The notes under the pieces: model-generated
The model's database searches: none
Seen by the model: only the letters and a program-made list of their open reading frames with translations
Told to the model about the DNA's origin: nothing
Program-made: the position numbers and the translations under genes
Source: Verrucomicrobiota bacterium
GTDB taxonomy: Bacteria; Verrucomicrobiota; Verrucomicrobiia; Chthoniobacterales; Terrimicrobiaceae
Direction of reading: 5' to 3'
NCBI GenBank assembly: GCA_017305195.1
Contig: JAFKMU010000045.1
Location: forward strand, 1 to 64,000
DNA: 64,000 nt
In this document: positions 1 through 64,000 of the stretch, piece after piece
How positions within the stretch are numbered: the stretch's first letter is position 1
Layout of the letters: each line of letters opens with the position of its first letter

Positions 1-149
1 CCTCTTTCCTCGATGCCTACAACTTCGCCAAACGGCTCAAAACCTTGGCCGGGCTGACCCCCTATCAATTCATCTGTTCCTGCTTCCAAAAACAGCCAAA
101 CCTCTTTACCCTAAATCCCCTCCACCTCTCTCTGGGACTGAACACCTAG
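1..149 (+). pseudogene. 3' end of an IS481-type transposase (cut by the window edge)
   Basis: Frame 3 is open from the left edge to the TAG at 147-149 and encodes a 48-residue tail that reads SFLDAYNFAKRLKTL, then GLTPYQFIC, and ends SLGLNT. That is the C-terminal end of the DDE integrase core of IS481-family transposases, where AYNFAKRLK and a closing PGLNT-like motif are usual. The catalytic part lies outside the window, so I cannot tell whether the copy is intact. On the reverse strand the last codons read TGTTCAGTCCC, which may be the terminal inverted repeat overlapping the stop codon; that is inference. The next gene converges from the right only 8 bases away, which puts the element boundary close to position 150. 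Confidence 0.75.
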
Positions 150-156
150 GGCACTA

Positions 157-765
157 CTATTCCGAGAACTCGCCGCGTTTGCGGTAGAAGTCCGACCGCG
201 ACATGATCATCGCGATGTAGTTCTTCGTCCCGGGGAAATCCATCGCGTCCTGCAAATCCTTGGCATCCGCCGTGGAGCCCTGGCCGGAGTCTTTCATCCA
301 GCGATGCACCCGCCCGCGCCCGGCATTGTACTCGGCCAGCGCAAAGGGCACGGGGTCGTCCTTTTCCGACCAGTGATCCAGCGCCCGGCGCAGATACCAC
401 GTGCCGACCTCGATGTTGACCTTGGGATCGAAAAGCATGGTCGGGACAAAGCCCTCGACCTTGCCCGCCTTGGCCCAATCCGCCGCAGCCACCTCGGTGA
501 TCTGCATGAGCCCCCGCTCGCCCTGGCTGCCTTTTTTCGTGGTGTCGAACCGGCTCTCCTTCCAGATGACCGCCTTGATCAGCTCGGGGGGGATGTTGCG
601 CTGCTTCGCGACTTCGAGGATGAGGTCGTCGTATTTGTCATACCGTCCGAGGCTCAGCAACTCGTGGGCGGTATAGCGAGGATCGTCACTCGCCATGCTG
701 ATCACCGCAAACGCAGCAACCGCCAGGACAACAACGACAGCCAATATCGCGACGACAACCTTCAC
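157..765 (-). CDS. Membrane-anchored lytic transglycosylase (SLT domain)
   Basis: A 202-residue protein with an N-terminal hydrophobic helix (residues 4-24, signal anchor) followed by a soluble-lytic-transglycosylase-like domain. The family marks are present: the catalytic glutamate in IWKESRFD (E70), GLMQ at 85-88 and AEYNAG at 144-149. Such enzymes cleave the MurNAc-GlcNAc bond of peptidoglycan non-hydrolytically, forming 1,6-anhydroMurNAc, on the periplasmic side of the inner membrane. The length matches minimal Slt/MltC-like catalytic domains without LysM or other binding modules. It stands alone between the transposase tail and the divergent priA gene. Family assignment is firm; the physiological role (growth, turnover or secretion-system insertion) cannot be told from sequence. 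Confidence 0.9.
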   Translation of the reverse strand: MKVVVAILAVVVVLAVAAFAVISMASDDPRYTAHELLSLGRYDKYDDLILEVAKQRNIPPELIKAVIWKESRFDTTKKGSQGERGLMQITEVAAADWAKAGKVEGFVPTMLFDPKVNIEVGTWYLRRALDHWSEKDDPVPFALAEYNAGRGRVHRWMKDSGQGSTADAKDLQDAMDFPGTKNYIAMIMSRSDFYRKRGEFSE

Positions 766-843
766 GCCGATAAAGATACCATGGCCCCATCCCGTCGCAT
801 CAATTCCTTTTAGAAACGGCTTATCCTTGGTTTAACTCCCGGG

Positions 844-3063
<2,220 letters not shown>

Positions 3064-3071
3064 CCGTATTT

Positions 3072-3575
3072 ATGAAAGCATTCCCCCTGCTCGCGTTTCT
3101 CCTCGCCCTCGCCTCACCGATCCATGCCCAACTCGCGGCGCTGGAAACCCTGGTCCGCCAGTCCGACGACATCGCCATCGTCACGGTGAAAGAACCTGCT
3201 GAAGGGTTTTGGGGATCGGCGCCGATTACCGATCAGGATCAGAAATTCTACTGGCAGGAAAGCATCGCCCGCGTCGTCGTACAGGAAACGCTGAAAGGCG
3301 ACCTCAAGTCCGGCGATAAACCTCTGATCAGCCTTCGCGTCCCCTACCAGACGGATTCTGAGGAAATGATGGCTCCCTACGCCAAGGGGAAAAAAGTGCT
3401 GGTCTTCCTGCGAGACCGAAGGAAAACAAACACAAACAGCGCCGCTTCACTCAACGAAGAACCCATTCATTACCTCGCCTTCGACCCGATCTTTTCCTGG
3501 ATGCCCTATACCCGACCAGTGGAACTCGCAACACGCAGGCTGCTTTTCGGTTCAAACGTCATCCTCACCGAATGA
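3072..3575 (+). CDS. Secreted protein of unknown function (167 aa)
   Basis: The product starts MKAFPLLAFLLALASPIHAQ, a typical Sec signal peptide with a probable cleavage after HAQ or HA. The mature part of about 147 residues is a mixed alpha/beta protein with the phrases DDIAIVTVKEPAEGFWG, IARVVVQETLKGDLKSGD and KKVLVFLRDR. This pattern (exposed to something, a rate or gain term, then ability to fail) resembles small periplasmic beta-rich proteins found widely in Verrucomicrobiota and Planctomycetes, but I do not recognise a named family. It lies 8 bases after priA, and its stop overlaps the next small ORF (ATGA), so the two are probably translated together. Confidence 0.75.
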   Translation: MKAFPLLAFLLALASPIHAQLAALETLVRQSDDIAIVTVKEPAEGFWGSAPITDQDQKFYWQESIARVVVQETLKGDLKSGDKPLISLRVPYQTDSEEMMAPYAKGKKVLVFLRDRRKTNTNSAASLNEEPIHYLAFDPIFSWMPYTRPVELATRRLLFGSNVILTE

Positions 3576-3727
3576 GCAACGAAGAGAACAGCTCCGCCAC
3601 CCCATCGAACGACTGGCAGCCACCAAGCTCCGATCAGGTCGGCTGGAAAGGACGGTCCGCCGACGAACTGCGTGACCTCGCCTTCCGGGATCAGGAAAAG
3701 ACCGATTCCCCATCGGACGAACCGTAG
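3572..3727 (+). CDS. Small hydrophilic protein (51 aa), unknown
   Basis: The ATG at 3572 overlaps the stop codon of the preceding gene as ATGA, and the frame runs 51 codons to TAG at 3725-3727. The product opens MSNEENSSATPSNDWQPPSS and continues with DQVGWKGRSADELRDLAFR, a strongly acidic/polar peptide with no signal or membrane segment. The 4-base overlap, of the type used repeatedly in this window for real gene pairs, is the main support. No family is recognised; it could be a chance ORF. Confidence 0.5.
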   Translation: MSNEENSSATPSNDWQPPSSDQVGWKGRSADELRDLAFRDQEKTDSPSDEP

Positions 3728-4131
3728 CACCGACGCCTTGCCCGCTCGACAGAGACTCCGAGCCATAAAATAACCCTTCGACCAGTGACTTGAGCTTCCC
3801 GCTTCAAGTCTGTTTCCGCTCCTCAGGAAAGGTGTCGATGCCACAGCCGAACTTTATAAAAAGCGGCATCCCGATATCGCGGGAACGACCGGCACCGTTG
3901 GGCTTGCGCCCGCGCCGAGCTGCTTAACGTGCCGTTCGTCCCCAAAAACTCACCCCATGCGAATGTGAGCTTCAGCCCTACCGCTGCTTACCAAAACAAA
4001 CGTACCAACCTGAAAACTGCCGCCAGTGCTTCCGATCCCGCAATCCCGGCACACGCCACACTCAACCGCGTGACCAAAGCAAAACTTCCAACTTCCGCCC
4101 TACCACTTCCGACTTCGGTTTCTCCAGGCAT
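3728..4131. other. Stretch without a recognisable gene
   Basis: About 400 bases between the 51-aa ORF and the rpsG terminator. No tRNA fold or convincing ORF is seen. One short open stretch (about 3820-3960, plus strand) translates to TAELYKKRHPDIAGTTG, which looks protein-like but has no start and soon terminates, so it may be a gene remnant. The part 4060-4130 is rich in ACTTCC repeats of no clear meaning. Confidence 0.4.
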
Positions 4132-4165
4132 AAAAAAAGAGCGACCCTTTCAGGCCGCTCTTTTT
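4132..4165 (-). terminator. Intrinsic terminator of the rpsL-rpsG operon
   Basis: Read on the minus strand, an AAAAAGAGCG arm and its complement CGCTCTTTTT enclose a 12-base loop and are followed by a run of T. It starts 24 bases beyond the rpsG stop codon, so it ends that transcript; there is no room for fusA or tuf in front of it. Confidence 0.9.
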
Positions 4166-4189
4166 AGAAACCAACTGGAGATTGGAGAA

Positions 4190-4663
4190 CTACCAGCGGA
4201 AGTGAGCGAACGCACGGTTGGCCTGGGCCATCTTGTGCATATCGTCGCGCTTTTTGATCGCGTTGCCTTGACCGGCAGCAGCGTCCTTAAGCTCGTAGGC
4301 GAGAGCGTTTTCCATCGGAACACCCTTGCGGTTGTTCGCGAACGTGACCAGCCAGCGCATGGCGAGAGCGATCTGACGATCGGCAGGCACTTCCATCGGC
4401 ACCTGGTAGGTGGCGCCACCCACGCGGCGGCTCTTCACCTCGAGGCGCGGCTTGGCGTTTTCGATGGCCTTGTGCAGCGTCTCGAGCGGGTCGACCGTAT
4501 CGGTTCCCTCGCGGGACTTGTCGATCGCGGTGTAGACGATGCGCTCGGCAATGCTTTTCTTGCCGCTCGACATGACGGCGCTGATGAGACGGGCTACCAC
4601 CGGGCTGGCGTAGCGAGCGTCTTTTTTGACTTCCTTGTGAATGGTTCGGCGACGACGTGACAT
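4190..4663 (-). CDS. rpsG: 30S ribosomal protein S7
   Basis: A 157-residue protein beginning MSRRRRTIHKEVKKDARYAS with the S7 signature region (RLISAVMSSGKKSIAERIVY) and the closing MAQANRAFAHFRW typical of bacterial S7. S7 binds the 3' major domain of 16S rRNA, nucleates head assembly and contacts the E-site tRNA. Length is normal (156 in E. coli K-12 variants without the extension). It follows rpsL by 6 bases and is closed by an intrinsic terminator. In many bacteria fusA and tuf follow in the str operon; here they do not. Confidence 0.98.
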   Translation of the reverse strand: MSRRRRTIHKEVKKDARYASPVVARLISAVMSSGKKSIAERIVYTAIDKSREGTDTVDPLETLHKAIENAKPRLEVKSRRVGGATYQVPMEVPADRQIALAMRWLVTFANNRKGVPMENALAYELKDAAAGQGNAIKKRDDMHKMAQANRAFAHFRW

Positions 4664-4669
4664 GGCGTG

Positions 4670-5083
4670 CTATTTCTTCTTGCCCTTCGCACCCTTGGTG
4701 TCTTCCTGACCGGGTTTCGGGCGCTTGGCTCCGTACTTGGAACGTCCGCGACGGCGACCGTCAACCCCAAGGCTGTCGAGCGTACCGCGAACGATGTGAT
4801 AACGAACACCCGGCAGATCCTTCACACGTCCACCACGGACGAGAACGATCGAGTGTTCCTGAAGATTGTGTCCCTCGCCCGGGATATAGGCGATCACTTC
4901 CTGCCCGTTCGTGAGACGAACCTTGGCGACCTTGCGGAGGGCGGAATTGGGCTTCTTGGGCGTGCGGGTCATCACCTGCACGCAAACGCCGCGACGCTGC
5001 GGGCACTTCACGAGCGCCGGCGACTTCGACTTCACAGTCACCTTGCTGCGTCCTTTGCGGACCAATTGATTAATAGTGGGCAT
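4670..5083 (-). CDS. rpsL: 30S ribosomal protein S12
   Basis: A 137-residue protein with the highly conserved segments [20 protein letters not shown] and [10 protein letters not shown], then [15 protein letters not shown]12 lies at the decoding centre and is the target of streptomycin-resistance mutations; the lysines equivalent to E. coli K43 (in TPKKPNS) and K88 (in RVKDLPG) are present, so the sequence predicts the sensitive form. The C-terminal tail ([18 protein letters not shown]) is a lysine-rich extension of about 13 residues beyond E. coli S12. First gene of the two-gene str-like operon; no Shine-Dalgarno is visible upstream. Confidence 0.98.
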
Positions 5084-5263
5084 TGAGTAATCCGGTTTCC
5101 TCGGGTGAAACTCTGTGAGACGAAGAGCTGGCCGGTGCCAAGCCTCTTTTCTCCTCGGTTTGACGAGGGAGGGTAGATACTAGGCAGGGAGCACGGGGAC
5201 GCAAGGAAAAAGTTGCCGAACTTCTCCCGCCACCGTTCCGTTCTTTCGCTGGATGCGTAAGAT

Positions 5264-5299
5264 CCTGACCAGTCCGGCCTTATCTACCGGACTGGCAGG
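5264..5299 (-). terminator. Strong hairpin after pckG
   Basis: CCTGACCAGTCCGG and CCGGACTGGCAGG form a 13-pair stem with one bulged A and a 9-base loop. It lies 13 bases past the pckG stop. There is no T run, so it may act as an RNA 3'-end stabiliser or be assisted by Rho rather than being a classical intrinsic terminator. Confidence 0.55.
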
Positions 5300-5311
5300 T
5301 CCTTTGCAATC

Positions 5312-7165
5312 CTAGAGACGGCAGATCAGCAGCTCGCGCTCGTAGACCATCTCCTTCGGGAGGTGATCGTGGAGGTCGAGGAAGAGCTCTTCCTGGCCCA
5401 GCACCTCGTGCCGCCAGGCGTCGCGCTCCACGGCCTGAAGCTCCTCAAATTTGTCCTTCGGGAACTTCAGCCCCTCCCAGTCGATATCCTCATACCGGGG
5501 CTGCCAGCCGAGCGGGGTTTCCTTGGCAATGCCACGGCCCCGGGCTCGGTCGACGATCCAACGCAGGATACGCATGTTTTCGCCAAAGCCCGGCCAGAGG
5601 AACTTGCCGTCCTTGTCCTTGCGGAACCAGTTCACATGAAACACGCGCGGCGTCTCGTTGAGCGTGCGCTGCATCTTGATCCAGTGGCGGAAATAATCGC
5701 CCATGTGATACCCGCAGAAGGGCAGCATCGCCATCGGGTCGCGGCGCACTTTCCCGATCGTTCCGGCGGCGGCGGCCGTCATCTCCGAGCCCATCGTCGC
5801 ACCGATATAGACACCGGCGCTCCAGTTGAAGGCCTGGAAAATGAGCGGCATCGTGGTCGCACGGCGTCCGCCAAAGATGATCGCGCTGATCGGCACGCCC
5901 TCGGGGTCTTCCCACGCAGGGTCGATCGAGGGGCATTGCGAGGCCGGGGCGGTGAAGCGCGCATTCGGGTGCGCCGCCTTCGTACCTTTCTTTGCGCCGA
6001 TGGCCGGGGTCCACTTCTTGCCCTGCCAGTCGAGGCAGGACTTCGGCGGCTCGTCGGTCATGCCCTCCCACCACACTCCACCGTCGGGCGTGAGTGCGAC
6101 ATTGGTAAAGATCGTGTTCTTCGAAAGCGACGCCATGGCGTTCGGGTTCGTCTTGGCCGAGGTGCCCGGCGCGACGCCGAAGAATCCGGCCTCCGGGTTG
6201 ATCGCCCGCAGGTGGCCATGAGCATCCGGCTTGAGCCACGCGATATCGTCGCCGACCGTCCAGACCTTCCAGCCCTGATCCTGGAAGTGCTTCGGCGGGA
6301 TGAGCATGGCAAAGTTCGTCTTGCCGCAGGCGCTCGGGAAAGCCGCCGCCACATAGGTCTTTTCGCCCGTCGGGGCCTCGACCCCGAGGATGAGCATATG
6401 CTCGGCCATCCAGCCTTCATCGCGGGCCATATTGGAGGCGATACGCAGGGCGAAGCACTTCTTGCCCAGCAGCGCATTGCCGCCGTAACCCGAGCCGTAG
6501 CTCCAGATCTCGCGGGTTTCCGGGAAATGAACGATGTACTTCTCTTTATTACACGGCCACGGCACATCGGCCTGACCGGGAGCGAGCGGAGCGCCGACCG
6601 AATGCACACAGGGCACGACGCGCTTGTTGCTGGCATCGATCTCGCGGAAAACCTCCAGCCCGATGCGCGCCATGATGCGCATATTGACGACCACGTACGG
6701 GGAATCGGTCAATTCCACGCCGATTTGCGACATCGGCGAGCCGATCGGCCCCATGGAGAAGGGCAGGACATACATCGTGCGCCCCTTCATGCAGCCATCG
6801 AAGAGACCCTTCAGCGTGCGACGCATCTCAAAGGGGTTCACCCAGTTGTTCGTCGGCCCGGCATTGTCCTTGGACAGCGAGCAGATGAACGTCCGGTCCT
6901 CAACGCGAGCCACATCGCTCGGGTCGGACTTGGCGTAAAAGCAGCCTGGCCACTTCTCCTGATTCAGACGGGTGAAAGTTCCGGCCTCAACGAGCTGGTC
7001 GCAGAGCGCATCGTACTCTTCCTGCGAGCCATCCACCCAGTGAATGGCGTCGGGTTTCGTCAATGCAGCGATCTTGTCGATCCACTTGAGGAGGTGTTTA
7101 TTCTTGGCGAGGGGTCGGGAGCCGGCCCGCACTGCAGCCTTCCCGGATTTCCGTGGGTTTTTCAT
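5312..7165 (-). CDS. pckG: Phosphoenolpyruvate carboxykinase (GTP)
   Basis: A 617-residue enzyme of the GTP-dependent PEPCK family (EC 4.1.1.32), which converts oxaloacetate plus GTP to PEP, CO2 and GDP in gluconeogenesis. The diagnostic P-loop with the hyper-reactive cysteine reads FPSACGKTN (276-284, Cys280); [10 protein letters not shown] is the kinase-2 region, and [10 protein letters not shown] the nucleotide base-binding region near the C-terminus. Length fits the family (about 600-620). The N-terminus carries a short basic extension ([16 protein letters not shown]) that may not be part of the fold. It is monocistronic, with a strong hairpin behind it. Confidence 0.97.
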
Positions 7166-7327
7166 CTCAGTGAAGCCCCGGAATAAGCCTGTGAGTCCCG
7201 GATTGCAAACTTCAAATCACCCCGCAAAAACGCACTACCCCTCCAAAAACCAACAAATCACTCAACCTAAGCAATCAGTTGCATTAGCCATACAATCCCG
7301 CACCAGGCACTCCACCCAGCACGATAC

Positions 7328-7924
7328 TTAGTACATTCCGATAAAGGAAGCCTCCCGAGGATAAGACGAAGTCCTCGCTTTCGTCTGCTGGCAAAAGGCC
7401 GTCGCCAGCCGCAACGCCTCACCCGACGTGCGGTTCTTCCAACTCGGCAGCCGCACCTTCCGCCCCAGGTTATCCTCCCCGAACACCCCCTCGGGCAGGT
7501 CATAAACCACAAATGCATGCCCTGATCCATCTCCGCGATAGTAGGCAATCACCTGGGAACGCCTGCCAGGCTGCCACCCGTTGCGCATTTCCTCCGCCCT
7601 CATGCAGGCATAGACCAGACATCCGTTCGGAAACGGAGGCGCCTGCCCAGGCTCCATGGCGCGCGCCACGCCCACCGGCCCGCGCCTTCCATCCATGGAC
7701 CAGACGCCCCCACGCCGCCCTTCATAGGTAACCAGGCCGCCGCGATATGGGAACTGATATTGATAGACATGCCCGTTGCGCACAATGCCGCGTGACTGCC
7801 CAAATATGGGAGTGGACTGATAGGCTTGAAAAGCAGGATCTGCACAGCCGGACCACAATACCCCTACCACTATCGCTAACACCACTCTTTCAAGCACCAC
7901 GAATCGCGAATACCGGCGACACAT
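7328..7924 (-). CDS. Lipoprotein with a cysteine-hydrolase-like Cys-His-Asp pattern
   Basis: A 198-residue product with a long basic N-terminus, a hydrophobic helix and a lipobox LWSGC (Cys27), so it is predicted to be lipid-anchored. In the mature part FPNGCLVYACMRAEEM (Cys102, Cys107) is followed by SGHAFVVYDLPEGVFGEDN (His136, Asp142, Asp151-Asn152). This order, with Cys at the start of a helix and His starting a beta strand, is that of papain-like and transglutaminase-like peptidases. I recognise no named family and the activity is inference from that pattern alone. The gene is isolated, with its start near a 300-base spacer. Confidence 0.7.
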   Translation of the reverse strand: MCRRYSRFVVLERVVLAIVVGVLWSGCADPAFQAYQSTPIFGQSRGIVRNGHVYQYQFPYRGGLVTYEGRRGGVWSMDGRRGPVGVARAMEPGQAPPFPNGCLVYACMRAEEMRNGWQPGRRSQVIAYYRGDGSGHAFVVYDLPEGVFGEDNLGRKVRLPSWKNRTSGEALRLATAFCQQTKARTSSYPREASFIGMY

Positions 7925-8221
7925 AGCACTGAAGAGAAGTTATCCATACTTATTCTTTGTCAAGAGACGCGGCGCCGTTAACACCTAAAAAAACTTAGAT
8001 ATTCCCCCTTGCAAATTCGCAAACCCTTATTCAAGTGACAAACCTCTCAAACCGCACCCATCGCCGCAAGGCATGTCGATCCAGCAGCTTATTCTTTTTC
8101 CGCCAACGGCTTGCACACTTCGTCGCCATCCCCGGCCTTCCGCACACCGCCCGGCCAGGCCATCGCGCGACAGCAGCCGCATCCGCGCAAAAAAAATGCG
8201 ATTTTTCCCAAATTTGTTTCG
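7925..8221. other. Spacer between the lipoprotein and alkA-type genes
   Basis: About 300 bases. Its left half (7930-8040) is AT-rich and probably carries the promoter of the lipoprotein gene read leftwards. The right half is GC-rich with open frames on both strands that resemble nothing known. A CGCA-A7-TGCG-ATTTTT sequence near 8188-8208 could be a weak terminator on the plus strand, but no plus-strand gene precedes it. Confidence 0.4.
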
Positions 8222-8872
8222 CTAAATCGCCGGGGCGCCGCCCTGCCCGCCCGCCCTCATCACCTGCCACAGGTACAGCGTGACCACGGTGCGATACGGC
8301 CGCCAGCGTTCGCCGTATTCCCGTAGCGCCCTTGGCTTCACTGGCTCAGCCAATCCGTAGGCACGAGTGAACCCCTGGCGCACGCCAAGGTCGTCCACGG
8401 GCAGGACATCGGGCCGCCCGAGTTTGAAAATAAGCAGCATCTCGACCGTCCATTGCCCCACGCCCCGCACGGCCGTGAGCCGCTCGATGATCTCCTCATC
8501 GGAAAGCTTATGGATCTTCGCCGTGGTCGGCACCGTGCCATCGATCACCTTGGCCGCGAGGTCGCGCAACGCCGCGATCTTGGCCCAGGAAAAACCCACC
8601 GAGCGAATCTCCTCGTCCGTCACCGCCGCCAGGTCCCGAGCCGTCGGGAACTTCTTCCCCGGGAACAACTTCACAAAGCGCCCCAGGATCACATCCGCCA
8701 CGCGCCCGCTCAGCTGCTGATTCGCAATAGCCCGCGCCAGCGACTCAAAGGGCGCCTGCCGCAATTCCTCCGCCCTGATCGACAACCGCCCATGCTGGCG
8801 AATCAATCCGCGCATCACCGGATCTGCCTTGGCGAGATGTTTCTCGGCGGCGAGAAAGTCGATTACCAGCAT
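8222..8872 (-). CDS. DNA-3-methyladenine glycosylase II (HhH-GPD, AlkA-like)
   Basis: A 216-residue protein made of the HhH-GPD fold alone. ARAIANQQLSGRVAD (47-60) is the conserved helix; the helix-hairpin-helix is LTAVRGVGQWTVEM (132-145), and the catalytic aspartate sits in LPVDDLGVR (160-161). There is no C-terminal Cys4 cluster, so it is an AlkA-type rather than a Nth/MutY-type enzyme, and it lacks the N-terminal domain of E. coli AlkA (282 aa). It would excise 3-methyladenine and related alkylated bases. It is the last gene of the minus-strand series glmS, mntA, hepT, and starts 19 bases beyond hepT. Confidence 0.9.
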   Translation of the reverse strand: MLVIDFLAAEKHLAKADPVMRGLIRQHGRLSIRAEELRQAPFESLARAIANQQLSGRVADVILGRFVKLFPGKKFPTARDLAAVTDEEIRSVGFSWAKIAALRDLAAKVIDGTVPTTAKIHKLSDEEIIERLTAVRGVGQWTVEMLLIFKLGRPDVLPVDDLGVRQGFTRAYGLAEPVKPRALREYGERWRPYRTVVTLYLWQVMRAGGQGGAPAI

Positions 8873-8891
8873 TGGAAATATTTAAGCAGCT

Positions 8892-9362
8892 TCAATCGAG
8901 CGGCAACTCTTGATCCTGACCGCCTGCCTCCGCCAGAATCTTGCCCACCCGGAAGAGGATGCCTGGCAGTATCTCAGCCATGGCGAGAGCACGATCATCG
9001 AGGATCTTCGGATCAATCACCAGATCATAGACATGACGATGAATGTGGCGAAAGCCCTTGATTTCCTCCAGCTTGAGTTTTTCCTCCGCTGTCACCAGGG
9101 AGCACCGCAAAGCCGCATCCAGCAACGCCTGATGAGAGGACTCTCCTCTTGGAATCTCGGTTCCTCGGCACGCGAGACTCATTTCGATAAGCGTTTCGAA
9201 TCCCGTATAAGCCGCCTGAAGTCGGGCGCCCAACCCCTCATAAGCCAAGTCTCGCGCCTCAGGATCAGCCTGCAAGCGCGCCAACTCGACACCATGGGCC
9301 AATTTCCGAGAAACAGCACCAAGCCGCTCCAGATGTGACCGCGCCTTTTGCAGGCTGCTCAT
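8892..9362 (-). CDS. hepT: HepT-like ribonuclease toxin
   Basis: I place the start at the ATG at 9362, which overlaps the stop of the upstream nucleotidyltransferase gene as ATGA, giving 156 residues opening MSSLQKARSHLERLG. The protein is all helical and carries RHIHRHVY, which matches the HepT catalytic R-x4-6-H-x-Y motif exactly (R-x4-H-x-Y). HepT toxins cut RNA and are silenced when the paired MntA antitoxin AMPylates the motif tyrosine. Gene order, overlap and motif agree with a type VII MntA-HepT pair, although the antitoxin precedes the toxin and the protein is a little longer than typical HepT (about 135 aa). Confidence 0.85.
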   Translation of the reverse strand: MSSLQKARSHLERLGAVSRKLAHGVELARLQADPEARDLAYEGLGARLQAAYTGFETLIEMSLACRGTEIPRGESSHQALLDAALRCSLVTAEEKLKLEEIKGFRHIHRHVYDLVIDPKILDDRALAMAEILPGILFRVGKILAEAGGQDQELPLD

Positions 9363-9652
9363 ACCGGAATGCCAGCCGCTTCGATATCCAGTCTTAGCCT
9401 TTGCGAGCAAAACTGGGCCGGCACCGGATCAATGGATCCCTCCCCATAGACATCAAGCAAGCGACCCGTCACCGCGAGGGCCTCGGAATCCGAAAACCCC
9501 TCGAAGTACAGATCGATATCCGAGCGGTTCGGCAAGAATCCTCCTCCAGCCAGAGAGCCAAAGAGAAGGACACGTGTCGCCCCACGCGAACGAAGCCAGT
9601 TCGCAGCTTCTTTCGCCGTCGATAGCGCGATTTCAACGGATTCCATTTTCAC
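9359..9652 (-). CDS. mntA: MntA-like minimal nucleotidyltransferase antitoxin
   Basis: A 97-residue MNT-fold protein. LLFGSLAGGGFLPNRSDIDLYF holds the GS helix-start (32-33) and the two metal-binding aspartates of SDIDL (45 and 47); a third acidic residue may be Asp in LRLDIEAAG near the end. The start is a GTG at 9652 (second in-frame ATG two codons later). MntA transfers AMP from ATP onto the catalytic tyrosine of HepT. It lies between glmS (64 bases upstream) and hepT, with which it shares four bases. Confidence 0.85.
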   Translation of the reverse strand: MKMESVEIALSTAKEAANWLRSRGATRVLLFGSLAGGGFLPNRSDIDLYFEGFSDSEALAVTGRLLDVYGEGSIDPVPAQFCSQRLRLDIEAAGIPV

Positions 9653-9715
9653 AGGCGGGTTTCGTCAAACTGCAGTCTATCGTGAAATCCCTGCCGCTTC
9701 AATGCAATCGACCAC

Positions 9716-11563
9716 CTACTCCACCGTCACGCTCTTGGCGAGGTTGCGCGGCTTGTCGACGTCGCAGCCGAGTTCGGCGGCGATGTGGTAGGCGAGCAAC
9801 TGGAGCGGGATCGAAGCGAGGATCGGCGTGAGATAGTCGGGCGACTTCGGGATGCGGATGACGTCATCAGCCACCTTGTCGAGATGGTCGTTGCCTTCCG
9901 TGCCGATGGCGATCACCGGACCCTTGCGGGCCTTGACCTCCTCGATGTTGCTCACGTTCTTCTCAAAGACCGCATCACGCGGCGCGATGAAGACCGACGG
10001 CGTCTCCTCGTTAACCAGGGCGATCACACCGTGCTTGAGCTCTGCGCTCGGGTAGCCCGAGGCGGCGATGTAGCTGATTTCCTTGAGCTTGAGCGCACCT
10101 TCCAAAGCGATCGGGTAGTTCGCCTGGCGGCCCATGAAGAGGAAGTTCGGCGCCTTCGCGTATTTCTTCGCGATGGCAGCCACCTGGGCGTCGAGTTCCA
10201 AAGTCTGCGCAACCAGAGTCGGCAGGCGCTCGAGATTGGCGAGGATTTCCAGACCCTCGGCATAGCTGAGATAACGAATGCGCCCGAGCAGGGTCGCCAG
10301 CAGCGCCATGATCGTGAGCTGCGAGGTGAAGGACTTCGTCGCCGCCACGCCGATCTCCGGCCCGGCGTGCATGTAGACGCCGCCGTCGCTCTCGCGGGCG
10401 ATCGTGCTGCCGACACTATTACAAATACCGAGCGTGCGGTGGCCCTTGCGCTGACTCTCGCGCAAGGCCGCCAGCGTATCCGCCGTCTCGCCGCTCTGGC
10501 TGATGACAAAGACCAGCGTGTCGCGATCCGTCGGCAGGTTGCGATAGCGCAGCTCGCTGGCAAACTCGCACTCCACCGGGATGTGCGCGAGCGACTCGAT
10601 GAGATACTCGCCCACCATGGCCGCGTGAAAGGCCGTGCCGCATCCGCAGAGAATAATGCGCTCGACGGAACGCAGATCCGCGTTCGTCATGTTCAGGCCG
10701 CCCAGCTTCGCCGTCGCCTCCTCGGGCGAAAGACGGCCGCGCATGGCGTCGCGCACGGAGTTGGGCTGCTCGTAGATTTCCTTGAGCATGTAGTGCGGGT
10801 AGGTTCCCTTGTCGACGTCCTCGGCGGAGAACTCGACCTTGCTCACCTGGAAGCTCACGTCCGACCCGGCCAGCGTCGAGATATCAAACCCATCCTCACG
10901 CAGGGCCACGATCTCGTAGTCATTCAGGTACACCGCCTCGCGGGTATGCGCCACGATCGCGCTCACGTCGCTGGCGAGGAAATGTTCCCCTTTGCCGATG
11001 CCGACGACCAGCGGGCTCCCCCGCCGCGCACCCACCAACACTCCCGGCAGATCGGTATGCAGGACCCCGATGCCATACGTACCGATCACCTGCCGAAGGG
11101 CTTCGCGCACTGCGGTGACGAGTCCCGCCTGGCTGATGTCGCCATTGCGTTCAAAGGCATCCCCGATGAGATGCGCCAGCACCTCGGTATCCGTCTGGGA
11201 TTTGAAAACATGCCCCCGCTCCTCCAGCTGTTCGCGGAGGGTCTGGTAATTCTCGATCACGCCATTATGCACGAGGACGAGCTTGCCGCTCTGGTCGTAG
11301 TGCGGGTGGGCGTTTTCGTTCGTCACGCCGCCATGCGTGGCCCAGCGGGTGTGGCTGATGCCGATGCGCCCGTGCACCGGCGACTCGCCGATGACCCTGG
11401 CCAGTTCCGCGATGCGGCCCACGGATTTACGGACCTCGATGCCACGGCCATTGAGCGTTGCCACCCCGGCGGAATCGTATCCACGGTACTCCAACCTGCG
11501 CAGTCCATCCAAAAGGACGGGTACCGCCTCAGCCTTTCCAACGTATCCAACAATTCCACACAT
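9716..11563 (-). CDS. glmS: Glutamine-fructose-6-phosphate aminotransferase
   Basis: A 615-residue GlmS (EC 2.6.1.16) making glucosamine-6-phosphate for peptidoglycan and LPS. Cys2 of MCGIVGYVG is the N-terminal nucleophile of the glutaminase domain (residues 1-230), followed by two SIS sugar-isomerase domains (for example VFVISQSGETADTLAALR) and the typical end PRNLAKSVTVE. Length is normal. No glmS ribozyme is recognisable upstream, as expected outside Firmicutes. It is divergent from glgC with 67 bases between the starts, so the two promoters share a short region. Confidence 0.98.
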   Translation of the reverse strand: MCGIVGYVGKAEAVPVLLDGLRRLEYRGYDSAGVATLNGRGIEVRKSVGRIAELARVIGESPVHGRIGISHTRWATHGGVTNENAHPHYDQSGKLVLVHNGVIENYQTLREQLEERGHVFKSQTDTEVLAHLIGDAFERNGDISQAGLVTAVREALRQVIGTYGIGVLHTDLPGVLVGARRGSPLVVGIGKGEHFLASDVSAIVAHTREAVYLNDYEIVALREDGFDISTLAGSDVSFQVSKVEFSAEDVDKGTYPHYMLKEIYEQPNSVRDAMRGRLSPEEATAKLGGLNMTNADLRSVERIILCGCGTAFHAAMVGEYLIESLAHIPVECEFASELRYRNLPTDRDTLVFVISQSGETADTLAALRESQRKGHRTLGICNSVGSTIARESDGGVYMHAGPEIGVAATKSFTSQLTIMALLATLLGRIRYLSYAEGLEILANLERLPTLVAQTLELDAQVAAIAKKYAKAPNFLFMGRQANYPIALEGALKLKEISYIAASGYPSAELKHGVIALVNEETPSVFIAPRDAVFEKNVSNIEEVKARKGPVIAIGTEGNDHLDKVADDVIRIPKSPDYLTPILASIPLQLLAYHIAAELGCDVDKPRNLAKSVTVE

Positions 11564-11630
11564 AACTTTTTAGGATCGTGACAAGAGCCACACAGCCGGG
11601 CAAGATGCAATTCCCGTTTCCTCTCTCGCG

Positions 11631-12929
11631 ATGAGCGCACGACCCATCCTTCTCCCTCTTAATCGTACCCTCGCCATCATCATGGGCGGCGGTGCCGGCA
11701 CCCGACTCTTCCCTCTCACCAAGGAGCGCGCCAAGCCCGCGGTCCCGCTCGGTGGCAAGTACCGACTGGTCGACATTCCGATCAGCAACTGCCTGAACTC
11801 CGGCCTGCGCAGCATTTACGTGCTCACGCAGTTCAACAGCATGTCGCTGCACCGGCACATCAACGCGAGCTACAAGTTCGACAACTTCACGCCCAGCTTC
11901 GTCGAGATCCTCGCCGCCCAGCAGACCCCCGAGGGCTCCCGCTGGTACCAGGGCACGGCCGACGCCGTACGGCAAAACATGCGCTACTTCCTCGAGCGCC
12001 AGGCCGATTACCTCGTGATCCTCAGCGGCGACCAGCTCTACCGCATGGACTACCGCGACGTGCTCCGCCAGCACATCGAGACCAAGGCCGACATCACGCT
12101 CGCCACCATCCCGGTGAATCGCGCCGACGCCTCGGGCTTCGGCATCATGCACACCGACGAGCAGCGCCGCGTCATCGAGTTTGTCGAGAAGCCCAAGGAC
12201 CCCGCCATCCTCGACGGCCTGCGCATCCCGCCGGACCTACTCCGCTCCATCGGCCATCCCGAGACTGAGGAGCTCTTCCAGGCCTCCATGGGTATCTACG
12301 TCTTCAGCCGCAAGGTTCTCATCGAGTGCCTCGACAACGACCTCGTCGATTTCGGCAAGCACGTCATTCCCGCCGCCATCGAGAAGTATCAGGTCAACGC
12401 CTATATTTTCCAGGGCTACTGGGAGGACATCGGTACGATCAAAGCCTTCTTCGACGCGAATCTCAACCTCGCGGAGACCAGCCCGTCCTTCAGCTTCAAC
12501 ATCCCGGGCGCGCCGGTTTACACGCATCCGCGCTTCCTCCCGGCCAGCGTCATCAGCAATACCAAGATCGACCAGGCCATGATCTCCGACGGTTGCGTCA
12601 TCACCGACTCGACCATTGATCGATCCATCATCGGCATCCGCTCCATCATCAACCCGGGCTGCAAGCTCAAGAACGTCATCGTGATGGGCGCGGACTACTA
12701 CGAGTCCGACCTGTCGGAGTCCCCGGCCAACGGCCATCCCCGCATCGGCATCGGCCAGGGCACCCATATCGAGAATGCCATCATCGACAAGAATGCCCGC
12801 ATCGGGGACAACGTCGTCATCTCCCCCGCTGGAAAGACGGCGGATTACGACGGCGAGGGCTTTTACATTCGCGATGGCATCGTGGTCGTGCCGAAAAACA
12901 GTGTCATTCCGTCGGGAACTTGGTTATAG
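11631..12929 (+). CDS. glgC: Glucose-1-phosphate adenylyltransferase (ADP-glucose pyrophosphorylase)
   Basis: A 432-residue GlgC (EC 2.7.7.27), the committing step of glycogen synthesis. Nucleotide-binding motif GGGAGTRLFPLTKERAKPA begins at residue 19; the sugar-nucleotide signature WYQGTADAVRQN follows and the C-terminal left-handed beta-helix contains DSTIDRSIIGIRS and VIVMGADYYE. These segments look more like the plant/cyanobacterial enzymes than E. coli GlgC, which in cyanobacteria means activation by 3-phosphoglycerate; whether that holds here is inference. The downstream lipoprotein gene starts 17 bases after the stop. A GH57 branching enzyme lies 15 kb away. Confidence 0.97.
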   Translation: MSARPILLPLNRTLAIIMGGGAGTRLFPLTKERAKPAVPLGGKYRLVDIPISNCLNSGLRSIYVLTQFNSMSLHRHINASYKFDNFTPSFVEILAAQQTPEGSRWYQGTADAVRQNMRYFLERQADYLVILSGDQLYRMDYRDVLRQHIETKADITLATIPVNRADASGFGIMHTDEQRRVIEFVEKPKDPAILDGLRIPPDLLRSIGHPETEELFQASMGIYVFSRKVLIECLDNDLVDFGKHVIPAAIEKYQVNAYIFQGYWEDIGTIKAFFDANLNLAETSPSFSFNIPGAPVYTHPRFLPASVISNTKIDQAMISDGCVITDSTIDRSIIGIRSIINPGCKLKNVIVMGADYYESDLSESPANGHPRIGIGQGTHIENAIIDKNARIGDNVVISPAGKTADYDGEGFYIRDGIVVVPKNSVIPSGTWL

Positions 12930-12945
12930 CAGGCGCCCGTACGCT

Positions 12946-13527
12946 ATGATTTCTCGTTCCTGCGCGGCCGCGCTGATGGCCATCATTTGTTCGGTCCTTA
13001 CGGGCTGCTTTTACGACCATCCGCTCACCGAGACGCCGTCGAAGGATATAAACACCTGGCTTCTAGGCGTTTGGGAACATACCAACGACAAGGGCGATCT
13101 CGATCGCGCGACCGTTTTGCCGCTGACTGGCTCCCGCTATACCGTCTGGTATGAGAGCGTGCCCAAGACGGGTGCGAAGAAAAAATGGCGTTTCGAGGGA
13201 TGGATTTCCCGCGTCGGCAAAGCCGTTTTCCTCACTCTGCGTTGTGATGAGGGACCTGGAGACATCCCGCAGGGCAGCTATGTCTTCCTCCACTATCAGG
13301 TGCTCAACCAGAACCGCATCGCCATCCGTCTGCCGCAGCTCGACGCCGCCCCAGACGCCTCAAGCTACCAGCTCCGCAGCGATCTCCGCCGCAAACTGAA
13401 GGAAAAAACACTCTTCAATACGGAACCCGCCACAGTCTGGAAACGCGTCTCCGAGGTTTACTGGAATCCCAACAGCCAGGAACCTCAGCAGTACCAGCCT
13501 CTCCGATACCCGGAAACATCGCTCTAA
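12946..13527 (+). CDS. Lipoprotein of unknown function (193 aa)
   Basis: The frame is open further upstream into glgC, but the ATG at 12946 gives a clean signal MISRSCAAALMAIICSVLTGC with lipobox LTGC, so this start is chosen. The mature protein contains LLGVWEHTNDKGDLDRATVLPL and SRYTVWYES, a lipocalin-like opening (a GxWe motif on the first beta strand), consistent with a small beta-barrel, but I cannot name a family. It follows glgC closely and precedes a perfect palindrome that probably ends the transcript. Confidence 0.8.
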   Translation: MISRSCAAALMAIICSVLTGCFYDHPLTETPSKDINTWLLGVWEHTNDKGDLDRATVLPLTGSRYTVWYESVPKTGAKKKWRFEGWISRVGKAVFLTLRCDEGPGDIPQGSYVFLHYQVLNQNRIAIRLPQLDAAPDASSYQLRSDLRRKLKEKTLFNTEPATVWKRVSEVYWNPNSQEPQQYQPLRYPETSL

Positions 13528-13530
13528 AAG

Positions 13531-13556
13531 ATTTTTCGGAAAAGTTTCCGAAAAAT
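13531..13556 (+). terminator. Perfect 12+12 palindrome after the glgC-lipoprotein pair
   Basis: ATTTTTCGGAAA and its exact complement TTTCCGAAAAAT are separated by AG, four bases after the lipoprotein stop. As RNA it folds into a tight hairpin, but the right arm is A-rich rather than T-rich on the plus strand, so an operator function is a real alternative. Confidence 0.5.
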
Positions 13557-13567
13557 TGAACGCCTGA

Positions 13568-13585
13568 CCATCCGGGGGGTCAAAC
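13568..13585 (+). repeat. Direct repeat copy 1 (CCGGGGGGTC)
   Basis: CCATCCGGGGGGTCAAAC; matches 15 of 18 positions of copy 2 at 13684-13701. The two copies flank the hairpin at 13604-13670 and both precede a CTAT 19-20 bases from their start. Confidence 0.5.
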
Positions 13586-13603
13586 TCTATGGTTAAGGCA
13601 GCA

Positions 13604-13670
13604 ATTCGGGCCACCGCGGTTCAGTTTCCTTTGTTCTGAGCATTCATCGCGAGTGGCCCGAATCTTTTTT
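13604..13670 (+). ncRNA. Large two-stem hairpin with T run: terminator, leader or small RNA
   Basis: ATTCGGGCCAC (13604-13614) pairs perfectly with GTGGCCCGAAT (13653-13663) and is followed by CTTTTTT. The 38-base interior can form a second stem (GTTCAG with CTGAGC, one wobble). The size is well beyond a normal terminator loop. It could end the glgC transcript, act as an attenuator in the leader of the response-regulator gene starting at 13721, or be the 3' end of a small RNA beginning near 13560. No known riboswitch consensus is recognised. Confidence 0.5.
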
Positions 13671-13683
13671 CCGCATCAGCTTG

Positions 13684-13701
13684 CCAGCCGGGGGGTCCGA
13701 C
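13684..13701 (+). repeat. Direct repeat copy 2 (CCGGGGGGTC)
   Basis: CCAGCCGGGGGGTCCGAC, 20 bases before the start codon of the response regulator gene. See copy 1; a protein-binding or RNA structural site is possible. Confidence 0.5.
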
Positions 13702-13720
13702 GGCTATCACCCGAAGCTGC

Positions 13721-14413
13721 ATGCAAGATACGGTTCTGGTCGTAGAAGATGAGTCCGATGTCGTAGATTTGCTGCGGTATAATCTATCGCGAGCCGGGTT
13801 TGGCGTCATAATCGCCAACGACGGGGTCGAGGGGCTGGAAATGGCCCGCAAGAACCGCCCCGACATCATCGTCCTCGACCTGATGCTCCCCCGCATGGAC
13901 GGCCTGGCTGTCTGCAAGGCCCTGAAACGCGAGGCGGAAACCGAGCAGATGCCCATCGTGATGCTCACCGCCAAGAGCGAACCCAACGAACGCGTAAACG
14001 GCCTGGAACTGGGAGCCGACGACTACGTCACCAAGCCATTCAGCCCGAGGGAGTTGGTCCTGCGCGTGCAGGCTTTGCTACGCCGCCTTCGCTCCAGCAA
14101 CCGCAACGACGTCGTTACCGTCGATGCCTTCGAGGTCGACAAGAATGCCTTTGAAATCCGCCTCGACGGGAAGCGTCTCGACCTGACGACCACCGAGTTC
14201 AAGCTCCTGGCCCTGCTCATCGATCGCCGCGGCCGCATCCAGAGCCGCGAATCCCTTCTCTTTGATGTCTGGGGATACCAGAACGCCATCGATACACGCA
14301 CGGTCGATACCCACATGCGTCGCCTCCGCGAGAAGCTCGGCGACCATGCCTCCCGCCTCGAGACGGTGCGAGGCGAGGGCTATCGCTTCAACGTGCAAAC
14401 CACGGGCGAATGA
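13721..14413 (+). CDS. PhoB-like response regulator (OmpR family)
   Basis: A 230-residue two-domain regulator. Receiver domain: acidic pocket ED (9-11), phosphoacceptor Asp53 in IIVLDLMLPRMDG, and Lys105 in DYVTKPF. C-terminal winged helix: LTTTEFKLLALLIDRRGRI with the recognition region and DTHMRRLREKLGDH, ending VRGEGYRF. The LTTTEFKLL opening and neighbouring kinase resemble PhoB/PhoR, so phosphate or envelope stress is a likely signal, but no pst or phoU gene is nearby to confirm it. Its stop overlaps the kinase start (ATGA). Confidence 0.92.
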   Translation: MQDTVLVVEDESDVVDLLRYNLSRAGFGVIIANDGVEGLEMARKNRPDIIVLDLMLPRMDGLAVCKALKREAETEQMPIVMLTAKSEPNERVNGLELGADDYVTKPFSPRELVLRVQALLRRLRSSNRNDVVTVDAFEVDKNAFEIRLDGKRLDLTTTEFKLLALLIDRRGRIQSRESLLFDVWGYQNAIDTRTVDTHMRRLREKLGDHASRLETVRGEGYRFNVQTTGE

Positions 14414-15693
14414 TCTGGGCCATCGTCGGCGGAACCGTCGGCATCCTCCTGGCGGCCTACGTTTACTACCAGTTCATCGTTCCCTTCAACGAGGTGCGAG
14501 AGTCCCTCAAACGCCTCGCCGCCTACGACTTTCGCCCGGTGCTGCTGCGATCGCGGCTGGGCGTGTTCCGGGAAGCCTCTGCCCAGGTCCGCCGCATCTC
14601 AGAGCTCCTGCAACAGCTCGACCGGCAGATCGCCGACGAGGGGTTCAGCCTGCGGGCGATCCTGTCCAGCATGGTGGAGGGAGTGCTTATCGTCGACCGG
14701 TCCCTCCGCATCCGGCTTTGCAACGACCCGCTCCAGCGCATGTTTGACCTCCGGCAGTCACCGGTCAACCGCTCGGTGATGGAGGTTTTCCGCAGCCACC
14801 AGCTTCAGAACGCCATCGAGCACACGCTCGCCTCCGGCCAGAGCCGCCAGGTCTCCATCACCTTCGCGGGGAATACCCACTTCGACATCCATGTCGGCGG
14901 CCTGACCCCGCGCGGCCATGGCCGTCCGCCGGGTGCCGTCATCGTCTTTCACGACGTCACCAAGGTCCGCAACCTGGAGTCCGTGCGCCGGGAATTCGTC
15001 GCCAATGTCTCGCACGAGTTCCGCACCCCGCTCGCCATCATCAATGGCTACATCGAGACCCTGCTCGACGGCGCGCTCGACGACCGGCCCATGGCCGAGA
15101 AATCCCTCAAGGTCATGTACAAGAACGGCCAGCGCCTCACCCTGCTGATCGAGGACCTGATGACGATCTCAAAAATGGAGCACCGCTCCGCCATGCTGGA
15201 GTTTCGTCCGATGGACCTGCGGGAAAGCTTCAAAAAGATCCTCCACCGCCTTCAGTCTGCCCTGGCGGAACGCAACGCCGAGGTCACCTTCGACTGCCCC
15301 GCAGAAGCAGCCTATCTCGAGGGCGACGCCCGCCACCTCGACCAGGTCTTCGCCAACTTGCTGGAGAACGCCCTGCGGTACGGCACAGCCGACAAGGTCC
15401 AGGTCAGCGTCATCGTCCAGCGGGAGCAGGATGACGTCGTGATCTCCTTCACCGACAACGGCCCCGGCATTCCCCTGGAGGATCAGCCGCATATTTTCGA
15501 ACGTTTCTATCGGGTCCACAAGGATCGCTCCCGCGTGGCGGGAGGCACCGGACTGGGCCTCTCCATCGTCAAGCATGTCGTACAGGCTCATGGCGGAGCC
15601 GTTTCAGTGGAGAGCATACCCGGCCATGGAGCGACCTTCCGGGTTCGCCTCCCCATCTCCCAGGCGACGGTCGAGACCACTCCATCCCCATGA
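14410..15693 (+). CDS. PhoR-like sensor histidine kinase
   Basis: A 427-residue kinase with one N-terminal membrane helix (residues 1-20), no sizeable periplasmic domain, a short HAMP-like linker, a PAS domain (about 80-185, containing VEGVLIVDRSLRI), HisKA with FVANVSHEFRTPL (His202), and a HATPase core (N box NLLENALRYG, G1 DNGPGIP, F box FERFYRV, G2 GGTGLGLSIV). The architecture is that of PhoR, which senses through a membrane complex instead of a periplasmic domain. Overlaps the response regulator by four bases. Confidence 0.92.
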   Translation: MIWAIVGGTVGILLAAYVYYQFIVPFNEVRESLKRLAAYDFRPVLLRSRLGVFREASAQVRRISELLQQLDRQIADEGFSLRAILSSMVEGVLIVDRSLRIRLCNDPLQRMFDLRQSPVNRSVMEVFRSHQLQNAIEHTLASGQSRQVSITFAGNTHFDIHVGGLTPRGHGRPPGAVIVFHDVTKVRNLESVRREFVANVSHEFRTPLAIINGYIETLLDGALDDRPMAEKSLKVMYKNGQRLTLLIEDLMTISKMEHRSAMLEFRPMDLRESFKKILHRLQSALAERNAEVTFDCPAEAAYLEGDARHLDQVFANLLENALRYGTADKVQVSVIVQREQDDVVISFTDNGPGIPLEDQPHIFERFYRVHKDRSRVAGGTGLGLSIVKHVVQAHGGAVSVESIPGHGATFRVRLPISQATVETTPSP

Positions 15694-15751
15694 TCCGATC
15701 CCGCCTTTTCCAGAAACTTTCCCTCTGCCAGGGGGTTTTACCTTTATCGCC

Positions 15752-16450
15752 ATGAAAATCCGTCCCGTCATCCTCGCGCTGATCGGCACGATCCTTGCCT
15801 CGCACGCATCCCGCGCCCAGATGGAAGGAGCCAGTCCGTCGCCCGCCCCCGCTCCGGCCATGTCGGACCAAAAACCTCCGATGCCGCCGCCACCGGGAGG
15901 CCCCGATCAGGGACCCGGCCGGGAGTTCATGCGCGAGCGCATGATGAAGCGCTTCCTCGACAAGCTGACCGAGGACGAGCGCATGCGCTTTGAAAACGTC
16001 CGGGAAAAAGCCCTTCAAGACCCGAAGATCCAGGAACTGCGCAAGAAGGCCGACGAGGCGCGCGATGAGTTTTTCAACGCCGTACGGCAGAAGATGCAGC
16101 AGATCGATCCTGGCCTGGATGAGATCGTAAAGAAAAACGGCTTCGACAAGGGCGGCGGCCCCCGCTCGCCGCGCGGGCCGGAAGGCGCCGGAATGGAAAA
16201 GCTCACCCCTCAGGAACGCGATCGTCTCGACGCTGCGCGTGACAAGGCGAAGAGTGACCCCGCTGTCGCAAAGGCCAAGGCAGCCATGCAATCCGCCTCG
16301 ACTCCCGACGATCGCCGTACCGCCGCGGAGACCTTCCGCAAGGCCATGCACGATGCCATGATCAAACAGGACCCCACCATCGAGGAGATCCTGGTCAAAC
16401 TTCAGCCTCCGAAACCGCCGGAAGTCGGCGGCCCGGAGATGATGCAGTAG
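15752..16450 (+). CDS. Secreted helical protein with an internal duplication
   Basis: Start set at the ATG at 15752, which opens a signal peptide (MKIRPVILALIGTILASHAS, cleavage near RAQ). After a proline-rich linker (residues 28-56) come two related helical units: KLTEDERMRFENVREKALQD onward (71-128) and KLTPQERDRLDAARDKAKSD onward (150-217), each ending in a DP-x-(L/I)-x-EI motif. The units resemble the LTxxQ helical hairpins of Spy/CpxP-type periplasmic chaperones, which would fit with the adjacent two-component system, but this is a loose likeness. It begins 58 bases after the kinase gene. Confidence 0.75.
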   Translation: MKIRPVILALIGTILASHASRAQMEGASPSPAPAPAMSDQKPPMPPPPGGPDQGPGREFMRERMMKRFLDKLTEDERMRFENVREKALQDPKIQELRKKADEARDEFFNAVRQKMQQIDPGLDEIVKKNGFDKGGGPRSPRGPEGAGMEKLTPQERDRLDAARDKAKSDPAVAKAKAAMQSASTPDDRRTAAETFRKAMHDAMIKQDPTIEEILVKLQPPKPPEVGGPEMMQ

Positions 16451-16456
16451 CCGCCT

Positions 16457-16672
16457 TTAGCGGACGACGTTCTTGTAGTCGCTCGTCGTGGTTTCCGTGG
16501 TCACGGCGCTCTTTTTGGGTGCCGGAGTCGGGAGACCGTTGCGAACCATCTGGGTGTACGGTCCATTGACCGTCTGGGGCGAGTACATGTCGCGCCGATT
16601 TTCCAGGGTGGTGCAGGATGCTGTGAGAATGAGGGCGCCCACCGCGCCAAACAGGTAGAGGGCAGATTTCAC
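16457..16672 (-). CDS. Small lipoprotein (71 aa)
   Basis: MKSALYLFGAVGALILTASC is a complete lipoprotein signal with lipobox LTASC (Cys20). The 51-residue mature part is polar and lacks cysteine (TLENRRDMYSPQTVNGPYTQ, later TTETTTSDYKNVVR). No family is recognised. Convergent with the preceding gene (6 bases between stops) and divergent from lgt, the enzyme that would lipidate it. Confidence 0.75.
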   Translation of the reverse strand: MKSALYLFGAVGALILTASCTTLENRRDMYSPQTVNGPYTQMVRNGLPTPAPKKSAVTTETTTSDYKNVVR

Positions 16673-16784
16673 TTCGCTGAGTAAACGCGGTCAGCGCCCG
16701 TGCTGTCAATGCGCGAGCCTGCCACGCCGCACCATTTCCGGGTTGCGCTCCGGGCATCGCTCTCCCATCGTTCTGCCCGGTTTT

Positions 16785-17723
16785 ATGCTCGCCTATTACG
16801 TCCACGACCTCAGCCCGTATCTGATACGCTTCACCGAGGTCTTCGGCCTCCGGTGGTACGGGCTGGCCTATGTCGCCGCATTTTTTCTCGGCATCCTCGT
16901 CGTCAAGTCGCTCTCCCGTCGCGGGTACTGCGACATCCCGGAGGACAAGGTGGCCGATTTCATCATCGGCGGAGCGATCTTTGGCGTGCTCCTCGGCGGC
17001 CGGCTCGGCTACATGCTTTTCTACAACTGGGATGGCCTCATCCACGACCCCATCTCGATCTTCAGGGTCTGGGATGGCGGCATGTCGGCCCATGGCGGCA
17101 TGATCGGCCTCACGCTGTACACCTGGTGGTACTCGCGGCATGCAAAGGTCTCCTGGCGCAACATCGGCGACAACGTCGTCGTCGCCGCCCCGCTCGGCCT
17201 GCTCCTCGGCCGCCTGGCCAATTTCATCAATGGCGAGCTCTACGGCCGCGTGACCAGCGTTCCCTGGGCCGTCCAGTTCCCCAAGGAACTCTACACCGCC
17301 CCGCCGGAAACCGTCTCCCTCGCCCTGCAGGAGAGTACGTCGATCAATCCGGCATGGAACTCGGTCGACGCCATCATCGAGGCCTCGCGCGACTCCGAGC
17401 CGCTCCGCGCGGCCCTCGCGGGCATCCTGTCGCCCCGCCATCCGTCGCAGTTCTACGAGGCCTTTCTGGAAGGTGCGCTCCTCTTCACCCTGCTCTGGCT
17501 GCTCCGCACGAGAGTCCGGCTCCCCAACGGCGTGCTGACCGCGATTTTCTTCTTCGCCTACGCGCTGCTGCGCAGTATCGCGGAATTTTTCCGCGAACCC
17601 GACGCCCCGCTCACCGGCTCCCTGACTCGCGGACAGTTCCTTTCCATCTTCCTGATCCTGATTGGGGTGGGCTTTCTGGTGGCGGCGCTGATCAAGCCGT
17701 CCTATCCTCGGGGAAGGAGTTAA
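16785..17723 (+). CDS. lgt: Phosphatidylglycerol-prolipoprotein diacylglyceryl transferase
   Basis: A 312-residue polytopic inner-membrane enzyme that attaches diacylglycerol to the lipobox cysteine of prolipoproteins. The signature GRLANFINGELYGR and the HGGMIG and HPSQFYEAFLEG segments are all present, with about seven membrane helices. The ATG at 16785 (MLAYYVHDLSPYLI) is preferred to an upstream TTG because it matches the family start. The insertion of about 40 residues around SLALQESTSINPAWNSVDA is longer than in E. coli Lgt (291 aa). Several lipoproteins in this window are its expected substrates. Confidence 0.95.
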   Translation: MLAYYVHDLSPYLIRFTEVFGLRWYGLAYVAAFFLGILVVKSLSRRGYCDIPEDKVADFIIGGAIFGVLLGGRLGYMLFYNWDGLIHDPISIFRVWDGGMSAHGGMIGLTLYTWWYSRHAKVSWRNIGDNVVVAAPLGLLLGRLANFINGELYGRVTSVPWAVQFPKELYTAPPETVSLALQESTSINPAWNSVDAIIEASRDSEPLRAALAGILSPRHPSQFYEAFLEGALLFTLLWLLRTRVRLPNGVLTAIFFFAYALLRSIAEFFREPDAPLTGSLTRGQFLSIFLILIGVGFLVAALIKPSYPRGRS

Positions 17724-17743
17724 AGACCTCCTTTCGCTGATCC

Positions 17744-20398
17744 ATGGTTGCCATCGAATATCGCAAAGGGCTGCATCTGCCCGCTGCCGATCTCTGGCTC
17801 GATCCATGGGTTCCCCGCGAGCGGGCCTTTGTCTCCCACGCCCACAGCGACCACACCGGCCGGCACCGCCATCTCATCTGCACCGCTCCCACCGCCCGCC
17901 TGATGCAGACCCGCATGGGCGGCGACATCGGGCAGCTCGATATCCTGCCCTTCGGCGAGAGGCGGACCTTCGGTGCCTGGGCGGCCACGCTTTACCCCGC
18001 CGGGCACGTGCTCGGGTCCGCCCAACTCCTTTACGAAGACGACAAGGGGTCGCTGCTGTACACCGGGGACTTCAAGCTCCGCAAGGGCCTGTCCTCCGAG
18101 GTCTTCGAGGCGCCGCGAGCCGATACTCTCGTGATGGAGACCACGTACGGCCTCCCGCACTACAAGTTCCCTCCCGCCGGGGAGGTCATCGCCGACGTGC
18201 TGAAGTTCTGCTCCGAGACGCTGGAGGACGGCGAGACGCCCATCCTGCTCGGCTATGCGCTCGGCAAGGCCCAGGAGATCCTCTCCGTCCTGCGTGGCGC
18301 CGGGCTACCCATCATGCTGCATGGCTCCGTCTATACCGTCGCGCAGGTGTACGAGGAGTTTGGCGTCGCCTTTCCCGCCTATGAGAAGTACGACCCGGAG
18401 AAGGTCTCCGGCCATGTCCTGATCTGCCCGCCCAGCGCGAACGGCTCGCGCCAGCTCTCGCGCATCAAAAAGCGCCGCATGGCGGTGCTCACCGGGTGGG
18501 CGCTCGATGCCGCCGCCCGCTACCGCCTCCAGGTCGACGCGGCGTTTCCGCTTTCCGACCATGCCGGTTATGACGATCTCATCCAGCTCGTGGAAACCGT
18601 CCAGCCGCGCCGCGTGCTTACCCTGCACGGATTTGCCCAGGAGTTTGCCCGCGACCTCCGGGCCCGAGGGATCGACGCCTGGGCGCTCACCGGGGCGAAC
18701 CAGCTGGAGTTCTCGATCTTGGAGACCCGCAGGGGCAAGACGCCGGAAGCAGTTCCCCTGAGGGACCGCCCGACCGATGGATTCGAGCGATTCTGCTCCG
18801 TCTGCGAAAAAATCCGCCAGTCCACCGGCAAGCTCCGCAAGATCCGCTTCCTGGCCAATTATCTGCGCGCTCTCCCCGCCGACGAACTGCCTCATGCGGC
18901 GACGTGGCTGACCGGCCGGGCTTTCCCGCCGCACGAGGAAAAACCCGTCAATGTCGGCTGGTCCATCATCTACCGGGCCCTGAGCACGGCGAGCCAGCTT
19001 ACGATGGCGGAGTTGCGCACGATCTCGCGCCGCCACAACGATGCCGGGCTGACTGCGACCGAGGCTTTAGCCCATCATCCGGGCGAGGGAAATCCCGCCA
19101 TCGGGGAAATCCACGCCCTGCTCGGGGATTTGCGCACCGCGCGCGGGCCGATCGCCAAGACGGAGATCCTCACCGAGGCCTTCCGGCGCATGCCGCCCAT
19201 CATGGGAGGCTATCTCGTGCGCATCCTGACCGGCGACCTCCGCATCGGGCTCAAGGAGGGGCTCGTCGAGGAGGCGGTGGCCACGGCCTTTGAGGCCGAC
19301 GCCGACGCCGTGCGCGAGGCGGCCATGCTGCTCGGGGATATCGGCCGCGCCGCCACCCTCGCCAGCGAGAAGAGGCTGGAGCAGGCGGAGCTGACCATCT
19401 TCCAACCCATCAAGTGCATGCTCGCCAGCCCTGAGCCGGATGCCGCCGCCATCTGGGACCGTCTCGGCGGCAGCGGCCGCGTGTGGCTGGAGGACAAGCT
19501 GGACGGGATCCGCGCGCAGATCCACGTCACCCCCGAGCGGGTCGAGATTTACACGCGCGATCTGAAGCGCATCACGGATACCTTTCCCGAGATTGCCGCT
19601 GCCGCCGCCCGCCTGCGCCGCGAGGCTGTCTTCGACGGGGAAATCCTCGCCTGGGAAAACGGCCGGTCGCTCAGTTTCTTCGAACTCCAGAAGCGCCTCG
19701 GCCGCCGCGAGGCCGATCTCTTCCTCGGCGGCGAGATTCCCGTCGCCTACATGATCTTTGATCTGCTCCAGCTCGACGGACGCTCGCTTTTGAAAAAACC
19801 GCTCACCGATCGCCGCAGCCTCCTCCAGCGCCTGCCTCTGACCGACGGCATCCAAGCCGCGGAAGTCCATACCGCCCGCTCCGCCGGGGAGATCGAGGAG
19901 ACCTTCCGCGCCGCCCGGGCTCGCGGCAATGAGGGCCTGATGGCCAAGGACCCCACGAGCCTGTACTCACCCGGCCGCCGCGGCCTCTCCTGGCTGAAGC
20001 TTAAGGAGGAATTTGCCACGCTCGACGTGATCGTCGTCGCGGTCGAGTACGGCCACGGCCGCCGCAGCAATGTCCTCAGCGACTACACCTTCGCCGTGCG
20101 TGACGAGGCCTCCGGCACCCTCCTGCCCATCGGCAAGGCCTACTCCGGTCTCACCGATACCGAGATCGAGGAGCTCACCGAAATTTTCCTCACCCACATG
20201 GTCGCTCGCACCGGCAACCGTATCGAGGTCGATCCGCGCATCGTCATCGAGGTCGCGTTCGACGCCATCCAGCCGAGCGACCGCCACGCCAGCGGACTCG
20301 CCCTGCGCTTCCCGCGCATCAAGCGGCTCCGCCCGGACAAGACCCTCGCCGATATCGACACCCTCGCCGTGGCGCGGCAGCTGGCCGGGCTGACCTGA
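17744..20398 (+). CDS. Fusion of an MBL-fold DNA exonuclease and an ATP-dependent DNA ligase
   Basis: One 884-residue chain. Residues 1-330 are a metallo-beta-lactamase/beta-CASP nuclease of the ligase-associated exonuclease type: HAHSDH (32-37), later GDFKLRKG and the SDHAGYDDL region. Residues about 345-540 form the ligase DNA-binding domain; about 560-760 the adenylation domain with motif I EDKLDGIR (nucleophile Lys585), motif III VFDGEILAWE, motif IV NEGLMAKD and motif V SWLKLKEE; the rest is the OB domain ending with RLRPDKTLAD. In many bacteria the two activities are separate genes next to an Lhr-type helicase and an MPE phosphoesterase; here they are fused and neither partner is in the window. 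Probable role: end processing and sealing in DNA repair. Confidence 0.93.
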   Translation: MVAIEYRKGLHLPAADLWLDPWVPRERAFVSHAHSDHTGRHRHLICTAPTARLMQTRMGGDIGQLDILPFGERRTFGAWAATLYPAGHVLGSAQLLYEDDKGSLLYTGDFKLRKGLSSEVFEAPRADTLVMETTYGLPHYKFPPAGEVIADVLKFCSETLEDGETPILLGYALGKAQEILSVLRGAGLPIMLHGSVYTVAQVYEEFGVAFPAYEKYDPEKVSGHVLICPPSANGSRQLSRIKKRRMAVLTGWALDAAARYRLQVDAAFPLSDHAGYDDLIQLVETVQPRRVLTLHGFAQEFARDLRARGIDAWALTGANQLEFSILETRRGKTPEAVPLRDRPTDGFERFCSVCEKIRQSTGKLRKIRFLANYLRALPADELPHAATWLTGRAFPPHEEKPVNVGWSIIYRALSTASQLTMAELRTISRRHNDAGLTATEALAHHPGEGNPAIGEIHALLGDLRTARGPIAKTEILTEAFRRMPPIMGGYLVRILTGDLRIGLKEGLVEEAVATAFEADADAVREAAMLLGDIGRAATLASEKRLEQAELTIFQPIKCMLASPEPDAAAIWDRLGGSGRVWLEDKLDGIRAQIHVTPERVEIYTRDLKRITDTFPEIAAAAARLRREAVFDGEILAWENGRSLSFFELQKRLGRREADLFLGGEIPVAYMIFDLLQLDGRSLLKKPLTDRRSLLQRLPLTDGIQAAEVHTARSAGEIEETFRAARARGNEGLMAKDPTSLYSPGRRGLSWLKLKEEFATLDVIVVAVEYGHGRRSNVLSDYTFAVRDEASGTLLPIGKAYSGLTDTEIEELTEIFLTHMVARTGNRIEVDPRIVIEVAFDAIQPSDRHASGLALRFPRIKRLRPDKTLADIDTLAVARQLAGLT

Positions 20399-20408
20399 TC
20401 CCGGTCAG
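20390..20408. terminator. Short hairpin across two convergent stop codons
   Basis: CTGACC and GGTCAG with a seven-base loop span the stop of the ligase fusion and the gap to the convergent gene. No T run, so the role as bidirectional terminator is weakly supported. Confidence 0.3.
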
Positions 20409-20935
20409 GCCTCGGGAAGGTAATCCCTCATCTCGTAAAGCTGCGGGTCCCGGGACGGCACCCCACGGCGGATGCGGGCGAGCGTTTTTTCCAGCCCCAT
20501 CGCACCCTCCTCGCCCTCGGCGAAGTCCTCCAGATTATCTCCGTACTCCTGCTCCAGCTTCTCGGGGTCCTCGCCGCGCTCCAGGCGCATGATCATTTCC
20601 CGCATACCCTCGGGCACCTTCTGCCCGGTCGCCTCGGCCATTTGCCGCATCATGCGCCCGAGCTGGCGAGGATCTGGATTGTCGGGATTGAGCGTCGACA
20701 TCTCTCGCTCCATCCGGGCCAGCACCTGCTCCATGCCTGCGTCCATCATCTCGGGGCCGGGTTCAGAGGACGCTTCCTTCGCCTTACCGGTCACGGCAAA
20801 CTGCGACACCATCCGCTCCATCCGGGCCTTCGGATCATCCGGGCAGCGCGGCACCGCCTCCCTCAGACTCAGGCTGCGGGCGAGGAAGCTGTATATGCGA
20901 TTCGTATCCGGGGAGTAGAATTCGTATATCGGCAT
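20405..20935 (-). CDS. FmdB-like protein that has lost its zinc-ribbon cysteines
   Basis: The ATG at 20935 gives a 176-residue protein opening MPIYEFYSPDTNRIYSFLAR. MPIYEF/Y is the usual start of FmdB-family putative regulators, which continue with C-x2-C...C-x2-C; here the first pair is replaced by SPDTN and only one cysteine remains (PRCPDD). The rest is an acidic helical region rich in Met and Glu (MEQVLARMEREMSTLNPD, LGRMMRQMAEATG). Function unknown; it probably no longer binds zinc. Two in-frame upstream starts exist (20953), but MPIYEF fits the family. Confidence 0.75.
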   Translation of the reverse strand: MPIYEFYSPDTNRIYSFLARSLSLREAVPRCPDDPKARMERMVSQFAVTGKAKEASSEPGPEMMDAGMEQVLARMEREMSTLNPDNPDPRQLGRMMRQMAEATGQKVPEGMREMIMRLERGEDPEKLEQEYGDNLEDFAEGEEGAMGLEKTLARIRRGVPSRDPQLYEMRDYLPEA

Positions 20936-21054
20936 GTTTTCGGTTTTTACCAAATGATAGAAAATCCGGCGAGATTATCAACGCGTCCGGGTTCTACGGA
21001 GAAATGGCATTGAACTCTTTAGGCTGAGCGATAGGCTGCACCGGATATTTGCCT

Positions 21055-21975
21055 ATGAAGATTCTGCGCCTCGCTCCGTTGTGCGCCTTGCTGCTTTCCG
21101 TCGGCTCACTTTTCGCCGCACAAAGCTATATCATCGTCGACAACCAGACCGGACGGGTCCTGGCCGGGGAAAATCGTGACGAGAAACGCCAGGTGGCCAG
21201 CCTCACCAAGGTCGCCACGGGCATGGTCGTGCTCGACTGGGCCCAGTTGAACAAGGAAGACCTCACCCAGATGGCCACCGTGTCCGCGCGGGCGCTGTCT
21301 TCGGGCGGGATCAACCCGGTCGGCCTGCAGGAGGGCGATCAGCTCAGCCTGCGCGATCTCCTCTACTGCGCCCTCATGGCTTCCGACAATGTCGCCGCCA
21401 CCGTGCTGGCCGAGCATGTCGGCGCCCACCTGCCCAACACGCAGGGGCTCGCCCCCATCGAGAACTTCGTCTCGCACATGAACGCCCTCGCGCACACCCT
21501 GGGCATGGCGCGCACCCGCTTCCTCAACCCCAGCGGGGTCGACAACAACAGCGAATCCCTCCCCTTCTCCACCGCCGCAGACATCGCGCGCCTCACGCGC
21601 TACGCCTACAGCGAGGCGGACTTTCCCTTCTACGTCTCCCAGGAAAGCCGCGTCGTCCACGTCATCCGCGGAGGCGTTGACAACCCCTTCGAGCTCCGCA
21701 ATACCAACGAGCTTCTCGGCCAGGAGAATATCGACGGTGTGAAAACCGGTCGCACCTCCAAGGCCGGCGAATGCCTCATCCTGTCCTCCGAGCGCCGCCC
21801 CGAGGTGCAGCGCGATGGAAACGCCGTTCAAATCACCCCCCGCCGAATCATCATAGTGCTTCTGGGCTCCACCAACCGCTTCGGAGAAGGGTTGGCCCTG
21901 ATCAAGCAAGGCTGGGCTGTCTACGACCAGTGGGCCGCCCAGGGACGCAAGATCAAGAGCTCCCAGACACTTTAG
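21055..21975 (+). CDS. D-alanyl-D-alanine carboxypeptidase (peptidase S11, PBP5-like)
   Basis: A 306-residue penicillin-binding protein. Signal peptide at residues 1-22; active-site motifs SLTK (Ser49-Lys52), SDN (110-112) and KTG (230-232) are in the right order and spacing. The enzyme trims the terminal D-Ala from peptidoglycan pentapeptides. The C-terminal membrane-anchoring domain of E. coli DacA is missing, so this is a soluble or loosely associated form. The ATG at 21055 is chosen over a TTG two codons earlier. The pfk gene starts 5 bases after the stop. Confidence 0.93.
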   Translation: MKILRLAPLCALLLSVGSLFAAQSYIIVDNQTGRVLAGENRDEKRQVASLTKVATGMVVLDWAQLNKEDLTQMATVSARALSSGGINPVGLQEGDQLSLRDLLYCALMASDNVAATVLAEHVGAHLPNTQGLAPIENFVSHMNALAHTLGMARTRFLNPSGVDNNSESLPFSTAADIARLTRYAYSEADFPFYVSQESRVVHVIRGGVDNPFELRNTNELLGQENIDGVKTGRTSKAGECLILSSERRPEVQRDGNAVQITPRRIIIVLLGSTNRFGEGLALIKQGWAVYDQWAAQGRKIKSSQTL

Positions 21976-21980
21976 AAAAT

Positions 21981-23057
21981 ATGCCGAAAACAAGAATAGG
22001 TGTCCTGACCAGTGGCGGGGATTGCCCCGGTCTTAACGCAGTGATCCGAGGAGTCTGCCGGGCGGCGGACAAATTGGATTGGGAAGTAATTGGATTCCGT
22101 GACGGATACGAGGGACTGCTCCCTCCCGGCGACTACTTCACGCTGGACCGTCGCAATACCTCGGGAATCATGCACCTCGGAGGCACGATCCTCGGAACGA
22201 CCAACCGCGGCCATTTTGTCGCCAAGGTCGGAGCCGGTGACAAGGCGGCCATCCCTCAGGATATCATCGACAACGCCAAGCAGACCTTTCACAACCTCGG
22301 CCTCACCGCCCTTGTCTGTATCGGCGGCGACGGCTCGCTCTCGACCGCTCTCCAGCTGTTTGAGAACGGCATCCCGGTCATCGGCGTCCCCAAGACGATC
22401 GACAACGACCTGGAGGCCACGGCCATGACCTTTGGCTTTGACTCCGCGGTGGCCTGCGTGGCCGACGCGCTCGACCGCCTGCACACCACGGCCACCAGCC
22501 ACAAGCGCGTCATGGTCCTGGAAGTCATGGGCCGCAACGCAGGCTGGATCGCCCTTCATGGCGGCCTCGCCGGTGGAGCGGATGTGATCCTCATTCCCGA
22601 GATTCCCTTCTCCGTTGAGAAAGTGGCGGAGGAAGTCCTGCGCCGCGAAAAGGAAGGCGCCAAGAGCACGATGATCGTCGTGGCCGAAGGCGCGGCTCCG
22701 GATGGCAAGCCCCTCCGTCACGCCGTGGCCAGCGGGGAACACCGCCTCGGCGGCGTCGGCGATATCGTCGGCAAGGAAATCGCGGATCGCACCGACAAGG
22801 AAGTGCGCACCTGCATCCTGGGCCACCTCCAGCGCGGCGGCGCTCCCACCACCCTCGACCGCATCCTCGGCACCCGCTTCGGCGTGAAGGCCGTACAGCT
22901 CATCGAGGAAAAGAAGTTTGGCACCATGGTGAGCTACCAGAATTACCTCACCCTCGACGTGCCGATCTCGCATGCCGTGCACAAGCTGCGCCGCGTGACC
23001 GAGGACAGCCAGCTCGTCTCGACCGCTCGCGCCGTGGGCATTTCCTTCGGTGACTAG
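21981..23057 (+). CDS. 6-phosphofructokinase (group III type)
   Basis: A 358-residue PfkA-superfamily enzyme. The open frame extends upstream but MPKTRIGVLTSGGDCPGLNA at 21981 is the natural start. It has GGDGS (115-119) and PKTIDND (137-143). In this superfamily Gly at the first site usually means ATP use, while Lys in PKTIDND (Gly in classical ATP-PFKs) is typical of PPi enzymes and of the mixed-substrate group III, in which ATP-dependent members keep this Gly-Lys pair. I therefore predict ATP as donor but cannot exclude PPi. Glycolysis, cytoplasm. Followed by apt 4 bases later. Confidence 0.93.
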   Translation: MPKTRIGVLTSGGDCPGLNAVIRGVCRAADKLDWEVIGFRDGYEGLLPPGDYFTLDRRNTSGIMHLGGTILGTTNRGHFVAKVGAGDKAAIPQDIIDNAKQTFHNLGLTALVCIGGDGSLSTALQLFENGIPVIGVPKTIDNDLEATAMTFGFDSAVACVADALDRLHTTATSHKRVMVLEVMGRNAGWIALHGGLAGGADVILIPEIPFSVEKVAEEVLRREKEGAKSTMIVVAEGAAPDGKPLRHAVASGEHRLGGVGDIVGKEIADRTDKEVRTCILGHLQRGGAPTTLDRILGTRFGVKAVQLIEEKKFGTMVSYQNYLTLDVPISHAVHKLRRVTEDSQLVSTARAVGISFGD

Positions 23058-23061
23058 TACC

Positions 23062-23583
23062 ATGGCTGTCGACGAACTTCGCGCGGCCGTCCGCGACATT
23101 CAGGATTTCCCGCAACCGGGCATCGTTTTCAAGGACATCACTCCGATCCTTGCCGACGGTCGCCTCTTGCGCCTTGCCATCGACCGCTTCGTGGCCGACT
23201 GCGAGGGACAGGGAATCGAGAAAATCGCAGGCATCGATGCGAGGGGATTCCTCTTCGGCGCCACCGTCGCAGACCGGCTCGGCCTCGGCTTCGTCCCCAT
23301 TCGCAAGAAGGGCAAGCTGCCTTGGAAGACCGCCAGTCTGTCCTACAAACTCGAGTACGCGGAAGCCGCCATCGAAGTTCATCTCGATGCCTTTCGCCCG
23401 GGCGAACGCGTCGCCCTCATCGACGATCTCCTGGCGACAGGAGGCACCGCCGCAGCCGCGGCGAAACTCGTCGAACAGGCCGGCGGCAACGTCGTCCAAG
23501 CCCAGTTCCTCATCGAGCTGGGATTCCTGAAAGGCCGCGAAGTCCTTGCCACTCATACGGTCAAGTCCCTCGTGGTTTTCTAA
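23062..23583 (+). CDS. apt: Adenine phosphoribosyltransferase
   Basis: A 173-residue APRT (EC 2.4.2.7) salvaging adenine to AMP. The PRPP-binding motif VALIDDLLATGGTA and FPQPGIVFKDITPIL near the N-terminus are diagnostic. The ATG at 23062 (MAVDELRAAVRD) is taken as the start; a GTG at 23050 would overlap the pfk stop. Length equals the family norm. Ends in an intrinsic terminator 33 bases downstream. Confidence 0.96.
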   Translation: MAVDELRAAVRDIQDFPQPGIVFKDITPILADGRLLRLAIDRFVADCEGQGIEKIAGIDARGFLFGATVADRLGLGFVPIRKKGKLPWKTASLSYKLEYAEAAIEVHLDAFRPGERVALIDDLLATGGTAAAAAKLVEQAGGNVVQAQFLIELGFLKGREVLATHTVKSLVVF

Positions 23584-23615
23584 AAACACACTCCCGCACA
23601 ATCACACAAAGCAGG

Positions 23616-23645
23616 AAGGCATCCACTCCGGTGGATGCCTTTTCT
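23616..23645 (+). terminator. Intrinsic terminator of dacA-like/pfk/apt
   Basis: AAGGCATCCAC and GTGGATGCCTT with loop TCCG, then TTTCTGTTT. Ends the plus-strand run and lies before the convergent Na/Pi transporter stop. Confidence 0.88.
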
Positions 23646-23663
23646 GTTTCTCGAAATACCGAA

Positions 23664-25202
23664 TCAGCTGCCGTTCGCGTCGAGCCGGGTGATGAGCTTC
23701 GAGAGCCGGTGCAATGTCCAGACCGCGATGCGGAAATCCTCATGCGCCGCCGTGGCATCGAGCGTCTCCAGCGCCTCGGCATGCCCGTTGGAGACCTGGT
23801 TGAGGAATTCTCCCTTCCACTTCGTGCGCTCCTCCACTTGCGCGAGCTTCGCTGCGTCCCGCGACGAGGCAGCATCGACCACGTCCTTCAGCAGATCGGC
23901 CAGCGTCTCGTCGAGCTTGCCCGCTGCATCGGGTTTCAACCCCCGGCAGAAATGACGCACCGCCTCCTCGGTATGCCGGATCAGGCTCAACTCGGCCCTC
24001 AGCCCATGCAGCAATGCAGCCTGCTTTTCATTCAGCACCGACCGCGCGCTCAACTGAACGGCAAAGGTTTCGATCGCCAGCGAGAGCGTCTGAAAAGCCG
24101 GGTCCGGATTTTCTCCATCACCCTCCTCGATCGGCTTGACCGGGATGTTGCTGAGCAGGCGGATCAGTTCCTTGCCCATGAGATCGAGTGCCGTCGACGG
24201 ATCGTTCAGCGCCTGCGGCAGGATATACATCGGGCGAGAGGGATCATCCGCCGCGGATTTATCCGGCCAGAGTTTTTCGAGCATCCCTCGCCAGACTCCC
24301 ATGAATGGAGTCATCACCGCTGCAGGTATCAGGTTGGAGAGCAGGAAAACCACGGCCAGCTGGACATCGATGGAGCGATGGAGCGATCGCACAAAAGCCC
24401 CGACGAGAGGCACGCCGCATTGCTCGATCAGAAAGAGCCCAAACATCAGCACGCCGCTGATCACGCAGAATAAATCCTCCAAGCGCACGAGGCGCAGCAT
24501 GGAGCGGTTCAAGCCTGCCGCCAGAAAGAGTCGCAGCCCGATTGCCCCCATGTTCGTGCCGAAAATGAGCAGCATGGCCGGCTCCAGATCGATCAATCCG
24601 CTGGCCGCAAAGGTGATGACCAGCATCACCGCGCCGCTGTTGGACTGCAGGATGGCCGCAGCCGCGATGCCCGCAGCAAAAGCCAGCACAGGATTCGCCA
24701 CCGCATGCTCCAGGACGCCGCGAAAGACATCCGCTTCCTTGAGCGGAGCCGCGCCCGCGCTCATCCGCTCCAGTCCGTAAAGGATCAGTCCCAGCCCGAG
24801 CATGGCCCCCGCCACGGTCTGGGGAAGCCTCTTGCGGAGCATACCCATGGCGATGCCCGCCGCGCCGACCACCAGGCCGACGATGGCGCTGATATTCAAC
24901 GTCGCGACAAAGGCGAGGGCCGTCAGCCCGACATTGCACCAGATGATGATCAGCCCCGCCGCACTCGCCGAGATCAGCCCGCTCCCGACCATGCTAACCA
25001 GGATGAATGTCACCGCCGTCGCGCTCTGCATGAGCGCACCAGCCGAAAGGCCCACCCCCACCCGCGCCAGAGGCGAGTGGATGGACGACCGGATGACGTC
25101 CCGGAAGCTGGAACTGCACAGCAGCCGGAGGTTGTCCCCCACCAGCCGCAAACCGAGGAAAAAGAGCCCAAGGCCCAGGATCAGGGAGGTAACGGGAGAC
25201 AT
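23664..25202 (-). CDS. Na/Pi cotransporter family protein with PhoU-like tail
   Basis: A 512-residue membrane protein of the NptA/PNaS family. About eight membrane helices carry the two inverted QS motifs (LMQSATA with Gln59-Ser60 and ILQSNSG with Gln186-Ser187) that form the substrate/ion site. The C-terminal 180 residues are helical (KPIEEGDGENPDPAFQTL onward, ending ITRLDANGS) in the manner of PhoU domains fused to bacterial family members. It should import phosphate with sodium, or bind it in a regulatory way. It stands alone and converges on apt. Confidence 0.88.
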   Translation of the reverse strand: MSPVTSLILGLGLFFLGLRLVGDNLRLLCSSSFRDVIRSSIHSPLARVGVGLSAGALMQSATAVTFILVSMVGSGLISASAAGLIIIWCNVGLTALAFVATLNISAIVGLVVGAAGIAMGMLRKRLPQTVAGAMLGLGLILYGLERMSAGAAPLKEADVFRGVLEHAVANPVLAFAAGIAAAAILQSNSGAVMLVITFAASGLIDLEPAMLLIFGTNMGAIGLRLFLAAGLNRSMLRLVRLEDLFCVISGVLMFGLFLIEQCGVPLVGAFVRSLHRSIDVQLAVVFLLSNLIPAAVMTPFMGVWRGMLEKLWPDKSAADDPSRPMYILPQALNDPSTALDLMGKELIRLLSNIPVKPIEEGDGENPDPAFQTLSLAIETFAVQLSARSVLNEKQAALLHGLRAELSLIRHTEEAVRHFCRGLKPDAAGKLDETLADLLKDVVDAASSRDAAKLAQVEERTKWKGEFLNQVSNGHAEALETLDATAAHEDFRIAVWTLHRLSKLITRLDANGS

Positions 25203-25262
25203 GCCTTCCTTCCTACCGTCTCTCCGCGTCGATCCTGCCGATCATGACAGCCTGGAAACGGC

Positions 25263-26318
25263 TCAAGCCGCCGTCTCGTCGCCGAGGCGCTTCCCGGGTT
25301 TCAGGTAATTCACCGCGTAATCCCGCACCGCGTCCTCCAGCAAGGTGGTCGGCGCCGCATATCCGGCATCGCGCACCTTCGAGATGTCGGCGCAGGTATA
25401 GTATTGATACTGGTGCCGGATGCTCTCGGGCATTTCGATGTACTCGATCTGCGGCGGAAGCCCCAGGGCGGAGAAGAGCGAATTTGCCAAGTCCACCCAG
25501 GTTCGGGCGACTCCGGCCCCCACGTTGAACAACCCTCCAGCCTCCTCGTTTTCCGCGAGGTGGAGCGTCATGGCCACGGCGTCCTTCACATAGACAAAGT
25601 CGCGCATCTGGCACCCGTCCGCATACTCCGGTTTGTAGCTCTTGAAGAGGCGGATCTTGCCCGTCGAGACGATCTGCTCGTAGGCCTTGCAGACGAGACT
25701 GCGCATGTCGCCCTTGTGGTATTCATTCGGGCCAAAGACGTTGAAATACTTGATGCCGACGATCTCCGGGAGCACCTCCTCGCGCTGGGCCCAGAGGTCA
25801 AAAAGATGCTTCGAGTATCCGTAGAGATTGAGCGGGCGAAACGGGCGCAGGTTCTCCGTGCGATCATCCATCCCCGCGCTCCCGTCGCCATACGTCGCGG
25901 CGGAGGAGGCGTAGACAAACCGCGTGCCGGACTTTAGCGCCCAGCGGCACAGCGCCTTGGTGTAGCCAAAGTTGTTCTCCATCACGTAGGCGGAGTCGGT
26001 CACCGTCGTCGAGGAACATGCTCCCAGGTGGAAGCAGGCGGAGAATTTGCCAAAGGAATCCGGGTCCCGACCGATTCCCTCAAGGAAACGATCTGCGGGG
26101 ATATAATCCTCAAAGGCGAGCGGCGCGAGGTTGCGCCACTTTTCATCCTCGCCGAGGAAATCCGTCACGACGATCTGCTCGATGCCGCGCTGGTTCAATG
26201 CGTGAACGACCGCGCTGCCGATGAATCCCCCGGCGCCGGTCACGAGCACGCGCGCCTTGGGGTGCAGGAGGGAAAGCTCCTTCTTTTTCTGCTTCTGAGA
26301 CTTCAGGGGTGAGGTCAT
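25263..26318 (-). CDS. hldD: ADP-L-glycero-D-manno-heptose-6-epimerase
   Basis: A 351-residue extended SDR. After a basic N-terminal tail of about 22 residues comes VLVTGAGGFIGSAVVHALN (Rossmann GxxGxxG at 28-34) with DFLGEDEKWRNL, the ASSAATYGDG serine region and LNLYGYSKHLFD (Y-x3-K). The DFL-x-E-KW and NVFGPNEYHKGDM segments are typical of HldD/RfaD, which makes the L,D-heptose of LPS inner core. The ATG at 26318 overlaps the TPR gene stop (ATGA); an ATG 4 codons upstream is possible. Other hld genes are not in the window. Confidence 0.92.
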   Translation of the reverse strand: MTSPLKSQKQKKKELSLLHPKARVLVTGAGGFIGSAVVHALNQRGIEQIVVTDFLGEDEKWRNLAPLAFEDYIPADRFLEGIGRDPDSFGKFSACFHLGACSSTTVTDSAYVMENNFGYTKALCRWALKSGTRFVYASSAATYGDGSAGMDDRTENLRPFRPLNLYGYSKHLFDLWAQREEVLPEIVGIKYFNVFGPNEYHKGDMRSLVCKAYEQIVSTGKIRLFKSYKPEYADGCQMRDFVYVKDAVAMTLHLAENEEAGGLFNVGAGVARTWVDLANSLFSALGLPPQIEYIEMPESIRHQYQYYTCADISKVRDAGYAAPTTLLEDAVRDYAVNYLKPGKRLGDETAA

Positions 26319-26956
26319 TTGGTCTGCCATCCGAGATCCTGGAAGGTCTCGGTGTAAATGCTGGTCTTGTCGCGGAAAAGCTCCTTGGCCGCAGCCAGGT
26401 TTTCCGACGCTTTGCGGGAATCCTTGTTGTTGATGGCCAGTGCGGCCTGGGAGAAGTACCACGCCGGCTCCTGCCCGGGGTATTTCATACGCTTGGCCAG
26501 CTTCTCCGCCTCGCCTTTCTGGCCGGTCTGCAGGAGGCAGAGCACGACCTTGAACTGGAGCAACTCGTTATCGGGCGCGCTGCGCATCATGCGCTCGAAA
26601 TGATCGAGCGCCTGCGGGTATTGCTTCTGGAGGAAGAGCACCTCGCCTTGATTGAACTGCGCGGGAAAGAAGCTGTAGTCGATATCCAGCGCCTTTTCGA
26701 ATGCGGCCTTGGCCTTGGTGAAGTCCTTCTTCTTGGTGTAGACAGCGCCGATCAGGTTTTGCACGAAGGCGGAGTCGGGCTGGGTCTTTTCGACCTGCTG
26801 GAGCTTCTCAAGCGCCTGGTCGTACTTGCCAGCTTGAAACTCGGAGATGGCGGCGTCAACGACCTGCTGCGGCGAGGGTTCTTCGGCAACAGCGGAGCCA
26901 AGGAACAACACACAGGCCAGCGTCGCGATCCATGCGGTGGGCGGGAGATTTTTCAA
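26315..26956 (-). CDS. Secreted tetratricopeptide-repeat protein
   Basis: A protein of about 213 residues with a signal peptide (KNLPPTAWIATLACVLFLGSAVA) and at least four TPR units (AISEFQAGKYDQALEKL, AVYTKKKDFTKAKAAFEKAL, GEVLFLQKQYPQALDHFERM, VVLCLLQTGQKGEAEKLA). The start is uncertain: a TTG at 26956 gives a standard signal peptide, whereas the longer frame reaches into the divergent GH57 gene. No catalytic domain is present; such proteins usually scaffold envelope complexes. It overlaps hldD by four bases and may serve envelope biogenesis with it. Confidence 0.78.
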   Translation of the reverse strand: MKNLPPTAWIATLACVLFLGSAVAEEPSPQQVVDAAISEFQAGKYDQALEKLQQVEKTQPDSAFVQNLIGAVYTKKKDFTKAKAAFEKALDIDYSFFPAQFNQGEVLFLQKQYPQALDHFERMMRSAPDNELLQFKVVLCLLQTGQKGEAEKLAKRMKYPGQEPAWYFSQAALAINNKDSRKASENLAAAKELFRDKTSIYTETFQDLGWQTK

Positions 26957-27048
26957 GGCAGCGCAAAGTTGAACCCAACCGGGGCCGCCCGGCAACAGCA
27001 AATCACTCTTGTCCCCGGCTTCTCTCACAGATAGCTTCCCGCGCTGGA

Positions 27049-28629
27049 ATGCATCCGGGATCACTCGCGCTTCTCTTACATGCGCACCTGCCGTTTGTGA
27101 GACATCCCGAACACGAGGAGTTTCATGAGGAAGACTGGCTCTTTGAAGCCATCGTCGAGACGTATATCCCTCTCCTCAAGATCTTTAGGAAGCTCGTCGT
27201 CGACAAGGTTCCCTTCCGGCTCACCCTGACCATGACGCCGACGCTGTGCGCCATGCTGCGCGATCCGCTCCTGCAGGACCGCACGGAGCGCTACATCGCC
27301 CGGGGAGTGGAGCTGTCGCGGCTGGAAATCGAGCGCACGGCCTCCGAGGGCCATCTCAATGAACTCGCGAGATTCTATCACGGGCGTTTCCTTGAGGCGC
27401 AAAGCTTTTACCTGACCGACATCCAGCGGGATGTGGTGGCGGCTTTCGCCGAGCTGCAGCGCGATGGCGTCCTTGAGATCATCACCTGCGCCGCCACCCA
27501 CGGGTTCCTCCCCCTCATGGAAAGCTATCCCGAGGCCATGCGGGCGCAGATCCTCATCGGGCGCGACTACCATCGGGAGTGCTTCGGGGTCGATCCCGTC
27601 GGCATCTGGCTGCCGGAGTGCGGCTACATCCCGGGCATCGATCACATCCTCAAGGAGGCCAACATCCGCTGGTTCGTCGTCGACGCCCACGGGCTCATGT
27701 ATGGCGAGCCCCGCCCGCGTTTTGCCATTTTCTCGCCCTACTACACCGTGGCCGGGCCTGCCGTCTTTGCCCGCGACCGGGAATCCAGCCGCCAGGTCTG
27801 GAGCGCCCGCGAGGGGTATCCCGGCGATCCCGCCTACCGCGACTTTTACCGGGACATCGGCAAGGACCTCCCCGAGGAATACCTGCACCGAGTCTACCCG
27901 GAGGTGGGCCACCGCCGTTTCACCGGCATCAAGTACCACCGCATCACCGGCAGCGAACACAAGGATCTCTACCATCGCGACTGGGCCATGGGCGCGGCGG
28001 ATTCCCATGCCGGCCACTTTGTCCGCAGCCGCGTCGAGCAGATGGATCACCTGCGGTCCATCCTCCCGATCGACCCGATCATCCTCAGCCCCTTCGATGC
28101 GGAACTCTTCGGCCACTGGTGGTACGAGGGACCGGAGTTTCTCGACCTGGTCCTGCGCAAGGCTGTCTACGACCAGCAGGCTTTCACCCTCACCACGCCG
28201 ACCAGTTACCTGATCAACCACACGACGCTCCAGATCGTCGCCCCGTCGCCCTCCAGTTGGGGCAACAAGGGCTACTGGGAGGTCTGGCTCGATCAGGTCA
28301 ACTCCTGGATCTACCCGCACCTCCATGCCGCAGCCCGGCGCATGACGGAAAGCGCCCGCAAGTACGCCAAGACGAAATCCAAGGTCCGCGAGCGTGTGCT
28401 GGCCCAGATGGCGCGTGAGCTTCTCCTCGCGCAATCCAGCGACTGGGCGTTCCTGATGAAAACAGGAACCGCCCGCGAGTACGCCGAGAAACGAACCAAG
28501 GATCACATCATGCGCTTCACCCGGCTTTACGAGACCCTTGGCGAGAAAACTCCCGATCAATCCCTGCTGGCGGCCTGCGAATCCCGGGATAATATTTTCC
28601 CCAATATCCATTGGCGCTACTACGCTTGA
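27049..28629 (+). CDS. GH57 1,4-alpha-glucan branching enzyme
   Basis: A 526-residue glycoside hydrolase family 57 protein. MHPGSLALLLHAHLPFVRHP gives the HAHLPF metal/substrate motif; GIWLPECGY carries the catalytic nucleophile (Glu190) and SPFDAELFGHWWYEG the acid/base (Asp350). The C-terminal helical region (from about residue 430, with APSPSSWGNKGYWEVWL) is as in GH57 branching enzymes, not amylases. It would introduce alpha-1,6 branches into glycogen, fitting with GlgC in the same window. The ATG at 27049 is preferred over an upstream in-frame alternative. The next gene begins inside its stop codon (TTGA). Confidence 0.93.
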   Translation: MHPGSLALLLHAHLPFVRHPEHEEFHEEDWLFEAIVETYIPLLKIFRKLVVDKVPFRLTLTMTPTLCAMLRDPLLQDRTERYIARGVELSRLEIERTASEGHLNELARFYHGRFLEAQSFYLTDIQRDVVAAFAELQRDGVLEIITCAATHGFLPLMESYPEAMRAQILIGRDYHRECFGVDPVGIWLPECGYIPGIDHILKEANIRWFVVDAHGLMYGEPRPRFAIFSPYYTVAGPAVFARDRESSRQVWSAREGYPGDPAYRDFYRDIGKDLPEEYLHRVYPEVGHRRFTGIKYHRITGSEHKDLYHRDWAMGAADSHAGHFVRSRVEQMDHLRSILPIDPIILSPFDAELFGHWWYEGPEFLDLVLRKAVYDQQAFTLTTPTSYLINHTTLQIVAPSPSSWGNKGYWEVWLDQVNSWIYPHLHAAARRMTESARKYAKTKSKVRERVLAQMARELLLAQSSDWAFLMKTGTAREYAEKRTKDHIMRFTRLYETLGEKTPDQSLLAACESRDNIFPNIHWRYYA

Positions 28630-30143
28630 AGCATCTCCTTCTCCCGGCCCTCGTCGTCCTCGGCCTCGCCGCCGCGCAGGCCGACGACCAGAAATTCACC
28701 TTCGCCCTGCCCGAGCACGAGGGCTTGATCAGCCTTGGTGTCTTTGACGCCAAGGGAAATCTCGTCCGCCAGCTCGCCTCCGAGGCGCGGGAGCAGGATT
28801 TCACCATCGGGCTAAACGGGTTGGTCACGACCTGGGACGGCAAGGACGACTCCGGAAAGCCGCAGCCGTCGGGCAAATATTTCGTCCGGGGCTACGTCGT
28901 CACCGACAAGGTCAAGTCGGAGGGGATCGCCTACCATTTCAACGACTGGGTGGAGGACGACGGCTCCCCGCGCATCGGGCGCATCAGCGACTTTGCGGAG
29001 ACGCCGGACAGCTTTGCGCTGCTGGGCAATCTCGCCAATGACGAGCCCTTTGCCGCTCGCTACGCCCGCGAGGGCGAGCTCCTCTGGAAAACCCTCCTCG
29101 ATCCATCGGCCGATGGACTTGGGGGCATTCCGCAGCCGGAAAGCATCCTGCGCCCGTCGGGTATCTTCGCCCCCGCCCGCATTGCCGCCACCCCTTCCAG
29201 CGTATTTGTCGCCCACAGCGGGGTATTGAGCGCTTTCTGGCGCGAGAAGGAATCCAAGACGATCACCATCGCCCCTGCTGCGATCGCTCCCGACGCGGAG
29301 GACGCCATCCTTTCCGTCGAGGGAAAATCCCTGATCCGCCGCTCCCTGCCTACGCTCGACGCCGTGGCAGCCGGTGAGACGCCTGAGGAGTTCCAGTCCC
29401 TCGCCGTTGGCACGAAAAACCGCCTCCTCGGCGGCACATCAAGGCAATTGGGAGTCTGGAAGTTCGAGAACGACCGCTGGCAAAAGCTCGACGTCCCTTT
29501 CCGCGTCACCAGCGTGTCCTTCGGCAAAGAAAGCACCATCTGGCTGACCGGGCAGGAGGTCGACTCAGGGCTGGAGGCCGCCGGGCAGTTCGCCCCGGAC
29601 GGGACGTTCCTCAGAAAATATTACGATGGCTTTGCCGTGCGACGCATCCAGGCCTCCGCGGACAATGACGAAATCGCCATCCTCGAGGGCAACGAGGCCG
29701 GCGTCACCCGGTTCCGAGTCCTTCGTCAGGAGGGCAAGTCGGAAAATGGCGAGGTTTTGTGGAAAATCCTCCTGGAGAAATCCATCACGCCATGCGCCCG
29801 ATTCGGCATTGTCGATGGCCGCCTCGTCGCCGACGCCGGGACCATCCCGCAGCAGGATGCCGTGGAAACCCGCCTCTCCCCGGCAGGACTCTCTCCCGTG
29901 GGACGCCGGGCCAGCGTCAAGCCCGTCAGCCACAATGGCGCAATCTGGCTGGAGGTGAACAACCTGCGCACCCTGCGCGTGGGTGATTTCTCTGCCTCGG
30001 CCCCCCGTCTCGTCGTGCGCAAGGACGCCGATGGCGGGCAACTCCAGCTTTTCGCCGGGGATGGATCAGTGGTTGCAGAGTTTCTCGTCAGCGGATTGGA
30101 TCAAATTGAGCCTTTTGATGCCGGGGAAATTGATCTTCCCTGA
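28626..30143 (+). CDS. Secreted protein with FlgD-type Ig-like N-terminus (505 aa)
   Basis: The best start is the TTG at 28626, which overlaps the GH57 stop as TTGA and opens a signal peptide (MKHLLLPALVVLGLAAAQA). Residues about 25-100 read as a FlgD-like Ig domain (GVFDAKGNLVRQL, then WDGKDDSGKPQPSGKYF), a module found in verrucomicrobial and Bacteroidetes-type surface proteins. The rest is beta-rich with repeated units such as SVFVAHSGVLSAFWREKE and RIQASADNDEIAILEGNE, suggesting a beta-propeller. Function unknown; adjacency to a GH57 gene is suggestive only. Confidence 0.78.
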   Translation: MKHLLLPALVVLGLAAAQADDQKFTFALPEHEGLISLGVFDAKGNLVRQLASEAREQDFTIGLNGLVTTWDGKDDSGKPQPSGKYFVRGYVVTDKVKSEGIAYHFNDWVEDDGSPRIGRISDFAETPDSFALLGNLANDEPFAARYAREGELLWKTLLDPSADGLGGIPQPESILRPSGIFAPARIAATPSSVFVAHSGVLSAFWREKESKTITIAPAAIAPDAEDAILSVEGKSLIRRSLPTLDAVAAGETPEEFQSLAVGTKNRLLGGTSRQLGVWKFENDRWQKLDVPFRVTSVSFGKESTIWLTGQEVDSGLEAAGQFAPDGTFLRKYYDGFAVRRIQASADNDEIAILEGNEAGVTRFRVLRQEGKSENGEVLWKILLEKSITPCARFGIVDGRLVADAGTIPQQDAVETRLSPAGLSPVGRRASVKPVSHNGAIWLEVNNLRTLRVGDFSASAPRLVVRKDADGGQLQLFAGDGSVVAEFLVSGLDQIEPFDAGEIDLP

Positions 30144-30174
30144 AAGAAGATGCAGATTTGCGCCGCTTAACACC

Positions 30175-30705
30175 ATGACCACCCTTCGACGGACCATCCT
30201 CCTGTGCCTCGCCGCCGCCTTCCTGGCCTGCGGATCGGCCCCTGCCGTCGAGGAGATCAAGGTGCCGTTCAACTTCACCTGGGGCGAATCCTCCCAGCGC
30301 CTGGAGGACAGCATGAAGCGAGTCCAGGCCTCGGTGGTTGAACGCAAGCAGGTCCAGAACCGCCTCTGCCTCGTCGTCGAGGGCATCCCGCAGAAGCTCC
30401 TCCAGCGCGCCCTGTTTTACTTCGACAACGACTCGCTCAACGAGATCGAGCTGCACTACGGCGACCCGAACTGGGACTCAACGCAGTACGGCAACTTCTT
30501 CGACCAGACCCGGCGCAACATTGAGGGCAAGTACGGCATCGGCCGCGTCGTCGCCCGCCAGAAGACCCGCGAATCCGACGTTCTCCAGACCCTCATCGGC
30601 TATCAGTGGACGCAAAACGCCACCTCGCTTTCGCTCTACTACTACACCGCCGAGCGCGACGCGAACAGCTACCGCCTCCTCAGCCTCCACTACCGGGGCT
30701 ATTAA
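30175..30705 (+). CDS. Secreted protein of unknown function (176 aa)
   Basis: The ATG at 30175 opens a signal peptide (MTTLRRTILLCLAAAFLACG, cleavage probably after SAPA). The mature part is polar and aromatic with KVPFNFTWGESSQRLEDSMK, an FTWGxS opening often seen in small periplasmic proteins of this phylum, and ends LSLHYRGY. No family is recognised. It follows the previous gene by 31 bases and converges on ftsY. Confidence 0.75.
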   Translation: MTTLRRTILLCLAAAFLACGSAPAVEEIKVPFNFTWGESSQRLEDSMKRVQASVVERKQVQNRLCLVVEGIPQKLLQRALFYFDNDSLNEIELHYGDPNWDSTQYGNFFDQTRRNIEGKYGIGRVVARQKTRESDVLQTLIGYQWTQNATSLSLYYYTAERDANSYRLLSLHYRGY

Positions 30706-30714
30706 TCCCCGGCG

Positions 30715-31563
30715 CTAGAGGATCGTATTGACGAAGGTGTCGCGGTCAAAGGCCGCGAAGTCCTCGGGCTTTTCCCCCGTGCCGATGAAGCGCGTTGGAA
30801 TGCCAAGTTCATGCTGGATCGCCACGGCAGCGCCGCCTTTTCCACTGCCATCGAGCTTGGTCAGGATGATTCCCGTCAGGCCGACTGCTTCGTGAAATTC
30901 CTTCGCCTGCACGATGGCGTTCGATCCCGTGGTGGCGTCGACCACGAGCAGGCACTCGCGGGGCGCGGTGGGATCATGCTTCCCGACGGTGCGTTTCACC
31001 TTGGAGAGCTCCTGCATGAGGTTGTTCTTCGTATGCAGGCGGCCGGCGGTATCGCAGATGAGGTAGGGAATCTTGCGGCGGTTGGCGCTGTTCCACGCGT
31101 CGTAACAAAGCGCCGCGGAGTCTCCGCCGTACTGGCCCTTGAGCACTTCGATATCGAGCCGCTTGCCCCAGGCCTCGAGTTGCTCAATGGCGGCGGCGCG
31201 GAAAGTATCCGCCGCGACGAGGAGACAATCATGCCCGCCTGAGGTGAACCAGCGCGCGAGCTTGGCCGAGGAGGTGGTTTTCCCCGTGCCATTGACTCCC
31301 ACCACCAGCACCACGCTCGGGCGATCCGGCAGGGGCATCGGCGGAGGACTCGGCGGGGGCAGCACCTTGAGGATCTCCTCGCGGCAAACCTCCGCCGCCG
31401 TCTGGGCGTTCACGTCGAGGCCGCGCTTGCGCACCGCCTCGAGGATGTGCGTCGTCATGGACACACCAAGGTCCGCACGCAGCAGCGCCTCTTCCAGCGC
31501 ATCCCAATCCGCCGACCCGGCGCTATACTGGGCGACGAATTTCTGAAGGAACTTCAGCGGCAT
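30715..31563 (-). CDS. ftsY: Signal recognition particle receptor FtsY (NG domain only)
   Basis: A 282-residue SRP GTPase. The ATG at 31563 shares one base with the nusB stop (TGATG). N domain (1-70), then G1 GVNGTGKTT (89-97), DTAGRLHTK, the [13 protein letters not shown] region and [11 protein letters not shown], ending [14 protein letters not shown]. The acidic A domain found in E. coli FtsY (497 aa) is absent, so membrane contact must come from the N-terminal amphipathic helix ([12 protein letters not shown]). FtsY docks the SRP-ribosome complex at the SecYEG translocon. Confidence 0.96.
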
Positions 31564-31982
31564 CAGTTCGCAGCAGTGCGGGCGGGACGGGCGAGACCGA
31601 GTCTCACCTGGTCGAGCACGCCGTTGACGAAGCGGCCCGACTCCTCGGTGCTGTACTTTTTCGCGATCTCGATGGCCTCGTTGATCGACACCACAGGCGG
31701 CGTATCCGGGCAATGCAGCATCTCGTAGATGGCGACGCGGAGGATATTCCGGTCGACCGCAGAGATGCGGTTCAGCTCATAGTTCTGGGCGCTCTTGCGG
31801 ATGGTCTCATCGATGCCCTCCTGCTCCTTCATCGAGCCTGCGACCAGATCGCCGGTGAACCGGCGCGCCGCCGGGCTCAACCCGCGAAATTTATAGAAAC
31901 TCTCGAGATCACACTCTCCGTTGACTTCGCGGAGATAGAGATACTGCACGGCCGCTTCACGGCCTTCACGTCGGACACCCAT
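31563..31982 (-). CDS. nusB: Transcription antitermination protein NusB
   Basis: A 139-residue NusB. The frame continues upstream into ribH, but the ATG at 31982 gives the expected start MGVRREGREAAVQYLYL. The core region (NRISAVDRNILRVAIYEML, VSINEAIEIAKKYSTEESGRFVNGVLD) is highly conserved. NusB with NusE binds boxA RNA and aids rRNA transcription. Follows ribH, as in many bacteria, and overlaps ftsY by one base. Confidence 0.97.
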   Translation of the reverse strand: MGVRREGREAAVQYLYLREVNGECDLESFYKFRGLSPAARRFTGDLVAGSMKEQEGIDETIRKSAQNYELNRISAVDRNILRVAIYEMLHCPDTPPVVSINEAIEIAKKYSTEESGRFVNGVLDQVRLGLARPARTAAN

Positions 31983-31996
31983 GGGAATGAAAAAAA

Positions 31997-32479
31997 TTAA
32001 AGTTTGGAAACGATTTCGCGAACGGTGCGAGCCGAGGAGACGGCGGCGCGCGCAGCCTCGATGCCTCGATTGAGTTCGGGCTCCAGGCAGCGCTGGCGCG
32101 CCTGCTCTTCGTTCTGGAGCAGCAGCACCTCGTTGATCACGGGCACCGAATATTCGAGGGAGATTCGCTGGAGGGAGTCCGTCACGGCTCGACCGATCAG
32201 GTCGGCATGGGCCGTGGCGCCCTGAAGCACCACCCCGAGGGCCAGGATGGCATTGTATTTCTTTTTCTCCGCCACCAGCTTGCACAACAGGGGAATCTCA
32301 AAGGCGCCCGGCGCCCACACCAGCGTGGCCGCACAACCCGGCTCCAGTTCGTTGAGCTCCTGGTGAGCGTGGGTCACCAACCCCTGCACGTACTCCTGGT
32401 TGTACTGGCTGGCGACCAGAGCAAAGGAAAACGTGGCTTTTCCCACCATGCGGGGGCGAATCGGCTGGGCAGATGACAT
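31997..32479 (-). CDS. ribH: 6,7-dimethyl-8-ribityllumazine synthase
   Basis: A 160-residue lumazine synthase (EC 2.5.1.78). The ATG at 32479 starts MSSAQPIRPRMVGKATFSFA; WAPGAFEIPLLCKLVAEKKKY is the substrate region with the conserved PGAFEIP, and VVLQGATAHADLIGRAVTD holds the second motif, where the catalytic His is preceded by GATA. Condenses the RibBA product 3,4-dihydroxy-2-butanone-4-phosphate with the pyrimidine precursor. Lies 53 bases after ribBA. Confidence 0.97.
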   Translation of the reverse strand: MSSAQPIRPRMVGKATFSFALVASQYNQEYVQGLVTHAHQELNELEPGCAATLVWAPGAFEIPLLCKLVAEKKKYNAILALGVVLQGATAHADLIGRAVTDSLQRISLEYSVPVINEVLLLQNEEQARQRCLEPELNRGIEAARAAVSSARTVREIVSKL

Positions 32480-32532
32480 GTGTGCTGAATGGTTCGTGAA
32501 AAGTGCCGTTGTCTCAAGCGGAATATCTCGGA

Positions 32533-33735
32533 TCAAAGGAGATGACCGAGCTTGATCTTCTTGGTTGCCAAATACTTCTCGTTGTGCGGGTTGGCCACGG
32601 ATCGAATCGGCACCTGCTGAACGATCTCCAGGCCGTACCCATCCAACCCCACAACCTTGCGCGGGTTGTTGGTCAGCAGGCGGATTTTTTTCACCCCGAG
32701 ATCGACCAGAATCTGAGCGCCGAGGCCGTAGTCGCGCAGGTCGGCGGGGAAACCGAGCTTCTCGTTGGCTTCCACCGTATCGAGGCCCTGTTCCTGGAGC
32801 TTGTAGGCGTGGATCTTCGGCCCGAGGCCGATGCCGCGACCTTCCTGGCGCATGTAAACGAGCACGCCGGACCCCGCATCCTCGATCTGCTGGAGCGCCG
32901 TGTGCAACTGCGTCCCGCAATCACACCGCTGGGAGCCAAAGACATCCCCCGTCAGGCATTCGCTGTGGACTCGGACCAATGTGGGCTCCTCAGCGGAAAT
33001 CTGTCCTTTCACGAGGGCCAGATGGTGGCCGCCGTCGACCTTGGAGCGAAAGAGGTACAGATCGAAATCGCCGAAATCCGTCGGCATGAAAATCGTCTGC
33101 TCCCGCTCAACCAGCTTCTCCTGCTTGCGCCGGTAGGCGATCAGGTCCTCGATGGAGCAGATCAGCAGCTTGTGCTCTTCCTTGAACTTCAGGAGGTCCG
33201 GCAAACGCGCCATGCTGCCGTCTTCGTTCATGATCTCGCAGATCACGCCCGAGGGATCGAGACCCGCCAGGCGGGCGAGATCGACCGCTGCCTCCGTATG
33301 CCCGGCGCGCTGGAGCACACCTCCGGGGCGGGCCTGGAGCGGGAAGATGTGACCGGGCTGCACAAGGTCGTTGGGCACGCTCTCGTCGCTCGCCAGCAGA
33401 CGGGCGGTATGGGCTCGGTCCTGGGCGCTGATGCCAGTCGTCACGCCCTTGGCGGCATCGACGGAGACGGTGAAGTCCGTCTTATAAAGCTCGCGGTTGT
33501 GCGCGACCATGCGCTGCAAGCCGAGCTTCTTGGCTCGTTCCTCGGTGATCGGAGCGCAGACCAGCCCGCGGGCAAAACGCACCATGAAATTGATCGCCTC
33601 CGGGGTCGCATGGGACGCGGCGATGACGAGGTCGCCCTCGTTTTCCCGATCGGCATCGTCGGTCACGATGACCATTCCGCCCTTCTGGATTTCGGCGATG
33701 GCGTCGGGGATGGAGTCAAAAGTCACTTTGCTCAT
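32533..33735 (-). CDS. ribBA: Bifunctional DHBP synthase / GTP cyclohydrolase II
   Basis: A 400-residue two-domain enzyme. Residues 1-200 are the DHBP synthase ([17 protein letters not shown], then [36 protein letters not shown]), and 205-400 the GTP cyclohydrolase II ([21 protein letters not shown] with the three zinc cysteines and [17 protein letters not shown]). It supplies both early precursors of riboflavin. No FMN riboswitch consensus is seen in the 129 bases before the gene. Leads ribH-nusB-ftsY. Confidence 0.97.
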
Positions 33736-33799
33736 GGAAGACTCTCTATTCTGTACCCTAATGGCAAAACCCGAAAGCTCGAATATCCGAAAGGCATGC

Positions 33800-33830
33800 G
33801 GGGCGAAGGATCGAGTGATCCCTTCGCCCC
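33800..33830 (-). terminator. Hairpin between nrdA and ribBA
   Basis: GGGGCGAAGG pairs with CCTTCGCCCC around an inner GATC stem with one bulge. It lies 35 bases past the nrdA stop; no T run on the minus strand. Likely ends the nrdBA transcript, possibly with Rho. Confidence 0.55.
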
Positions 33831-33864
33831 GCTGGCTGCCTAACCAAATTGTAAAATTTTTCCG

Positions 33865-36800
33865 TTACTGGCAGGCCTCGCAGATCTCGCCATTTCGCAT
33901 GGCTTCGATCGAGCAGACCATTTTTTCCTCGGCGGTGTATTCCTTGCGGCCCGCTACTCCGGTCACATCCTTCTTCACCTGCAACGTCGCTTTCTCGATA
34001 TTGGAAGCCTGGAGCGTACGCAAGTAATACGTGGTTTTCAACCCCACATGCCACGCTCGGCGATACATGTGGCTGAGCGTCTTCATGTCCGGCGCAGCCA
34101 GGAACAGGTTCACCGACTGGGATTGATCGATCCACTTCTGGCGACGAGCCGCCGCGTCGATGATGTAGTTGAAGCCCACCGAGAAGACCGTGAGGTGCTT
34201 CTGCTTGAGGTGCTCGGGGATGCCCACGATGTCCTTCAGCTCACCGTCGAAGTACTTGAGCTGATCGACCATGTCATCACTCCACAACCCTTCGCGCTTG
34301 AGGTCAAGAACGAGCTCCCTGTTCAGGACAGAAAAGTCGCCCGAGAGGTTCGATTTTGCGTATAGATTCTTATAATTGGGCTCGATGCACGGCGTGGTGC
34401 CGGTGATGTTCGAGATCGTCGCCGTCGGGGCGATGGCGATGACGTTCGAGTTGCGCATGCCCTGCTTCGCGATTTTCTCGCGGACGGGCTTCCAGTCGAG
34501 GCGTCCGCCGCGCGGCACGTCGATCTTCACCCCACGCTCCTGCTCGAGGAGTTCGATGGTGTCCTGCGGCAGGAGACCGCGATCCCACTTCGATCCGCGA
34601 TAGCTCGAGTACGTGCCACGCTCGGCGGCGAGATCGCTCGACGCGCTGTAGGCAAAGTAGGCGATGGCCTCCATAAACTCGTCGTTGAACTCGACGGCTT
34701 CATTGCTGGCAAAGCTCATGTTGCGCTTAAAGAGCGCATTCTGCAGACCCATCACGCCCAGGCCGATGGGACGGTGGCGCATGTTGGAGCGCTTCGCGGC
34801 CTCGGTCGGGTAGAAGTTGATGTCGATCACGTTGTCGAGGGCCCGCACGGCGACCGTGATGGTCTCGCGCAGCATCTCGAGGTCGAGATCGCCATTGTCT
34901 TTGATGTGGGTGTCGAGAATGACGGAGCCGAGGTTGCAGACCGCCGTCTCCTCGTCGCTCGTGTTGAGCGTGATCTCGGTGCAGAGATTCGACGAGTGGA
35001 TGACGCCGACATGATCCTGCGGCGAGCGCACGTTGCACGGGTCCTTGAAGGTGATCCAGGGATGCCCGGTCTCGAAGAGCGCCTTGAGCATTTCCTTCCA
35101 GAGGTCGATCGCCGGGACTTCCCGCCCGAAGATTTTGCCTTCCTTCGCGAGCTGCTCGTAGTGCTCGTAACGTTCTTCAAACTTCTTTCCGTAAGACTCA
35201 TGGAGATCCGGCACCTCGTTGGCGCGGAAGAGCGTCCAGTTCTCGCGGGACTCCATGCGCTTCATGAACAGGTCGGGCACCCAGTTGGCCGTATTCAGGT
35301 CATGCGTACGGCGGCGCTCGTCACCCGTGTTGATGCGGAGCTGGAGGAAATCGTGAATGTCGTTGTGCCACGACTCGAGGTACGCGCAGCCGGAGCCGCG
35401 GCGCTTGCCGCCCTGGTTCACCGCCACGAGCTGGTCGTTGTGCAGCTTGAGGAAGGGGATCACGCCCTGGCTCTCGCCGTTCGTGCCCTTGATGTAGCCG
35501 CCCGTGCCACGCACCGACGTCCAGGAACCACCGAGGCCGCCCGCCCACTTGGAGAGGAACGCATTCTCCGCGATACCGCGGATCATGATGCTCTCGATAT
35601 TGTCGTCGACCTTGTACAGGTAGCAGCTGGAGAGCTGGCTGTGCGGCGTGCCAGAGTTGAAAAGCGTCGGCGTGCTCGAGCAGAAGCGACGGGACTTGTA
35701 CAGGTTGTACAGACGCACCACCCAATCCTCGCGATCCTTCTCCTCCTGGATGAAGAGACCCATCGCCACGCGCATCCAGAAGAACTGCGGCGTCTCGATG
35801 CGGCGGGCCGGCTTGCGCGTCTTGTCGACGATGAGATAGCGGTCGTACATCGTCTGGATGCCGAGGTACTCAAAGTCGAGATCGGCGGAGGGATCAAGCG
35901 CATCCGCGAGCTTGTCGAGGTTGTACTGCAGGAGCTTCGGGCTCAGGCGCTCGATGGTCACGCCATGGCGCAGGTAGCTCTTGAAGGCCTTGCGATGGGC
36001 TTCCTTCAGCCCCTCCATGCCATCGCGGGTGATGCTCCAGTCGAGCACCTCCTCATAGATGTAGGAGAGCAGGATGCGGCCGGCGAACTTCGTAAAGTCG
36101 GCATCCTTCTCGATGAGCGACTTGGCGTTGAGAATGATCGTGCTGCGCAGGCCTTCCTCCGTGATCTCGGTGCCGATGGAGCGGCGGAGTTCGCGCTCGA
36201 TCCTGGCCTCGTCGTAGTCGAGCGTGAGGCCGATCATGGCAAACTGGATGCGGCGCTTGAGTTCGCTGCCGTCCCAGAAAACATTCTGGCCGTCCTTCTT
36301 TTTGACGACGATGAGGGATTCCTGCTGAGCCTCGTCGCTGGGGGCCTGGACCTCATCCTCACGGAGTTTGCTGCGATGGGCGCGGTAAAGGATGTAGCTC
36401 TCGGCCACCTTGTAGTAACCCTGGCGCATCAGCTCCTCCTGGACCATATCCTGTACATCTTCGATATGAATGAACGCCTGATCGCCGCGGCGGATGCGAT
36501 TTGTGATGCCGCGGGCCACCTTGGCCGCAGCCTCGGCGTCTTCCTTGGCGGAGAGGAAAGCCTTGCGGCAGGCGATCTCGATCTTCGCCTCATTCCACGG
36601 AACCACCGCGCCATTGCGGCGAATCAGGCGGACGGAAATCGGCTCGGAGTCCTCATCAACCTGACGGTCGGAAAACCTGGAGGCCGAGCGCTTGAAGACG
36701 AGGCTCTTGGCCACGTCGTGCGCGTCGTTTTCGATGAGCGCCTTTTCGATGAGCAGGGAAAGGTCGTACTCAGAGAGGCGGAGGGCATGCCCCTCGCGGA

Positions 36801-37116
36801 TGTGGTCGAGCAGGCGGGTCGAAACGGAATGCGCCACATTGGCCACGAACGCGCGGTTCTGCTCGTTGAAAATATCCTTTTCCTCGCGGGAGATCAGCAG
36901 GTCCGTGAGGGCGGAGCCGATCTCGTCGGCAACGTCGGCGAGATTGAAGAGCTTTTCCTCACCGGAGTGGCGGGTCACCGTGATTTCCGGAAGAGCGTCG
37001 CTGAAAAGCGAGTCTCCCAATACAGTACGCCAGGCGTAACCGGGCTTCTGGTCGGTGGGTGTGGAGGCGAGGCGTTTAAGAATGAGGTCTTCTTCGAGCG
37101 AGATGTGGCGGATCAT
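33865..37116 (-). CDS. nrdA: Ribonucleoside-diphosphate reductase alpha subunit with three ATP-cones
   Basis: A 1083-residue class I NrdA, about 320 residues longer than E. coli NrdA (761). The extension consists of ATP-cone domains: a degenerate one at about 44-141 ([20 protein letters not shown]), a clear one at 160-250 ([20 protein letters not shown]) and a third at 268-360 ([20 protein letters not shown]). The catalytic part keeps [14 protein letters not shown] (active-site Cys), [18 protein letters not shown] and the tyrosine pair TTYYLRT, and ends in the redox pair CEACQ. It reduces NDPs to dNDPs with NrdB. ATP-cones switch activity with ATP/dATP. Located 48 bases behind nrdB. Confidence 0.96.
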
Positions 37117-37164
37117 GGCGCGTGATGAGGCTGTTGTCGGTCGGTGTTGTGGGGAGACGGCGGC

Positions 37165-38256
37165 TTACAACTCGTCGTCGGAAACGGGCGCAAGGGCGGA
37201 TTTCTTCTGGTATTCCGTCACCTTGCCTTCGAAGAAGTTAGTCTCCTTCTTGAGGTCCATCAACTCGGCCAGCCATGGGAGCGGGTTGGCGATGGGACCA
37301 TTAAGGGGCTGCAGGCCGACGCCTTCGAGGCGGCGGTCGCCGATGTAGTCGATGTAGGAGAGGAATTCCTCCTTCGTCAGACCCACCGCCTGCACGGGCA
37401 GGCAATCGGCGATGAATTGCTTCTCCAGGCGCACGGCCTCAGCCATGGTCGCGCGGAGATCGTTGCGGAAAGCCTCCGTCCATACGTCGGGATTCTCATC
37501 CACCAGCTCCATGAAGAGCTTGCGCAGGAGTTCGATGTGGTTGGATTCGTCGCGCAGGGTATAGCGGAACATCTGGCCAATGCCCGGGAACTTGTTCTGG
37601 CGGTAAAGCGCCAGGATCATGCCAAAGAGTCCGTAAAACTGGGTGCCCTCCATGCACTGGCCGAAGAGAAACATATTCTTGGCCAGAGCCTGCTTGTTCT
37701 CCGTGACGGTCAGATCGATGCCGCGGCGGAGCTTGCGGCTGTTGTTCACGACGAAATCCGTCTTTTCCTTGATCGTCGTGATGTCCTCAAACATCGACTC
37801 GCACTCGTGCGGGTTGATGCCGAGCGAGCTGATCATGTAGACGAGGGAGTCCGCATGGATGTTCTCCTCGTGGGCGTGGCGACCCAGGACGAGCTTCAAC
37901 TCGGGAGCCGTCACCAGTTCGCGAATGACGTGGAGGATGTTATCGCCGACGATGCCCTCGGCAGCCGAAAAGTAGCCGATGCCCATCTTGATGATCCACC
38001 GCTCGATGTCGGCGATGCCGGTCGTATCATCGCGCCACTGCTCACAATCCTTCTGCATCTGGATATCTTCCGGCTCCCAGTGGTTGGCCTTCATCGTCTT
38101 GTAGAGATCGTAGGCCCACTGGTAGCGCAGCGGCAGGATGTTGAAGAACATCGTGTCACGGCCATTGATTACGCGCTTGGCTGCGTAGGCGGCTTCGGCC
38201 TTATCGCGGTCGAGGACAAATTGACGGTCTCCAAGGGTAATCGTGGTCGTAGACAT
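37165..38256 (-). CDS. nrdB: Ribonucleoside-diphosphate reductase beta subunit, chlamydial-like, without radical tyrosine
   Basis: A 363-residue R2 protein that aligns closely with Chlamydia trachomatis NrdB (FSAAEGIVGDNIL; later RQNKFPGIGQ and NFFEGKVTEYQ). Metal ligands are all present: Glu100, Glu131, His134, Glu203, Glu237, His240. Glu100 takes the place of E. coli Asp84, as in class Ic. At the position of the radical tyrosine (E. coli Tyr122, chlamydial Phe127) the codon is CTC, giving Leu138 in EENIHADSLVY. Trp47, Tyr232 and C-terminal Tyr349 of the radical-transfer path are kept. A Mn/Fe (class Ic-like) cofactor is predicted; Mn/Mn is possible. Confidence 0.96.
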   Translation of the reverse strand: MSTTTITLGDRQFVLDRDKAEAAYAAKRVINGRDTMFFNILPLRYQWAYDLYKTMKANHWEPEDIQMQKDCEQWRDDTTGIADIERWIIKMGIGYFSAAEGIVGDNILHVIRELVTAPELKLVLGRHAHEENIHADSLVYMISSLGINPHECESMFEDITTIKEKTDFVVNNSRKLRRGIDLTVTENKQALAKNMFLFGQCMEGTQFYGLFGMILALYRQNKFPGIGQMFRYTLRDESNHIELLRKLFMELVDENPDVWTEAFRNDLRATMAEAVRLEKQFIADCLPVQAVGLTKEEFLSYIDYIGDRRLEGVGLQPLNGPIANPLPWLAELMDLKKETNFFEGKVTEYQKKSALAPVSDDEL

Positions 38257-38579
38257 TCGGTGGTGCAGTAGGGTTTTGTCGTCCGGGGTCGGGGGAACGC
38301 CGGAACGTCATTCCCAGCAATAGACCCTGACCTCCAGCGGTATCGCGCAGGATGCATTTTGCTCCTTTTGGCGTCAATAAAAAATCCCCTATATGGGGGA
38401 GGTAAAATTAAGACACCACAATATATTGTGGTTTGGCGAAATTTTCACACTTCTCCTCTCTTCACAAGAAATTCACATTTTTACGAAGGATTTTAAGGCT
38501 TTGAGAAAGGGCTATTTACGTCATTTGAGGGCATTCTTCTGGCTTCCGTGGAACACTGAAATGTGAAAAATTCATTGCC
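38257..38579. other. Divergent control region of nrdBA and the M42 peptidase gene
   Basis: 323 bases without a convincing gene. The paired NrdR boxes lie at 38385-38431. The stretch 38431-38500 is AT-rich and probably carries promoter elements for nrdBA (minus) or for the peptidase gene (plus), which I cannot place exactly. A 62-codon minus-strand ORF (38169-38357) preceded by AAAGGAG overlaps the nrdB start in another frame and is discussed as rejected. Confidence 0.5.
38385..38431 (-). promoter_or_regulatory. Paired NrdR boxes upstream of nrdBA
   Basis: Box A CCACAATATATTGTGG (38416-38431) is a perfect palindrome that fits the NrdR consensus (ACACWATATATWGTGT-like core). Box B TCCCCTATATGGGGGA (38385-38400) is a degenerate copy. 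Their 15-base spacing (31 between centres) is the arrangement typical of NrdR operators. They lie 129-175 bases before the nrdB start, so dATP/ATP-responsive NrdR repression of nrdBA is predicted. No nrdR gene is in the window. Confidence 0.85.
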
Positions 38580-39650
38580 ATGCGCCACGAATCCCTCGCC
38601 TTTTTGAAAGAGCTTCTGACCACCCCATCCCCTTCCGGTTTTGAGACCAGAGGGCAGCGAGTGTGGGCTGACTACGTAGGGAAGTTCTCCAAAAAGGTGC
38701 ATAGCGACCCCTACGGCAACGTCTACGCCGGCCTCAATGAGTCCGGTACGCCGAAGATCGTGCTCGCGGGGCACTCCGACGAACTCGGCCTCATGGTGTC
38801 GTACATCGGCGAGGAGGGGTTTCTTTATTTCAAGGGCATAGGCGGCGTCGATCGCGCCATGCTCCGGGGCCGTCCGGTCATCGTCCATGGCCCGAATGGC
38901 CCGATTCCCGGTGTGACCGGCCACCTCGCGATCCACATGCAGGACCCGGATGATCGCAAGAAGGTGCCGGAGTTTCACGAGGTCTTCATCGACATCGGCG
39001 CCCGCAGCAAGGCCGAGGCCGAGGAACTCGTCCGCGTCGGCAATCCGATCACCATGGATCACGGAGTCGTCGAGCTCTTCGGCGAGCGCATCGCCGCCCG
39101 GGGTTGCGACAACCGCATCGGCACCTGGACCGCCGCCGAAGCCCTGCGCCTGCTGGCGGAGGACGAGAGTAAACTCCATGCCAATGTCATCGCCCTCTCG
39201 ACCATCCAGGAGGAAAACGGCCTCTATGGAGCGACGATGGCCGGCTATCGCATCCGCCCCGACATCGCCATCGTCATCGACGTGACCCACGCCACGGACA
39301 TCCCGATTTGCTCCAAGGCGAAGCACGGCGACGTCAAACTGGGCAAAGGCCCGGTCATCAGCATCGGCAGCTCGAACCACCCTGTGCTGGTGGAACGCAT
39401 GATCACGGTGGCGAAGAAGGAAAGCATCCCGGTCCAGTACGAGGCCAACCCCCGCTATACCGGCACCGATGCCGACGCCTTCTTCCTCCAGCGCGGGGGC
39501 ATCCCGTCCATCTCACTCGGCCTGCCCAATCGCTACATGCACTCTCCGGTCGAGGTCATCGACCTGGAAGACCTGGAGGCCATGGCTCAGCTCGTCGCCA
39601 GCTTCTGCGCCGACGTGCAGGCAGGCGAGACCTTCTCGGTGAAGATTTAG
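38580..39650 (+). CDS. M42 family aminopeptidase
   Basis: A 356-residue metallopeptidase of the M42 (glutamyl aminopeptidase/endoglucanase-like) family. Metal ligands are visible in AGHSDELG (His), RGCDNRIGTW (bridging Asp), QEENGLYG (Glu pair with catalytic Glu) and the late YMHSPVEVID (His). It acts on short peptides as a large cytosolic oligomer with two metal ions. The ATG at 38580 matches the family start (MRHESLAFLKELLTTPSPSG). Its TAG shares two bases with the stop codon of the convergent L,D-transpeptidase gene. Confidence 0.94.
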   Translation: MRHESLAFLKELLTTPSPSGFETRGQRVWADYVGKFSKKVHSDPYGNVYAGLNESGTPKIVLAGHSDELGLMVSYIGEEGFLYFKGIGGVDRAMLRGRPVIVHGPNGPIPGVTGHLAIHMQDPDDRKKVPEFHEVFIDIGARSKAEAEELVRVGNPITMDHGVVELFGERIAARGCDNRIGTWTAAEALRLLAEDESKLHANVIALSTIQEENGLYGATMAGYRIRPDIAIVIDVTHATDIPICSKAKHGDVKLGKGPVISIGSSNHPVLVERMITVAKKESIPVQYEANPRYTGTDADAFFLQRGGIPSISLGLPNRYMHSPVEVIDLEDLEAMAQLVASFCADVQAGETFSVKI

Positions 39651-40342
39651 CGAAGCTGCTGCAAACGGGTGCGGAGCCGGGCATACAGGTCCTGCACCCA
39701 GGGGCGCTCGTCCTCTGTCATCATCCGTTCATCGGGGACGATGAGGATTTCGACGTTTTCCAGCCCCACTCGTGAAACCAGCAGGAAAATTTCCTCCACG
39801 CCGGGATCACCCACGGCGAGGCAGCCGATGGACACCGCGCCGCCGTGCACCATGATGTCGCTGCCGAGATCCTGCGGCGGCACTCCCTCCGCCGCGCCAC
39901 GCGCGACGTCCTCGGCGTTGGGATAGTTGACCCGCAGGGAAAGATGGAACCGGCTGTTCGGGTTCAGCAGCTCGAAGCGATAAAATCCCTCCGGCACCTG
40001 CCGATCGCCCTCGCGGAGCTTCGGCCCCGGCCCGCCGCTGGCGGCGAGGACAGGCCAGGAGTGGACAAGTCGATACCTTCCGTCCTGCGGTACAAGAAGG
40101 TCGATGCGTCGTTCTTTCTTGTACGCAATGAAAACGAGTCGCTCGGGCGGATAGACCACGCCAGCCCGCTTGCAGAAAGCCCGCACGCGCGGCTCTACCG
40201 TCAGCTCGATGGCGCTCAACGCATCAGCCAGCGAGCGCGGCTTCGGCGGCAGGATCGCTGCGGACCGAGACTGGCGCAGGAGCCACCACGTTCCCAAAGA
40301 GAGCGCCCCAAGGAACGCCACCACCAGCAGCAGCCTTTTCAC
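39647..40342 (-). CDS. L,D-transpeptidase (YkuD domain), membrane-anchored
   Basis: A 231-residue protein starting at a GTG (40342) that overlaps the stop of the upstream reductase gene (GTGA). An N-terminal hydrophobic helix (residues 3-22) is followed by a YkuD domain: the catalytic motif HGGAVSIGC gives His166, Ser171 and Cys174 (HGxxxSxGC). The PRVRAFCKRAGVVYPP region before the domain has a second cysteine. Enzymes of this class form 3-3 peptidoglycan cross-links or attach lipoproteins. The start overlap ties its expression to the sphingolipid genes upstream. The long frame that extends further upstream is the shadow of cerR. Confidence 0.88.
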   Translation of the reverse strand: MKRLLLVVAFLGALSLGTWWLLRQSRSAAILPPKPRSLADALSAIELTVEPRVRAFCKRAGVVYPPERLVFIAYKKERRIDLLVPQDGRYRLVHSWPVLAASGGPGPKLREGDRQVPEGFYRFELLNPNSRFHLSLRVNYPNAEDVARGAAEGVPPQDLGSDIMVHGGAVSIGCLAVGDPGVEEIFLLVSRVGLENVEILIVPDERMMTEDERPWVQDLYARLRTRLQQLR

Positions 40343-41310
40343 AGCTGCCCGGTGCGCCGGTAAAAATCCGCCGTCTCCCGCATCGTCTCCGCCAGCCCAC
40401 GTTTCGCAGACCAGCCCGTCCATTGGGCAAAGCGACCGCCATCGACGACCCAGCGCGGAGGCCAGATTTCCCGGGCGCGATCCCTCGTGAGACTCGGCGT
40501 CTGGAGGCGGAGCGCAGGCACCGCATCGACGACGGCGGAAAGCAGGCGCACGGCTGGCTGGGGAACAGGCAATGTCAGGCCGGCCTTGCCCGGCGGCACG
40601 GCGGAGGCGATCAACTGCCAGTCCGTGATCGGCGCGGGAGCAGCCACATACAGGCTCTGATCCGGCAGCGACCCCGCCGCCAGCGCGAGAAAGATGGCCT
40701 CCACCAGATCCTGCACGGCGATGAAGCTGTAGCTCTTCGTGTGCCAGGCGGGTTTCAGGCGCACCCATCCCTCGCCCATCTTGAAAAGCGGCAGCGTCGC
40801 CTGGTCGCGCGGACCGAGAATCATCGGCGGACGCAGCATGACGATCGGACGATGAGGAAACCGCTCGCGGATCGCCCGCTCCATCGCAAGCTTCGACTCG
40901 CCATACCATGTGATGGGCGAATCGGCATCGTCCTCGCTGCGGGCGGCGCGGTCCTCCGGCGTCGGGCCTCCTGCGGATTGCGACGACAGGACCACGATCC
41001 GGCACGTCTCCGGCAGGGCCTCGATGACGCGCAGCGTCCAGTCGACATTGGTCTCAAAATATTCCTGCCGGTCGCGGGCAAAAAGCACTCCCGCCCCGAG
41101 AATGGCATGGTCGGGCGTGGCGCCTCCCCACGTCGCGGGATCAGCCCCGAGGGCAACGACGTTTTTCGCCGCGACTCCCTCGCCGTGCAACTGGCTCCGC
41201 AGCTTGGCCTCGGAGCGCACGGGGGCGAAAATCTTCCCATACCCCGGGAGCGCGCGCAGCAGGGCGTTGCGACCGACAAAGCCGGTGGCTCCCGTCAGCA
41301 GGAGATTCAT
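40339..41310 (-). CDS. cerR: NAD(P)-dependent epimerase-type reductase, probable ceramide reductase
   Basis: A 323-residue extended SDR with the nucleotide motif TGATGFVG (6-13), VVLSSQSAGG and Y-x3-K in WYGESK (Tyr136, Lys140). It is annotated in databases typically as NAD-dependent epimerase. Its position directly behind a bCerS-type acyltransferase and a serine palmitoyltransferase suggests the role of CerR of Caulobacter, the enzyme that reduces the 3-keto group of 3-oxoceramide. It overlaps the upstream gene (ATGA, 41307-41310) and the downstream L,D-transpeptidase (GTGA). The substrate assignment is inferred from context. Confidence 0.8.
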   Translation of the reverse strand: MNLLLTGATGFVGRNALLRALPGYGKIFAPVRSEAKLRSQLHGEGVAAKNVVALGADPATWGGATPDHAILGAGVLFARDRQEYFETNVDWTLRVIEALPETCRIVVLSSQSAGGPTPEDRAARSEDDADSPITWYGESKLAMERAIRERFPHRPIVMLRPPMILGPRDQATLPLFKMGEGWVRLKPAWHTKSYSFIAVQDLVEAIFLALAAGSLPDQSLYVAAPAPITDWQLIASAVPPGKAGLTLPVPQPAVRLLSAVVDAVPALRLQTPSLTRDRAREIWPPRWVVDGGRFAQWTGWSAKRGLAETMRETADFYRRTGQL

Positions 41311-42440
41311 CCGAGGGCTTTCTCAAAAATCCGCCACTTGCGATGCGGAATCCCCCCGAGCATGAGGGAGTTTTCGATGATCTCGGTGTTGTTTTCCTCG
41401 ATCCAGCCGAGCTCGGCATGCGTGTAGCGGGCCTTGGCGCAGGCAAACTGCTCGCGCAGCAGCCAGCCGTGCAGGCCGGTCTTGTCACGGAAGCGTGGCG
41501 AGATGCCGTAGACCACCTGGCGGCCCGAGCGTATCGGCCGGGTCTTCAGGAGCCAGAGGAAATGAAGAGGACGCAGCCAGCCGGGGGTCTTCTTGAGCTG
41601 GATAAGAAGCTCATTGACGTTGGGTAACGACAGGCCGACTCCGGCATTCTCTCCATCATGCTCGGCGATGAGAATCATCTCCGGATCGGCGATGGCCCGC
41701 AGATCGTCGGCGGCAAAGAGCAGGTCGTCCATCGAGATGGGGACGAAGCCCCAGTTGCGCTCAAGCGTGGAATTATAAACCTCCAGCACGATCTTGAGCT
41801 CCTCATCGAGCTCCTTGAGCCGGATGGGGCGGAGCTTGAGACGCGAACGCCGGGTGAGGCGGTCGACGATCTTGCTGAGTCGCGCAGGCACCTCGAGCTT
41901 GGCCAGCGGAAGATGAAACCCGAGCGACGCGCGCACGGAATCGTAACCGGAATCTCTCACCAGCGCCTCGTAGTAGGCGGGATTCCAGGTCAGGCCGATA
42001 AATGGCGCGACGTCGAAACCCTCGACCAGCAACCCGCACTCGTCGTTGATGCTCGGGTTGTACGGGCCGCGCACGGAATCGCAGCCCCGCTCGCGCAGGA
42101 CGGAATCGACTTTTTTGAAAAGCTCCGTCGCGGTAGAGAGATTATTCTCACACTCGAAGAACCCGAAGAATCCCGTGCGGTCTTTGTAATATTCGTTGTG
42201 CGAGCGATTAATGATCGCTGCGATACGCCCGACCAGCTTGCCGTCGCGACGCGCAATGAAGGGAATGATCTCGCCGTGGCGTTTGCAGAAGGCGGATTTT
42301 TCCGAGAGGTACTTGGCTATGCTGCCCGGAAAAGGCGGCACAAAAGCCGGGTCCCCTCCCTGGAGCAGTTCCGCGACATCTTCAAAAGTCTGCCGCTCCC
42401 TGCCCGTGCGACATGGGACGATCTCTATGCTCCCCGACAT
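41307..42440 (-). CDS. bcerS: YghO/bCerS-type acyltransferase, probable bacterial ceramide synthase
   Basis: A 377-residue protein of the GNAT-like YghO family: FVPPFPGSIAKYL, ARRDGKLVGRIAAIINR, HNEYYKDRTGFFGFFEC, then RGPYNPSINDECGLLVEGF and LTWNPAYYEALV. In Caulobacter a member of this family (bCerS) N-acylates the product of serine palmitoyltransferase; it is unrelated to eukaryotic ceramide synthases. It begins 18 bases after the SPT-like gene ends and overlaps cerR by four. The family match is strong by eye, the ceramide role is from the three-gene context. Confidence 0.85.
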   Translation of the reverse strand: MSGSIEIVPCRTGRERQTFEDVAELLQGGDPAFVPPFPGSIAKYLSEKSAFCKRHGEIIPFIARRDGKLVGRIAAIINRSHNEYYKDRTGFFGFFECENNLSTATELFKKVDSVLRERGCDSVRGPYNPSINDECGLLVEGFDVAPFIGLTWNPAYYEALVRDSGYDSVRASLGFHLPLAKLEVPARLSKIVDRLTRRSRLKLRPIRLKELDEELKIVLEVYNSTLERNWGFVPISMDDLLFAADDLRAIADPEMILIAEHDGENAGVGLSLPNVNELLIQLKKTPGWLRPLHFLWLLKTRPIRSGRQVVYGISPRFRDKTGLHGWLLREQFACAKARYTHAELGWIEENNTEIIENSLMLGGIPHRKWRIFEKALG

Positions 42441-42458
42441 GGACCTGGCGAAACGAGT

Positions 42459-43778
42459 CTATTTGGTGGCCTGATGATATCCGTTCTGCCCCTCGACGGC
42501 TGCCGTCGAGCCGTTCTCTGAAGCGTCGAGACGGAAATCGAAAACGTTGCGACGGCGACCGGGTTCCACATAGGCCGGGTCGTCGAAGGTGCCAAGTTCC
42601 TTGGCTAGCTTCTCGAAGATCTCAAGCACGTGGTCCAGGTCCTCGTCCGTATGCGTCGCCATGTAGCTCGTGCGCACGATGGCCTCGCCATAGCGCACAG
42701 CCGGGTAAATCGCCGGAGTGGCAAAGACGCCTTCCTCGAAGAGGCGCTGCGTGAACATGAACGCCTTGGCCTCGCTGCCGATGAGGATCGGTACGATGGG
42801 CGTCTGCGTGGTGCCAATCTTGAAGCCGATGCGCTTGAAGCCCTCGTGCATCTTGTGCGTATTGCGCCAGAGCTGCTCCATGCGCTCGGGCTCCTGCTGC
42901 ATGATCTCAAGCGCCTTGAGCACGCCTCCTGCGACGGCGGGAGCGAGCGAGGCCGTAAAGATCAGGCACCGGGCGCGATGCTTGAGATATTCAATCATCT
43001 GGCGGTCGCCCGCGATGAAACCGCCCATGGAACCGAGCGATTTCGAAAATGTTCCCATGACGATGTCGACATCGTCGTTGAGGCCGAAATGATGCACCAC
43101 GCCGCGGCCCTTCGGACCGAGCACGCCGAGCGAATGGGCCTCGTCGACATAGACGCGGGCGCCATAGCTCTTGGCCACCTCGAGCTGGGGTGGCAGGTCG
43201 GCGATGTCGCCCGACATGCTGAAGACGCCGTCCATCACGACGAGCTTGCCCGCCTCGGGAGCCTGGCGCTTCAGGCGATTGGCCAGCGACGATGCAGAGT
43301 TGTGCCGATACGGAACCAGCTTGGCCGGGGCGAACTGACAGCCGTCGATGATGCTGGCGTGATTCTCGCGGTCGCACAGAATCACGTCACCCTCCTCGGT
43401 CAGTGACGCCAGAGCCCCCTGGTTGGCAAAAAACCCGGTCGAGAAAAGAAGGACGGCCTCGCGCTGGAGGAAATCGGCCAGCGCCTCTTCCAATTGGGAA
43501 TGCAGGCGGATCGTACCGTTCAACAGCCTGGACCCGGTGCAGCCCGCACCGTAGGCGCGGGTGGCTTCACAGGCCGCCTCGATCACGCGCTCATCCTGAG
43601 CCAGGCCGAGGTAGTTGTTCGACCCGATCATGATCTTGCGCTCGCCGTCGCACATCACGTAATTGCCGTGCGTCTCGTCAATCTGGCGAAAGTACGGATA
43701 GAAGCCCTGTGCTTTCGCGTCGGCGCTATCCCTGTAGTCCCGGCATTTCTGAAATAAATCTCGCGCCAACGTACGCAT
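42459..43778 (-). CDS. spt: Serine palmitoyltransferase-like PLP enzyme
   Basis: A 439-residue alpha-oxoamine synthase. PLP site: His140 (RENHASIID), Asp212 and His215 (VDEAHSLG), Lys246 in GTFSKSLGSMGGF. The N-terminus (FYPYFRQIDETHGNYV, then GSNNYLGLA) and the end of the core resemble bacterial SPTs (Sphingomonas, Bacteroides, Caulobacter) more than KBL or BioF. It would condense L-serine with an acyl thioester to 3-ketosphinganine in the cytoplasm. The C-terminal tail (NVFDFRLDASENGSTAAV) is an extension of about 25 residues. First gene of the operon spt-bcerS-cerR-ldt. Confidence 0.88.
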   Translation of the reverse strand: MRTLARDLFQKCRDYRDSADAKAQGFYPYFRQIDETHGNYVMCDGERKIMIGSNNYLGLAQDERVIEAACEATRAYGAGCTGSRLLNGTIRLHSQLEEALADFLQREAVLLFSTGFFANQGALASLTEEGDVILCDRENHASIIDGCQFAPAKLVPYRHNSASSLANRLKRQAPEAGKLVVMDGVFSMSGDIADLPPQLEVAKSYGARVYVDEAHSLGVLGPKGRGVVHHFGLNDDVDIVMGTFSKSLGSMGGFIAGDRQMIEYLKHRARCLIFTASLAPAVAGGVLKALEIMQQEPERMEQLWRNTHKMHEGFKRIGFKIGTTQTPIVPILIGSEAKAFMFTQRLFEEGVFATPAIYPAVRYGEAIVRTSYMATHTDEDLDHVLEIFEKLAKELGTFDDPAYVEPGRRRNVFDFRLDASENGSTAAVEGQNGYHQATK

Positions 43779-43807
43779 GAAAAGGATTAGATAAAGTTAC
43801 AGGATCA

Positions 43808-43838
43808 GGCTCTTTGTAAATCTTTTTCCATAAGAGCC
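43808..43838 (-). promoter_or_regulatory. Inverted repeat ahead of the sphingolipid operon
   Basis: GGCTCTT and AAGAGCC with a 17-base AT-rich loop, 30 bases before the spt start. Read on the minus strand the loop includes ATGGAAAAAGATTTACAAAGAGCCTGA's beginning, an 8-codon ORF, possibly by chance. It may be an operator or leader hairpin; low support. Confidence 0.25.
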
Positions 43839-43919
43839 GAAAAGGAACGCCGCGGGGGAAAAGGCTTCTCAGCGCCTATGGGAGAGGTACTTACAGCTTT
43901 CATAACGACTCTTCCAGCT

Positions 43920-44387
43920 TTATCGCACAGGAACCTGAAGAGGGCTCGGGTTGGCCAGCATGATCGAAATGGCCACAAAATAGAGAGTCAGCCCCCCAAG
44001 GAGGAGCCATCCCCCCACGGCCACGGCGCGGGTCTTGGCATTGCGCGTCGCCACCATGCGCCCGAGCGAGGCCACTGCATCGTCGGAGAGATGCGCGGTC
44101 AGCCAGTCGATCAACATGACGCGCCAGACCACCCAGCCCGCTCCCAGCAACGCCACGGCCAACCCGGCGATGACAAAAATCTGCGCTGCCACATTTGTTC
44201 CTGCAATCAAACGACCGGAGAATCCTGTGACAGTCACGATGATGCTCGCCATGCCCACCACAGACTGGGCGCGCCCATACATGACGTCGAACTGCTTTTG
44301 AATGATATCAAAAGCCATGCGGGTGTCATTGTCCGCCAGCTTGAGGATGGCGGCAGCTTCTTCGGCGGGTGACATGAGTTTCCCCAT
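43920..44387 (-). CDS. Membrane protein with about three helices, unknown
   Basis: About 155 residues from the ATG at 44387 (MGKLMSPAEEAAAILKLADND); an ATG four codons later is equally possible. Soluble N-terminal helix (to residue about 30, DTRMAFDIIQKQFDVMYGRAQ), then three hydrophobic stretches (SVVGMASIIVTVTGFSG, AAQIFVIAGLAVALLGAGWV, AVGGWLLLGGLTLYFVAISI). Basic C-terminus. The arrangement resembles small membrane-effector proteins of defence systems, but no cyclase is adjacent, and I do not assign a family. Confidence 0.7.
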   Translation of the reverse strand: MGKLMSPAEEAAAILKLADNDTRMAFDIIQKQFDVMYGRAQSVVGMASIIVTVTGFSGRLIAGTNVAAQIFVIAGLAVALLGAGWVVWRVMLIDWLTAHLSDDAVASLGRMVATRNAKTRAVAVGGWLLLGGLTLYFVAISIMLANPSPLQVPVR

Positions 44388-44444
44388 ATAACCCGCCGCA
44401 ATTCCGGGGCCAAGCCCCAACTTCTCGCCCGTCGGATTTGCGGG

Positions 44445-45239
44445 CTAAAGAATCGAGCGCAGCAAGCCGCCTTCCGCCCGCACAGCCGCGCCGTTCGTGG
44501 CCGCTGCCAGAGGGCTTGCCAGATAGGCGACCGTGGTCGCCACTTCGTGCACGGTGGCAAAACGCTGGATGAGCGAACTCGGCCGCACCGTGGCGAAGAA
44601 ATCCTTCTCCACCTCGGCCGTTGTCTTGCCGTCCTTCTCCGCCATGTCGGCGATGAATTTCTCCACGCCCTCCGACCGTGTGGGGCCGGGCAGCACGGAA
44701 TTGACCGTCACTCCAGTGCCAATGGTCGTCTCAGCGAGACCACGGGCGAGCGCGATCTGCATCGTCTTGGTCACGCCGTAGTGAATCATCTCCACGGGAA
44801 TGTTCACCCCGGACTCGCTGGAAAGAAAGAGGATGCGGCCCCAGTTCGCCTTCTTCATCGCAGGCAGATAGTGACGGCAAAGACGGACGCCACTCAGGAA
44901 ATTCGTCTCGATGATCGAGAGCCACTCCGCGTCCGTAAGATCCTCGAAATTCTTCGGCCCGTAGATGCCGAGATTGTTGACCAGCACGTCGACTGTCGGG
45001 AATCGCTTGATCGTTTCCTCCACGGCTCCCGCCGTCGCCAGATCTGCCACGAGGGATTCCACGCGAGCCTGCGGGTATTTCTTCAGGATCGAGGCCGTCG
45101 CCGCAGCGACGCGCTCCTCAGACCGGCCATTGACAATCACCCGGGCGCCCTCGGCGGCAAACACCTCGGCAATCGCGAATCCAATACCCGCCGTCGACCC
45201 CGTCACCAGCACCAGCTTGTCTTGAAGCAGCAAATCCAT
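44445..45239 (-). CDS. Short-chain dehydrogenase/reductase
   Basis: A 264-residue classical SDR. VTGSTAGIGFAIAEVF holds TGxxxGIG; NNLGIYG, the catalytic serine in FLSSESGV and Y-x3-K in HYGVTKTM are present. The ATG at 45239 (MDLLLQDKLVLVTG) is preferred over one five codons upstream. The substrate is unknown. It is separated from the sphingolipid operon by one gene and is not clearly part of it, although a ketone reductase would be biochemically compatible. Confidence 0.88.
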   Translation of the reverse strand: MDLLLQDKLVLVTGSTAGIGFAIAEVFAAEGARVIVNGRSEERVAAATASILKKYPQARVESLVADLATAGAVEETIKRFPTVDVLVNNLGIYGPKNFEDLTDAEWLSIIETNFLSGVRLCRHYLPAMKKANWGRILFLSSESGVNIPVEMIHYGVTKTMQIALARGLAETTIGTGVTVNSVLPGPTRSEGVEKFIADMAEKDGKTTAEVEKDFFATVRPSSLIQRFATVHEVATTVAYLASPLAAATNGAAVRAEGGLLRSIL

Positions 45240-45293
45240 GCCGGAACGTCTCACCGGTTCCTGCCGGTGCCAAATGAAAATCTGTGACGATTT

Positions 45294-45929
45294 TTACTCG
45301 CGGCGACGACGCCAGATGACGACTGCTGCCGCCAACCCCATCCCTGCCAAGGCCAGCGTACCGGGTTCCGGCACCGCATTCACCTGGATGTTGTCGACAT
45401 CCATGGTGTCCACCACCGCCACCACTGTGGAAAAGCTGATACGGATCGAGGCATTGGCGACTCCATCCAGTTCTCCTCCAGTGAATGTGTGGGTGATCAC
45501 CTCATAGGAGGTCGATGGCTTCTGGAGATTGGACGATACCCACTGCGAGCCGTTCCAGTAGTCGACCGTAAAGGAATCCTCCAGCTGGAAACCGGGATTG
45601 CTCTTTACGGCGAAGGAGATCGCCGGATTCACCAGACCGGTGAAGTTCAGATTGGAAAGCGTGATGTGGCCGACCTCCACCACCGTCGCGAGATTGGTGA
45701 AATGGAGCGATTCCCCGATCGGGTAGCCCGCCACCAGATTCTTGTCACTGCCCGCACCCCAGCCGACATACTCGATACCCAGGCTAGCCACCACGACCGA
45801 CAAGCTGCCGGAAGTTCCCGCGCTCCGGTTCAACGTGGAGTTCATATCCCAATAACCCACCAGCGTGTCCGCCCGAACGGAGACGGAGGCGACAAACAAG
45901 ACAGCAGCAGCAAACAGCCCTTTAACCAT
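45294..45929 (-). CDS. PEP-CTERM secreted protein
   Basis: A 211-residue protein with a signal peptide (MVKGLFAAAVLFVASVSVRA), a beta-rich middle (DTLVGYWDMNSTLNRSAGTS) similar to LamG/sugar-binding repeats, and a C-terminal VPEPGTLALAGMGLAAAVVIWRRRRE. The VPEPG motif, hydrophobic helix and basic tail form an exosortase sorting signal, so the protein is anchored or exported through the PEP-CTERM/EpsH system. The ATG at 45929 is chosen because it opens the signal; the frame runs further upstream. Its start is about 70 bases from the palindrome at 45998. Confidence 0.88.
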   Translation of the reverse strand: MVKGLFAAAVLFVASVSVRADTLVGYWDMNSTLNRSAGTSGSLSVVVASLGIEYVGWGAGSDKNLVAGYPIGESLHFTNLATVVEVGHITLSNLNFTGLVNPAISFAVKSNPGFQLEDSFTVDYWNGSQWVSSNLQKPSTSYEVITHTFTGGELDGVANASIRISFSTVVAVVDTMDVDNIQVNAVPEPGTLALAGMGLAAAVVIWRRRRE

Positions 45930-45997
45930 AGGGCGGTCAATAAGACATCGATTTTCCAAAATGCAACTATTGAGACTGACCCCCGTGAGATGGAGAC

Positions 45998-46022
45998 TCA
46001 ATTTAGAATAATTCTTGATTGA
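45998..46022 (+). promoter_or_regulatory. Per/Fur-like palindrome upstream of the PerR-like gene
   Basis: TCAATTTAGAATAATTCTTGATTGA: around a central A the arms AGAAT/ATTCT pair perfectly and outer TCAAT/ATTGA pairs extend them to 10 of 12 positions. The core TTAGAATAATTCTTG resembles the Per box TTATAATNATTATAA. It lies 25 bases before the gene and within reach of the divergent PEP-CTERM promoter, so it may be an autoregulatory operator. Confidence 0.65.
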
Positions 46023-46047
46023 ATATAGGACCGTCGTAGGTTTTCCG

Positions 46048-46473
46048 ATGATGAAACCCGCTGGCAACGAGCGCTACGAGACGATCAGCCATAATGGCCA
46101 TCGCCTGACGCCCCAACGCCGGGAGGTCTATGATGTGCTCCTTTCCGAGCGCGACCACCCCACGGCGACGGAGGTCTTTCTGCGCGCAAAGTCCAGAATG
46201 CCAAGCATTTCCCTCGCGACGGTGTACAACTGCCTGGAGACGCTGGTTGATTGCGGCCTGGCAAAGCAGGTAAATGTCGAGCGGGAGGCTACCCGCTACT
46301 GCCCGAATGTGCAGGAACACGCGCATTTCGTCTGCGACCGCTGCAAGAAGGTTTTCGACGTCCCATTCGCGCTGGGAGAAAGGCGCGAGCAGATGTGGGA
46401 CTTGCCATCGGGCTTCACCGTGGAGCGCTGCGACGTCACGCTCCGGGGAATCTGTTCGAACTGTAACACCTGA
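46048..46473 (+). CDS. PerR/Fur-family regulator leading the suf operon
   Basis: A 141-residue Fur-family protein. Numbering from the ATG at 46048 coincides with B. subtilis PerR: His37 (RDHPTA), His91 and His93 (EHAHFVC), Asp104 (KVFDVP) and the zinc cysteines Cys96, Cys99, Cys136, Cys139. Position 85, Asp in PerR, is Cys (RYCPN). Winged-helix HRLTPQRREVYDVLL with SLATVYN as recognition region. Asp104 argues for PerR rather than Fur. It sits 9 bases ahead of sufC, suggesting that Fe-S assembly responds to iron or peroxide. An upstream palindrome may be its operator. Confidence 0.87.
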   Translation: MMKPAGNERYETISHNGHRLTPQRREVYDVLLSERDHPTATEVFLRAKSRMPSISLATVYNCLETLVDCGLAKQVNVEREATRYCPNVQEHAHFVCDRCKKVFDVPFALGERREQMWDLPSGFTVERCDVTLRGICSNCNT

Positions 46474-46482
46474 ATTTCAACT

Positions 46483-47238
46483 ATGAGCCTCGAAATCAAA
46501 GACCTGCACGCCAACATCGGCGACCGTGAAATCCTCAAGGGACTGAACCTCACCATTCCAAAGGGCGAAGTCCACGCCATCATGGGAAAGAACGGCTCAG
46601 GCAAAAGCACCCTGGCCAAGGTGATGGCAGGCCACCCCTCGTATGAAGTGACGAGCGGCGACGTGCTCCTCGATGGCGAGAGCCTCTTCGGTCTCGAGCC
46701 CGACCAGCGCGCCCGCGCCGGTCTGTTTCTTGCTTTCCAGTACCCGATGGAAATTCCCGGCGTGACCATCGCCAACTTCATCCGCGCTGCCCTGCAGGCC
46801 CGCCTGCCCGAGGGCGAGGAACTCGAGGCCGTCGAGTATTACAAGAGCCTCTACGCGCACATGGACGCGCTCAAGATGCCCCGCACCTTCACCTCCCGCT
46901 CGGTCAATGATGGCTTCTCCGGCGGTGAAAAGAAGCGCTGCGAAGTGCTCCAGCTCGCCATGCTCAAGCCCGCCTACGCCGTGCTCGATGAGACGGACAG
47001 CGGCCTCGACATCGACGCGCTCAAAATCGTGGCCGAGGGTGTGAACACGCTCCGCAGCCCCGACACCGGCTTCCTCGTCATCACCCACTACCAGCGCCTG
47101 CTCAACTACATCGTGCCCGACGTGGTGCACGTCATGGTGGACGGACGCATCGTTCGCAGCGGAGGCAAGGACCTCGCCCTCAAGCTGGAAGCCGAGGGGT
47201 ACGACTGGATCGAAAAGGAACTCCTCGCCACCGCCTAA
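46483..47238 (+). CDS. sufC: Fe-S cluster assembly ATPase SufC
   Basis: A 251-residue ABC-type ATPase: Walker [10 protein letters not shown] (35-43), signature [11 protein letters not shown], Walker [13 protein letters not shown]. It powers the SufBC2D scaffold on which nascent Fe-S clusters are built. Cytoplasmic, no membrane domain. The gene begins 9 bases after the PerR-like gene and is followed by sufB 30 bases later. Confidence 0.97.
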
Positions 47239-47268
47239 CTGTCAACCGCCTCTCCAAGGCCTCATACC

Positions 47269-48681
47269 ATGAGCACTGATACCAAACCGGACATCGCCAT
47301 CGACCGCTCGGTCGGTGATTTCAGCTACGATGTCAATTACGAGTTCGATGCGGGCACCGGCCTGTCCGACAAGACGATCGACTACATCGCGGACGTCAAA
47401 AACGACCCGGACTGGATTCGCGAGTTCCGGCACGAGGCCTACCGCAAGTTCCTCGAGAAGCCGATGCCGACCAACTGGGCGAGCAAGGATCTCGACAACA
47501 TCGTTTTCAACAACATCCGCTACTACCTCTCGCAGGGCACCCAGCCAAAGCGCTCGTGGGACGATGTGCCGGATGAGATGAAGCAGACCTTTGAGCGGCT
47601 CGGCATCCCGGAGCAGGAGCGGAAGTTCCTCGCGGGCGTCGAGGCGCAGTTCGACAGCGAGGCGGCTTACTCGAACATCAAGGCCGCCGTGGGCGAGCAG
47701 GGCGTGATCTTCGTCGGTTCGACCGACGGCCTGCACAAACACCCGGAGATTTTCCGCAAGTGGTTCGGCAAGGTCATCCCGACCGGCGACAACAAGTTCA
47801 GCGCGCTCAACAGCGCGGTTTTCTCGGGTGGCTCGTTCATCTACGTCCCGCCAGGCGTGAAGGTGAAGCACCCGCTGCAGGCTTACTTCCGCATCAACGC
47901 GGAGAGCTTCGGCCAGTTTGAGCGCACGCTCATCATCGCCGACGAGGGCAGCGAGGTCATGTACATGGAAGGCTGCACCGCGCCGAAGTTTGAAACCTCC
48001 ACGCTGCACAGCGCGGTCGTCGAGCTCGTCGCCATGAAGGGGGCCAAGATCCAGTACGTGACCGTGCAGAACTGGAGCCCGAACGTCTTCAACCTCGTGA
48101 CCAAGCGCGGTCTCGCCCACGAAGAGGCCGAGATCAAGTGGATCGATTGCAACATCGGCTCCCGCCTCACGATGAAATACCCCGGCGTGGTGATGAAGGG
48201 CCGCAAGGCGCGCGGCGAGGTCATCTCGATCGCGCTCGCCAGCGATGGCCAGCACCAGGATACCGGCGCCAAGATGATTCACGCCGCCGACGAGACCACG
48301 AGCAACATCGTGTCCAAGTCGATCAGCGTCGGCACCGGCCGCTCGACCTATCGCGGCCTCGTTCACGTGCCGAAGCACCTCAAGGGCTGCAAGAACAACA
48401 CCGAGTGCGACGCGCTCCTCATCAACTCGCACAGCCGCACGGATACCTATCCGTCGATCACCGTGCGCGGCCAGGGCAACTCCTGCCAGCACGAGGCCAG
48501 CGTGAGCCAGATCAGCGAAGAGCAGATTTTCTATATGCAGCAGCGCGGTATCTCCGAGGGCGCGGCCATGAGCCTCGCTGTGAACGGATTCGTCAACGAC
48601 CTCGTGCAGCAGTTCCCGATGGAATACTCGGTCGAGCTGAAGCGTTTGATCGACCTGGAGATGGAGGGATCGGTAGGATGA
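47269..48681 (+). CDS. sufB: Fe-S cluster scaffold protein SufB
   Basis: A 470-residue SufB. Diagnostic blocks: [20 protein letters not shown] near the start, [20 protein letters not shown], the invariant [13 protein letters not shown] and [11 protein letters not shown], and the final [12 protein letters not shown]. The conserved cysteine in NTECDALL is the likely cluster/persulfide acceptor. Length agrees with the family (about 470-480). Its stop overlaps the sufD start (ATGA). Confidence 0.97.
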
Positions 48682-49952
48682 GTGCGACCTTGGACGACAA
48701 TACGATCGAAACAACCACGCCAGCGTGGCTGGCCGAGCTTCAGACTGCGGCGCTGAAGGACTACGAGACAACGCCCGCGCCCACCCGCCGCGACGAGGCC
48801 TGGCGCTACTCCGACCTCTCCGCGCTCAAACTCGACACCTTTGTCGAGGCGAAGCCAGTGGAAAGCGAAGGCCGCCTGATCAACTCCTCGCGCGGCCTCG
48901 ACCAGACCGCGGCGAAGCTGGTCTTTGGCAACAACGCCCTGCTGCACGCCGACACCGCCAGCCTCCCGGCCGGAGTGGTCGTCGCCCCGCTCGATGTCGC
49001 CGCCCGCGATCATGCGGAAATCTTCCGCCGCTACTTCATGGCCCAGCCCGTCGAGCTCGGCTCCCACAAGTACGCCGCCCTGCACAAGGCGCGCGTCACC
49101 GGGGGCACGTTCATCCACGTGCCGGCCAATGTCGAGGTGACCCTGCCCATCGAGGTCTTCCATTGGGTCGAGGGCGAGAATGCCTCGGTATTCCCTCATA
49201 CCCTCATCATCTGCGGTGAAAACAGCAAGGTGACCGTGCTGGATTACTTCCAGAGTTCCGACAACCAGCGGGCCTTTGCCTGCGGGGTCAATGATCTGCA
49301 CCTCGAGCGCGGAGCGAAGCTCAACTACGTGGCGGTCCAGAACTGGTCGCCCACCTCGCTCGCCTTTCACATCAACTCGACCATCGTCGCCCGCGACGCC
49401 ACGAGCTCGGCGCTCAGCCTGAACTTCGGCGGCGGCTTCGTGCGCGGGGAATCGCTCAGTCGTCTCGACGGCGAGGGTTCCCGCAGCGAGATGCTCTCGA
49501 TCAACCCGCTCGACGGCGCCCGCATCGTCGACCAGCGCACCTTGCAGGATCATGCCTCTCCCGGCGCGTCGAGCGACCTGCTGTATCTCAACTCTCTCGA
49601 CGGCACCTCCCGGTCGATCTTCGCCGGACTCATCAAGGTCGAGGAGGGAGCGCATCGCACCGACGCCTACCAGAAGGTCCGCAACCTCATGCTCAGCAAC
49701 GACGCCGAGGCCAACTCCATGCCCGGCCTGGAAATCCTGGCCGACGACGTGCGCTGCACCCACGGCGCGACCTCGGGCGAGATCAACGAGGACGAGCTTT
49801 TCTACATGCAGGCCCGCGGCATCCGCAAAGAGGACGGCCGCCGCCTCATCGTGAACGGCTTCTTCCAGTCGCTCCTCGAGCGCGTGGAATCCGCCCCGCT
49901 GCGCGAGTACCTGGGCATCAAAGTCACGGAACGCCTCGGGCTGCCCGTTTAA
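48678..49952 (+). CDS. sufD: Fe-S cluster assembly protein SufD
   Basis: A 424-residue paralogue of SufB. The ATG at 48678 overlaps the sufB stop. [18 protein letters not shown] (the typical RxExWRYT-like opening) and the late block [26 protein letters not shown] are diagnostic, including the conserved cysteine and histidine. SufD partners SufB and SufC. No sufS or sufE/U follows; the operon closes at the terminator 23 bases later, so the cysteine desulfurase must be elsewhere. Confidence 0.97.
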
Positions 49953-49974
49953 ACAAGCGATACCTCTCGCGCCA

Positions 49975-50004
49975 AAGGCCGGTGGAAACACCGGCCTTTT
50001 TTTG
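49975..50004 (+). terminator. Intrinsic terminator of the suf operon
   Basis: AAAGGCCGGTG and CACCGGCCTTT around a GAAA loop, then a run of T. It lies just before the stop of the convergent gene and may serve both strands. Confidence 0.92.
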
Positions 50005-50007
50005 TGG

Positions 50008-50319
50008 TCAGTGCAGGAGCCTCGGCGGAAAGGCCAATGCCCAATAAACCCACACACAGGGGACCAGAACGAGCGACGAAAATACCAGCATGTAGCTCCA
50101 CCGCCGGGGACGAATCTGGAAGACCAGCCCAGCCACCAACGCCCACAGCGACGCCCCGCCAGTTACCGCCACCCAGAGATATTCTCTCGCGGTGTGCGGC
50201 GGGAATTGCGCCACGATCAGGAGCATCCCGATCAGCGCGGGCAGGGAAAGCACCAAGGCCGTGGCGGAAACAATCAAACCGCCCAGCCGAAAAACCGCAG
50301 ACTCCGCCCCGGGTTTCAT
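50008..50319 (-). CDS. Small membrane protein (103 aa), unknown
   Basis: Three hydrophobic segments (about residues 14-38, 45-65 and 75-98) and short polar loops: GGLIVSATALVLSLPALIG, WVAVTGGASLWALVAGLVF, SYMLVFSSLVLVPCVWVYW. No family recognised. Start is an ATG at 50319. Converges on the suf terminator. Confidence 0.65.
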   Translation of the reverse strand: MKPGAESAVFRLGGLIVSATALVLSLPALIGMLLIVAQFPPHTAREYLWVAVTGGASLWALVAGLVFQIRPRRWSYMLVFSSLVLVPCVWVYWALAFPPRLLH

Positions 50320-50368
50320 GAAATTCCCAGCCAGGAATGACGGCGGAAAATGAGCCGTCAGCGAAAAA

Positions 50369-50611
50369 CTACCCCGCCTTGCGGGGCGATTTCACCGCAG
50401 CAGCAGCGGCGGCAGCCTGAGCGGCTTTGCGGCGGGCGCGGGCGGCGATCACTCGGGCGATCACCTTTTCGCGATTGGCCTGGTAGGCCTCGCGTTTGCG
50501 GGCCTTTTCGGCTTCGCGAAATTCCTCGTCGGTCGCATAACGATTCCGCATGTATTCGCGGTAATAGTTGCGATGGTACTCGGCTTGTTTCTCGGGGTCG
50601 GCGTAAGGCAC
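50369..50611 (-). CDS. Small basic helical protein (80 aa)
   Basis: A GTG at 50611 gives VPYADPEKQAEYHRNYYREY; the PYADPEKQ-x-EY opening is common in short basic proteins found near phage or HNH-nuclease genes. The middle is a long basic helix (DEEFREAEKARKREAYQANREK), the tail an alanine-rich helix ending KSPRKAG. A longer frame exists upstream with TTG starts. Nucleic-acid binding is plausible; function unknown. Confidence 0.65.
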   Translation of the reverse strand: MPYADPEKQAEYHRNYYREYMRNRYATDEEFREAEKARKREAYQANREKVIARVIAARARRKAAQAAAAAAAVKSPRKAG

Positions 50612-50660
50612 GTGCCTCAAAATGCCTTGAAAGATTTTGGCACTCAAGCGCAAAGGCTCG

Positions 50661-53153
50661 TCACCGCGGTTTCGCCGCCTCCCTTTCGCACTCCTGCACC
50701 GCCGCCTCGATCCACCATCTTTCAGTTTCCGACTTCGCCTCGCGGGATTTCAAAACCTTCATCGATTCAGCCGGTTTCCGGATCAATGCCTGCACCGCCT
50801 CAGCCCGGGCGGAATCCGGCCCCGCAGCCAGCACATCGGCAAACCGGGCCAGTTGTGCAGCCATCGGCGTGGACACCTGACATTCCAGATGAACCGGGCC
50901 GAGCACGTCCAGTTCCGGTGTGACGAACCGGACCTCGATCTCATGCCGTCCCTCGAATAAATATCCGATCGCCCGAGTCCCGGGCTTCACCGTCTGCCAC
51001 GGCCCGTGATCGAGGCTGTACTCGATCTGGTCGCCGGTCGCCGCCTCCAGTGTGGCCAATCCCAAGGCATCCACCTTCACGGCAGCCTTGGGCACATCAT
51101 GTTTCCGCGCCGGAATCATCACCCTGTCCAGAGAGCCCGTCTTGATCCAGGTATTCCCGGCACGATCCGTCCGCACCTCGCTAATGGATGGGCTGGCGAG
51201 GAAGGGATGCATCTTTCCATCTTCAAAAACCGGGGCGATCCGCCCATTGTGAAATACGAACAACCGACCGCTGCCCGCCACCCAGGTGCGCCCCTGGTTG
51301 TCCACGGCCACGGATGGCGACCGCAGCTTGTATGCACTGAACCCATCGGGCAGCTCGGCCCGCTCGACATGCGATTGATTCCCCGTCCACCGGTCGGGGA
51401 TGCCTTCCCGTTTTGCCTCGCTCTTCCATTGCTTTCCATCCACCAGGCGCCAGGTATTGGGCGATTTCAAGGTATTCACGCAAAGATCGCCTTCCGGGGA
51501 AAAGAAAGGCGTGCTCACCCGATCACCGGAGGCCGGGCCGATGATCTCCTCCAGCTTCCATGATCGCCACTCGGAGCCATTCCAGTATCGCAGCAACCAG
51601 TTCGGCGTACGGTAGGCCATCTGCCCGCGCGGGCCGAGAATCGGGCGCTTCCATTCGCGGGCTTTCGCAAAACCGTCCAGATCCTCGTGATACTTCACCA
51701 ACGCATCATCAAAGCGGGGAAAGGTTTCCCAGGTTTTGAGATCGGGTGAGAGGATCGCGATCGGCCGGTTCAAGTCGGAGGAATCCGGAAAAACCCAGAT
51801 TCGCCCCCGGGCATCGATCTCGATATCGTACCGCCAGCGCAGGGGCAGGCTTTCCGGTCGCGCGATCTCGATCCACTCGCGCCCGGTCCAGGCATTCACC
51901 GTCAGAGAATCATCGAGGATCGTAAACACCCGATCGTTTACATCGACCGCCCAGCCGCTACGCGGGGAAATCATCGACGCGTCCACTGTCGGCTTGGGCA
52001 AAAGATAGTCCTCCAGGTTCGCCACCATGCCGCACCCGGCACGACTATCCCAAGGAGTGGCGAAGAAACGACTTCCCTTGATCGGCACGACCGACCGGGT
52101 GGACCCCAGCAGCCAGCCATTGTGCCAATCGAGCAATTTCCCATTGTTGCTGCCGTCCGGAAGAAAGAGCAAACCATCGCGCGCTGCGAAAACCAGCCCG
52201 CCATGCAGCCTCATGTAGTAAGGCTCTTCAGGATTCGAGGTATTGAAGGCCACGTGCGGAGGCAATACTCGCCGGACCCACTTGCCAGCGCGCAGTTCCC
52301 AGAGTTCGGGCTCGGCAGGAGATCCTCCGAAAAGCACCCAGTTTTTGCCGTTGGGAATGATGGTGTAGAGAAAACGAAAATCCTTCTCTCCCGGCGGCGG
52401 CACCTTCTCAGCCTGGAGCGTATCGAGCGAGAAAACGAACACCCCCTTCCGCGCAACAAACCAGAGGGAATCGCGATCCCGGGCCTGCACATCCATGAGG
52501 GCCAGCCCCTTCATGGCCTCGACATCGCTAAGCGGGCTCAAAGTCTCGCCCTCCACACGCACTGGCAGGTCGATGCCCGCGTAGTTGTCTGCCGTATTGC
52601 GGGTCCAGAGCCAGCGAGTACCTCGGCCATCTTCCAGAAAACCGACGTCATTCCAATTGGAACCCCGGTTCGCCCGGCGAAAAGGGGTCAGGTCATAGCT
52701 CACCACTCGTGAATCTGGCATTGATACGCGTAAAACCTTGGGGATTTCGCCGGTCAGCCAGATGCCGCCGTCGGAATCCTCAGTCATCCCCAGGTGGTCC
52801 CAGGATTTATTCTCCCAATCGAAGGGAATGGATTGCTCGGCTTTTGCTCCCTTCAAAACCGTGAGAATCCACTTTCCGTCGCTGACGCTCCAGACCACTG
52901 CCACGCGACCGTCTTTCAGAGAGATGATCTTGCGCGGCGAGACGGAAGATTTCGGCAGGGGAACGGGAAACATGCGCCATTTGCCGTCGGCGAAAATCCC
53001 TAGCTGCGCCTGCAGGTTTCTCCCGAAGGCAACGAGATTGCCATCTCCATTGACCGCGGCCCCATCGACCCAAAAATCCGGCTGCGTCTCAGGCTCGGCC
53101 GCACCGCAAATACCAGCCAGCAGCAAGACTCCCAAAAACGCCCGCAACGTCAT
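50661..53153 (-). CDS. Large secreted beta-propeller-like protein (830 aa)
   Basis: The ATG at 53153 shares a base with the stop of the upstream gene (TGATG) and opens a signal peptide (MTLRAFLGVLLLAGICGAA). The mature protein has many short strands repeating the theme DGxIWLTG / RGRIWVFPDSS / QGRTWVAGSG / AGNTWIKTG, as in two-component-regulator propeller repeats (Reg_prop), followed by a C-terminal Ig-like part (IEYSLDHGPWQTVKPG) and a helical tail. No kinase or DNA-binding domain is attached, so it is a free sensor-like or binding protein. Probably co-expressed with the two upstream DUF4139-type genes. Confidence 0.8.
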   Translation of the reverse strand: MTLRAFLGVLLLAGICGAAEPETQPDFWVDGAAVNGDGNLVAFGRNLQAQLGIFADGKWRMFPVPLPKSSVSPRKIISLKDGRVAVVWSVSDGKWILTVLKGAKAEQSIPFDWENKSWDHLGMTEDSDGGIWLTGEIPKVLRVSMPDSRVVSYDLTPFRRANRGSNWNDVGFLEDGRGTRWLWTRNTADNYAGIDLPVRVEGETLSPLSDVEAMKGLALMDVQARDRDSLWFVARKGVFVFSLDTLQAEKVPPPGEKDFRFLYTIIPNGKNWVLFGGSPAEPELWELRAGKWVRRVLPPHVAFNTSNPEEPYYMRLHGGLVFAARDGLLFLPDGSNNGKLLDWHNGWLLGSTRSVVPIKGSRFFATPWDSRAGCGMVANLEDYLLPKPTVDASMISPRSGWAVDVNDRVFTILDDSLTVNAWTGREWIEIARPESLPLRWRYDIEIDARGRIWVFPDSSDLNRPIAILSPDLKTWETFPRFDDALVKYHEDLDGFAKAREWKRPILGPRGQMAYRTPNWLLRYWNGSEWRSWKLEEIIGPASGDRVSTPFFSPEGDLCVNTLKSPNTWRLVDGKQWKSEAKREGIPDRWTGNQSHVERAELPDGFSAYKLRSPSVAVDNQGRTWVAGSGRLFVFHNGRIAPVFEDGKMHPFLASPSISEVRTDRAGNTWIKTGSLDRVMIPARKHDVPKAAVKVDALGLATLEAATGDQIEYSLDHGPWQTVKPGTRAIGYLFEGRHEIEVRFVTPELDVLGPVHLECQVSTPMAAQLARFADVLAAGPDSARAEAVQALIRKPAESMKVLKSREAKSETERWWIEAAVQECEREAAKPR

Positions 53154-54619
53154 CACCACGAGTAGTGAACGGTGTAGGTGATTTTGCGTTCCTCGTCGGG
53201 CTTGAGCTCCACGAGAAACTCGATCTGGTCGGAAGTGAGCTTTTTGAACGGCATGCTTTTGTCCGTGATGTCCCAGGTCATCCAGCGCAGGAGATGCTCG
53301 ACCACGCGAATCGTCGCAGGCTCGGTCTTGCGACTACGCAGAGTGATTTCAAAGCTCTCGTCCGCCCAGTTATTGGAGCTGTCGACCTTGAAATTTGTCC
53401 GTTTGCGCTCGCCGACAAGATCGAAGGCGTCGCCGGTATAAATGCGCACCGTCTCGTCCTTCGGCGTGTGGTCGATCTGATTCTCGCCCGTGAATTCCAG
53501 TTGTTTCCCGTCCGCGCGATAGAACCGCACACGACCCTTGGGCAAGGGAATACCGAGGCCGTTCTCCTTGGTGTTCTTGAACTCCCGCATCACGGAGACC
53601 GTCTTCGTGCTGTCGGAGCCGAACTCCTCATTCTGCCGCAGGGAGCTGCGATCGTAGCCGCGCCAGCGATTCCAGTCGATCACCGCACCGTCGTAAACAT
53701 AGATCACCTCGCTCTTCACCCCGGAGGCTCGAATGAACTCCACCTGCTTCGTCTCGCGGTCATGCAGGGTCACCGCCCGCTCCAGCGTGTAGAGATGATA
53801 CTCGTCGAAGGCCTTTTCGGTAACTTGTGCATCGCTGCGGAGTCTTGTGACAACACCCGAGACCGCAAACAACTGAGCTTGCGGCTCATCCGGAGTAAGT
53901 TTGCTCACATTCCCGGCCATGAGCTTGATCTTTGCATCGGTGAAATCGCGGCCCGTCTGGTTGTCCATCGTCACCCAGCCCACGATGTCGAGGTCGTTCC
54001 CTTTTTCCGGTGCGACCACATTGTAACTGGCCTCCCAGGTCATGCCGCGTGTGATGTAGCCCAGCTCGGCCTCCGTCTTCAGCGGCTTCGCGGTGTTGAT
54101 GACCCACGACAAGCGCGGCTTGAGGATGGTGTCATCCCCGAGTGAAGGGAAGATTGGCTGGCCGGGGAGACCAAACTGGATTTTCCCCTCGACCTCGATG
54201 ATGGGGCCCGCGACCGACACGGCATTGCGGCCGGGCTGGCTCGGCGGCTGATAACCGGAGCGGATGATTTTTCCCCGCACGACGCGATCCGGCTTCACCT
54301 GCTGCGGGATGGAAAAGTCAATTTCCTTCCCTTCGAACAGCGAAAGCAGCAGCCCCTGGCTCAGCGGGTCATTGCGGTAACTCTGCTCCAAAATCTGGAG
54401 CGGGTTTCCGGCCGGATCGCGCAAGATCACGGAATCCGGCTCCACCTGCATCGTCGCTCCGTCGAAAACCACCTGATTCTCACCCTGTTTCAGATCGAGC
54501 GCGATCTGGTCGCGCACCACGGCAAAGTTCTGGTTGTAAATCGTCAGGGCGGGCTGAGCGCATATGGCTGCGGTCATCGACGCGCACCAGCCTGCAAGCA
54601 AAAGCATGGGGGATTTCAT
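53153..54619 (-). CDS. DUF4139-type secreted protein, copy 2
   Basis: A 488-residue protein with a signal peptide (to about residue 21, AICAQ) and two beta-rich regions: N-terminal LTIYNQNFAVVRDQIALDL and C-terminal block with GMTWEASYNVV, GWVTMDNQTGRDF and the closing RKITYTVHYSW. GMTWxA-Y and NQTGxDF are marks of DUF4139/mucoidy-inhibitor-like proteins, usually found on the cell surface, function unknown. Nearly a copy of the gene at 54625-56142, 5 bases upstream; differences cluster in two loops (around residues 120-140 and 255-285). Confidence 0.85.
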   Translation of the reverse strand: MKSPMLLLAGWCASMTAAICAQPALTIYNQNFAVVRDQIALDLKQGENQVVFDGATMQVEPDSVILRDPAGNPLQILEQSYRNDPLSQGLLLSLFEGKEIDFSIPQQVKPDRVVRGKIIRSGYQPPSQPGRNAVSVAGPIIEVEGKIQFGLPGQPIFPSLGDDTILKPRLSWVINTAKPLKTEAELGYITRGMTWEASYNVVAPEKGNDLDIVGWVTMDNQTGRDFTDAKIKLMAGNVSKLTPDEPQAQLFAVSGVVTRLRSDAQVTEKAFDEYHLYTLERAVTLHDRETKQVEFIRASGVKSEVIYVYDGAVIDWNRWRGYDRSSLRQNEEFGSDSTKTVSVMREFKNTKENGLGIPLPKGRVRFYRADGKQLEFTGENQIDHTPKDETVRIYTGDAFDLVGERKRTNFKVDSSNNWADESFEITLRSRKTEPATIRVVEHLLRWMTWDITDKSMPFKKLTSDQIEFLVELKPDEERKITYTVHYSW

Positions 54620-54624
54620 AAGGA

Positions 54625-56142
54625 TTACCAGGAGTAGTGAACGGTGTAGGTGATCTTGCGCTCTTCGTCGGGCTTCAGTTCGACGAGAAACTCGATCTCG
54701 TCGGAATTCAGCTTCTTGAAAGGCATGCTCTTGTCCGTGATGTCCCAGTTGTTCCAGCGCAGCAGATGCTCGACGACACGGATCGTCACCGGCTCGGTCT
54801 TGCGATTGCGCAGGGTGATTTCAAAACTCTCGTCCGACCAGTTGTTGGACCTGTCGACCTTGAAATTCGTCCGCTTGCGCTCGCCTACGAGATCGAAGGC
54901 ATCGCCGGTGTAGACGCGCACCGTTTCGTCCTTCGGCGTGTGATCGATGACGTTCTCACCCGTGAACTCGAGCTGCTTTCCATCCGCGCGATAGAAGCGC
55001 ACACGACCCTTGGGCAAGGGAATCCCGAGGCCGTTTTCCTTCGTATTCTTGAACTCCCTCATCACCGACACACGGTTTTTGCTGTCGGAGCCAAACTCCT
55101 CGTTCTGCCTCAGCGAGGAGCGATTGTATCCGCGCCAGCGGTTCCAGTCGATCACCGCACCGTCGTAGACATAGATCACCTCGCTCTTCACCCCGGAGGC
55201 GCGGATGAACTCGACCTGCTTCGTCTCGCGATCACGCAGAGTGGCGGGGCGCTCCAGCGAGTAGAGATGATATTCGTCGAAGGCCTTTTCTGTCACCGTC
55301 GGGCGCGGAATGCTCTCAAATGCGGTCGGAGTGCTTATAGAGCTGCCATAGTTTATATATCCATCGAAAACAGGAACCTTGTTCACCTCGCCCGCCATCA
55401 GCTTGATCTTCGCATCGACGAAGTCTCGCCCCGTCTGGTTGTCCATCGTCACCCAGCCCACGATGTCGAGGTCATTGCCCTTCTCGGGAGCCACGACGTT
55501 ATAGCTCGCCTCCCAAGTCATGCCGCGCGTGATGTAACCGAGTTCGGCATCCGTCTTCAGCGGTTTTGGCGAGTTGATGACCCAGGACAAGCGCGGCTTG
55601 AGGATCGTATCGTCCCCGAGCGAGGGAAAGACCGGCTTGCCCGGCAGGCCGAACTGGATCTTGCCATCGACCTGAATGATCGGCTCGCCTGCCCCGCCCG
55701 GGCTGGACATGGCCATCTGGGTCATCGCGTACTGATTCCCATACCGCTGCATCGCCAGGCTATTGTGCGCGACATAGCCGGAGCGGATGATCTTCCCACG
55801 CACCACGCGGTCGGGTTTGTTCACCTCGGCCACGAAAAAGTCGATCTCCTGCCCCTCAAAGAGCGAAAGGAGCAGCGATTGGCTGACGGGGTCATTGCGG
55901 TAGCTCTGCTCGAGGATTTGCAGCGGGTTTCCCGCCGGGTCGCGCAGGATGACGGAATCCGGCTCCACCTGCATCGTCGCTTCGTCAAAAACGACCTGAT
56001 TCTCGCCCAGTTTCAGATCGAGTGCGATCTGGTCGCGCACGACGGCAAAGTTCTGGTTGTAAATCGTAAGCGCCGGTTGGGCTCCTGTAGCGAAGGCCAG
56101 CGGCGCGAACAGCCCGAGGAGGGGAAGGAGGGGCGTTTTCAC
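54625..56142 (-). CDS. DUF4139-type secreted protein, copy 1
   Basis: A 505-residue protein starting at a GTG (56142) with signal peptide ending near TGAQ. Same architecture as copy 2: LTIYNQNFAVVRDQIALDL, GMTWEASYNVV, NQTGRDFVD, closing HYSW. It carries extra residues at its loops (NSLAMQRYGNQYAMTQMAM and DGYINYGSSISTPTAFES) absent from copy 2. The spacer upstream (56143-56200) is AT-rich and probably holds the promoter for this three-gene unit (copy 1, copy 2, propeller protein). Confidence 0.85.
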   Translation of the reverse strand: MKTPLLPLLGLFAPLAFATGAQPALTIYNQNFAVVRDQIALDLKLGENQVVFDEATMQVEPDSVILRDPAGNPLQILEQSYRNDPVSQSLLLSLFEGQEIDFFVAEVNKPDRVVRGKIIRSGYVAHNSLAMQRYGNQYAMTQMAMSSPGGAGEPIIQVDGKIQFGLPGKPVFPSLGDDTILKPRLSWVINSPKPLKTDAELGYITRGMTWEASYNVVAPEKGNDLDIVGWVTMDNQTGRDFVDAKIKLMAGEVNKVPVFDGYINYGSSISTPTAFESIPRPTVTEKAFDEYHLYSLERPATLRDRETKQVEFIRASGVKSEVIYVYDGAVIDWNRWRGYNRSSLRQNEEFGSDSKNRVSVMREFKNTKENGLGIPLPKGRVRFYRADGKQLEFTGENVIDHTPKDETVRVYTGDAFDLVGERKRTNFKVDRSNNWSDESFEITLRNRKTEPVTIRVVEHLLRWNNWDITDKSMPFKKLNSDEIEFLVELKPDEERKITYTVHYSW

Positions 56143-56200
56143 GTCAACCGAGTTAACGCGAAACGCAAAGTTTTCTTAAGACAAAACTTAGCGCCCCCCG

Positions 56201-56240
56201 GAAAAAGAAAAAGGGCCGCTCCGATCTCGAAGCGGCCCCT
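56201..56240 (-). terminator. Intrinsic terminator of the proS operon
   Basis: On the minus strand AGGGGCCGCT and AGCGGCCCT form the stem, then TTTTTCTTTTTC. Lies 13 bases past the proS stop and in front of the promoter of the DUF4139 genes. Confidence 0.92.
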
Positions 56241-56252
56241 TGTTGAGAAGGC

Positions 56253-57767
56253 TTAGTAAGACTTGGCCCAGACGACCCGTTGCCTGCTGGGTTCGCCAGT
56301 GAAGATACAGGCGCCGGCCTCGGGCGAATCCGTGAACGGAATGCACCGAATCGTCACCTTGAGGTCATTCTTGATCTGCTCCTCGACCGCCGCGCTGCCA
56401 TTCCAATGCGCGAGGGCGAAGCCGCCGTGAATCTCCGGCTTGTCGGAGTTTGCCGGGGTGAAGAACTTGTAGAAGTCCTCCTTGCTCTCGATGACCTTGA
56501 GATTCGCATCGCGGAAGGCCGTGGCACGAGCGAGCAGCTCGGCCTGGATTTCGTCGAGCACACCCGCCACGCTGGAAATGACATCCGCCGTGGGCAGGAA
56601 GGCCTTTTCCTTGTGCGGACGATCGCGGCGGGAGAGCGCCACCGTACCCTGCGCGAGATCGCGCGGGCCAATCTCGATGCGGATCGGGATGCCCTTTTTG
56701 ATCCACTCCCAGTTCTTCACGCCGCCGCCGAGGTCGCGCGAATCCACCTCCACCTGCACGGGCACGCCGTGGTAGCTGACCTCGCGGAGCTGCGTGGCGA
56801 GATTTTCCGCCGCTTCAAGCACGGCGGCGCGGGTGTCTTCCTTGGGCGTGATGGGAATGATCACGACATGGGCCGGAGCCACGCGCGGCGGCATGATGAG
56901 GCCGTCGTCATCGCCATGGGCCATGATGAGCGTGCCGATGAGGCGGGTGCTCACGCCCCAGCTCGTCGTCCAGGCATGCTCCACCGCGCCGCTGCGCGAC
57001 TGGAATTGAATGCCGGAGGCCTTGGAGAAATTCTGCCCGAGGAAGTGCGAGGTGCCGGCCTGGATGGCCTTGCGATCCTGCACCATGGCCTCGATGCAAT
57101 ACGTCTGCACCGCGCCGGGGAAACGTTCGCTCTCACTCTTCTCACCCGTGATGACCGGGATGGCGAGGTAATCGCGCGCAAAGGTCTCGTAGACGCGCAG
57201 CATCTTCATCGTTTCCGCGACTGCTTCCTCGCTGGTCTCGTGGGCGGTGTGCCCCTCCTGCCAGAGAAACTCTGCGGTGCGGAGAAAGAGGCGCGGGCGC
57301 ATTTCCCAGCGGACCACGTTGGCCCACTGGTTCAGCAAAATCGGGAGGTCGCGCCAGGATTTCACCCAGCGGGCATAGGCCGCGCCGATGATCGTCTCGG
57401 AGGTCGGGCGTACGATGAGCGGTTCGCTGAGCTGGCCCGAGGGCACGAGCTTGCCGTCCTTGGCCTCCAGGCGGTGGTGCGTGACCACGGCGCATTCCTT
57501 GGCGAAGCCCTCGACGTGCGCGGCTTCCTTCTCCAGGTAGCTCAGCGGGATGAAGAGCGGGAAGTAGGCATTGCGGTGGCCCGTGGCCTTGAACATGCCA
57601 TCGAGCACGGCCTGCATGCGCTCCCAGAGGGCGTAGCCCCAGGGCTTGATGACCATACATCCGCGCACTTCGGAGTTTTCAGCGAGGTCGGCGGCGCGGA
57701 TGACCTGCTGGTACCATTCGGGAAAATCCTCCTGGCGGGTGGGAGAGACGGCGGTTTTTTCGCTCAT
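56253..57767 (-). CDS. proS: Prolyl-tRNA synthetase, archaeal/eukaryotic type
   Basis: A 504-residue class II synthetase lacking the bacterial editing insertion and ending in the archaeal-type C-terminal domain with the terminal tyrosine (VVWAKSY). Motif 2 is around RPRLFLRTAEFLWQEGHTAH; motif 1 region includes RPTSETIIGAAY. The ATG at 57767 overlaps the stop of the upstream peptidase gene (ATGA). Charges tRNA-Pro with proline. The long frame upstream is a shadow of that gene. Bacteria with this ProS form usually have acquired it laterally in the distant past. Confidence 0.97.
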   Translation of the reverse strand: MSEKTAVSPTRQEDFPEWYQQVIRAADLAENSEVRGCMVIKPWGYALWERMQAVLDGMFKATGHRNAYFPLFIPLSYLEKEAAHVEGFAKECAVVTHHRLEAKDGKLVPSGQLSEPLIVRPTSETIIGAAYARWVKSWRDLPILLNQWANVVRWEMRPRLFLRTAEFLWQEGHTAHETSEEAVAETMKMLRVYETFARDYLAIPVITGEKSESERFPGAVQTYCIEAMVQDRKAIQAGTSHFLGQNFSKASGIQFQSRSGAVEHAWTTSWGVSTRLIGTLIMAHGDDDGLIMPPRVAPAHVVIIPITPKEDTRAAVLEAAENLATQLREVSYHGVPVQVEVDSRDLGGGVKNWEWIKKGIPIRIEIGPRDLAQGTVALSRRDRPHKEKAFLPTADVISSVAGVLDEIQAELLARATAFRDANLKVIESKEDFYKFFTPANSDKPEIHGGFALAHWNGSAAVEEQIKNDLKVTIRCIPFTDSPEAGACIFTGEPSRQRVVWAKSY

Positions 57768-58864
57768 GCGAGTTGGTTGAGAAAGTTTTTGTAAAAGGTG
57801 AGTCCGGCTTCGAGGTCGGCGATGGCGATCCATTCGTCGGCGGTGTGAGCCTGGGCGATGGACCCCGGCCCGAGCGCCACGGCAGGCACGCCGCGTTCCG
57901 AGAAGGGCGCGGCGTCGCAGAACCACGGGGCTCCCGTGAGCCCGGCTCCGCAACCACGAAGTTTTTGGATGATAGCGTTCTCCGGATCAGTCCACAAGGG
58001 CGCTGCTCCCGCAGTGGTGAATGTCACGTCAGGAAACCGCTCCTTCAGGTCGGCGACGAATCCGTCAATGTCCTGCCCCGGCAGCGTGCGCACGTCGACC
58101 GCCGCATCGCAGCCCTCCGGCACGATGTTGACCTTGCTGCCGCCCCGGATGGTTCCGATGCTCATGGTGGTGCGACCAAGGATCGGGTGGGTCAGGTCGC
58201 CAAAGCGGCGCTGAAACTCCGCCTTGAGATAGACCAGCGCGTCGAGCACCGGCTCGATGGCGTTTTTGCCCTTGTCCGGCGTGGAACTGTGCACAGCCAC
58301 GCCCGTGGCATGGAGGAAAATCCGACGCGACCCCTTGTGCGTATGCACGATCTCGAGGCTGGTCGGCTCACCGACGAGGACAAAATCAAAGGTCTCCGAC
58401 GAAGCCAGCGAGATGGACCCATGCTGGCCCGCCTCTTCGCTCATCAGCCCGGCGAACCAGATTTCATGGCTCAAGGTCGGCAGCACGTCGCGCAGGTCGC
58501 TCAGGGCCTGGAGCATGGCGGCCATCGGCCCCTTGGTATCGCTGGAGCCCCGGCCCCAGATGCGGCCATCGCGCTGTTCGCCGCTGAAGGGCTCGATCGT
58601 CATGCCGAGCACGCTCACGGTATCCGTGTGCGGTGCAAAAAGGAGACGCGGCTTGCCCGGTCGATCCGACGGGAAACGCCCGATGACATTCGGCCTGCCC
58701 GGCAGGATCTCGGGCAACTGCACCTCGGCGCCGAGGCTGGTCAGAAAATCCGCGATGAACTTCGCACACTCCGCCTCCCCCGTGCGATCCGTCCCCGGGT
58801 CGCCCTCGGGATTCACACTCGGGATGCGGACGAGCTGGGTGAGGAGGTCGGCGACGGCGCTCAT
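57764..58864 (-). CDS. M20 family peptidase/deacylase (ArgE/DapE-like)
   Basis: A 366-residue M20 enzyme. Metal sites: FAPHTDTVSV (His, Asp), RGSSDTKGPMAAML (bridging Asp), MSEEAGQHGS (catalytic Glu and Glu) and a late His in QAHTADEWI. Could be acetylornithine deacetylase or succinyl-diaminopimelate desuccinylase; the motif EEAGQHGS does not settle it. The ATG at 58864 (MSAVADLLTQLVRIPSVNPEG) overlaps the epimerase stop (ATGA). Middle gene of epimerase-peptidase-proS. Confidence 0.9.
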   Translation of the reverse strand: MSAVADLLTQLVRIPSVNPEGDPGTDRTGEAECAKFIADFLTSLGAEVQLPEILPGRPNVIGRFPSDRPGKPRLLFAPHTDTVSVLGMTIEPFSGEQRDGRIWGRGSSDTKGPMAAMLQALSDLRDVLPTLSHEIWFAGLMSEEAGQHGSISLASSETFDFVLVGEPTSLEIVHTHKGSRRIFLHATGVAVHSSTPDKGKNAIEPVLDALVYLKAEFQRRFGDLTHPILGRTTMSIGTIRGGSKVNIVPEGCDAAVDVRTLPGQDIDGFVADLKERFPDVTFTTAGAAPLWTDPENAIIQKLRGCGAGLTGAPWFCDAAPFSERGVPAVALGPGSIAQAHTADEWIAIADLEAGLTFYKNFLNQLA

Positions 58865-59811
58865 TTTCCGTGCTGGCTGGCATACCACTCGACGAAGCGG
58901 GGAATGCCTTCAGAAATCTTCACCTTCGGGTCGTAGCCGAGGAGGGCGCGGGCCTTGCGAATGTCCGCACAGGTCAGCGGCATGTCGCCCTGCTGCTCGG
59001 GGAGCTGCTGGATGATCGCTTTTTTACCGATGGATTTCTCCAGCGCCTCGATCAACTCGGTGAGGGTCGTCGTCTCGCTTTCGCCAAGGTTGACGATCTC
59101 AAACTTCGTCTTGTCGTAGGCGAGAGCGCCCATCACGCCCTGGATGATGTCGTCGATGTAGGTGTAATCGCGGCGGGTGCCGCCATCGCCATACTTCGGG
59201 ATCGGCTTGTCGTTGTAAATCAGGTCCGTGAACTTGTGGATCGCCAGGTCAGGACGCTGGCCCGGCCCGTAGACCGTGAAAAAGCGCAGGCAAACCACGC
59301 CCAGATCGTAAAGATGCGAGAAATTGCCGCACAGGTGCTCACCCGCGAGCTTCGTCGCCGCGTAAGGGCTGAGGGTCTGCGGGAGCGGCAGGTCCTCCGA
59401 GAAGGGCACCGTCTTCGCCAGACCATAAACCGATGAGCTGGAGGCAAATAGAAACTTGCCCACTCCGCCCGCCTTGGCGGCTTCGAGCATATTGTAGGTG
59501 CCGTTGACGTTGGTCTGGAGGTAGGAGAGCGGGTTTTCCAGGGATGGACGAACTCCCGCCCGGGCGGCGATATGCACGATGGCGTCAAATTTCCCATCGA
59601 CCACGACCTGCTTCATGCGGTCGGCGTCCTCGATATTCGCCTCGATCAGCTCCACATTGCTTTCCAGTCCCGCGATATTCGACCGCTTGATGGCGGGGTT
59701 GTAGTAGTCGTTGAAGTTGTCGACGATCACAGCGGCATGGCCGGCGCGCAGGAGCCTGCGAACCAAATGGGAGCCAATAAAGCCGGCGCCGCCGGTAACC
59801 AGTACTTTCAT
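58861..59811 (-). CDS. Nucleotide-sugar epimerase (UDP-glucose/glucuronate 4-epimerase family)
   Basis: A 316-residue extended SDR: MKVLVTGGAGFIGSHLVRRL (GxxGxxG), FASSSSVYG, Y-x3-K in SPYAATKLAGEH and the RPDLAIHKF region, which is closest to UDP-glucuronate 4-epimerases and related CapI-type enzymes. Predicted to make UDP-galacturonate or a related sugar for surface polysaccharide. No glycosyltransferase flanks it. First gene of a three-gene unit linked by ATGA overlaps. Confidence 0.9.
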   Translation of the reverse strand: MKVLVTGGAGFIGSHLVRRLLRAGHAAVIVDNFNDYYNPAIKRSNIAGLESNVELIEANIEDADRMKQVVVDGKFDAIVHIAARAGVRPSLENPLSYLQTNVNGTYNMLEAAKAGGVGKFLFASSSSVYGLAKTVPFSEDLPLPQTLSPYAATKLAGEHLCGNFSHLYDLGVVCLRFFTVYGPGQRPDLAIHKFTDLIYNDKPIPKYGDGGTRRDYTYIDDIIQGVMGALAYDKTKFEIVNLGESETTTLTELIEALEKSIGKKAIIQQLPEQQGDMPLTCADIRKARALLGYDPKVKISEGIPRFVEWYASQHGK

Positions 59812-59867
59812 CGAAGCAACCTAGCGGGCAGGGGAAAATCGCCGCAAGCTGTTTCTCCACCGGGCGC

Positions 59868-62456
59868 TTACGTCCAGTCCCGCCGCCTCAGCCAGATATC
59901 GACCGGCCAGAGGAGCAGCGCCGCCGCCAGCAGCCACGGGGAAAGGTCGCGCCGCGTCGAGGCGGCCTGCCGCGCCGGGCGGAAAACCTGCTCCGGCGTC
60001 GGCTGAAAGATCCCCCCGCCATCCCGGGCCAGCTTTTCCAGAAAGGGCCGCGTGTCGGCCACGGGAAGAAACTCCCGCCCGGCATCGCGCATCCAGGCCA
60101 GTGAGATGGGCCGTCCCGCTCCGTCGCCCACCGCGATGACAGCGGTTTCGGCCTCGGGTTTGGGAAACTCCACCCGGTAACGCCCGGGGGCGACCTGCGG
60201 CGCGATGAGCGACCGGCTGGCTCCGCCCTGCTCAGCCACCGTCACGGTAACGGGCAGTCCATTGCGAAAGGCCCCCGCCCCGGTCACAGCCGAAACGTCC
60301 ACCGCGAGGCGGTCTCCGGATTTCACCACCTCGGCGCTCAGGTCGTCGCGACGATCCGGGCGCACGAGCTGACGGGCGAGCTGCGTCCAGAATTTACCGT
60401 ATCCCGGCCATGTCATCCACTCGGCGGCCCAGCGGGGTTTCGCATCACTGAGGAAAGCCGCCGCCTGCCCCAGGCCATAGCGCCAGATGGCGAGGATGGG
60501 CTCGCCGGATTCCGCCACCAGCAGGAGATCCGCGCCGGGCTTCGCGCTGGAGAGATTCAACCCCAGGAGCGGCGGCGCCTCGGACCACGGGATGCCGTGC
60601 AGCACATCGAAAGCGCCTGTCGGCGTCACTAGAAACGCCTCCTCGCGCAAGCTCGACTGCGTGGCGCGCATCGTCTCCTGGCTGAACAGGCGCGGTAACG
60701 TCGTCGCGTCCGCCGTGAGATAAAACCGCCCGCCGCCCTTGGTCGCCAGATCGCGCAGAAAGGCCGTGTCCTTGTCTTCCTCGCGCCCGAGGGCCACCAC
60801 GGAGAGGGTAATACGATTGGCCAGCATGGCGGCGGCGAGGTCGAGCGACGATCCGCCGCCCACAGAGGGATTGCCCTCCCCGCCCGCCGATTTTTCCTCC
60901 GCATCAGCGGCATCGGCAAACAGGATGATGTGCTTGATCTTGCCCTGCGCGTCGCGGAGCACCGGGAAGGCCTCCGCCAGAGACGTGTACACGTAGATGC
61001 CGCCGCCCCCCGAGGTGATGCCAGCGATCCTGCGCGCCATCGCGGTCCGGTCCGTGGCCGGAGCGAGCGGAACCACCTGCTGAACCCGCGTGTCGACGGC
61101 AAAAACTCCGAACAGATCCCGGGCCTGGAGCACCTCGAGCGCCAGGCTCGCCCCCTCGTTCGCCAAGGACATCTTGGTCTGCCCTCCAGCCATGGCCGAC
61201 ATGGAGCCGGAGCGGTCGAGAACGACGAGCAGCGCCGCCACGGGAGTCTCCTCCCGCTCCTGGCGCTCGATGCGCACAGGGAGCACCGCCGCCACCGGGG
61301 TGCGGAAATACCCGCCCGCCCCGAAACTCGCATCGCCGCCCGACATGAGAAACCCGCCGCCAAAGTCCTTCACCCACGAGGCCAGCGAACGCATCTGCTG
61401 GTCGCTCAGTTCCTGCGCCGGCACGTCGCTGAGCATGACGAGGTCAAAACTCTCCAGCTCCTCAAGCGTGGCGGGGAATCCCGAGGGCGGTCGCACCTCG
61501 ACCTGAAAACCTCCTCCGCGCAGCACGCCAGCCAGGGCGTCCACCTGCGAGGGGTCGCGGTCGACGAGCAGGGTCCTCGCCGCGCCGCCATGCACCACCA
61601 CGGCATGGCTCCGGTTATTCTCCGGCCGGGTATCACCCTCCAGGGAAACCGTCGCCTCGTACAGGCCGAGCCCGGCCTCTGCGCGCAGGTTGGGAATCAC
61701 CACGTCATTCACTCCCTCGGCCAGATCCTTCTCCATCTCGGCGACCAGCACGCGATTCTGGAAAAAACGAATCGTCGCTCGGGCCTCCGGCTCCGTCGAG
61801 TTGATCGTCACCTTCGCGTCAAAGGTCTCCCCTTCCCTCGCCGAGGACGGCACCGAAACCGACAGCACCGCCGCGTCGGGGCGTTTGTCAGCGGCAAGAG
61901 GCACGACATCCAACTCCACCCCGCGCTCTTTCAGGCGGGCGAGCACGCTTTCCGCTGGCCGCCCCGCATTGACCGCTCCATCCGAGAGCAGGACGATCCG
62001 CCCGGGACGGTCGGCCGGGAGAGACGCCTGGGCAAACTCCAGGGCCGCCGCGAGGTCCGTGGCATCCCGCGGCACAGTGACGGCACGAGGTGCTTCCATT
62101 TCCCCATACGACCGCGCCACGCCAGCCCCGGCGGCAAAATCAACCTGACCGGAGTTCCTCAGATGATTCTGCGCGGCCTGCCCGACAAAATCGGATGAAG
62201 CCTTTTGCCCGGCCTCGTGGATGCTGGCAGAAACGTCGCGCAAAAAGACGACGGCAACATCGCGGGTCAGTCCGCGGAGGGCCGGTCCGGCCAGCGCAAT
62301 GACAAGCAGCACAAGCAGGAGACAGCGAATGGAGACAGCCAGCGCCCGCTGTCTCGCTGTCCAGGCAGCGAGCGAGCCCCGTTGCAGGACCCAGACCATC
62401 GCCAGGGCGAAGGGAATCAGAAAAAGAAGATAGGGACGCTCGAAATCCACCAGCAC
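59868..62456 (-). CDS. Membrane protein with two VWA domains and glutamine-amidotransferase-like segment
   Basis: An 862-residue protein starting at a GTG (62456), with two membrane helices at the N-terminus (about 8-25 and 42-61), a first VWA domain with MIDAS DVSAS (74-78), an Ig-like BatA/CARDB stretch (about 195-290), a class I glutamine amidotransferase-like fold (about 295-390), a second VWA with DRSGS (414-418), and a C-terminal helix (SPWLLAAALLLWPVDIWLRR). Such chloride-channel/BatA-like proteins occur in operons with MoxR ATPases; none is seen here. It acts in the inner membrane, with substrate unknown. Confidence 0.85.
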   Translation of the reverse strand: MLVDFERPYLLFLIPFALAMVWVLQRGSLAAWTARQRALAVSIRCLLLVLLVIALAGPALRGLTRDVAVVFLRDVSASIHEAGQKASSDFVGQAAQNHLRNSGQVDFAAGAGVARSYGEMEAPRAVTVPRDATDLAAALEFAQASLPADRPGRIVLLSDGAVNAGRPAESVLARLKERGVELDVVPLAADKRPDAAVLSVSVPSSAREGETFDAKVTINSTEPEARATIRFFQNRVLVAEMEKDLAEGVNDVVIPNLRAEAGLGLYEATVSLEGDTRPENNRSHAVVVHGGAARTLLVDRDPSQVDALAGVLRGGGFQVEVRPPSGFPATLEELESFDLVMLSDVPAQELSDQQMRSLASWVKDFGGGFLMSGGDASFGAGGYFRTPVAAVLPVRIERQEREETPVAALLVVLDRSGSMSAMAGGQTKMSLANEGASLALEVLQARDLFGVFAVDTRVQQVVPLAPATDRTAMARRIAGITSGGGGIYVYTSLAEAFPVLRDAQGKIKHIILFADAADAEEKSAGGEGNPSVGGGSSLDLAAAMLANRITLSVVALGREEDKDTAFLRDLATKGGGRFYLTADATTLPRLFSQETMRATQSSLREEAFLVTPTGAFDVLHGIPWSEAPPLLGLNLSSAKPGADLLLVAESGEPILAIWRYGLGQAAAFLSDAKPRWAAEWMTWPGYGKFWTQLARQLVRPDRRDDLSAEVVKSGDRLAVDVSAVTGAGAFRNGLPVTVTVAEQGGASRSLIAPQVAPGRYRVEFPKPEAETAVIAVGDGAGRPISLAWMRDAGREFLPVADTRPFLEKLARDGGGIFQPTPEQVFRPARQAASTRRDLSPWLLAAALLLWPVDIWLRRRDWT

Positions 62457-62465
62457 GACAAAGGG

Positions 62466-63476
62466 CTACTGGACCAGCTCAGGCTCAGCCACGGGGAGGG
62501 GCTTCAACGCCTCGGCGAGGCGATCACACAGCGCCCGATGACCGCGTTCGAAAAGAAACACATTCGTCGAGGACGGACCGCCGATCATGAGACGCTCGGA
62601 GAGAAACCGGGACTCCCGCAAGATATCGCGTCCCTCCACCGGGATCTCGACCACGATCGGTCCAAACCGGCGGGGGCCGACAAAAAACAGGCGTCCGCCT
62701 TCAAAGCGAACCAGCCAGCCAAAGACATTGCGAGGCAGGCGGGGGCCGCCGCCGCTGATGCACGGCACGGCCACGGTGAAATTCTCCGTCGTGGCATGAG
62801 CCCGCCGCAGAAGCAGCTCACATGGACCCGGGATTTTCCGGAAGATATTGTCATCGTCAGCGCCATCCGCGGGCTCATTGAGCTTGCGCCAGGCCAGCCA
62901 TCCTGTCGCCCGGATGGAGCGCAAGAGTTTGGGCAGCAGCACCCAGATCGCCAGGATCACGAGCACCGTGGCAATGAGGGCGACGATCGGATGCCATGCG
63001 ACCAAGGTGAGTCCGCCCAGGACGACCACATCCTCTCCCAGGCTCAGACCGATATTGGAAATGGGTTCCGGGGACGTATTGGCCACCAACCGGGTTCCCG
63101 CCTTGGCTGCGTGAGCGGACAGGGCGACCCCGCCAGCCAGCAGCGCCGCCACCACCTTCACCGCGGGATGCGCGTCCCCGAGCGCCAGGACTGCGAGCAA
63201 AGCGCCCCCGATCGGGCGGATGATCGTATGGACGGTATCGTTCGCCGAGTCGATCCACGGCACCTTGTCAGCCCAGAACTCGAGAAAATACAAAATGCCC
63301 GCAACCACGATCACCCAAGGATCGCCCAGCACATGGAGACTTTGCAGGGAAGCAGGCAGAGCTACCCAACTGAAGTGAATCGCCAGTCCGGCCGCAAAGA
63401 CCGTGAGATAAAGATTCAGCCCTGCCAGAGCAGCCAGCCCCAGGGCGACCCCAAGGGTCTGCAAGACGTCCTCCAT
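62466..63476 (-). CDS. DUF4126-type membrane protein
   Basis: A 336-residue protein. The first 200 residues have about six membrane helices (LQTLGVALGLAALAGLNLYL, then FLEFWADKVPWIDSANDTVH, which is the DUF4126 mark). The C-terminal 130 residues form a soluble region (from FRKIPGPCELL to the end) of unknown type. The VWA protein gene starts 9 bases after its stop, so the two are probably co-transcribed. Function unknown. Confidence 0.82.
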   Translation of the reverse strand: MEDVLQTLGVALGLAALAGLNLYLTVFAAGLAIHFSWVALPASLQSLHVLGDPWVIVVAGILYFLEFWADKVPWIDSANDTVHTIIRPIGGALLAVLALGDAHPAVKVVAALLAGGVALSAHAAKAGTRLVANTSPEPISNIGLSLGEDVVVLGGLTLVAWHPIVALIATVLVILAIWVLLPKLLRSIRATGWLAWRKLNEPADGADDDNIFRKIPGPCELLLRRAHATTENFTVAVPCISGGGPRLPRNVFGWLVRFEGGRLFFVGPRRFGPIVVEIPVEGRDILRESRFLSERLMIGGPSSTNVFLFERGHRALCDRLAEALKPLPVAEPELVQ

Positions 63477-63529
63477 ATGCAGGTGACTATCGGCATTCGC
63501 TGCGCCAAGTCACGCGATTTCAGGGCAAA

Positions 63530-63563
63530 AAAAACCCTCTCCACCGAGATGGAGAGGGTTTTT
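63530..63563 (-). terminator. Intrinsic terminator after the outer-membrane protein gene
   Basis: AAAAACCCTCTCCA and TGGAGAGGGTTTTT with a six-base loop, symmetrical with A/T runs on both sides; 24 bases beyond the stop of the minus-strand gene at 63588. Confidence 0.93.
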
Positions 63564-63587
63564 GGTAAGTTCAGCTAACTGATCAGC

Positions 63588-64000
63588 TTAGAACGAGAAG
63601 GTGACCTTCGCGCCGCCCCAGAACGTGCTGGGTTCGGTGCCGAGGAGGCCTTCCCACTGATAGCTGTAGGCGCCGTAGCCGTACAGGGTGATCATGTCGT
63701 TGATCTTGATCGGGAGACCGAGACCGAACTCGATGTTGTTCGCACCAGTGAAGAAGTTGAAGCCGTTGGCGTTATCAGACGTCTTCGGGTTGTAGTCGAA
63801 GGAAGTACCGAAGGCGAACCACGGAGTCAGGGACAGAACGTCCTTGTAGAGCGGTACTGCACCGTCGATGCGAGCGAGGAGGTAGCTGGAAGCCGAGTTC
63901 ACAGCGCCCGTCCAGGCGTCGAAGTTACGGAAGTCAGGACCAACGTTGAAGTAGTAGGTCAAGGACGGCGTGATCGTGATGCCAGCGGGCAACTCGAAGG
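63588..64000 (-). CDS. Outer-membrane beta-barrel protein, C-terminal part
   Basis: The frame is open to the right window edge (FELPAGITITPSLTYYFNVG) and ends in KVTFSF, an aromatic C-terminus typical of beta-barrel proteins recognised by BamA. Alternating strands such as YLLARIDGAVPLYKDVLSL, NNIEFGLGLPIKINDMITLYG fit a barrel of at least eight strands. Codon use is strongly biased, with few rare codons, suggesting high expression; a good terminator follows. 5' part lies outside the window. Confidence 0.85.
   Translation of the reverse strand, partial: FELPAGITITPSLTYYFNVGPDFRNFDAWTGAVNSASSYLLARIDGAVPLYKDVLSLTPWFAFGTSFDYNPKTSDNANGFNFFTGANNIEFGLGLPIKINDMITLYGYGAYSYQWEGLLGTEPSTFWGGAKVTFSF

Follow-up and report, generated by a model that had tools for sequence, protein, structure and literature searches.

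A leucine at the radical-tyrosine position of a class I ribonucleotide reductase small subunit in Verrucomicrobiota

Introduction

The R2 subunit of a class I ribonucleotide reductase (RNR) encoded in the window, that is, the whole stretch of 64,000 nucleotides of verrucomicrobial DNA analysed here, carries a leucine at the site of the radical tyrosine, which raises the question of how such an enzyme could initiate its chemistry. R2 proteins are distinguished in part by their first metal ligand, which is Glu in class Ic and Asp in classes Ia and Ib (PMC4118035). Class Id follows a different rule, a Tyr with a Glu first ligand (PMC8463856), and has as its signature a Trp seven residues and, in the studied subgroup, a Lys four residues after that ligand (PMC6754362).

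The Leu substitution itself is known already. A passage of PMC3824934 that draws on Hogbom 2010 documents Leu, Ile and Val among R2c proteins at the Tyr122 position, the same substitution at the same site as in the window NrdB, and to the extent of that second-hand account it agrees with the initial annotation, which had grouped Leu variants with R2c. Class O ferritin-like proteins also have Phe or Leu at this position (PMC9531940). The Leu lineage is apparently uncharacterised: in the open-access literature searched, neither a biochemical study or metal analysis of a Leu-type R2 nor a paper on R2c in Verrucomicrobia was found. Nearly everything known of class Ic chemistry comes from a single Phe-type R2, found in the intracellular pathogen Chlamydia trachomatis, which is the sole class Ic example discussed in PMC4118035 and PMC8463856. 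The Leu lineage is large and free-living and includes cultured species, among them Cerasicoccus arenae (L029), Luteolibacter pohnpeiensis (L050), Haloferula luteola (L044) and Geminisphaera colitermitum (L068), and the genome of the window has no other oxygen-using RNR.

The nrdB Gene and Its Leucine Codon

The gene and the codon in question lie as follows.

37165..38256, minus strand: nrdB, R2 radical-initiating subunit of class I RNR, 363 aa (ORF list; PF00268; PRK07209)
37843..37845, minus strand: codon CTC for Leu138, equivalent to E. coli Tyr122 and C. trachomatis Phe127 (alignment)

The protein matches PF00268 with 218.9 bits (cut-off 33.6) and NCBIfam PRK07209 with 314.9 bits (cut-off 309), and C. 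trachomatis NrdB is its closest solved relative in both sequence and fold, at about 35% identity. The predicted structure is of middling quality (pLDDT 68.5, pTM 0.68) and serves the fold match, not pocket geometry. Alignment with E. coli NrdB and C. trachomatis R2 puts Leu138 on Tyr122/Phe127, just as the initial annotation had read it. That annotation had asked for the codon to be checked against the assembly, and a sequencing or assembly error at this point can be practically dismissed: Leu occurs in 110 of 110 first-pass related loci, and position 138 is identical in all close relatives, which come from independent genomes and include two others of the same genus (98% identity). Far from being an error, Leu138 is fixed throughout a large lineage.

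A viral origin of this R2 was also considered and rejected. One scan of viral_contigs with the Leu profile returned one R2, of only 21% identity, and the matches to phage records all lie below 60% identity.

Metal Ligands, Radical Relay and Second Sphere

The residues that matter for the cofactor and for radical transfer, all placed by alignment, are listed below.

37957..37959, minus strand: Glu100, first metal ligand (E. coli Asp84, C. trachomatis Glu89)
37864..37866, minus strand: Glu131, metal ligand
37855..37857, minus strand: His134, metal ligand
37648..37650, minus strand: Glu203, metal ligand
37546..37548, minus strand: Glu237, metal ligand
37537..37539, minus strand: His240, metal ligand
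38077..38079, minus strand: Trp60, equivalent to C. trachomatis Trp51 and E. coli Trp48
37561..37563, minus strand: Tyr232, equivalent to C. trachomatis Tyr222, activation electron relay (also PMC4118035)
37210..37212, minus strand: Tyr349, C-terminal radical-transfer tyrosine (C. trachomatis Tyr338, E. coli Tyr356)
37639..37644, minus strand: Thr205-Gln206, second sphere (C. trachomatis Ile195-Phe196, E. coli Ile206-Arg207)
37558..37560, minus strand: Thr233, four residues before ligand Glu237 (C. trachomatis Ile223)

None of the six ligands is missing, the first is Glu100 rather than Asp, and both Tyr232 and Tyr349 are retained, as had been claimed on first inspection; across the Leu clade these two tyrosines and Trp60 are invariant. 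Class Ia R2s combine a radical Tyr with an Asp first ligand, and the window protein has Leu138 and Glu100 at these places.

The second sphere is equally constant within the clade. Thr205 and Gln206 are invariant (144 of 144 and 6 of 6 Leu sequences), as are Thr233 and Gly101, the residue directly after the first ligand, whereas Phe-type and close Tyr-type R2s carry Ile, Leu, Met or Val at position 205, Phe or Trp at 206 and, in every case, Ile at 233.

Two known systems are close enough to be compared residue by residue. The window NrdB resembles the C. trachomatis class Ic R2c, a Mn(IV)/Fe(III) protein, in its non-oxidisable residue at the Tyr122 site, its Glu first ligand and the other ligands, its equivalents of Trp51, Tyr222 and Tyr338, its overall identity (about 35-39%) and an NrdA partner with several N-terminal ATP-cones. 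It differs in having Leu instead of Phe, in Thr205, Gln206 and Thr233 against Ile195, Phe196 and Ile223, in the order nrdB-nrdA against nrdA-nrdB, and in a lineage that is apparently separate. With class Id NrdBi (F. johnsoniae, F. ignava and L. blandensis; Mn2(IV,III)) it shares the Glu first ligand, a Thr four residues before the fifth ligand, the expectation that no stable tyrosyl radical forms and, in the case of F. ignava, nrdB upstream of nrdA. In L. blandensis that residue is the conserved Thr294, four positions ahead of ligand Glu298, and it keeps the Tyr at a distance from the metals. A Thr likewise occupies this place in PDB 8dq4, an R2 with the Tyr/Glu pair of class Id. Unlike the Leu-type, however, class Id keeps Tyr at the 122 position and has Trp seven residues after the first ligand and, in its studied subgroup, Lys four residues after it; the window NrdB has Ile107 and Gly104 there. 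F. ignava and L. blandensis also carry an ATP-cone on NrdB.

Operon, Regulation and RNR Complement

Downstream of nrdB lies the gene for the catalytic subunit, and upstream are two palindromes.

33865..37116, minus strand: nrdA, catalytic subunit, 1083 aa, 48 bases downstream of nrdB (ORF list, profile matches, motifs)
38416..38431, unstranded: NrdR-box-like palindrome CCACAATATATTGTGG, overlapping a promoter-like -10 (upstream scan)
38384..38401, unstranded: second NrdR-box-like palindrome, core CCCCCATATAGGGG, about 31-32 bp from the first

The NrdA motifs are intact (NLCTE at 710, the tyrosine dyad TTYYLR at 1028 and the C-terminal CEAC at 1079). Its N-terminal part contains three regions of the ATP-cone type, of which one scores strongly, at 73 bits, while the other two are weak matches of 21.4 and 14.8 bits, short of the 25.8 cut-off. 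Within the genome of the window, which is 94.7% complete, no second R2 was found and no second PF02867 protein (NrdJ), NrdA alone matching that family; the other RNR present is a class III NrdD, which leaves nrdBA as the only oxygen-compatible RNR found. As the sole R2 of the sole aerobic RNR, standing beside a complete NrdA, NrdB must work without a classical tyrosyl radical, and it is predicted to be a working class I RNR small subunit that lacks the radical tyrosine.

The paired palindromes, one of them over the -10, suggest that nrdBA may be under NrdR control. Of 118 distinct Leu-type upstream regions, 93 have similar boxes, where shuffled sequences would give 16.75, and 34 have spaced pairs, where shuffles give 0.05. 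A candidate for NrdR itself is another ATP-cone ORF, located elsewhere in the genome. The order nrdB-nrdA holds at every one of the 124 Leu loci that show both genes; the reverse, nrdA-nrdB, is found at all 16 Phe loci and at 17 of the 18 Tyr loci.

Spread of the Leucine Type

Among 196 aligned R2s, the residues at position 138 and at the first ligand switch strictly together: 150 are Leu/Glu, 19 Phe/Glu and 27 Tyr/Asp, and the combinations Leu/Asp, Phe/Asp and Tyr/Glu have no case in this set. The named relatives belong nearly all to Verrucomicrobiota. In a survey of 289 genomes of this phylum with a completeness of at least 90%, 95 had an R2, and 93 of these could be typed. Leu/Glu is found in 61, one of which has a Tyr/Asp R2 besides; another 12 have Phe/Glu, and the remaining 20 have Tyr/Asp only. 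Leu is the most frequent state in Verrucomicrobiota among genomes with an R2.

A second Leu subclade (L141, L142, L143, L145 and L156) is about 55% identical to the window NrdB and has His in place of Tyr140. The Leu-type R2 of a Fimbriimonadaceae MAG (L081) is nested among verrucomicrobial R2s; its contig is short, and either mis-binning or transfer would account for the placement.

Phylogeny and the Mismatch Between R2 and NrdA

The initial annotation had placed the protein with chlamydial class Ic. The resemblance of the R2s, the ligands and the missing radical tyrosine uphold this assignment in part, but the best trees keep the Leu clade apart from chlamydial R2, and the second sphere differs at three positions, one of which matches class Id. 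In a tree built without the trait columns, Phe-type and P. aeruginosa-type Tyr R2s form a group that excludes the Leu clade (96/95), and Phe/Glu R2s appear at three places among Tyr/Asp R2s. When NrdBk and class Id sequences are added, the Leu clade joins these at 98/99, on very long branches. AU tests rejected neither the union of Leu with chlamydial Phe R2s (p 0.129) nor that of all non-Tyr R2s (p 0.104). The Leu clade looks like a deep lineage apart from chlamydial R2.

PDB 6y2n and alphaproteobacterial plasmid R2s (L186, L195) are of the Phe/Glu type and nest among P. aeruginosa-type Tyr/Asp R2s, which implies that class Ic-like residues arose or persisted separately there.

The two subunits diverge to different extents, as seen when the window operon (33865-38256) is compared with L114-L124 and L236-L241. 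Between Leu operons and those of the Phe and Tyr types, NrdA identity is 56-61% and R2 identity only 35-38%, where other pairs at a like NrdA distance have R2s of 50-57% identity; within the Leu clade, both subunits stand at 76-77%. The P. aeruginosa-type class Ia enzymes (L182, L185, L187 and L188) share the R2 fold family and have NrdAs about 60% identical; they differ in the radical Tyr with an Asp ligand, in the order nrdA-nrdB and in an R2 only about 37% identical. The mismatch between the subunits suggests that R2 was exchanged, or else changed in a burst, when the Leu clade began, perhaps together with the change in gene order.

Proposed Initiation and Alternative Cofactors

Since Leu138 has no oxidisable side chain, the hole would have to be kept on the metals or on another residue, the metals being far likelier, and we regard metal-centred initiation by the Leu-type NrdB as highly probable. 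Its Mn/Fe version, with a Mn(IV)Fe(III) centre as the oxidant as in C. trachomatis, is by analogy the likeliest form and on balance probable, because this is the known state for non-Tyr/Glu R2s and the NrdA partner belongs with that family.

In this mechanism, two divalent metals would bind the NrdB site and then react with O2 (or with H2O2 or superoxide). One electron would be injected via Tyr232/Trp60, giving a high-valent centre, most likely Mn(IV)Fe(III), that would store the oxidising hole, and the hole would pass through Trp60-Tyr349 to the NrdA tyrosine dyad and on to the active-site cysteine. In place of the Tyr or Phe pocket, metal site 1 would be surrounded by a redox-inert pocket of altered shape, made up of Leu138, Thr205, Gln206 and Thr233.

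The Mn/Fe reading is favoured by the fixation of Leu in the clade and its strict pairing with Glu, the standing of nrdBA as sole aerobic RNR, the intact relay and NrdA motifs, C. trachomatis NrdB as closest solved protein, and the affinity of the window NrdA to NrdAs of the Phe/Glu and P. aeruginosa types, to which it is about 60% identical. The genome also has a gene for an Nramp metal importer, which favours it weakly; Nramp transporters are not Mn-specific. Against it stand the separation of the Leu clade from chlamydial R2 in the best trees, the match of Thr233 to class Id and not Ic, and an R2 identity of 35-38% where NrdA identity predicts 50-57%. Peroxide tolerance, which the initial annotation had expected, would be an extrapolation from in vitro work on the C. 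trachomatis R2c, which is H2O2-stable and can be made with H2O2 (PMC4118035).

Thr233, Gly101 and the doubtful tree position make a class Id-like Mn2(IV,III) centre, formed with superoxide or peroxide and with Leu replacing the silent class Id tyrosine, a real alternative, though an unlikely one. The Glu first ligand and the Thr four residues before the fifth ligand, as in L. blandensis and 8dq4, are both class Id features; Gly101 lies where helix B of class Id unwinds; one tree shows the union with NrdBk and class Id sequences (98/99); and F. ignava likewise has nrdB followed by nrdA, 46 nt apart. That union, however, involves the very long branches already mentioned, the Lys and Trp of class Id are missing, and the protein lacks the Tyr that is essential in F. 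johnsoniae (PMC8463856). The identities also point elsewhere, the Leu-type being closer to Ic and P. aeruginosa-type enzymes (R2 about 38%, NrdA 60%) than to NrdBk (R2 about 30%, NrdA 34%). A di-iron enzyme whose radical sits elsewhere in the protein, for example on Tyr140 or Tyr232, is improbable. The invariance of Tyr232 and the closeness of Tyr140 to Leu138, two residues away, would fit it, but Tyr140 is His in the second Leu subclade, and a Glu first ligand accompanies non-Tyr R2s throughout the sample. Moreover, the R2 of C. trachomatis has both tyrosines, and there neither carries the stable radical. The loss of the radical tyrosine would, taken alone, also fit a non-catalytic or non-RNR ferritin-like protein, whether an inactive beta-prime or an R2lox-like oxidase. 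We consider this very improbable, as the protein is the only R2 of its genome, occurs in an operon with NrdA wherever a Leu locus includes NrdA (124/124), and keeps the C-terminal Tyr and all ligands. R2lox identity was rejected: no R2lox model scored above 48 bits, where the cut-off is 194, and Tyr349 and the nrdA operon are present.

More tentatively than the Mn/Fe reading, and with a modest chance of being right, the Leu/Glu/Thr R2s may form a cofactor subclass of their own. Here a metal-only initiator would have an origin separate from chlamydial Ic, the R2 having been replaced or changed in a burst while its NrdA partner, of the P. aeruginosa/chlamydia type, was kept. The second sphere would mix features of Ic and Id, and the cofactor, Mn2 or an unusual Mn/Fe arrangement, would correspond to neither class. 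The Leu-type R2 is more distinct from chlamydial class Ic than the initial annotation supposed. The change from Tyr/Asp to non-Tyr/Glu occurs at several places in the tree, always as a pair, and this repeated switch, together with the differing second sphere of the Leu-type, makes the choice of the scaffold among Mn/Fe, Mn/Mn and Fe/Fe testable via few residues.

Variant Genes Within the Leucine Lineage

Two genomes have a second, diverged Leu-type R2 right after the first (L149:4555-5427, plus strand; L151:3540-4385, minus strand), which keeps the six ligands, Leu138, Thr205 and Thr233, with Asn for Tyr232 and Arg or Lys for Gln206, and so looks like a possible beta-prime partner subunit. In one Verrucomicrobiota genome, the nrdB of L008 and L085 has an in-frame TAG at the codon of the Glu237 ligand, either an assembly error or the mark of a broken gene.

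Follow-up and report, generated by a model that had tools for sequence, protein, structure and literature searches.

A cluster of four minus-strand genes in a genome of the verrucomicrobial order Chthoniobacterales raises the question of whether it encodes the bacterial route to ceramide and, if so, what part a putative peptidoglycan enzyme encoded by its last gene might play there. The window, that is, the whole stretch of DNA analysed (64,000 nucleotides), comes from a source genome of 5.11 Mb in 75 contigs that is 94.7% complete. The ceramide-type gene set it contains (Table 1) is almost certainly genuine, and the cluster as a whole is very likely a bacterial ceramide operon, in Chthoniobacterales, with a translationally coupled gene for a DpaA/YafK-type hydrolase.

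Table 1. Features of the ceramide-type gene cluster, in window coordinates.
Feature	Position	Strand	Start and length	Remarks
spt	42459..43778	-	ATG start, 439 aa	Lys246 codon at 43043-43041
bcerS-like	41307..42440	-	ATG start, 377 aa	starts 18 bases past spt stop
cerR-like	40339..41310	-	ATG start, 323 aa	epimerase-type SDR
dpaA-like (gene 4)	39647..40342	-	GTG start, 231 aa	putative YkuD-superfamily hydrolase, YafK/DpaA type
ATGA overlap	41307..41310	-		cerR start on bcerS stop; basis: sequence
GTGA overlap	40339..40342	-		dpaA-like gene start on cerR stop
Catalytic Cys codon, dpaA-like gene	39821..39823	-		SIGCLA, Ala at Cys+2
M42 peptidase gene	38580-39650	+		convergent with 3' end of dpaA-like gene

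The initial annotation had described four closely packed minus-strand genes, separated by 18 bases or overlapping at ATGA and GTGA, and the coordinates and spacing were confirmed on the sequence. An identical gene set in the same order is found in two congeners (protein identity 80-98%), against which the four genes have dN/dS values of 0.02-0.18; the retained order and these values together place the arrangement above chance. At the level of family, the identities of the genes, with their order, overlaps and conservation, can be regarded as established from sequence comparison. A scan of positions 39300-44200 gave three promoter-like matches, all of them on the plus strand and none on the minus strand.

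The first gene had been described as encoding a serine palmitoyltransferase (SPT)-like enzyme with Lys246 as its PLP lysine, and both the position of the codon and the company that the protein keeps bear this out. A PDB search placed the Sphingobacterium SPT at the top (401.5 bits), followed by KBL (248), cysteate acyltransferase (240) and BioF (206), and the best NCBIfam model was SerpalmtaseCFB for the SPT of Bacteroidota (498 bits, cut-off 640), against 391 bits for the BioF model. Scores lie below the equivalog cut-offs of the NCBIfam SPT models NF047600, NF047599 and NF047603 (498/640, 405/500 and 337/670 bits, respectively); the Spt of Rubrobacter, encoded beside bCerS and an SDR, likewise scores under these cut-offs. 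In a tree of 40 rows, which like the other tree of this analysis (39 rows) was hand-picked and built by a quick method with Priestia locus L084 left out, Spt lies inside a 29-row SPT clade (SH-aLRT 95) with the enzymes of Bacteroides, Parabacteroides, Sphingomonas and Roseomonas. A branch (support 89) separates the five KBL/BioF rows from this clade, and the grouping of the PLP enzyme with KBL/BioF, named earlier as evidence that would count against a ceramide operon, did not appear. All 13 aligned Spt rows carry the motif GTFSK, which none of the five KBL/BioF rows has, and Lys246 is situated within GTFSKS; the Ser that follows GTFSK is Cys in the Streptomyces Spt row. KBL and BioF were ruled out for gene 1 by the PDB ranking, the tree and the motif, and cysteate acyltransferase by the PDB ranking only; BioF of the source genome is a separate gene (contig C41, 438 bits, above the NCBIfam cut-off). 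By these comparisons, gene 1 is a member of the bacterial serine palmitoyltransferase family.

Searches of Pfam, NCBIfam and PDB sequences with the bcerS-like protein returned no match. The protein aligns over its full length with acyltransferases of sphingolipid-type loci from Rubrobacter, Klebsiella michiganensis, Roseomonas, Streptomyces, Diaphorobacter and Sphingomonas, and with E. coli YghO (27% identity), with 22 invariant columns over 15 rows and identities of 24-30% to the Sphingomonas, Roseomonas, Diaphorobacter, Klebsiella and YghO rows. This full-length homology upholds the assignment to the YghO family, and a position outside the bCerS clade, the second adverse outcome anticipated, was not encountered among the sequences compared. 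The AlphaFold2 model (52 sequences, pLDDT 91.8) has its best structural match in the tandem-GNAT protein 7q3a (Z 23.8, rmsd 3.4 over 305 residues), with N-myristoyltransferases at Z of about 16.5; the predicted tandem-GNAT/NMT-like fold suits an N-acyltransferase, as a fit and not a demonstration of function. Two further copies of the family in the source genome (contigs C12 and C53, identity 49-50%) have no Spt nearby, and group with the operon copy of G313, a genome of another family.

The third protein begins straight at its nucleotide-binding motif, matches PF01370 (E 3.6e-14), and in alignment has the motifs TGxxGFxG and YxxxK (Y136, K140) in common with SDRs of other Spt loci; together with the linkage to Spt and bCerS, these features agree with the epimerase-type SDR proposed earlier. 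In Caulobacter, CerR is reported to be periplasmic and Spt and bCerS cytoplasmic, favouring acylation before reduction (PMC11087976); a eukaryote-like order of steps has been proposed by another group (PMC11324152). In the pathway envisaged here, Spt would form 3-ketosphinganine from L-serine and a fatty-acyl thioester; N-acylation of the long-chain base would fall to the bcerS-like tandem-GNAT protein, and the CerR-like SDR would carry out the ketone reduction that yields dihydroceramide. Published accounts disagree on which of these two steps comes first. Dihydroceramide would then reach the outer membrane. The ceramide operon claimed for Spt, a YghO-family acyltransferase and an epimerase-type SDR is supported by homology and linkage, while the substrates, the ceramide product and the purpose of co-expression are inferences. 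Against the claim count the NCBIfam scores of Spt, below every SPT equivalog cut-off, and the lack of a dedicated acyl carrier protein gene among the four.

The survey of synteny suggested by the initial annotation yielded corroboration, both within the order and beyond it. A full Spt orthologue (at least 63% identity) occurs in 25 of 57 Chthoniobacterales genomes, with a fragment in one more; among these 25 genomes, the window included, 19 have the three genes side by side, five have just Spt and bCerS together, and one has Spt alone. CerR orthologues are present in 23 of the 26 genomes of the family (17/17 of the good ones), and in the genera g2 and g199 most genomes lack Spt and bCerS within 1.5 kb of CerR. 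At E 0.001, relatives of gene 2 were found in 45 of 387 genomes of the phylum, many of them weak. Across many phyla, 98 bCerS loci were compared (80 named contigs, being the best 80 of at least 581 confirmed relatives from at least 592 pattern matches, plus 18 others, duplicates not removed): the cluster includes Spt in 74 of them and the complete trio in 48, whereas 24 have the bCerS family without Spt in the cluster. These 24 loci count against the ceramide reading, as do the two copies on C12 and C53 and the YghO of E. coli, since K-12 is not known to make sphingolipids.

Spt-like genes have been described by Ding et al. in 22 Verrucomicrobiota MAGs from the Black Sea, with bCerS and CerR often near Spt-like genes across phyla (PMC11334938); the Verrucomicrobiota genes match the present trio in kind and frequently lie in clusters. 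This was the sole directly relevant paper found in the literature searched for Verrucomicrobiota sphingolipids. Given these published genes and the recurrence of the trio in many related loci, the ceramide part of the operon is of an already known kind. No fourth gene is named in the accessible text of that paper, in which ‘cell wall remodeling’ figures just as an enriched function across producers (PMC11334938). Caulobacter crescentus has the same three kinds of enzyme, by homology class from the literature (Spt, bCerS/CC_1154 and CerR/CC_1164; PMC11087976, PMC11324152), although its genes are distributed over several operons whereas the three genes here are contiguous; Caulobacter also needs CC_1163 and CC_1165, of acyl carrier protein (ACP) and acyl-CoA synthetase type, neither of which lies between the genes here. 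A dedicated ACP and acyl-CoA synthetase within the cluster, as a rhodobacterial Spt system would have them, are absent from the four-gene cluster, whose contiguous genes leave no space for either. The order Spt, acyltransferase, SDR recurs on plasmids of Rubrobacter radiotolerans (L042, Spt identity 49%) and Streptomyces sp. NBC_01001 (L045, 41%), where, unlike here, the trio is followed by an LTA-synthase-family protein and a condensation-domain protein, respectively. What the present locus would add to known ceramide clusters, on its gene content, is a lineage-restricted, translationally coupled gene for a DpaA-like hydrolase.

That fourth gene had been labelled a YkuD L,D-transpeptidase, and here the earlier reading has to be revised. 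LD-transpeptidases are reported to have Arg at Cys+2, a residue mostly absent in DpaA-like and LD-carboxypeptidase enzymes (PMC8263019, PMC8938487), and DpaA, which is not a transpeptidase, is essential in E. coli once LPS export fails (PMC8263019). Ala occupies this position in the gene-4 protein and in each of the seven relatives aligned with it, among them E. coli DpaA (LdtF/YafK); against the DpaA structure 8ikr (PMC13400389) the gene-4 protein gave an E value of 4.9e-22, and the two proteins share the YkuD superfamily, 30% identity and DpaA residues K83, H135, C143 and A145, whereas DpaA Tyr109 is Phe here. The score with the NCBIfam model LdtF_DpaA_YafK (NF040599) is 90.1 bits, under the cut-off of 365, and the protein is therefore not classed as a DpaA equivalog; its AlphaFold2 model was poor (mean pLDDT 53.8) and was set aside. 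From the Ala at Cys+2 and the retained Lys, His and Cys of DpaA, gene 4 is best read as encoding a membrane-anchored DpaA/YafK-type hydrolase, not a cross-linking transpeptidase. The source genome has LpxC and no Lpp match, so any protein tether acted upon here would be other than Lpp.

A true L,D-transpeptidase would find some basis in the HGG..SIGC active site of the YkuD superfamily and in the close relative at locus L090, which passes PF03734; the gene-4 protein itself has no PF03734 match at E 0.001, the equivalent of DpaA Lys83 is kept, and 13 other YkuD genes are present in the genome, so that this reading, ruled out as an assignment by the Ala that replaces the active-site Arg, is highly improbable. 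The label matters, as it would point experimenters to the wrong assay. The product of the trio invites a comparable doubt, since an Spt that took alanine, glycine or some other amino acid in place of serine would lead to an N-acylated long-chain ketone, a 1-deoxy or another amino-acid ceramide. Consistent with such a product are Thr81 of Spt, an Ala in the enzymes of Bacteroides and Parabacteroides, the proximity of Sphingobacterium Ala79 to the substrate side chain (PMC10196870), and 1-deoxysphingolipids reported from waters with Spt-like genes (PMC11334938). However, Thr also occupies that site in the Roseomonas, Klebsiella and Rubrobacter rows, and Asn54, Ser83, His140, Asp212, His215 and Lys246 match the serine-bound Sphingobacterium enzyme, though most of these are common to KBL/BioF; a non-serine product seems improbable, and dihydroceramide remains the preferred reading.

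More evenly poised is the question of whether gene 4 belongs functionally with its neighbours or is a bystander, placed there by chance and with no tie to ceramide. The GTGA junction is kept in four genomes of two genera within one family, namely the window, both congeners and L090 (genome G433, genus g200), whose DpaA-like protein is 50% identical to gene 4; the gene is present in 3/3 genomes of the window's genus, and its dN/dS (0.16-0.27, against 0.02-0.06 for spt) indicates purifying selection at a faster rate than in its neighbours. Among 19 genomes of the order with cerR in the cluster, a dpaA-like gene comes next in three, to which one family MAG can be added; the other 16 have no gene-4 homologue after cerR (two of them end less than 100 bases past it), and in G411, a further g200 genome, an alpha/beta hydrolase follows cerR and the homologue is on another contig. 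These absences and the faster evolution speak for a bystander, against which stand the persistence of the overlap to 50% identity in two genera under purifying selection and the occurrence of an unrelated peptidoglycan peptidase, of the VanY family, in the same slot of four Bdellovibrionales-like loci; chance and function are here about equally probable. The coupling claimed earlier thus holds in the overlap and the selection on the gene, within the four examined genomes to which it is limited, and can be taken as real but lineage-restricted on the evidence of the junctions. A general ceramide-DpaA partnership was rejected as a rule, since most genomes of the order with ceramide genes lack gene 4 there.

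The VanY-family peptidases after cerR (loci L107-L110; Pfam matches for three, the fourth being 93% identical) show no evident signal peptide on visual inspection. In Pfam searches with 45 downstream proteins, some of them possibly spurious ORFs, VanY and PAP2 were each found four times, HD three times, and YkuD, purA and Iso_dh twice each, the gene-4 protein itself falling under the Pfam threshold. Depending on the assumed number of lineages and base rate, the chance of two peptidoglycan-enzyme lineages after cerR is about 0.003 to 0.2; as the idea arose post hoc from the same data, no enrichment is claimed, and the recurrence is a suggestive, not significant, pattern. No operon joining sphingolipid genes and peptidoglycan enzymes was described in the titles and abstracts searched. 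That the position after cerR serves as a slot for envelope release, with sphingolipid synthesis co-expressed with a DpaA-like or VanY-like peptidoglycan cutter, is a speculative and rather unlikely extension; if true, new outer-membrane lipid would be inserted as the link between membrane and wall loosens, a parallel on the sphingolipid side to the known genetic tie between DpaA and LPS synthesis and export in E. coli.

For the window itself, gene 4 would be translated by coupling from cerR to give a membrane-anchored periplasmic hydrolase, most likely cutting an amide bond at meso-diaminopimelate, either in release of a protein tether or in trimming of stem peptides, and co-expression might match the supply of outer-membrane lipid to a loosening of the membrane-wall link. 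The operon represents a well-supported ceramide case in one Verrucomicrobiota order, its compact gene set suits the testing of bacterial ceramide synthesis in one construct, and the coupled DpaA-type gene offers a cheap and concrete test of coordination between sphingolipid supply and outer membrane-peptidoglycan attachment. In genome G397, the second gene after bCerS encodes an M23 peptidase.

The gene order Spt, bCerS, CerR of the window is conserved in four Bdellovibrionales-like loci (L107–L110), on contigs titled Bdellovibrionales, Bdellovibrio or Deltaproteobacteria, with identities to the window proteins of 67–68% for Spt, 41–46% for bCerS and 43–46% for CerR. The two of these loci placed on the Spt and bCerS trees group with Chthoniobacterales (support 100 in each), and between-phyla transfer of the entire operon is possible.

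An apparently complete sphingolipid gene set, comprising alpha-oxoamine synthase, ACP, SDR, fatty acyl-AMP ligase and bCerS-like genes, is borne by a conjugative Klebsiella michiganensis plasmid (NZ_CP106839.1).

In the same-family genome G433, bCerS is doubled in tandem between spt and cerR, the two proteins being 57% and 69% identical to that of the window. The two orphan paralogues of bCerS in the window's own genome neighbour ArsR and ArsA-ATPase genes at one locus and an integrase-like ORF at the other. Upstream of the window operon, the membrane-like ORF had no Pfam match.

The gene following spt-bcerS-cerR in Mucilaginibacter segetis resembles myo-inositol-1-phosphate synthase, a family present in the downstream Pfam tally to which its assignment is our reading; such an enzyme would suit inositol sphingolipids.

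Coordinates of features neighbouring or related to the ceramide genes
Feature	Location	Strand	Remark
Membrane-like ORF, 166 aa	window 43920-44420	-	upstream of operon, same strand
Classical SDR	window 44445-45254	-	upstream of operon, same strand
Orphan bCerS paralogues	L039:7123-8253 and L040:8055-9185		own genome, C12 and C53
Tandem bCerS	L090:6665-8963		G433
Synthase-like gene	L152:10195-11517		M. segetis
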